Source of the DNA: Neolecta irregularis DAH-3
Taxonomy: Eukaryota; Ascomycota; Neolectomycetes; Neolectales; Neolectaceae
Assembly (NCBI GenBank): GCA_001929475.1
Contig: LXFE01000343.1
Span: 1 to 33,861, forward strand
Direction of reading: 5' to 3'
DNA: 33,861 bases
A program made the translations under genes and the position numbers. Below the pieces are notes generated by a model that ran no database searches, was not told the DNA's origin, and saw only the letters and a program-made list of their open reading frames with translations. Position 1 is the stretch's first letter. Every line of letters begins with the position of its first letter. Of this stretch, positions 1-33,861 are shown piece by piece.

Positions 1-732
1 AGCCTAGCGCGCTAGCCGCGCTCGGCGCTACCTATATACCCGTTCTCGCGCGCCACCGTCCGGTTATTCGCCTGGCCCCTGTGGAACATGATCCACATGG
101 GGATCCGGCATCTTGGACTGGGAGGACGCCCACAGCTTGTGGCGTCCTCTCTGTCTCATCCTGGGTTTGCCGTTGTGTGGGGGCGGTGGGATTTGATAGT
201 GCCCACAGTGGGTAATAGCGGGTAGGCTTCTTAAGGTTGTTCTTTTTGATCTTGGTATTTTGAGATGTAGAAAGAGGGGCGGGGAACTATTCTATATACT
301 TGCAGAACACAACACACTTCCTTCCAGTACACGCTGTAGGTAAAAAAGGAAAGGCTAAGCTAGGCCCCGTTTACATACGGTGACTCGTCAGCACGCCCCA
401 TACTCTCGGTCTCGACTTAGATTAAGGAAATATAACCTGATCTTATTGTACTCGAGCTTCAACACTTACATTATTTGTCCCTGGTGGCTGTGGGGGTTCC
501 TGAAATCCCCACAATTATGAACAATTCAGGACTCCTTCCTATAACGAATCAAAAGCACCAACATGTTGAACATTGGCCTGGATTGGAAGCTGCAGTGTAT
601 TAATGGTTAACAAAGCTGGAAGAATAATTAATTCAAGTACGTGTGATGATGCCGAAACGTAGGGTGTAGAAATTTCTGATATTTAATGTATATGAATTTC
701 ACCATGCAATATTGGAACACCATGCTGAATCA
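1..732. other. Intergenic left edge, GC-rich first 230 bases
   Basis: I see no gene that I can support here. The first roughly 230 bases are clearly richer in G and C than the rest of the window and contain two adjacent hairpins (listed separately). The remainder is AT-richer and carries the 3' flank of the kinase gene that ends at 733. One plus-strand frame stays open from about position 16 to 225 but has no early start codon and no recognisable motif. The GC-rich block could be the edge of a mobile element or of an upstream gene outside the window. Confidence 0.5.
76..148. repeat. Two tandem hairpins in the GC-rich left edge
   Basis: The first inverted repeat pairs CCCCTGTGGA (76-85) with TCCACATGGGG (92-102), with one bulged base and a 6-nt loop. 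The second pairs AGGACGCCCACA (123-134) with TGTGGCGTCCT (138-148), again with one bulged base and a 3-nt loop. Both arms are seen directly in the sequence. The function is unknown; a structured RNA or the end of a mobile element are both possible. Confidence 0.55.
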
Positions 733-2540
<1,808 letters not shown>

Positions 2541-2774
2541 ATCGTTCGAGTCCTTGCGGCCTATATCTGACGACAGGTTATTTAAATTATAGTGTACGAA
2601 GACCGAAAGTCCGGGCAAAGGCAATCCACCGACCTATAAAAACATTATGGAGGGGAGGACCAGGAGAAAGACAAACCCGAGACTTGGAGTTGAGAAAGTC
2701 TTTGATCCGCCTCAGACTTGTAAATGCGACCACCGATCCGGCTTGTTCATCTCCTTCCCCTGAAAAAGAGACAA
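2541..2774. promoter_or_regulatory. Divergent promoter region between SRPK and the dehydratase
   Basis: These 234 bases separate two start codons that point away from each other (2540 minus, 2775 plus), so both promoters must lie here or overlap the genes. TATAAA-like sequence (CTATAAAAAC) occurs at about 2634, 140 bases before the plus-strand start. The assignment is inferred from gene orientation only. Confidence 0.45.
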
Positions 2775-3135
2775 ATGGGCACTAAAGATAGCTGTGGATG
2801 TGGAGAATTGTTATCGGAACATGACAGATCAACCCGTCTGGCCCCTTTGGTTACGCGATCACATAATCCATGGGTCGAAACTTCCGGGAAGTTGCATAGA
2901 TCGTTCACTTTCAAAACTTTTCCATCCGCTTGGGCATTCATGAATCAGGTTGCTTTGAGAGCGGAGAAAATGAACCATCATCCTGATTGGTTTAATGTAT
3001 CTTCTTTACGTCTGCAGTATTAATTTGGGCCAGTCATATAACAAAGTAGATATTGAGCTGACTACACATGCCAAAGGCGGCATCACTATCTCTGATATCA
3101 AACTGGCGGAATATATAGATGGGATAGCTTTGTGA
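2775..3135 (+). CDS. Pterin-4a-carbinolamine dehydratase (PCD/DCoH family)
   Basis: The enzyme dehydrates 4a-hydroxytetrahydrobiopterin to quinonoid dihydropterin, recycling the pterin cofactor of aromatic amino acid hydroxylases. Exon 1 is 2775-2996 and exon 2 is 3034-3135, with a 37-nt phase-0 intron that has a TATTAAT-like branch site. The 107-residue product matches the usual size of about 100-120. It shows the family's fold signature in order: W-x5-G then L-x-R-S-F-T-F-K-T-F, the catalytic NHHPDW (histidine pair at about residue 70), then [15 protein letters not shown] and the final LA-x-x-ID helix. An upstream in-frame ATG at 2724 would add 17 residues; I prefer 2775 because it gives the family's normal length. 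It is divergent from the SRPK gene. Fungal copies are often of unclear physiological role when no biopterin pathway is known. Confidence 0.9.
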
Positions 3136-3472
3136 GTTCTGTAACATAGTGGTTCCACCGGAACAAAGCGTCCTGTGGCGTCTGTCCAGATACCTAACAG
3201 AGGTTATCGAACCCAGAAGCGACGGAATGTCCAGGTAGGAGGTTCCAGGTAGGAGGCACGCTCCCGACTGGTATTATTTAATGAGTGATTGCATAATCAT
3301 AATACCGAAACTATCAAAGGTCAGTTATTTGCATCTATTTCCACTTTTCACTGGTTATCTACCAGTTCCTTTATAAATCTTCCTCACAGATAGCATCTAA
3401 TTCACCACTTTTAGGATTCATGAACTGCCCTTTACAACTAAACCGTTCGGGACATATAAACACTAAACTTCG
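3136..3472. other. Intergenic between convergent genes, with a 13-nt tandem repeat
   Basis: This gap lies between the 3' ends of the dehydratase (plus) and the small secreted protein (minus). I see no gene. A perfect 13-nt direct repeat TCCAGGTAGGAGG occurs at 3230-3242 and 3244-3256, separated by one base. The rest is AT-rich 3' flank. Confidence 0.5.
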
Positions 3473-4175
3473 TTAGGAATCAACCTTGTATATGAAGAGG
3501 AAGCAGTTACTCTTGCAAAAATGCAAATTTCCGTCATGTTTAGTCCAAATCAATCCCAACTCTTCATTGTCTGCAATTTCATCATCGTGATTGCTGGCCC
3601 ATATTTGCCAGACTTCCCTACCGTCGTCACTACAATCTTTATGGCCGTCCCAGACGACCCACGGATCCGCGGCGTTGGACTGAAACCATGTGTCGACCAC
3701 GGCTTGAACGCCTACCAAGTGCTCGTCTATAAGGAATGAGGAGTCTGTATAGTGCCCCTGTAGTGGATGTGACATTGTTTTGTTGACTTTCTTGTTAGTT
3801 CCTAGTGGAGTTGGAAAATAAAATTTACCGAGTATTCTCATTTGTTCTTTTTCATCAGGGTAACGTTCCAGTTTCGCGATTTCGGACTGGATATGCTTAA
3901 TCGTGGGTTTCAAATCTGATATTTCGTTAGTGTGCTCCATGAGGGGCTTGGGATACCGTACCGTCACTTATTCTCTGGTATTGATGCCATCTTGTGAGAT
4001 CCTCTGGTGATGGTCCTCCCCAGATGTCCGAATATATGGTCTCACCTTTGAAGTTGTAAATATAACTTGCTTTGAGCGCCGCATCTTTAATTTCAGCAAA
4101 GATCAGATGGTCTTCAAGAAGATGGGTTGTATTGACGGTAAGGAAACACACACAAAGTGCAATGAAAAACTTCAT
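3473..4175 (-). CDS. Small secreted protein of unknown function (effector-like)
   Basis: Exon 1 (4175-3962) and exon 2 (3915-3473) are joined across a 46-nt phase-1 intron that has a textbook CTAAC branch site ten bases before its AG. The product is 218 residues. The N-terminus is a clear signal peptide, MKFFIALCVCFLTVNTTH, so the mature protein is predicted to be secreted. The mature part contains only three cysteines (one near residue 160 and a C-x3-C pair close to the C-terminus) and is rich in Trp, Asp and His, including WVVWDGHKDC and EVWQIWASNHDDE. I do not recognise the family and cannot assign a fold. Size, signal peptide and lack of a known domain fit the general description of a fungal secreted effector candidate, but that is inference. 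About 1 kb of gene-free sequence lies upstream. Confidence 0.7.
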
Positions 4176-5152
4176 GGCACTTGAAAAGAGGCTTGTGAGT
4201 TTAAGGAGGAAAAAGAGGATTTATGTTCTTCTATGCAAGAGCATGGCGGGGTATCACAAATGAATCAGAAAGGTAATATCGCCCAGCTTCATCATGGTCT
4301 CATTAAGTTTGTGGCACGGTGAACAAAATCAACAACATATTAGTATTTTCTACGAGAAACTACCCAACCTTCCTCCCCCTCCCTTCGTCATCCTACACCA
4401 TTCTGGCGGGCCTAGAAAGATACTGGTACCCCTTTCCTTTTCCTTTTGTTTGTTTGTCTCTACTTCCGGGGTGACTGGTGAACTGCTGTGCAGCCTTTTG
4501 CTGCTCCCGGGTTTGTATCTCTGTTGTTTTCCGTTTCCGTTAACTTTCCTTTATCTTTGTACTCGTTCCGTTTGATACCAGCCTGCTGCTGGCGGCTACT
4601 TAAAGGGCTGGTTTTCTGTATTCGTAAGTAGCCAATTGTATTAACTTATTTCCGTTTCTAAGTCTTGACGACCCAAGAGACTGAAAGCCAATACGACCGT
4701 GGTCAACAATCAACAACCTATTACCCTATAAACATTTGCAACATCTAGCTACACCCTTCGTGCTTCAAGTTATACTATGACCATCGAGATAGCTTTCTAT
4801 AATGAACAAGTATGCATTTCCAGGGGACGAATAGAACGAACATATCTGCCCCGGCCCCAAGGTGCTGCTTAGAAAATCAAAACACGACACATGACTTCGG
4901 TCCGACAAAGATCATAGAAAAGAAATGGAGATCCCTTAAATACTCTCCACAAAATTGAATGTATCATCCCCATGCCACAAATTTAAGATGGAGATAACAC
5001 TGTAATCAAATCAACAAAATCATTTTAAAGGATAGTTAAAACCCAATGCAATCTCAAAGAAGATAGATAGATAGACAAAGAGACAGGCAAATGCATCTCG
5101 AAAAGAAAAACAGAGAAAAGAAAATGCCCCCTCCATGTCCTCCAGTGCCGAC
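4176..5152. other. Gene-poor interval, pyrimidine-rich block and a short microsatellite
   Basis: These 977 bases contain no gene I can support. The part next to 4175 must hold the promoter of the minus-strand secreted-protein gene. From about 4365 to 4470 the plus strand is strongly C/T-rich (CCTTCCTCCCCCTCCCTTC and CCTTTTCCTTTTG runs). A GAT-A tetranucleotide run, AGATAGATAGATAGAC, lies at 5061-5076. The right end is the 3' flank of the BRL1 gene. An open plus-strand stretch at 4294-4575 has no coding-like character. Confidence 0.5.
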
Positions 5153-6427
5153 CTAATTCCATGCAATAGTTCGTCCACGAGAACTAGCATACGGACTACG
5201 AAAATGCGGGTCCCAGTGGGGTTGAATAATCGGCGGCAGACTAGCCGTCGTTATATAAGGATGTGTATGACCTTGATTCGACTTTGCTCTAAATAAACCA
5301 AACGCGAAATTCGACAAGAACAAAGATCCAAAAATAAGCATTACTGCAAAAATCTCTTGTTCAACTTGTTAAAATGTGAAGGGGGAGATACCATTGTTTT
5401 ATAGCTAATTGGTTCAATAAACGAATTGACTATTTCGGCAAAAGTTTCTGCAGAGACGCGGGCTCGGCCTACAATTGTAGGATCGCGATTCATACAACGG
5501 CTCCAGATTTCACATGGGGCTTCCATTGCTGGAACCCGGATACCAGGGGTGCATCTATTTTCCAAGTATTCTTTTTCGCACAGTTTTATTTCTTGCAAGA
5601 TTTCTAGAGTGTGAGAAGAGTAGAGGTCACAAGGGAGCGTCTACCCGCTGAATATTCTTCGACTTTTTGGTCAACGTCTCGCTGGATTGTTTTTACAAAG
5701 GCTAGGACTAGGTAGAGTAATATGCCGATTAAAAAGAGGTTGAAAAGGAGTTGGAGATAACCGCTGGCGATATATGGGATATCGCGATGCGTCTCAACGG
5801 TCCATGATTTTTGCTGATTCTCGAATTCGGGCCTTTTTATTGGACTCGATCGTTCGTCTTCCTGCATACGTCAACAAAGAATAGTCAATCCTCTCACCTC
5901 GCTATCTGCCGTCCAGAAATCCTCTTGCCTTCTTCGTTTGTCCACCCTTTTACGTACTCTATCACTCACCTTTTTCTTGTTGGCGTCGATGTTAGAGATA
6001 ATAGCCAGCGACTTTACTTCGTTCAGTGGAGTTGTTTCTTTGTCTGATTTCTCGGGGCTACTTCCAGGTGTGTTCTCAACACCGTTGTTTTGAGGCCTTT
6101 CATTCCATCTGTGATGACGGGTACTTGGTATCGTTTTTGGGGTGGAAAAGAGGAATGGGGTATTTGATGGAGGGCCAAAGATGTTAGATTGTTGCGTCTC
6201 GGGTTTCTGGGGCGATCCCGTTTCAAAATGCGGACCTGTGATTGTTAAGGAGGGGGTGTTGGAATATGGGACGTACGTTTTCGAGGAGCTTCGTTTGAGG
6301 TACCGAGAAGTGATGATTGTAAAGTGTTCATGACAAAAGGCGAGCCAGTGGCAGAATTATTCGTAAACTGCGATTCGCGGTTATCGTATGTGAAATCCAT
6401 GGGAGATTCCTTTGTCCTGGTGTTCAT
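5153..6427 (-). CDS. BRL1: Nuclear envelope protein Brl1/Brr6 (pore assembly, membrane homeostasis)
   Basis: Brl1/Brr6 proteins sit in the nuclear envelope and help the inner and outer membranes fuse during nuclear pore assembly. Exons (minus) are 6427-6277, 6235-5898, 5861-5645, 5603-5392 and 5353-5153; introns are 41, 36, 41 and 38 nt and all phases agree, giving 372 residues. The N-terminal half is a hydrophilic, Ser/Thr/Pro-rich nuclear-side region with a basic block (RVRKRVDKRRR). Then follow a transmembrane segment (GYLQLLFNLFLIGILLYLVL, about 185-210) and a lumenal domain with the four family cysteines spaced C-x8-C-x12-C-x5-C. A second transmembrane segment (MLIFGSLFLSNFAFGLF) and a short tail end the protein. 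The cysteine pattern between two membrane spans is diagnostic of the family. The start at 6427 is the first ATG in frame. I cannot tell Brl1 from Brr6, since many filamentous fungi have one such gene. Confidence 0.9.
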
Positions 6428-6871
6428 TTGGGTTTTGTTGGTGTATTTGGAACGGCAACAGAGTGTATGGACATACAACGCTCATTTTCTGAGATGATGT
6501 GCGATGTTTCCATAAATACTACATATTGGTACTTAAATTTCTATCTAGTACTCTGGAGTAGATTGGATGTATGGATATACGAATAAAGCTATGATGGTGA
6601 TAGCTGCCCACGGAATACTTTCTGCTATTATTCAACGTCAAATATCCTGCAGCGACTAGCACTTTAGATCCATATAGATGGGGCCACGTTCATCAAAGAG
6701 AAGAATCAAGGCGTGAAACACGGTTGCAAAATTATACAGCAAACACGACCTGAACCGCCAATAGAGATAAACAAACGCCCTCATCACTAGCCTTTATGTT
6801 ACCATGAAACGCCAAACAATACAGTAAGAAAATAAACAGTAGCATGACGAAAGGAAAGAAGAGAGATGTTG
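6428..6871. other. Intergenic, upstream of BRL1 and downstream of the bZIP gene
   Basis: This 444-bp gap is AT-rich. Both flanking genes read leftward, so it holds the bZIP 3' flank and the BRL1 promoter. I see no gene, RNA or repeat here. Confidence 0.5.
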
Positions 6872-7364
6872 CTATGAGACGGAGGACCCTGGTTGAGAGT
6901 GGTCTCGTTTGTAATCTGTAAAGCCGAGAAAGGAGTTTTCGCAGTAGAGGGAGCTCAGTGGAGGGAGCTGAATTGCAACAGGTGCCTTTGTGATGAGTTC
7001 GTCGAGATCGGGGACAGGTTCATTGTTGCGTTTTGCCTTTGAGACGATGTAGTCTCTCAGGACTCGGTTCTCGCGGGTCAAGAGAGCGAGATGCCTCTGG
7101 GTCTGCTCGAGGACTACGGCTTTGCATTCGAGCTGGTGGATTCGTTCTTCCTTGCGCTGGCGAAATGCCTGCTGCGCTTTTCTATTCTGCTCGGCCCTAC
7201 GAATTTAACGATGGAGATGCAAGACTGCTTTACCGCTTCGAGTCTTTCAAGGGGCGCTTGTTGGTGCGCTGGGGCGAAACAGTGTCTGGGCAGGTGGAGG
7301 TTGATGGAGGAGGCGGATCGAGGAGAGCGCCGAGGGTGCGATCTGAGCCTACAGCGGAATCCAT
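6872..7364 (-). CDS. Compact fungal bZIP transcription factor (AP-1/Yap-like)
   Basis: Exon 1 (7364-7234) and exon 2 (7196-6872) are joined across a 37-nt phase-2 intron, giving 151 residues. The basic region begins just after the splice and reads NRKAQQAFRQRKEERIHQLE; the N-x2-AQ-x2-FR core is the signature of fungal AP-1/Pap1-type bZIPs. It is followed by a leucine zipper with L-x6-L-x6-L-x6-N spacing and then about 55 residues with no recognisable domain. The N-terminus is short and rich in Pro, Ser and Thr. There are no cysteine-rich domains of the kind that make Yap1/Pap1 redox-responsive: only one Cys is seen in the zipper, one in the tail and one in the N-terminus. It is therefore a small family member, not the canonical oxidative-stress regulator. 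The intron splits the coding sequence right before the DNA-binding residues. The target genes are unknown. Confidence 0.88.
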
Positions 7365-7967
7365 TGCACATGAACGAAAAAAGAAAAAGAAAAAGCAAGA
7401 ATAGATTTTCTGGTGGGAGGCGCGGGCTGGTGATAAGGGCCGGCGAGTCGGGCAGGTGGTTTTGCTTAGTCAGACTCGGAAACAAGCGCGCGCCACGCAA
7501 CAGACGGGAGGCGCGGATGAGGCGCAAATTGGTGTCTGTGGCGCGGGTGAGGCGTTAATATCTCATCCCGTCACCACCAAGCGAACGCCCTATGCTTGTA
7601 ATTGCAACAAGACAAAGGCAGCGTGAGGAAAGACGTTCGCTTTTAGCACGATCGGGTTAAGGGAAACCCGTGGAATGGCCTTCAAGGTTGTTGATCTACT
7701 CTTGATCGGGTTAATCAAGTTCTCTTGCATTGTATTTCGGGACACTAGAGATTGTAATATGTCTAGTGCGGCTCACCTCCGACTCCACCACCAGCAGAAA
7801 TATCAACTAGTCTCGTGGAGTTTTCTCCCTACGTATCTACGGCGCTCCCTCTTTGATGAATACAAGCGAATATCCATTTTCTTGTAATCGATTATGCTTA
7901 CTTCGTACTTAATGCCTCGACTGTTTTATACCAGATATAATACTATACGCCCTACAACAGAGTGATA
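7365..7967. other. Intergenic, bZIP promoter side GC-rich with repeated GGCGCG motifs
   Basis: This 603-bp gap lies between the bZIP start codon (7364, minus) and the end of NIC96 (7968, minus). The bZIP-proximal part is GC-rich and repeats a GGCGC core: GGGAGGCGCGGG at about 7416, GGGAGGCGCGGA at about 7505, GAGGCGCAAA at about 7520 and TGGCGCGGGTGAGGCG at about 7539. These could be transcription-factor sites for the bZIP promoter, but I cannot name the factor. The NIC96-proximal part is ordinary 3' flank. I see no gene. Confidence 0.45.
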
Positions 7968-10900
7968 TCAGAACATAACATCCAACCTGTTCAACTCTCC
8001 AAATGTCTCGGAACTCATCCGATACTGGATCATCCCTGCAAACATCATAGCACATCTGGCCATTTTCCTCAACTCTCCCATTTTCTACCACGGTTAGTAT
8101 ACGCAAAGGAAGAGTGGGATAATATACATTTATTCTACTCACATCCCCAAACGGGCTTTCTTTGAGCTGAGTATGAATCGCAAGCAAACAATTCATAGCC
8201 ATGCTCAACATGATGGGAATGTTACTTGCGATATATTCAGGAAGAGAACTGAATAGTTGAACCTTCTTTTTCACTTTTCCAACATTCAGTTCCTTATCAA
8301 GAGGAATTAGTTCTAATGCATCAAGAATCTGTAATCAATGACATGAGGAAAGTAGAAAACATACGTGCAAACAATTCTCCCACTGTTGAGCTTCAAAAGA
8401 TGTTCTTGCTTCAACCATTTTTAGCAATGTTTGACAGGCATCACGATTGACCTGACTGACTCGAGAATATATCCTTGCATTTGCAGAGTACACCTGCATC
8501 ATATTTCGAGCCAGTTGAGCGGGACTTTGCTCTGCAGCAAGAGCGATGCTCGTGTCATTGGATAACATAGGTGTCTGGAAGAGTCGGGACGATGGATCAT
8601 TAATTGCATCCCCGAGAGATTTATTGATGATCGTTGCCACGGTATCATAGTCCTAAATATATGAGCAAAGGCTTATAGTAGACGTAACACACCTCTGATA
8701 AATGGTATAAAAGGACTGCATCTGATGTTCGACCATCAAGGTCAGCCTGTCTAGCCGCTTGCTCTGTAATGGTTCGTAGGTAATCAGCGTGATCTTCGAG
8801 ACCAATTAATTTGACTCTCTTCTGTATCGCTCCAATCTCCTTTCGTCCATCAGCCTTTACATCTCCCAACAACGCAGAGAATTCTCTAGTTTCAAGCGCA
8901 AGTTCGCGGATCATTTCATGGCAAAGATTGCGCTGTTCAGTACCTTTTGGTGAGGGTAAATCTCCGTTTAAACAGATTAGGCAGATATAATCCAAAGCCA
9001 TTTCAGGTTCTGCTCGCATAAACTCTTGGATATATGACCCTAAAAGGCGGGCGAAATTTATAAAAGCTTCTTCATTGCCGGATTTGAGGGGTTTCGTTGT
9101 CACTTTAATTAGTCTAGGGCATCAGGGTGTATCATACATAAGCTATCTTCGCTGACTTCTTTGATAGAGGGAACACGCAGTAAGCCATGATAGCACAAAC
9201 CTACGGCAAAATGAACCGCGTCGGTATTATTCCAATTCAACAGATAATTCACACCCTACAGGTCAGTACTTGTTTTGCAAATATAGCGAACGCGTTCAAA
9301 GAGTCCGCAGAGAAGCAATAGTTGAAAATAAATGACCGGGTTGTTCCCTTTTTGATTGAAATGTTTTGCCCCAAAACTCATGATGGTATTCTGCAGATTA
9401 ACTAGTCCAAACTCCTCGCCGGAAATCTCATCATTCGAAGCTTCGCGGCAAAGGATGAGTTGGAGCCACATCCAATCTTCTGTTGTTGGACATACGTCTC
9501 CAAGGTTGCGCTTTGATAAATCACATCTTCCAATAATTTTATAGAGTGCTGTCTTGAAGGGATCTTGGGTGAAGCGGATTCTCTGGGAATACTCTGAATG
9601 AAGGCGGTCTCGTAATTGGCGGGGAAGACGGCGTTCGGAAGATGTTGCGTAGGCTTTCAAGTATGACACAAAGTGACGTTCGAGGCGGATGATTGAAGAT
9701 TCATGAGTTTGTGCATATTGGACGGCTTCAGTTAGATAGCCTGATCGGAAAAGGTAGAAGAGCAATGCCCAAATTGGGATATTGTTCACAATCTAGTAAT
9801 CAACTATTTGTTTGATTAGCACTTATTACCTCGAGGTTTGGGTTTTCCCAAGTATGATTGCGGTAGAATCGAACTTTGAGATATCCTAGCGCCTTATTCT
9901 GGATCGAAGGAACACCTCCAATGTTTGCATCTTGAGGGTTTCGAGCGACTTCAGTCTCGACATGGGCGAAGAATCTATCTTTAATTTCCAAAGCTAAAAT
10001 AAACATACTGATTCTCCAAATATCTCCGAGAACCGTCCGTGATCCGAGTACGAACAAAAACACCTTCTTTACTCTCGCTGCTGACTGCTGCGTAATGTAT
10101 GGCAAATTGCCGTTCCTTAATGACATCTCGAGTGAACTGGCCATTGAGAACACCACTCTCACCCACGATGCTTGATAGTATTCTCCAAGAATCGAATAAT
10201 TGTTGAGATTTCTTCAATTAGTACTGTTGAATATATAAATATTACGATATCTGATCCCAGAGATTTGATAGCTTCCCCAAAAGCTGACATGACAGGCATT
10301 GGTTTCTTCTCAATTCTTTTTATTTGGAGCAATTTGACAACTTGGCCGTATCTGGTCTGCCTGTGTATGTTGGGAGAAGAGGCTTGGGTCTGGGATTGAC
10401 GAAAAGTGTCATCTCGTCCAAAGACGCTCTTTCCAAATGTACTTTTTCTAAAATGGCTTTTCCCAAAGACACTTTTATCGAGAGACTGCTGGGAAGATTG
10501 CTGGTCTTGAGTCGATTTCAGAAATCCAAAGTGTTCGAAAAACTTTTGTTTCTGCTTTTCCCATTCTGCATTGAGGTTCTTTTCGAGGAAAAGGTCAAAT
10601 TCTCTGCTGCGGCGGGCCATATCTTGTTCCATTGCTGCCATGATAGACTGTTCACGCCGGTATCGCAGGTACCCCTGGGAGATCAGACGACTGGATTAGA
10701 ATAATAGTACATCAACATCTGTATCCGAGATTGGTGGACCAGAATCATAGGTTGACTGAAGTGCAATTGTCCTCAGCACCTGAGCAGTTTCCTCGGCGTT
10801 CATCCCAGAATTGGCCAAAAGATAATGACTAGAGCTTAAATACATAACTATTGAAGCTACTCACGCTTTTGTATCCCCATCGCGCGCCTGTGCGGCCTTG

Positions 10901-11082
10901 TTAGCCATTGACTGGGCCTGAACATCGATCTGTTCCAAGGAGAAATGCAGCTGAGGCAAAACCGGCTGTTTGAGTTCATAAAGCAGTCTCTTTGACTGTT
11001 CGAGCAGTTCATCTAGAGCTGATGCTGATGCTGATGCCGTTGGATTACCGGCGACTGGCAATTGTGCACTTGTAGCTGCCAT
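7968..11082 (-). CDS. NIC96: Nucleoporin Nic96 (Nup93 homologue)
   Basis: Nic96 is a scaffold of the nuclear pore inner ring; its N-terminus binds the Nsp1-Nup49-Nup57 channel trimer. Eleven exons (minus): 11082-10865, 10828-10711, 10674-10247, 10212-10009, 9974-9830, 9792-9292, 9255-9138, 9102-8693, 8652-8365, 8328-8143, 8084-7968. The introns are 36, 36, 34, 34, 37, 36, 35, 40, 36 and 58 nt. The exons total 2733 nt in frame, giving 910 residues against 839 in yeast. Recognisable family blocks are the N-terminal SKRLLYELKQP helix, a charged coiled region with repeated K-S-x-F-G-K/R units, SRRYLENQFFAHVE, GGVPSIQNK, the long NNIPIWALLFYLFRSGYL alpha-solenoid, TDAVHFAVGL and the C-terminal AGMIQYRM-type helix. 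The last intron (58 nt) is the longest in the window and has a perfect CTAAC branch site. It is divergent from ARP5. Confidence 0.95.
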
Positions 11083-11270
11083 AAAACAGTTTTTGCACTA
11101 CTACGCACCAGCACAACACCAAGGTGGTGAATTGAAATTTGCCAAAGAAATACAAAGACACTATTGGATACTGCTTATGTATTGTATCTTGTGCATATTA
11201 CAGATAAACAAGATTCTGGCGGTGTGATTATTACTGCCTCGTTCGTTCTTTAAGATTGTCGGTCTTCGAC
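11083..11270. promoter_or_regulatory. Divergent promoter region of NIC96 and ARP5
   Basis: The two start codons (11082 minus, 11271 plus) are 188 bp apart and point away from each other, so the promoters of both genes must be compressed into this interval. I see no clear TATA box or other nameable site. The assignment rests on orientation. Confidence 0.5.
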
Positions 11271-13641
11271 ATGTCGCAAAGTCCTGCACCGGGAAAAGTT
11301 TATGCTCTGCCAGAAAAAACTATTCCACCGCCGCTGCAGGATTGCAACGACTACAACAATTTTCGCTCGACTAAAACTCCCATAATTATCGATAATGGTT
11401 ATCTCGAAATATGCTTCGTTCAACTAATCTCCAGGGTCCTGGCAGTGCAGGGCAGGCTGGGCATCTGAAACTCTGCCAAGATACTCTTTCGAAAATCAGA
11501 TTTCAAAGTATCGAGACCGAAAAATGAATAGGTCTTTAAGCTACGTCGGTTCGGATATCCTCTCAGATCCTGCCGCCTCCTTCAATATCAAAAGCGCATT
11601 CGACCAAAACGTAGTAGTCAACTGGGAGTCTATTGTTTGTCCGCATCTCCTACAATAGTGTTCATGATACAGGAAATGGTCATGGATTTTGTCTTTCTGC
11701 GGATGGGTATCGATAGCGATAGGATCGATCATCCCATTGTCATGACCGAGCCAATGTGCAATCCTGGCTACAATCGCAAATGTATCCCGGTCCACGGAAT
11801 CAACAATTGACTGGTAGATATGACAGAAATGATGTTTGAATGTTACCAAGTACCATCCTTGACATATGGAATCGACAGTCTGTTCAGTTTCTACGCCAAT
11901 GATGGCACAGACGGTATTGTCGTGAATAGCGGGAACAATACGACTCATGTAATCCCCGTATCAAAAGGAAGGGGTGTTCTTTCAATGGGAAAGCGGTATC
12001 CTTCCTCGTCGCATCTTCACCAGACTGACAAATGTCGAGGCTATCGTGGGGTGGTACACAGGCGTCAGACCTAATGTTGAAGCTTATGCAACTCAAATAT
12101 CCAACTTTCCCCTCAAAATTGCAGCCTCATCAAGCCAATTCACTGGTAAAAGAACATTGCTACGTTAGTTCAGATTACTATGAAGAAGTATCAACCATGC
12201 TGCAGTCTGAAAATCTTGCAACCAAAGACCATGCCATCCAATTTCCATTCATTGAAGCAGTAGGCCAAACCAGATACAATAACTTACTTGTAGATTCAAA
12301 TCGAAAAAACCCAGGAGGAACTAGCCCTTGCTGCTGAGAAACGCAAAGAACATGGGAAAAAGTTGCAAGAAATAGCAGCAAAGGCTCGCCTTGAGAAGGT
12401 AATTTTCTTGGAATTTCACTGCTAATCGTCAGCTCATCCAGTATGAACAAGATTTGGATTACTACAAGGAAATACAGGAACGCGGCAAATCCGAACTCAA
12501 ACGAGACTTTAAGAAAACATTGGAAGGTGCAGAATTAAAAGATGAAGCAGACCTGGAAAATACAATCAAGAAACTTGAATTTAAAATTAGACGAGGAAGA
12601 AAACAAGATGTCGGGGGCGAAGACGAAGCCGAACAAACATTTCCACTACTCGATGTCCCCGATGATCAACTCGACGAAGCAGGCCTCAAGCAAAAACGTC
12701 AACAAAAGCTCATTAAAGCAGGGTACGAGGCTCGTCAACGTGCAAAAATTGAGAAAGAAAAAGAAAGGCAACGGCTAGAGGAGGAGGATAGGAAAGACGA
12801 GCAATGGAGAGAACAAGATTTAGATACTTGGCTTTCCGACAAACGTCAGAAACGAAATATCTATATCCAACGAATCAAAGACAGGAAAAGATTAAAAGAA
12901 CAACTCCTCGATAGGAAATCCCTCGCAAATCAAATGAGGATGAAAAGCATTGCTGCTCTGGCTAGCGATGCACCCTCTACAAAGAAACGTAAACGGGGTC
13001 AAGATGAAGATACCTTTGGCGCCAACGATGACGATTGGAGTATTTATCGCGATATAGCCAATGCATCGGATTCAGAGGACGACGAAGAAACTTGTATGCA
13101 GTTACGAAAGCTCGAAGATCAGTTATCTCAATTCGATTCGAATTTCGACCCAGAGAGTGCTCTTGACGCTCAAAATGACCCTCAAAAAAGTCTTCTAAAT
13201 AAATTTCTGAAAGCGGGGAAAATCGGCGAGGAGACAGATGCCCAGGTATATCAACTGCATCTCAACGTCGAAAGGATTCGTGTTCCTGAAGTTGTATTTC
13301 AGCCTAGTATTGTGGGATTAGATCAAGCTGGAATCATTGAATTACTTTGCGGAATGATGAAAAATTTAAATACCGCAAGCGAAATATTCACGACTGGTGG
13401 AAACACCATGTTTCCTAATTTCAATGAACGCCTTGAACGAGAATTACGAGCAATAATGCCTATCGGACGAAATTTGGTAATTCGGGCTGCCAGGAATCCA
13501 TTACTGGATGCATGGAGAGGGGCGGCAAAATGGGCTTGTTCAAACGAGTTTGAAAAGTTTGCAGTAAGAAAAGATGAGTATCTCGATAAAGGGACTGATT
13601 ATTTGAAGGAGCACGGAATGGGTAATTTCTCTCAAAATTGA
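11271..13641 (+). CDS. ARP5: Actin-related protein 5 (INO80 chromatin remodeller subunit)
   Basis: Arp5, together with Ies6, couples the INO80 ATPase to nucleosome sliding in the nucleus. Exons: 11271-11397, 11435-11634, 11673-11781, 11818-11995, 12040-12259, 12294-12398, 12433-13641. Introns are 37, 38, 36, 44, 34 and 34 nt. The total is 2148 nt, 715 residues (yeast 755). The actin fold starts at IIIDNGSWQCRAGW, the phosphate-1 loop, and continues through SYVGSD, HPIVMTEPMCNPGY, RLSWGGTQASDLMLKL and YPTFP. The Arp5-specific insertion then follows: a long charged coiled coil (about 300-500) with QTFPLLDVPDDQLDE, KQKRQQKL, RKSLANQMRMKSIA and a basic KKRKRG stretch. The actin fold resumes at LNVERIRVPEVVFQPSIVGLDQAG and ends with IFTTGGNTMFPNF and NPLLDAWRGAAKWA. 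The start at 11271 is the first ATG of exon 1. The coiled-coil insertion identifies Arp5 rather than actin or other Arps. Confidence 0.95.
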
Positions 13642-14302
13642 CTTCGTATATGTATTACTACTACATTGTTTTATAAATCTTGTCCCACCTCTTGCCTTAA
13701 TTATCCTCCCCGTGCTTAATCGGTGTACCGGACTCGATGATTGGTACCGTCCCGAGGATTAAGAAAGAGTCATTATAGCAAAAGCAAAGAATCTCTTGGA
13801 GTATATATAGCTGTCCAGGAAAGTATTCCAGACGTAAAAGAAGTCAATAAAATAAGGTTTGATGTTGCAAAGATGCAATATCGATGCAGCACGAAGGTGG
13901 AAAATTAGTCACCGACTTTTTAACTAACCTGATAGAAAAACCCAAAAATAATTTCAGTTTGACTTTCTTTTCTTCATCATGTATGTAGTCTATCTGTTTG
14001 ACTATGATTCTCGGACTCAGTGCTTCCTCAATGAGGATTGAACCTAGCAATTTGAAGGATCCACTTCATATATTTGAAAAATCCGACGAGAATCCCAATA
14101 GCTCACGGAAGAAGACAACCGGTGGCGCGCATTCGGGTTACCGAATAGAGGTTATGACCCCAGAAGCGGAAGGAGGGCTGGAGTGCTCAGGGCGAAGGTG
14201 GTGCGCATTGGCGGGTATTTAATGTGCTACTCACAGTTTCGACCATGGTTTGCTTGATTAATCGTTGTGCCGCGGTCACTATTAGACTAAAAACCATGTG
14301 GC
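13642..14302. other. Interval between ARP5 and a decayed block, no supported gene
   Basis: After the ARP5 stop there are about 660 bases with no gene I can support. Two open minus-strand stretches (about 14050-13936 and 14290-14225) look mildly protein-like. The first contains DYIHDEEKKVKLKLFLGF, and a GTGAGT donor follows the second. They do not join into a recognisable product. They may be further remains of the pseudogene to the right. A CAG-less, pyrimidine-poor 3' flank occupies 13642-13840. Confidence 0.4.
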
Positions 14303-15357
14303 TCATTTTGCAAAATCGACAATGCAAATCATATCCAACCAATAGGAATCTTTGGCTGACAAAGTAATAAGCATGGGACTCAAATTGAGATTGACAACCA
14401 CATGGCTTTCTATATTGCTCCATGTCGAAGCATTTTCTTTTGCCTGATATTCAATGGGATCTCGTCGAATCTTATTCAGCACGAATCGTAACTGAGCTAC
14501 ATAGACAGGAACGAGATATTAATGGTCGCTGCAATACTGCAATTCCTCGGGAGTGAAAATAAGCGATTGAAAGCGGATTTCTTGCAGATTTTCGAGAACC
14601 TTGCTTGGCCTGTTTCGCTCAATACCTCGAAATTGTGGATGTCATATCTTTGTTCATTCATAAGCTTACAGCGGAACCTGATTATAACGATTGTGGCGTT
14701 CAGGGGTCTTGAATATCTTTTAACGAATCATGATATCACGTTTGACCTCATACAAATTGGTTTTGATTGAGTTCGTTATAACGAGGAATTCGTTGTACGG
14801 AGGTTCCCTACAACCAGGTTCTACTATTCTAACAGTTTCCATGACGTTGTTGGCGACACAATCTCTTTCCGATTTGTAACTTTAGTAACAAACTATGACC
14901 TTATGGAGCATCCGCCTTCCCAAAGGATCAGCGGCACTAGTCGTGCAGGACAAATGTGCTTTAGAATGAAGAGAATCCTTCTACCTTGCTCAAACCATTT
15001 AGAGTTCAAGTCTACGATCTCAAATCGAAGCGTATGTCCGGCAGTGTATTAGAACGTATTTGATTGTACCGGCGACATGCGACTTGTTTAATTCATCTTG
15101 GATTGCTTTATCTCAGTTCAAACCAGGAAGGCTATAAATTTTAGTGCGGATTGGTATTCTTACTCCGTTATGAATCACTGCCATATCAAGGTGAAACAAA
15201 CTTAAATCATATTCTCCCCGACTTTGGAATCGTGTGAAGGACTTTCAAGGACTTCTTTGTGAAGAGGATACATATTTTTAGGTCTCCATGTCAATCCTGC
15301 TTTAGATTCAACTATGTGAGACACGTCAACATAGTTGACATAACGAATGCGTTGTTC
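14303..15357 (-). pseudogene. Decayed protein-coding gene of unknown family
   Basis: On the minus strand, four consecutive stretches read like protein but lie in different frames. They are 15357-15202 (with RIRYVNYVDVSHIVESKAG), about 15225-15113 (with HLDMAVIHNGVRIPIRTKIY), about 15045-14893 (with RFEIVDLNSKWFEQG) and about 14982-14303. The last stays in one frame for about 225 codons but is broken by six internal stops, TAA or TGA. It includes ERDCVANNVMETVRIVEPG, EPPYNEFLVITNS, LIFTPEELQYCSDH and FVLNKIRRDPIEYQAKENA. I could not place introns that remove these breaks with consistent phase, although most real genes here resolve that way. I do not recognise the protein. A real gene with undetected introns remains possible for the left two stretches, but not for the long stop-ridden one. 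Confidence 0.5.
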
Positions 15358-15453
15358 TGCGCAATTACAAAGTAATCAACGATGTTATCTTTTAGGAATG
15401 AGAAAACAAACCAACAAAACAGTATTCCAATGACCGGGAACCTTCCCTTGACA

Positions 15454-15948
15454 CTAAGATGCTCCGCCTACACTATCCCCTACCATGGTGCCGTTTGCCA
15501 TTGCTTTGTCCCTAAGCTTTTGCTCTGCCTCGGCTATTCGTCGTTCCAATTCTTCAACCTCTCTTCTCTGGAGGGAGAGTCTGTGTTTCCTGTTTTCTCA
15601 GCAGTCATGTTCAGATAGTAGAATGTACTTGTCCCAGAGGTTCAATTCGAGACGGGATAGTTCCTCTGTTTTTGAATCCATTTGAAACGCCGAAATTAGT
15701 TCATCTGAAAAATGCCGAACAAAGCTCCTGTCCAGTTAAGCAAGGCCGGCAAACAAGAGACATACGACTGAGAATTCGTCCGGTGCAAAGCCGGGACTCC
15801 CAGGTTTGACGACGCAGTAGATCTGAGCATACTCCTGATGCGGATGAGCGCGCTGTCTCTGCATACGGGAAGGATACGCTTGAGAATTCGTATGGCGATG
15901 CGCTTGGGTGAAACGGAGTTGGAGGTTTTGGGTTGAAGCTGAAGACAT
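15454..15948 (-). pseudogene. Conserved-looking coiled-coil protein gene with a shifted intron donor and an in-frame stop
   Basis: The N-terminal exon starts at ATG 15948 and runs to PGSPGFAPDEFS. The continuation, DELISAFQMDSKTEELSRLE and onward, is obvious at about 15704-15454. It ends with a heptad-like coiled coil (RREVEELERRIAEAEQKLRD) and a TAG at 15454. Joining the halves in frame needs an exon that ends TCTCAG before an intron ending TTTTTCAG. However, the GTATGT donor sits two bases further on, after an extra TC, so normal splicing shifts the frame. A TGA also interrupts the second part at about 15615, within a 39-nt, frame-preserving segment that itself begins GT and ends AG and could be an intron. 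The length would be about 130-145 residues. I do not know its function. It may be a recent pseudogene or use a non-canonical splice site. Confidence 0.5.
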
Positions 15949-16598
15949 GGCCACGGGCTCAAATATGGTTTTACGGTCAGATGGATGGAGAGGACAAGAG
16001 AACAAAGAAAGGGGTTCCCGTTATGGTCGCATACGGTTAGTCTAGCAGTTTCCAGGTCGTCAGCAAGGAAATATTCGAGTTCTATTCGAGTTTGCTTTGG
16101 GTTTAGATTGGTGTCCATTACCAGAACCAGCAAAGCCGAGCGGCCAGCGGATTTCTGAACCAAAGGAAAAGACTGGACCGAATAATTGTATATCATCCAA
16201 GAAATATACAGACACGCGCGATACGCGCTTGACACTTTGCGCTATTAATATACTGGGATCGCAGAGCTTCTGTAAGTTTCTGGCTCTTTGGAGTATCGTT
16301 TATCAGGTCAAAAAAGATATCGCTCTCAAAGACTACAGGCAGTTTGCGCTCGAGATTATGAAAAAGTGCATATCGATACATGTAGAAGCGCAAAATGGAG
16401 GAGAATAAACAGTCTTATCGATAAAACAAGGCTGTGAAACACAACTTCGGCAGGAATATGAATCAGGGAAATGTCCCTTAATTAACTTGCAATATTCAGA
16501 CAGTCACTTCATCAGCTCGCGAACAACTCACCTCCAAAAGGACCCGCCGATATCCACCCAACGAATATCTTGCTCTCGCTGCGCGGATCTAATTACCC
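15949..16598. other. Upstream region of RPS6, no supported gene
   Basis: About 650 bases lie between the start of the minus-strand coiled-coil gene and the RPS6 start codon. Open stretches on both strands exist (plus 16097-16408, minus 16235-16006 and 16393-16193), but none matches a protein I know and none has flanking splice signals in phase. The RPS6 promoter must lie in the right part. No TATA box is obvious. Confidence 0.45.
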
Positions 16599-17486
16599 AT
16601 GAAGGTGCGCAGTATTCCGGTTCCTTGCAGGAAAATTTGACCAATGTAGTTGAATATCGCTCACCCTGCAAACGGGTCACAGAAATTGATCGAAATTGAC
16701 GATGAACGACGACTGTACAAGCCTTTAAATCGATTCAACATTGATTTGACAGCCGCGATTTTATGGACAAGAGAATGGGGGCTGAAGTTGCTGGAGATTG
16801 TCTGGGTGATGAATTCAAAGGATACGTCTTCAAGATCACTGGTGGAAACGACAAACAAGGATTTCCCATGAAACAAGGTGTTCTTTTACCCCATCGAGTT
16901 CGTCTTTTGCTCTCCGCTGGTCATAGCTGCTATCGACCTCGACGTGACGGAGAACGAAAGAGAAAATCTGTCCGAGGTTGTATCACCGGACAAGATCTTG
17001 CCGTTATGTCTCTTGTTATCGTTAAGCAAGGAGAAGCTGATATCCCGCAACTCACGGATGTCACCCACCCAAAGCGTCTCGGTCCTAAACGGGCTTCCAA
17101 TATCCGAAAATTCTTCGTATATTGCCCATTCCACGTTCAAATTGTTAACATATATAGAATTTGACCAAAGAAGATGACGTTCGAAAATTCGTTATTCAAA
17201 GAGAAGTTGAACCAAAAGGTGAAGGAAAGAAGACATACACAAAATCTCCTAAGGTCCAACGGTATATTTCTTTTATATCCTGCTTTATGTGCTGATATTA
17301 AGATTGGTTACCCCAACCACTCTCCAACGAAAACGAAGACGAATGGCTCTTAAAGTAAGACGTGCTGAAGCGCAAAAAGAAGCCGCTTCGGATTACGCCA
17401 AATTATTGGCTAAACGAGTAGCCGAAGAGAAAAACAAGCGAACTGAACTGAAGAAGAGACGTGCAAGTTCGATGAATAAGAATTAG
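16599..17486 (+). CDS. RPS6: 40S ribosomal protein S6 (eS6)
   Basis: S6 is a structural protein of the small ribosomal subunit and a target of S6-type kinases. Exons: 16599-16604, 16650-16714, 16753-17116, 17158-17261, 17303-17486; introns are 45, 38, 41 and 41 nt. The product is 240 residues, the normal length. Exon 1 is only six bases, ATGAAG. It is justified because the family starts M-K-L-N-I and the next exon supplies [21 protein letters not shown]. Family blocks are [50 protein letters not shown] and [11 protein letters not shown]. The basic C-terminal tail ends [11 protein letters not shown], which contains the RRxSS phosphorylation site. The first intron directly after codon 2 is typical of fungal ribosomal protein genes. 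EED follows 174 bp downstream on the same strand. Confidence 0.97.
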
Positions 17487-17660
17487 GTTGTCAACCTGTT
17501 GATTCATTGAATACAATTGCCAACTTCATTTTTCTATTTAGCACTAGTTAGTTTCTCGTGAAATGCGAGATTCTTAATCTAGTGGTATGAGTTAATGACG
17601 TTATCACCCCGGGGTATCCCGTCGTAACGTGATTATTTTACATCAATTCACATTTACCAA

Positions 17661-18921
17661 ATGCCTCCTCACCTAGAAATTATTTTTACGGTATTGACGC
17701 ATTTGTCCACTCAACAAATGTTTATTTCAGTCTTCTCAAGTTGAATCATTCTTTGACATCGCTTTTGTGCCAAGAGATAATATATTTGCTGTAGTTGGTG
17801 GTCGAACTGTATCCCTTCAATCTTTCCAAAAAATTGATTAATCCAGAGGTATTACTTTTCGAACCTTTTGAAAGATCGGTCGACATGCTCGGATCTTTCT
17901 TCGACTCTGCAAATGTATATTACTCCTAATTACTATGATTGATAATTTAGGCGGCTGAGGAATATTATTGTTGTTGTTGGACATGGATCGACGATGTTTA
18001 TGTTCTTTGCGTTGCTGGAAAAGATGGAATAATCAAAGTCTTAGATGTAAATAATATGACGCTCCTAAAAGTAATTTTACAGGAGGCTTTATTGCTGATT
18101 TCTAGACGCTGACAGGGCATGGGTTTGTAGGATCATTCAACAGATTCTTTTTAAAGATTAGGCGATCCTGGATCTTTCAACCCATCCAGTTAATTCAAAT
18201 ATCATTGCATCAGCCTCTGAAGATAACTCGGTTCGATTATGGGACATTCAGTCTGGAGAAACCGTTTCTATATTTGGCGGAGATGGAGGACACAAGGAAC
18301 AAGTCATTTGCTGCGTATGTCTGTTCCTCGCCTGTGAGGCTAATGATGTAGACATTCCATCCATCAGGTGAATATCTGGCATCTGGCGGAATGGACAACA
18401 CTCTCAAAATTTGGAAAATTCCAGAGAATTTTCACAAGTTACAGATCTCGCACCCAATCTTTTCAAGCAGGGAGATGCATACGGACTTTATTGATAGTAT
18501 CCAGTTTTATGGAGACCTGATCATCGCAAAAGCTGCTTCCCAGTGTCGAATTATCATTTGGCAGATAATTGGCTTTCCTTTATCGACAAAAGCGGTTGTC
18601 AACATAACAATAAAATCATCTAGCGTAGAAAGAATTGCAACTTTAGATCTTCCGAATAGTCAAAACTGGTATATTCGACACTCTATCAGCTCTGATGGGC
18701 GCCTTATCTGCGGGAATGGCGCTGGATCGATATTCAGTTGGACTTTGGAAGATTTAAGGATTCAGAGGCCAGTAGAGCCTATCAAGGCGAATTGGTCTGG
18801 TCAAATTCCTGGCTACATGGGCACAATCAGGAAAGTTGAGAGTTCGAAAGATGCACAATATCTCATCGGATGTGGAGAAGGTGGAAAGATTGTAGTATGG
18901 AGGATGATAAATGATAAATGA
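17661..18921 (+). CDS. eed: EED-type WD40 protein, Polycomb repressive complex 2 subunit
   Basis: EED/Esc reads H3K27me3 and activates the PRC2 methyltransferase, maintaining facultative heterochromatin. Seven exons: 17661-17690, 17731-17808, 17849-17914, 17951-18070, 18106-18126, 18162-18314, 18352-18921; introns are 40, 40, 36, 35, 35 and 37 nt. All introns are phase 0 and the product is 345 residues. Recognition rests on the order of WD40 blades with EED-specific wording. FAVVGGRTVLLFEP leads to EEYYCCCWTW, then LTGHGFAI, IASASEDNSVRLWDIQSG and FGGDGGHKEQVI. After that come SGGMDNTLKIWKI and the hallmark FSSREMHTDFIDSIQFYGDLIIAKA, which corresponds to FSTRDIHRNYVD in animal EED. The last blade ends GEGGKIVVWRM. 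Exon 5 is only 21 nt. The N-terminus is short, so an upstream exon cannot be excluded, although ATG 17661 opens in frame. TSR2 converges from the right. Confidence 0.85.
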
Positions 18922-19080
18922 TAATATTAAAGATTGATTCTTCACAAGACAGTATATGACAAGCACCCAAACCAGACTTATATACAAAACATTGATTCTC
19001 TCGACCGTGGAGATGAAATATTTTCTTTAAACCATGAGGCACACATTCAGGTAGAGCACAGCCAAAAGTCTCCTGGTAAT

Positions 19081-19641
19081 TTACGACTTCCGCCCATTCC
19101 TATTCTGAACCATTTCAAACCCATCTTGATCAATAACCGGCCCTCTTAAGGGTTGAGGTTCGGCAGTTGTTTCGTCAACTTCCATTGATGCATCGCTTGC
19201 TTCATCATCATCATCTGGATTGTCGCATCCCTCAACTACAATTTGGATAGGTGTGGTGCTGTGAGCATGATGCCGTAGTTGGAGTTTGGTTACTGGTTCA
19301 TAGTTTCCTTGCCTGCATTCTTGATATATTATCATGATGTCTCTGGCATTTTCGCAGGCAGAATCGTCGTCTACGTCTACATTGAACTCGTCTTGCATGA
19401 CTTGTAGCAGTCGAGCTTCTACATCTTCTTCACATACTTGGCTTCCATCTAGACTTTTAGCATATTTTATAGAGTTTTGTAAACCCTCGAATAGATCTAC
19501 CACAGCACCAGCAAGCCAATCTCGTTTATCGCCACTATCTGGCCCACCCCAATGATTCTCGACTGCTACTCGCAAAACAGTCCATTTATACAAGATCAGA
19601 GCTACGCCTAGTTCGAAATACCGTCGTTGAACATTTTCCAT
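19081..19641 (-). CDS. TSR2: Pre-rRNA-processing protein Tsr2 (eS26 escortin)
   Basis: Tsr2 carries ribosomal protein S26 from the importin to nascent 40S subunits and is needed for 20S pre-rRNA processing. It is a single uninterrupted exon of 186 residues, one of few intronless genes here. Family features are visible. An N-terminal helix FELGVALILYKWTVLRVAVE is followed by the core motif NHWGGPDSGDKRDWLAG and EEDVEARLLQVMQDEFNVDVDDDS, the helix MIIYQECRQGNYEPVTKL, an acidic linker rich in Asp and Glu, and the conserved C-terminal VIDQDGFEMVQ. The ATG at 19641 starts just before the first helix and gives the usual length of about 180-200. The gene is convergent with EED and divergent from the HECT ligase. 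Confidence 0.93.
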   Translation of the reverse strand: MENVQRRYFELGVALILYKWTVLRVAVENHWGGPDSGDKRDWLAGAVVDLFEGLQNSIKYAKSLDGSQVCEEDVEARLLQVMQDEFNVDVDDDSACENARDIMIIYQECRQGNYEPVTKLQLRHHAHSTTPIQIVVEGCDNPDDDDEASDASMEVDETTAEPQPLRGPVIDQDGFEMVQNRNGRKS

Positions 19642-19904
19642 TACTTAGTAGGTGGGGTAGAAATAAACTAACCACCAAACTTCAATATCGATCACGCTTC
19701 ATCTCGACACGACTTCTCTTCCAGTCTATCACCGCCAACCTCTACTTTTCTCTATCAACATCCTCCAAGACTGGTACAAATTATTCAGAGATTTCAAACG
19801 CTGAATCACTAAAAGCATTCAAATATATTGTGGTTTTTCCACCAAAGGTAGCTAGGAGCTGCGATCCCTTCTGTGCCGCGGAAAATCCTGGGTTTCTCGC
19901 CACC
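19642..19904. promoter_or_regulatory. Divergent promoter region of TSR2 and TOM1
   Basis: These 263 bases lie between start codons that point apart (19641 minus, 19905 plus). The TOM1 start has a good fungal context, CACCATGC. No TATA box is clear. The assignment follows from orientation. Confidence 0.45.
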
Positions 19905-22900
19905 ATGCAGATTACGAAATCGCTTCCAAAGCGTCTTACACCTCCTGTATGTATTTAATGGGATCATCAATAACCAGCAATAGCCCCCTGAAATCAAAAA
20001 ATTCATTGACATCGCTATATCAAGTCTAGATGTCGACTTGCCTAGCCATCTTTCATCATTGCAGAAATGGGTATACCCGCGTGGCGAAATGTTTCATTGG
20101 ATCCCTGTTCTAAATCGATTGGATGAAGTTTTGGAGAAATTGGTTGAAAAATACGAATTGACCAAAGTGCAAGGAGCTCCTTTCGAAGACTTTGATAAAT
20201 CCACTCTACTCTCGGTTCTCAAATTCACCTCATTCTTGTTCGATCATTCAGCGAATCGGTCTCTCTACAATTCATCCATGGTATCCTAACCTTTTTCCTG
20301 GATAGAGCTTATGTGACGTCAGCATTTGAACCATTTGTTACATACTACTGACATTGACGTTCTTGAAGCAAATCTTCGCCTGTGTCTTCGAATGGCCCAA
20401 CGGATACCAATGTCAGGTCATGCTAAGAACATTTATAAAATCAACCATGATCGAATCATGGAACTGGCTGTGAGTTGGCAGCGACAGAGGAAAACAAAAA
20501 TATCATTGGTTCAGTTGCTTCAAGATGACGCAGATATCCCAGAAGATTGGACGGGCCTGAGTTATCAATATTTTAGACAGGATCCCTCTCATTCGCCTGT
20601 CTCCGCATTTCGTCACACACATACTCAAAAGAAGAAAGAACCTGTTACTCCGACTCAGAAACGAGCTGTTGCTGAAGAGTACACTGAAGGCATAGTTGCC
20701 ATTGAAATCTCGGCAGAAAAACTCCAGAAGAGCTCTCTGGAACATGTTGTTCAGCAAACCATCACACAATTCGACCTCCCTCTTGAACATCAGCCTGAAT
20801 TTCTCTACCGCGTTCGATTGGCGAAATATATCCAAGATCCTATTAGACGGAAACAATTGGTTACCTGCCGATTGCTCGCACTGGCTAATGCTGGTAAGAA
20901 ACGCTTTAGCCTTGAACTGACATTTAGCCTACCTTGCTCTTGATTCGCCAAAAGAAGCTAAACTGATGATCTGTGAACCTGACATAATAGTTCGTCTCGT
21001 CGAAATCATCCATCCCGAAAACCATGTTCGTCGGGACGTTCAAACTATTGCTCTAAACGCCCTGGAAGCCTTTTCACATCAAAGTAATGCAGTAACAGAA
21101 GTTCTGACTGAGCTGAATGTTGCTATCAATCATGGGATTCTTTTGTCAGTTCTTCGAATGATGATTCGAGACTTTCAAGAAAGTAAACGTGTGCATCCGA
21201 CCTTATTTGGATATCTTGCTCACGTATTCAGCTGTTGATGAGAACTTTCAGGAGGCGATGTTCCGAATACTGACCTACTTCATTACCATTAGCACTGGCT
21301 CAGGAATGCTCTCATCTGCTGGTTTGATTCCAATCCTTGTTGCTATGCTCGATATTCAACACCCTGAAGCTCTTCGAGCCGTCTCTAAATGTATTGGCGT
21401 CATCGACCATCTTATTTTTGGGCTTCAGACGAGTTTCCAGTCATTCAGCAATGCGCAAGGTCTCAAATTTCTTGTAGATCGATTACAGGTACTGGTTTTT
21501 TCCGACCCTATACTAACTGTCAGCACGAAATTGATTACGGCATTAAACATGCATCTGCGCACACTGAACGTGTAATACCTCAAATGGACTACCAAATGCC
21601 ATACGAACGATTTACCCTCATCAGGACTTGCTTAAAATTCATCCTGCGTATGCTTACTACAGCTGGAATAGCGGACCAACTACGGAATCTCATTGATACA
21701 TCGTTGATCTTAACAATTGGCAAAGTTTTCAACCACTCCCAAGTTTTTGGAGCGACAATTTTTGCGACAATGACGAATATCATGGCGACATTCGTTCATA
21801 ACGAACCAACATCTTATGCCGTTATTCATGAATCTAAACTATCGCATACTTTCCTAGATGCGGTATCGCATGGATTTCCAAAGAGCAGCGAAGTCATGGG
21901 AATTATACCTCATGCCTTTGAAGCCATATGTCTCAATGCACAGGGAATGGAATTGTTCAAACAAATTTCACCAATGAAACCTTATTTTGAGGCGATGCTC
22001 GACGAGGCATACTGTCGAAACACCAGAGATCTCGAATCGGCCAATGCTGGAATCGGTCAAGGATTCGATGAGTTTTTACGTCATCAACCGTCACTGCGAA
22101 GCGATATTTATCGGGATATCCTCGGCTTAATTCGTCGCGTTGTAGACTATGGCGTCCAAAACCCTATTCCTCTGTTGAATGTTAACAAGAGCACCCTAGT
22201 AGAATCTTTGGTTGAAACGTCGGAAGATGTCTCAATGCGTGATGTCTCGAAAGACGTTAGGCAATGCAAAAAAGATGACGAGGAAGAAGTTGCATTTATT
22301 CTTTATCTAAACGTCGTTGCCGCATTCGTCGACGGTATGCTACAGAATCCGAATCAAGTCAAGGAATTCCTCAAGACAGAAGGACTTGATCTCTTGGTAC
22401 AACTGTACACCTCACCCGGACTTCCTTATGACTTTGGTTATTCGTCTGCCGCTTATTCGTTATCACATACCTTCAGACTTGTCGTCGAAGCTAAACCAGA
22501 TGTTGCGATTCCTGTAGTACTTAAAAAGGTCAGGGAGGTGCTTGAATTGATTCGACCAGTACTTGACTACAATGGCTCAGATTCGTTCCTCCGGCAATTC
22601 ATCGATATTCACGAAAACGATCTGGATGTGGCTAAACATGGGAATGAACTCATTAGGAACCTCATCTCTTCTCATGGCCTAATGATGCTTCTGTCTGATT
22701 TATATGCCAATCCAGCTATCAGTCATGGCAAAAGTTACATTTCTCTTTACCAACCCTACATTGAAACCCCGGAATTTCAAGATCTAATCAAGACGATTGG
22801 ACTGCTTCATCGTGTATGTATTTGGGAAGATTTGATGATCATCGGTACCATGTCGAAAGACTGGAACGATGCAACAGTAGCTAAATCAGAAGAACAACCT

Positions 22901-25900
22901 TCAGAGAACGATGAGATAGAGAAACGAAGGGTCCAAGCGGAAAGAGCCATTGATACCTCAGATCCGAAATTCAAAAATGCTAAGATCATCAGATTTTTGA
23001 TCAGTCAAATTCCAAGCGGTATTACACCGACGTTTCAGGGTACATTTGAGGAAAGAAATTAGTTGATTCTTTCTAGGTCTTGGTCGAATCTTAATTTCTC
23101 GAAGGTCTTCTGATAACAATCAAAGAAGGTTGTCATTTGCTATGGGAAAACAACTCGCTATGGTTTTGATAGAGCATATGAACTGGTCCAGAGCAGGTAC
23201 GTCATCTTGCAGTTCAAAACTTCTTATAACTTTAGCTGCCAGATCTACGAAAGACATGTATAGTTACTGGATTGTCATGCTAACCTTAATTCATGGTGTC
23301 CTTTTAGACGGTATTTCGATATTTGATACCTTTCCTTTCTAACTATAGATCGATCAAGCATGAACTCAAATTGCTCGCTTCTCACTTGTATCATGCTTCC
23401 CTTTCAGCAAAACAACGGCCTTGAATCTGTCCTTCGCATCCTTGAGCATTTTTGGCAAGAAGCCAAGTCTGTTCCAGAAGAACTAGGCAACGAAAATCTC
23501 ACTAACGAGCACCTATCGTCAACAACTTCCGCACATGTTCTAGGTGGATTGAAAGTCATTTTTCAATTCCTTCTTCAAATCACACGCTCAAAAACGGTTA
23601 TTGATGCTGCTCAAACTCAGGTTATGCAAGCCAGAACTCAGGATTTGGGTAAAGATGAGTATTTTGTTCCATCAGCATTCCTTCTGCGATTAAGATATAT
23701 CGTATTTCCGACAATTCAAATATGTTGGAAATCAGAGCATCTAATTAAGTTATCAAACTCTCTGGTCAAATTCCTCAGTCAAGTCCTTGCTCAATTGCTC
23801 AAAGGCGAAGGAGAAATCAATTTAATGCCTCAAGAACGTGAATCAAGCACAAGTGTTGCTTCATTTCCTGCTTTCCGTCGAGCGTTGGATGCGACTAACA
23901 ATCCTCGACCTCCAATTCAGTTATACGATGAATCAAATGTTCAGGCTCTTATGGAAATGGGATTTTCTCGGGGTGCTGTTGAAAGAGCACTTACTCGAAG
24001 TCGTAACAGACTTGAAGTGGCAACAGAATGGCTTCTGGCTCATCCAGAAGCCCATAGCTTGCCTCCTCTTTCTCAATCAATCACTCCACAACCCGAACGA
24101 CCCAGTTCAAGTCTAGCTGCCGAAGGAGGTTCGACAGCTGGGGATACTGAACAAGTTTTTCCAGCGCCGACCGTCAGTGAAGCAACAGTTGATGAAGGAA
24201 ATCCATCCATCCGAGTACCTGCCACTCAGCCTACTGCACCAGACGACAATTCCTCTCTCATGAATGTCGACGAAGAATCTAGACCTCGATCCAGCATTGC
24301 AGATCCTACTGGGGATGTTGAAATGGAAGAAGGACCTCTTCGGCCGCAGGTAGTTTTACCGCTTCCCCTGCTTGCAAAAGGCAAAAGCAAAGCAGCCCTT
24401 CGACGTGATGATACGGAAGAACTAATAAAACGAGTCTCAGAACTCCGAAATGATTCTCGAGCTACGATAATTGAACGTGCTCTCGATATTCTACAAGCCC
24501 ATCCAGACGTCTCATACGATATTTCAAAACTCATTATCGGTGCGTCAGATGGGTCTATACATCAGGAGTGGAGATTAGAAACGACAACGGTCATTATCGA
24601 GAGCATTCGTAGTCTTGCAGGTTCTCGAACTGATCCTTGTAAAGGTCTAGCTTTGACCTCTGTCATCCATCTCTTTGGACTTCTTATTCACGAAAAACCA
24701 TATTACTCGGATGCGTCTGCTGCCATCCAGGCAGATCTCCCGCTTCTCGTCGAAATCTCCCGTGTTAATGATGATGAATCTCCGCCTTGGTCCGCACATG
24801 TATTTTTAATATTCGAAGAGCTCTTGAATCACAGCGACCAGCCTATTCATGTCACTCTAAATCAGCATGGAGCTGAGGAATTTGTTGCTCGTTCCAAAAC
24901 TCCAATCGATGTGGTTAAAATTGATCTTGATGTTCGCATTCAGATATTCGAAAATATATTGAAAGTCCTCCAAACCCAACCTCAAGATAAAAATCTTGTT
25001 ATTACAGTCCTTCGTTTACTAGTGCGATTTACCAGGCAACGAGAACTTGCCACCCGAATGGTGCAAGATGGAGCTCTCGCAAATCTCTTTGGTACCATCC
25101 GAAAGCTATCTGGGCAGCATCTTCAAACCATTCAAGTCCCTCTTCTCCTCGTCCTTAGACACATCGTTGAAGATGAGTCGATTCTTCGGTCTATCATACG
25201 GACTCAAATTCGAGCAGCCTGTCGACCCAGTCGGTACGGTACACATGCTACTGATATGACCGTTTTTATGAGATCCACAGCGCCGGTCGTTCTTCGAGAT
25301 CCCGATACATTTTCTCAAATCATAACGGAACAATGTAAGCTTGCAGAAGGAGATCTCGGCATTTCGCAGCATTTCATCGACTTGAGAAGTCCCCCACAGA
25401 ACAAGGACGCAAATAGAGCAGAGACCTTGACAGATAGCAAAGAATCTCACTCACAGGACAGCAATACCAAACCACCAGGTGTGGAACATCCCGATGGAGT
25501 CATTCATTTTCTTGTTACGGAACTTTTGGCCCTTAAAGACATTGCTGATGGGGAACCTGAAATCAAACAGTCCGATAAAGTTGACGATGCTGAGACACAC
25601 AAGGAGGAAAAGAAGGTTCAGGATTTCAAGCTCGAAGAAAACTCGGATTTTCTTTATCGACTCTTCCTCCTTCAATGCTTGACTGAATTACTGGGTGCTT
25701 ATAATCGCTGCAAACTTGAGTTCATCAACTTTTCTCGTCGAGCTCATCCTAGAGAAACGATTACCCCTTCTAAACCACGCTCAACAATTCTCAACCACCT
25801 TCTTTATGATCTTATTCCGTACGATGTCAATGATTCGTCAGAAGCTCTTAAACCACACCTTAAGAAGCTCACCTCAGATTGGGCTATGTGGTGTATAGGA

Positions 25901-28900
25901 AGCTTGCTTTCCCATACCGGCGAGTTGCCAAAAGACGAGGAAACCTCGGACTTTATATTCGTTCGGAAATTTGCTCTAGAGGGGATTTTGAAAGCATTCA
26001 AGGAAGACACCGTTCACTATGAAACTCTCGACGCCCGTTATACTCGCTATATAGTACTATCCGAGTTGATTTTCAAATGTATTGTCCCCAAAGAAAATAT
26101 TCAGCAAGGTTTACGTCGCATCGCAGTGGATACAAATGATAAACTTGAGAAGCTTATGTTCGAGAAAAATTACATCAACGTTCTAACAAGCGTCGTTTCT
26201 GATGTTGATCTTAACTTTCCTACAGCAAGCCGAGTAGCTCGAAAGATTCTAAAGCCGCTTAAGCACTTGACGAGTGTTGCTAGCAAAATCACGGAGACCC
26301 GCGATGTCAATATTGGCGATGAAATTTCAATTGCTGAAAGTCTTTCTGACGCTGGGTCTGATGGTCGCGAAGAAACACCAGACTTTTATCGTAATTCTTC
26401 TCTGGGAATGTTACATGGAGACATGGAAGAAACTGAAGGTTCTGAAGAATTCGACGAGAACCAAGACGAGGATATGTATGACGAGATGGATTTCGATGAA
26501 GAAATGTCAGGAAGCGGGGGAAGTGGAGGAAGCGCTGTCAGTGACGAAGAGAGCGAGCATGAGCATGATCTTGGTCATGATGATATGAACGTGAGTGTTT
26601 TGTCATTTCGACACCGATACTGATTACATAGGTCGAAGTCGTACTCGAGGAGGAAGATGACTCAGAAGACAGTGATGATGAATCTCATTCTGATGAAGAC
26701 ACAGAAGCTAGCGCAGATAGGTATTCTGATACAGGTGGCCTTGAAGTTGTGGCCGATGACGAAAATGAGGGTCAAGAAGAATGGCAAACGGAATCTGAAG
26801 GGTCAAACGAACACGAATCTGAAGCAGCGGCGCGGCGCTTAGCAAGCACCCTCGAGACGATGCAACAATTTCCTGGAGGGGGAGCCGTTGGTCGAGCTCG
26901 AGAAGATCCATTCAATGAAGAGATAGGTGAAGAATCCGATGACGAAGAAGCAGACATGGATGGAGATGATGGATTTCTAGATGGAGACGATGATGACGAG
27001 GAGGCAATGGACGACTTTCAGTGGAGCTGGGGGCCTGATCTTGGTGATGGGAGCGGTGTACCTACTATACGACCACGTTCGCATAGATTCGTGTCTCGTC
27101 ACGTACGCGGACTTGGTTAGGCCCTTTGAATCATTTCCTTGCTTATACCCTTTAGAAGACGTGCCTATGTTTAGACGCAACAGGATCGATGCGCCTGCGA
27201 ATCGAAATGATGAATGGGTTTCGCATCCTCTCCTCCAAAACCCAGCTACGAATCAGCGGGCAAATCCCATTTCTGGAGCAGAACCTGACAATGTTGAGAG
27301 ACGGCATGCTGTTCGTCTCGAACAATTCACAGATTGGGTCCAATCGCTTCAAGATTTCACTGGAAACGGGGGTGTTCATGTTCTCGGCGACATCCTCAGC
27401 CGTGCTACTGCGAGAAGTGCACTGCAACCTGGGGGTATTAGAGTAGAACTTACCACAACAGGCCCTGTCGCTGCTCGTGAACTTGAGGCTCTTTTTGGTG
27501 GAAGAGCTGCCCTAAGGAACGACTTTTCTCGAAGTCACGTAAAACAACAAGATACCTTCCATTATATCAAAGCCTTTCTACCTGCAACAACATCTCAACG
27601 ATGGCAAGACGAGGCACGAATCATGTACGGCAACAATTATCTTGAAATCGCCAATCGAAGCGTCAATATCTTTCTAAATCGCTTGCTTCCCGAAGCTCAT
27701 GAAGTAGAGCGACTTCGAAAAGAAACGCAGGCCAGAGCCATTGAAGATCGCCGTGCTCAAGCCGAGAAGAAAGCTGCAGAAGAGGCTGATCAGCAACGCA
27801 TCAAGGCTGAAGAAGAAGCTGTTCGGGTAGCTAAAGAAGAAGCCGAAAGGAAGGCTCGCGAAGAAGAGGAAAGGATTCGTGCTGGGGCTGAGGCTGAGGC
27901 TGAGGCTTCCAATGCCGATAACTTAAATGAAGCAATGGAAGGAGTCGAACGAAACGAATCTGTTGATCAACCTGCTGGTGGAATAGGTCCTTCCATTCCA
28001 ACAGAACGTCGAGTTGTCAACATTTCCGGACGAGAATTCGATATCACAGACCTGGAAATTGATGTCGAATTTCTTGAGGCGCTGCCAGAAGAAATGCGAG
28101 AAGAAGTTCTCACCCAAGCGATTCGCGAGCAACGCCCAGAACGTTTGACCGATCAGTCGACTGAGATTAATCAGGAATTTCTTGATGCACTACCGGCAGA
28201 AATTCGTGCAGAAATTCTCGCACAAGAAGCATCCGACCGAAGTCGGAGAAGCCAGCAATCACGTCGAGGTCAGGATCCTAGCCCTGGTGCCTCTCATACA
28301 AATGCCCAGTTGGGTGATTTAGGATTCCCTGATCTTATCACGACATTAGACCCAGCTCTTCGTAACTCGGTCCTCGCTGAACACGACGGAGAGGTCTTGA
28401 GTAATCTTCCGCCTCACCTTCTCGCTGAAACTAGCGATCTTCGAAGAGCACTTCCCACTGACATGCGGGATCTTCGTGGTGGGTTTGACGGGCTACAGGC
28501 ACGGTATGGAGCTCTTCGGCATGCTTTTAGGGACCTCAAACGTCCCACCAACCCACCCGACTCTAAATCACAGAAAAAAGATGCCGTTCAACTTCTCGAT
28601 AAGTCTGGTATTTCTGCTCTCATCCGTCTCGTTTTCCTTCTGCAAAACCCTATCCGCACAACTCTGTCAGATGTACTCCTCAATGTCTGCGAAAACAAAC
28701 ATAACCGTGCGGAAGTTGTAACTTTGCTTTTATCGGTACTTCAAGATGCAACATACAACTTGAGTTCGATCGAGAAGAGTTTCGCTCAACTAACCTCTCG
28801 TGTCTCCAAAAATACTCCTAGCACACCGAAATCTGCTTCTAAGCAACGTCAAAGCGGCTTCCCTACTCTATCATTATCAAAATCTCTGGGAGAGGATGCC

Positions 28901-31453
28901 CCGAATTTGGTTACTCAGCAATGTATTTTTATTCTAAATCATCTTGTCGTTAACAACGAACATTTGCCATCATTTTTCCTTAACGAACATGAAACTGCTG
29001 CTCTTAGCTTAAAAAGATCTTCCAGCCGGAAGGGAAAAGGCAAGGAGCCTGCTCGGAATTCGAAATACCCGGTTAACACACTCCTTGGGTTGCTGGATCG
29101 TTCAATCATTCTAGACAATTCCTCAACCGTCGAAACATTTGCACGATTACTCTCTATTGTTACACGACCTCTTATGATGCTGCTCCGAAAGGATAGGGCT
29201 AAGGATTTGCCAAAGAGTGGAAGTAAAGAGGATGAGAAGATGAAAGAAAACCTGGGTTTCTCTGAGGTAACACATACTCAAGGTTTACATCATCTTCGAT
29301 TACAGACTGATTTCTGCAGACCCAAATACTTCTCTAGCTGCTCCAGAAATCCTGTCAATAGCGAAAAAAGACGATTCTGAGGGAAAGAGAAAAACTAAAA
29401 CCCTTCAACCTCCTCAGATTGCGGAAGCAAACATCAAGCTAATCTGCAACATCTTAAAAGCTCGTGATTGTGGTAGTAAGACCTTTCAATATACTCTCGC
29501 CACTATGCAGCACCTCTCGGCATTACCGGAAGCTAAACAAATATTTGCCATTGAACTTGCGAAGTCTGCGCAGGACTTAAGTGGGACTATTTTGCCAGAT
29601 CTAGAAGAGCTCCTCTCGCAGATACAAGGTGCACCTCCAGATTCAGAAATTAATGGACAAGCACTATCCCGATTCTCTCCTGCCAGCTCTCATCAGACTA
29701 AACTTTTACGAATCCTTAAAGCAATCGATTACCTCTTCGATCGTAATGCGAAGCCACCTGCAATTGACTCTGATAGAGAAGAAGTGACCAAATACGAAGC
29801 CGAAAAATCGCGTATTCACAACGCCTATCAACAACTTTCATTTGGCATGGTATGGAAAATATTAAGCGAGTGTCTTTCGGCTGTACGCTCAAGGCCGGAG
29901 AACATGCATATCGCGTCTGTCCTACTACCGCTTATCGAGGCCTTGATGGTAGTATGCAAAAACGCAGGTATCAAAGACGCCAAATCTCCTAGTGTATTCC
30001 GTCAAACAATCCTAACCAGAAATGATACAATGGAAACCCTTTTTTTCAATTTCACCGAAGAGCACAGAAAAATTCTTAATCAAATGGTTCGTGCTACGCC
30101 TTCGCTGATGAGCGGCTCATTTGCGCTACTGGTCCAAAATCCAAAAGTTCTTGAATTTGATAACAAACGGAATTACTTTAGTAGAAAGTTACATGAAAAA
30201 GCAAACCGAGAAAATCACGGAGTTCTACAGCTTAACATTCGGAGGGATCTTATTTTCTTGGATTCTTATCGTGCTTTGTATTTCAAATCCGGGGATGAAA
30301 TGAAATATTCCAAACTCAACATCCGATTTGCTGGCGAAGATGGTATCGATGCGGGAGGATTGACTCGAGAGTGGTACCAAGCTCTTGCAAGGCAAATGTT
30401 CAATCCCGATTATGCACTCTTCACGCCAGTCGCCTCCGATCGCACAACATTCCATCCGAATCGAACTTCAGCGATCAACCCGGAACATCTTTCGTTCTTC
30501 AAGTTCGTAGGTCGAATTATCGGTAAGGCGTTGTATGATGGGCGGCTGTTGGATTGCCACTTTAGTCGAGCCGTTTATAAACATATTTTGGGGAAACCGG
30601 TTGCTCTTAAAGATATTGAAACACTTGATTTGGATTACTACAAATCACTACAGTGGATGCTAGAAAACGATATTACTGACATTATCACGGAAACGTTTTC
30701 AATCGAATCGGACGAATATGGAGAGAGAAAGATTGTAGATCTTATCCCAAATGGCCGTAGCATTACCGTTACGGAAGAGAACAAGCATGAATATGTTCGT
30801 TTAGTGGTGGAATATCGTTTGAACACTAGTATTCAAGATCAGTTGTCCAACTTCCTCACTGGTACGCGATTGCTATCCTCCCTGTAATCTCATACTTTAG
30901 GATTCACAGATATCATCCCGGAAGACCTTGTTAAAATTTTTAACGAGCAAGAACTGGAACTTCTTATATCTGGTTTACCTGATATTGACGTTGATGACTG
31001 GAGGAATAATACAGAGTATGCCATCAAGTGAAAGGCTTACTGACCTGTGCAGATATCATAATTACAATGTGTCCTCACCTCAAATTCAATGGTTTTGGCG
31101 AGCAGTACGCTCGTTTGACCCAGAAGAAAGAGCCAAACTTTTGCAGGTATACAATATCTACAAATGATTACTGATGTGAAAGTTTGCCACTGGGACCTCA
31201 AAAGTGCCATTAAATGGCTTCAAGGAACTTGAAGGAATGGGTGGGCAACATCAACGCTTTAACATCCATCGTGACTACGGATCTGCTGATCGACTACCTC
31301 AGAGTCATACATGTTTCAACCAGGTATTCTTTCAGTATGTTTTACATCTTCTGACTACAACAGGTGGATTTGCCTGAGTACGAAACTTACGAGCAGTTGC
31401 GGAGCACTTTGTTGAAGGCGATTACAGAGACGCAAGGGTTTGCTTTCGCTTAG
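19905..31453 (+). CDS. TOM1: Giant HECT E3 ubiquitin ligase Tom1 / HUWE1
   Basis: Tom1/HUWE1 ubiquitinates excess ribosomal proteins, histones and other nuclear substrates. Sixteen exons: 19905-19946, 19984-20280, 20323-20893, 20928-21188, 21232-21488, 21524-23039, 23077-23196, 23236-23310, 23349-26590, 26632-27115, 27156-29282, 29320-30861, 30901-31015, 31053-31146, 31183-31323, 31364-31453. The 15 introns are 34-43 nt. The coding sum is 10974 nt, 3657 residues (yeast 3268, human 4374). Domains in order: N-terminal armadillo-like DUF908/DUF913 solenoid (about 60-1100); UBA with [16 protein letters not shown] (about 1240-1280); acidic region (about 2064-2254); WWE-like/charged coil (about 2480-2535); two UBM helices with [17 protein letters not shown] and [17 protein letters not shown] (about 2585 and 2627); HECT from about 3280. 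The catalytic cysteine is Cys3625 in SHTCFNQ (codon 31312-31314), 32 residues before the end. The C-terminus GFAFA has the Phe at -4 expected of HECTs. Confidence 0.96.
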
Positions 31454-31582
31454 AATGTTTTGGTTGTGAATTAAGGAATTGCTGACTGGTTCTGTTTTTC
31501 TCTATCTGGCTTCTGCATTAACATAGAACATGTCTTTAGTATTTTCTTTTGTTTAGGGTTGCACATACATATTGATTCAATC

Positions 31583-31871
31583 AGGGTGCGTTCGTCAGCC
31601 ACCATAAAAAAAATGGGTGCGTTTGGCAGCCTCTTTTTATGCCCAGTTTGGCCAGAATTTCATGAAATTCGCATTTGACATGCGCGTCTTGCAACCACAA
31701 AATAGACTCGTTTTTTTATGATGTAAAGAGATCAGTGATAAGGAATTGCGATTCAGTAAAATTTGGCACGGGACTGCGAAACGGATTTTTTAGAATTATG
31801 CGAAATAGATTTTTAGTTTCACGTTTTCGGATTTTATGAAATTATTTTGAGGGTGCTGCCAAACGCACCCT
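31583..31871. mobile_element. MITE-like element with about 20-nt terminal inverted repeats
   Basis: The left end reads AGGGTGCGTTCGTCAGC (from 31583) and the right end is the reverse complement of AGGGTGCGTTTGGCAGCACC (31852-31871). This gives two near-identical inverted termini around 289 bp with no coding capacity. A second copy of the terminal motif, GGGTGCGTTTGGCAGCC, lies just inside the left end (31615-31631). A perfect 16-nt palindrome, GAATTTCATGAAATTC, lies at 31655-31670. These features fit a non-autonomous DNA transposon. I do not see a convincing target-site duplication, so the superfamily is open. It sits 130 bp beyond the TOM1 stop codon. Confidence 0.6.
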
Positions 31872-32424
31872 ATATGTATCATGATATTCAAAACGGGAAA
31901 TCTTCCTCGCTGACTACTCACAGTCCAACTTTGCATTCCCCCTCTTCTTCCCCGCTTCCCCCCTGGTTTGGCAGCAGCAGCAAAATCAGCAGGCTGTGAT
32001 GGACATTTTTGTGTTCTATTCAAATAAGCAGTATAATCTTTGTTTATAGAAGTAGCTCTATTTCCATTTATGCGTGTGATTGAAATAAAGTGGATACTTT
32101 GTTGAAGTGTTTCTAGGATTCCATTGGGAATATCTCAAGAGGACCAGCATGAGAATTTTCGAATTTGTGGTGCCCGGAACACGATGTGAAATTCGAATAT
32201 GTCAAAACTAATATTATGATAATTGGGTGAAAATGGTGGCTGCCGAATATTCTCTTTGTGTTAGGAAATTAACGTGCAATACTTGCTTAGACCAATGACG
32301 CTTGCTTTAACTCCACTCATCCATAGCCGAACTTCCTTTCGACGACAACGATATGATGTCTTACTCTCCAATGCTGAATGAGTCCAGCATCAAGAGTACG
32401 AGTGACAAAGCAACCCTTGGGGTC
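31872..32424. other. Intergenic between the MITE and the repeat-built secreted gene
   Basis: I see no supported gene. A short minus-strand stretch at about 32023-31930 (ending before a GTGAGT donor) encodes ADFAAAAKPGGKRGRRGG and could be an isolated exon or chance. At 31966 the plus strand has GTTTGGCAGC again, the same decamer as in the MITE termini. The rest is AT-rich and includes the promoter of the next gene. Confidence 0.4.
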
Positions 32425-32430
32425 TATAAA
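32425..32430 (+). promoter_or_regulatory. TATA box of the repeat-built secreted gene
   Basis: TATAAA in the context GGTCTATAAATGCAG lies 135 bases before the start codon at 32565. That is a plausible distance for a fungal core promoter with a short leader. Most other genes in the window lack a clear TATA box, so this one may be regulated more strongly. The function is inferred from position. Confidence 0.5.
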
Positions 32431-32523
32431 TGCAGCTTTTATCAGGATAAGGGGACTTTTAATTTCAATTTTTAAACTTCGTTGATTTGGATTCTTCTAC
32501 GCTGGACGTGTCATCTGTTCCTC

Positions 32524-32559
32524 GTGAGTGCTTTCTTCTTAATTAGCATTCACGCTCAG
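32524..32559 (+). other. Probable intron in the 5' leader of the secreted gene
   Basis: Five bases before the start codon at 32565 a stretch begins GTGAGT and ends CTCAG, 36 nt long. This is the same size and border pattern as the coding introns of this window. No in-frame ATG precedes it after the TATA box, so it would be a leader intron rather than a coding one. Confidence 0.45.
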
Positions 32560-32564
32560 GAACC

Positions 32565-33861
32565 ATGAAATCCTTTGTTATTTTCTCGCTTGCTTTCCAT
32601 GCAGCTGCGCTGCCTGTAAATAAACAAACTTCTGATATTTATGCGAGTTCTACGAGCAAGACAACTCTACAGTTGAACAGAATGCAAAACCTCGGCCTCG
32701 AAATTCGTACAAAAGCATCCATGAAATTTACTTCTAGTGCGCGTGGTATCATTCTTAATTATCTCTGACAAGCTGAAAGTTATAGGGATAGAGTTTAAAG
32801 GAGGTGCTAAATCTAACATCGAAGGAACAGTAGTACCCGTTGGTATATCTTTTAATATACAGTATCTTTATACTAAATGTATCAGATGCCAGTGTCCAGA
32901 TTTTAGCAGAGACCAAAGCGCACTTTGGCAAGACCAGTAGAAATCCACTTGCACGAATCGATAAACACAGGACAAAAGAGCCTGAAATGTCGCTCGTCTC
33001 TGTTGCTAAATCCAAGGCGGCTACAGAAATCAAAAATGGCCGAGTCACAGGTATTAGAGTTGTGATAAACCCTGGCTGATCGATAGCTATTGATACCGAA
33101 GCGCATACAAATATTAGAGCAAAGGAAAAGCTACAATCACGTATTTATCAAATGTTTCATTATCTGAACTGACCAAAGCCGAAATCCAAACTGACGCTGA
33201 TTCCAAAGTATCAGTCGATCTCGCTCAACATTCCTTTGCACTGCCAGATAGATCTGAAACAAAAGGAAAGGAAGAATCAATGGTAATGATTAAAACCAGC
33301 GCCTCAGCCTCTCTACAAATGGAAGGCGGGTCGATCAAAACTGATGTTGAATCAGTGGCAAAATTTAAAGCAGATAACCTCGATCCAACGAGTACGATTA
33401 ACAGAACAGGACTGTAGCCTAAACATTAGATCTTGATACTCAAAGCAACGCTAAAGTTAATATTCAGCGACCAGTTTCTACACTCTCTGCTAGAAAGCAG
33501 AAGAAACTGCCGACCCTCTCGAATAAAACATCAAATGAAAACAAAAGGGTTATCAACAAGCAGAGTAAGTTTTAAATACCCTTCTGAGTTTTAAAATAAT
33601 GAAGTAGGCAATTCAGAAAACCCTTCTCCTTCCAAACCATCGACTCTTTCAGCTCATAGAATTTCATCATCAGGACCAAACTCAAAACCCAAGAGGCCGG
33701 TTAAATTTATTACCGACACAAATGCTATATCTACGGCAAAAATTGGGTCAGATCTACCTGTCAATACCTTGCCTTTTTCAATTCTTCCTTCTACTAGAAT
33801 TACGGCAACATCGTCAGCAGACGTGAAGATTGAAACTGTTCCACTTAGACCAGAACCTTCG
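32565..33861 (+). CDS. Secreted protein built of short degenerate repeats on phase-1 exons (3' end beyond window)
   Basis: Seven exons are visible: 32565-32745, 32786-32842, 32886-33050, 33087-33140, 33179-33391, 33430-33564 and 33608 to the window end. Introns are 40, 43, 36, 38, 38 and 43 nt. The reading frame is continuous for 353 residues and runs off the edge. The N-terminus MKSFVIFSLAFHAAALP is a signal peptide. The mature part has no cysteine and is rich in Ser, Thr, Lys and Ala. It repeats a roughly ten-residue motif, T/S-x-A/S-x-x-K/S-V/I/F-x-V/I: TKASMKFTS, TEAHTNIRAK, TDADSKVSVDL, TSASASLQMEG, TDVESVAKFKAD, TQSNAKVNIQ, SSADVKIETV. The last part becomes a basic, Ser/Pro-rich region (SKPKRPVKF). 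All six introns are in phase 1, so every internal exon is a symmetric module that could be added or lost without breaking the frame. I do not recognise the family. Confidence 0.7.

Follow-up and report, generated by a model that had tools for sequence, protein, structure and literature searches.

What kind of protein is encoded by the gene that runs off the 3' end of contig LXFE01000343.1 in Neolecta irregularis DAH-3, an ascomycete of the Taphrinomycotina? The window analyzed here is this whole contig (33,861 nt), and the gene occupies positions 32565 to 33861 of its forward strand. A first-pass annotation had proposed a modular, rapidly diversifying secreted protein assembled from small symmetric exons, after the manner of the bicycle genes of aphids. 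Although most members of its group are yeasts, Neolecta has a complex multicellularity like that of the Pezizomycotina, and the published genome of N. irregularis comprises 14.5 Mb (N50 16 kb) with 5,546 predicted genes, of which 99.4% have RNA-seq support (PMC5309816). The portion of the assembly searched here amounts to 8,961,725 bases in 363 contigs, or approximately 62% of the published 14.5 Mb.

The exons were first derived by eye, and an ab initio gene finder was then written and trained on the N. irregularis genome (21 stretches, 233,861 bases of which 26,830 are N, the window included). The gene finder returned seven exons and six GT..AG introns of 36–43 nt, with the start ATG at 32565. 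Exon 1 (32565..32745; 60 codons plus one base) opens with the signal-peptide-like segment MKSFVIFSLAFHAAALPVNK, after which the mature chain would begin. It is followed by intron 1 (32746..32785; 40 nt), exon 2 (32786..32842; 57 nt), intron 2 (32843..32885; 43 nt), exon 3 (32886..33050; 165 nt), intron 3 (33051..33086; 36 nt), exon 4 (33087..33140; 54 nt), intron 4 (33141..33178; 38 nt), exon 5 (33179..33391; 213 nt), intron 5 (33392..33429; 38 nt), exon 6 (33430..33564; 135 nt), intron 6 (33565..33607; 43 nt) and exon 7 (33608..33861), which is cut by the contig end with its frame open to the last base. All six introns are in phase 1, and each of the five internal exons is consequently symmetric (1-1). 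The NCBI protein NEOLI_001627 (231 residues) is identical to the predicted protein through the end of exon 5, by which exon 1 and introns 1–4 are implied; it then extends exon 5 to a stop at 33415–33417 and lacks introns 5 and 6. Because NEOLI_001627 stops after exon 5, introns 1–4 are backed by a separate annotation and introns 5 and 6 come from our own models alone; the seven-exon structure is thus a prediction with partial support from the NCBI model. Retention of any single one of the six introns would introduce an early stop, while the frame is kept when any single internal exon (2–6) is skipped. Both the uniform phase and the possibility of skipping exons without a frameshift, as claimed in the first-pass annotation, were therefore borne out.

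The gene has several neighbors of interest in their own right. Between it and the preceding gene, at 31615–31870, lies a short element bounded by a perfect terminal inverted repeat of 16 nt (GGGTGCGTTTGGCAGC). Counting itself, this element has 18 matches spread over 16 contigs, with many of the matches partial, as in a MITE-like family. The preceding long gene (~19984–31300, forward strand), which we take to be a TOM1/HUWE1-type ubiquitin ligase, contains open frames with UBA, UBM and HECT domains (Pfam), and its ab initio model is split by many introns, with first and last exons that are provisional. A gene-finder model at 17885–19149 (forward strand) predicts a WD-repeat protein resembling Polycomb EED. 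With 18352–18918 as the query, the best 60 of 304 matches include a generic WD-40 protein at the top (E value 1.2e-16) and EED chains (E values 7.4e-15 and ~5e-12). The genome contains one match above the cut-off to preSET_CXC (C317:15297-15377) and one to a SUZ12-type VEFS box (C61:11048-11314), the latter with one stop inside the match. On these sequence matches PRC2 seems to have been kept in Neolecta; to our knowledge, fission yeast has no PRC2. None of the papers listed by a literature search on this topic names Neolecta. At 3473–4190, on the reverse strand, a putative gene model with another signal-peptide-like start (MKFFIALCVCFLTVNTTHL) may encode a small secreted protein.

How unusual is a gene with six phase-1 introns? 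The reference consisted of 64 other predicted genes with a coding length of at least 600 nt, shorter predictions having been dropped, and their introns are likewise predicted. The 295 introns of these genes fall into phases 0, 1 and 2 in the numbers 129, 88 and 78. The probability that all six introns of one given gene are in phase 1 is 7e-4, and that all six share any one phase is 0.008. Taking the 64 reference genes as typical, one would expect ~0.44 genes with at least six introns, all of them in phase 1, among the 5,546 of the genome, and when phases were dealt at random within the sample of 65 genes, 0.6% of the trials produced such a gene. Genes with a single intron phase made up 3 of the 28 with at least five introns, all three in phase 0, and 1 of the 17 with at least six. 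Internal exons bounded by two phase-1 introns numbered 23 of 236 in the reference genes, against 21 expected. The phase pattern, though real, is mildly rare and not extraordinary, since it comes near to what chance yields somewhere in the genome; it is best taken as chance or as an old trace with no function today. The internal exon sizes given in the first-pass annotation also hold, but with a local 10th percentile of 60.5 nt, only two of the five (57 and 54 nt) are small for this genome.

The internal exons had further been said to be built from one degenerate ten-residue motif, which as written has nine positions, six of them specified. This was not upheld when the motif was counted against 2,000 shuffles per segment. 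Exons 1–6 contain no exact copy and two near copies at 5 of the 6 positions, TDADSKVSV in exon 5 and TQSNAKVNI in exon 6; the count at this stringency gives a printed p of 0.0 (2,000 shuffles), but this very sequence had supplied the pattern. With 4 of 6 positions the count is again two (p 0.13), and at 4 or more it is zero both in the repeat-unit segment of exon 7 and in the rest of the C157 part described below. An expectation-maximization motif search (60 shuffles each) gave p 0.15 for 8 sites and p 0.03 for 12 sites in exons 1–6, and p 0.28 in the C157 part. The 12-site solution adjoined exon starts, but this register was not reproduced with more restarts over 16 settings of width and site number (p 0.09–0.997), nor was there sequence likeness after the exon junctions (p 0.38, 0.25 and 0.53). 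The two halves of exons 1–6 can be aligned to each other with p 0.03, and those of the C157 part beyond its repeat units with p 0.73. The alternation of hydrophobic residues at i,i+2, a sign of beta repeats, showed no significant excess in exons 1–6 (p 0.11) or in the C157 part (p 0.74). Duplication of exon units at the DNA level was considered and rejected, since the similarity among intron-plus-flank units, with flanks that do not overlap, does not exceed that of shuffles (mean p 0.12; maximum p 0.28). Of an internal repeat in exons 1–6 there remain weak signs, namely the two tests at p 0.03.

A clearer repeat is found at the contig end. Exon 7 meets no stop before the 3' end of the window, where the contig breaks off inside a 75-residue (225-nt) repeat unit; the first 37 residues of this unit are encoded at 33751..33861 (forward strand). 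When the gene was searched against the 8.96 Mb, one other locus alone was found, at the end of contig C157. There, at C157:8984-10630 on the minus strand, a frame of 548 residues is open on its 5' side and ends at a stop; the partial NCBI protein NEOLI_003920 corresponds to 537 of these residues. This frame opens with the same repeat unit that starts at 33751 in the window; 75 residues further along a second copy begins, with a likeness that fades after ~57 residues. The window and C157 units share 83% DNA identity over 112 bases and 73% identity over 37 residues. Moreover, window positions 33619–33858 match the coding sequence of C157 with 45% identity; the likeness thus starts before 33751. 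The core RITATSSADVxIETxP is kept in all three unit copies, and synonymous exceeds non-synonymous change in each pairwise comparison (dN/dS 0.40–0.57; 0.163/0.289, 0.188/0.475 and 0.384/0.677), as would be expected of a constrained coding repeat. The core of the unit was not detected beyond chance in exons 1–6 (p 0.79) or elsewhere in the C157 part (p 0.09), and the likeness between exons 1–6 and the C157 part beyond the units is also not beyond chance (p 0.12). In total at least 901 residues can be read, 353 in the window and 548 in C157, and if the repeat units are whole, at least 38 residues would lie in the gap between the two.

Neither piece has a Pfam family at an E value of up to 1, and in non-exhaustive searches of ~5.8 billion proteins no relative was found outside Neolecta, the matches being the two Neolecta pieces themselves. 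One of these searches scored only the 7,995 candidates that shared most words; another missed the C157 piece, which was then found with words from the appropriate region. That search, with residues 268–353, gave the C157 piece, P0001 (E value 1.2e-8), as the sole match among 20 candidates. No paralogue other than the C157 piece was found in the 8.96 Mb of genome or in the protein collection. Among solved structures there was no match for exon 1, and one at chance level for the C157 part (E value 0.2). The locus tags NEOLI_001627 and NEOLI_003920 were not found mentioned in the literature searched, and none of the papers listed in a literature search concerns such a protein, as judged by titles and the openings of abstracts.

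The composition of the two pieces is distinctive. Cysteine is absent from all 353 and 548 residues, compared with a median of 1.3% in the 64 local predicted proteins, only one of which (248 residues long) is free of cysteine. Ser and Thr together account for 20.9, 29.8, 23.3, 22.0 and 17.0% of five segments, where the 64 local proteins have a median of 14.6% and a maximum of 21.0%; relative to the median this is the high Ser/Thr content of GPI-type surface proteins, although two of the segments (20.9 and 17.0%) lie below the local maximum. Many yeast wall proteins have a higher Ser+Thr content than that found here. N-glycosylation sequons are few, with one in the window piece and two in the C157 piece. 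The tandem repeats characteristic of GPI-type surface proteins are likewise present: the window has a single truncated copy and C157 has two copies. The signal-peptide-like segment (32565..32609; residues 1–15) has a mean Kyte-Doolittle hydropathy of 2.0 over residues 4–15, and by the -3,-1 rule the likely cleavage site, judged by eye, is after Ala15 (A-x-A). At the other end, the C157 frame closes with ..TSGSTKGRKSNSMKIYISALLAIAIGASVF, in which small residues are followed by a polar spacer and 16 hydrophobic residues (mean hydropathy 2.3). Small or polar residues ahead of a hydrophobic end are the layout of a GPI-anchored protein, and by eye the tail resembles a GPI signal. Elsewhere, in a scan that excluded the signal-peptide region and the last 20 residues, no 19-residue window exceeds a hydropathy of 0.95. 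By the charge-hydropathy rule exons 1–6 come out as narrowly disordered and the remaining four segments as folded, a result that does not establish an unfolded stalk; AlphaFold2 models made without an alignment (mean pLDDT 39.0 and 37.6) were uninformative on the fold. The suggestion of a secreted repeat protein thus stands as regards the signal-peptide-like start and the lack of detected relatives outside Neolecta, but the most distinct repeat of the gene falls within its long final exon, outside the mini-exons.

We consider it reasonably probable that the locus encodes a repetitive, GPI-type cell-surface protein with a signal peptide, from one gene that has been annotated as two pieces. The window would contain the 5' part of this N. 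irregularis gene and the end of C157 the 3' part, the assembly having broken in the 225-nt tandem repeat. We infer the join because the window lacks a 3' end, C157 lacks a 5' end and their compositions agree; it is further supported because the only relative found for either piece is the other. The product, of at least 901 residues, would be directed into secretion by an N-terminal signal peptide, and a GPI anchor would probably replace the hydrophobic tail. The chain so placed at the plasma membrane or in the wall would be long and repetitive, rich in Ser, Thr and Lys and devoid of cysteine. It would serve there as a spacer, or in adhesion and as a coat of the wall in hyphae or fruiting bodies, and changes in length through gain and loss of 225-nt units would be the likelier source of variation. 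That the contigs join, and that the product is secreted, anchored and active in adhesion, are proposals from sequence; the repeat itself, and the absence of relatives from the searches made, were observed. NEOLI_001627 and NEOLI_003920 should probably be corrected and combined into one model. When a contig breaks within a repeat, a surface protein can be mistaken for a small secreted one, and a surface protein confined to Neolecta is a fair candidate for a part in hyphal cohesion.

The same pieces could instead derive from two paralogous genes sharing the 75-residue repeat, with the window as the 5' end of one and C157 as the 3' end of the other. The contig ends differ at 17% of bases and therefore are not the same DNA, and the genome search covered only 8.96 of 14.5 Mb. 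Such a pair, however, requires two missing gene halves, and the protein collection, with NCBI records for both contigs, yielded no further piece of the repeat region; we regard it as unlikely. That the NCBI model is right, and a secreted protein of 231 residues ends at 33415–33417 with the remainder not translated together with it, appears improbable: the favored gene-finder model splices out introns 5 and 6, and exon 7 matches the constrained coding repeat in C157. In favor of that model is NEOLI_001627 itself, from an annotation in which 99.4% of the genes have RNA-seq support, a figure given for genes in a part of the paper that does not address single junctions (PMC5309816).

There is similarly little probability that this is an exon-modular, fast-diversifying protein of the bicycle kind, whose symmetric mini-exons have been duplicated, lost or skipped. 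The six phase-1 introns, the in-frame skipping of each internal exon, the lack of relatives outside Neolecta in the protein searches, and the weak repeat signs in exons 1–6 (halves p 0.03; 12-site motif p 0.03) would suit it, and the internal exons of bicycle genes, which start with codon position 2, can be read as flanked by the same intron class (PMC9168663). Against this, no gene family was found in the genome portion searched, the intron units show no similarity (p 0.12), the motif is weak and without a robust register, no more than two of the five internal exons count as small for this genome, cysteine is lacking, and a single long open frame, ending in an anchor-like tail, makes up the C157 part. 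The claim of a rapidly diversifying family of this type is consequently not sustained. We see a very slim chance that a surface protein found only in Neolecta combines two modules, skippable phase-1 exons at the 5' end and a number of 225-nt units that varies between individuals, to give a variable hyphal coat. Were this so, one gene could supply a variable coat for adhesion or self-recognition in the formation of fruiting bodies.

Returning to the one-gene, GPI-type surface protein that we prefer, three known systems can be compared with it. Bicycle genes have ~17 exons on average and a minimum of five, with unusually small internal exons, almost all of which start with codon position 2; they are named for CYC motifs, of which many of the proteins have two, and 476 related genes are present in one aphid genome (PMC9168663). 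The Neolecta gene resembles them in its signal-sequence-like start, in the five of five internal exons that start at codon position 2, and in having no relatives found outside its lineage, and the seven exons seen are within their range. Unlike bicycle genes, it has no CYC motif (no Cys in 901 residues), no family beyond the C157 piece was found, it ends in a long repeat exon with an anchor-like tail, and it belongs to a fungus and not an insect. In exon size the comparison is less clear-cut, its exons being mostly of normal size for the genome with two of five internal exons under the local 10th percentile of 60.5 nt. The Map4/Mam3 adhesin family of Schizosaccharomyces includes no member with a GPI signal in the account drawn on here, and lectin-like or DIPSY domains are frequent (PMC6023273). 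Common features are membership of the Taphrinomycotina, repeats and a secretion signal, which in the Neolecta protein is putative; in contrast, the Neolecta pieces have no Pfam match and their tail is GPI-signal-like. CaHwp1, CaPga22 and ScFig2 are fungal GPI-type repeat adhesins or wall proteins without a recognized N-terminal domain (PMC6023273). Unlike in these proteins, to which no sequence relation was found, the 5' part of the Neolecta gene is split by introns, Cys is absent, Ser+Thr reaches only 17–30% by segment, and the anchor and adhesion are putative. The Neolecta protein nevertheless shares with them a large size, a signal-peptide-like start, tandem repeats, Ser/Thr enrichment, a GPI-signal-like tail and the lack of a recognized domain.
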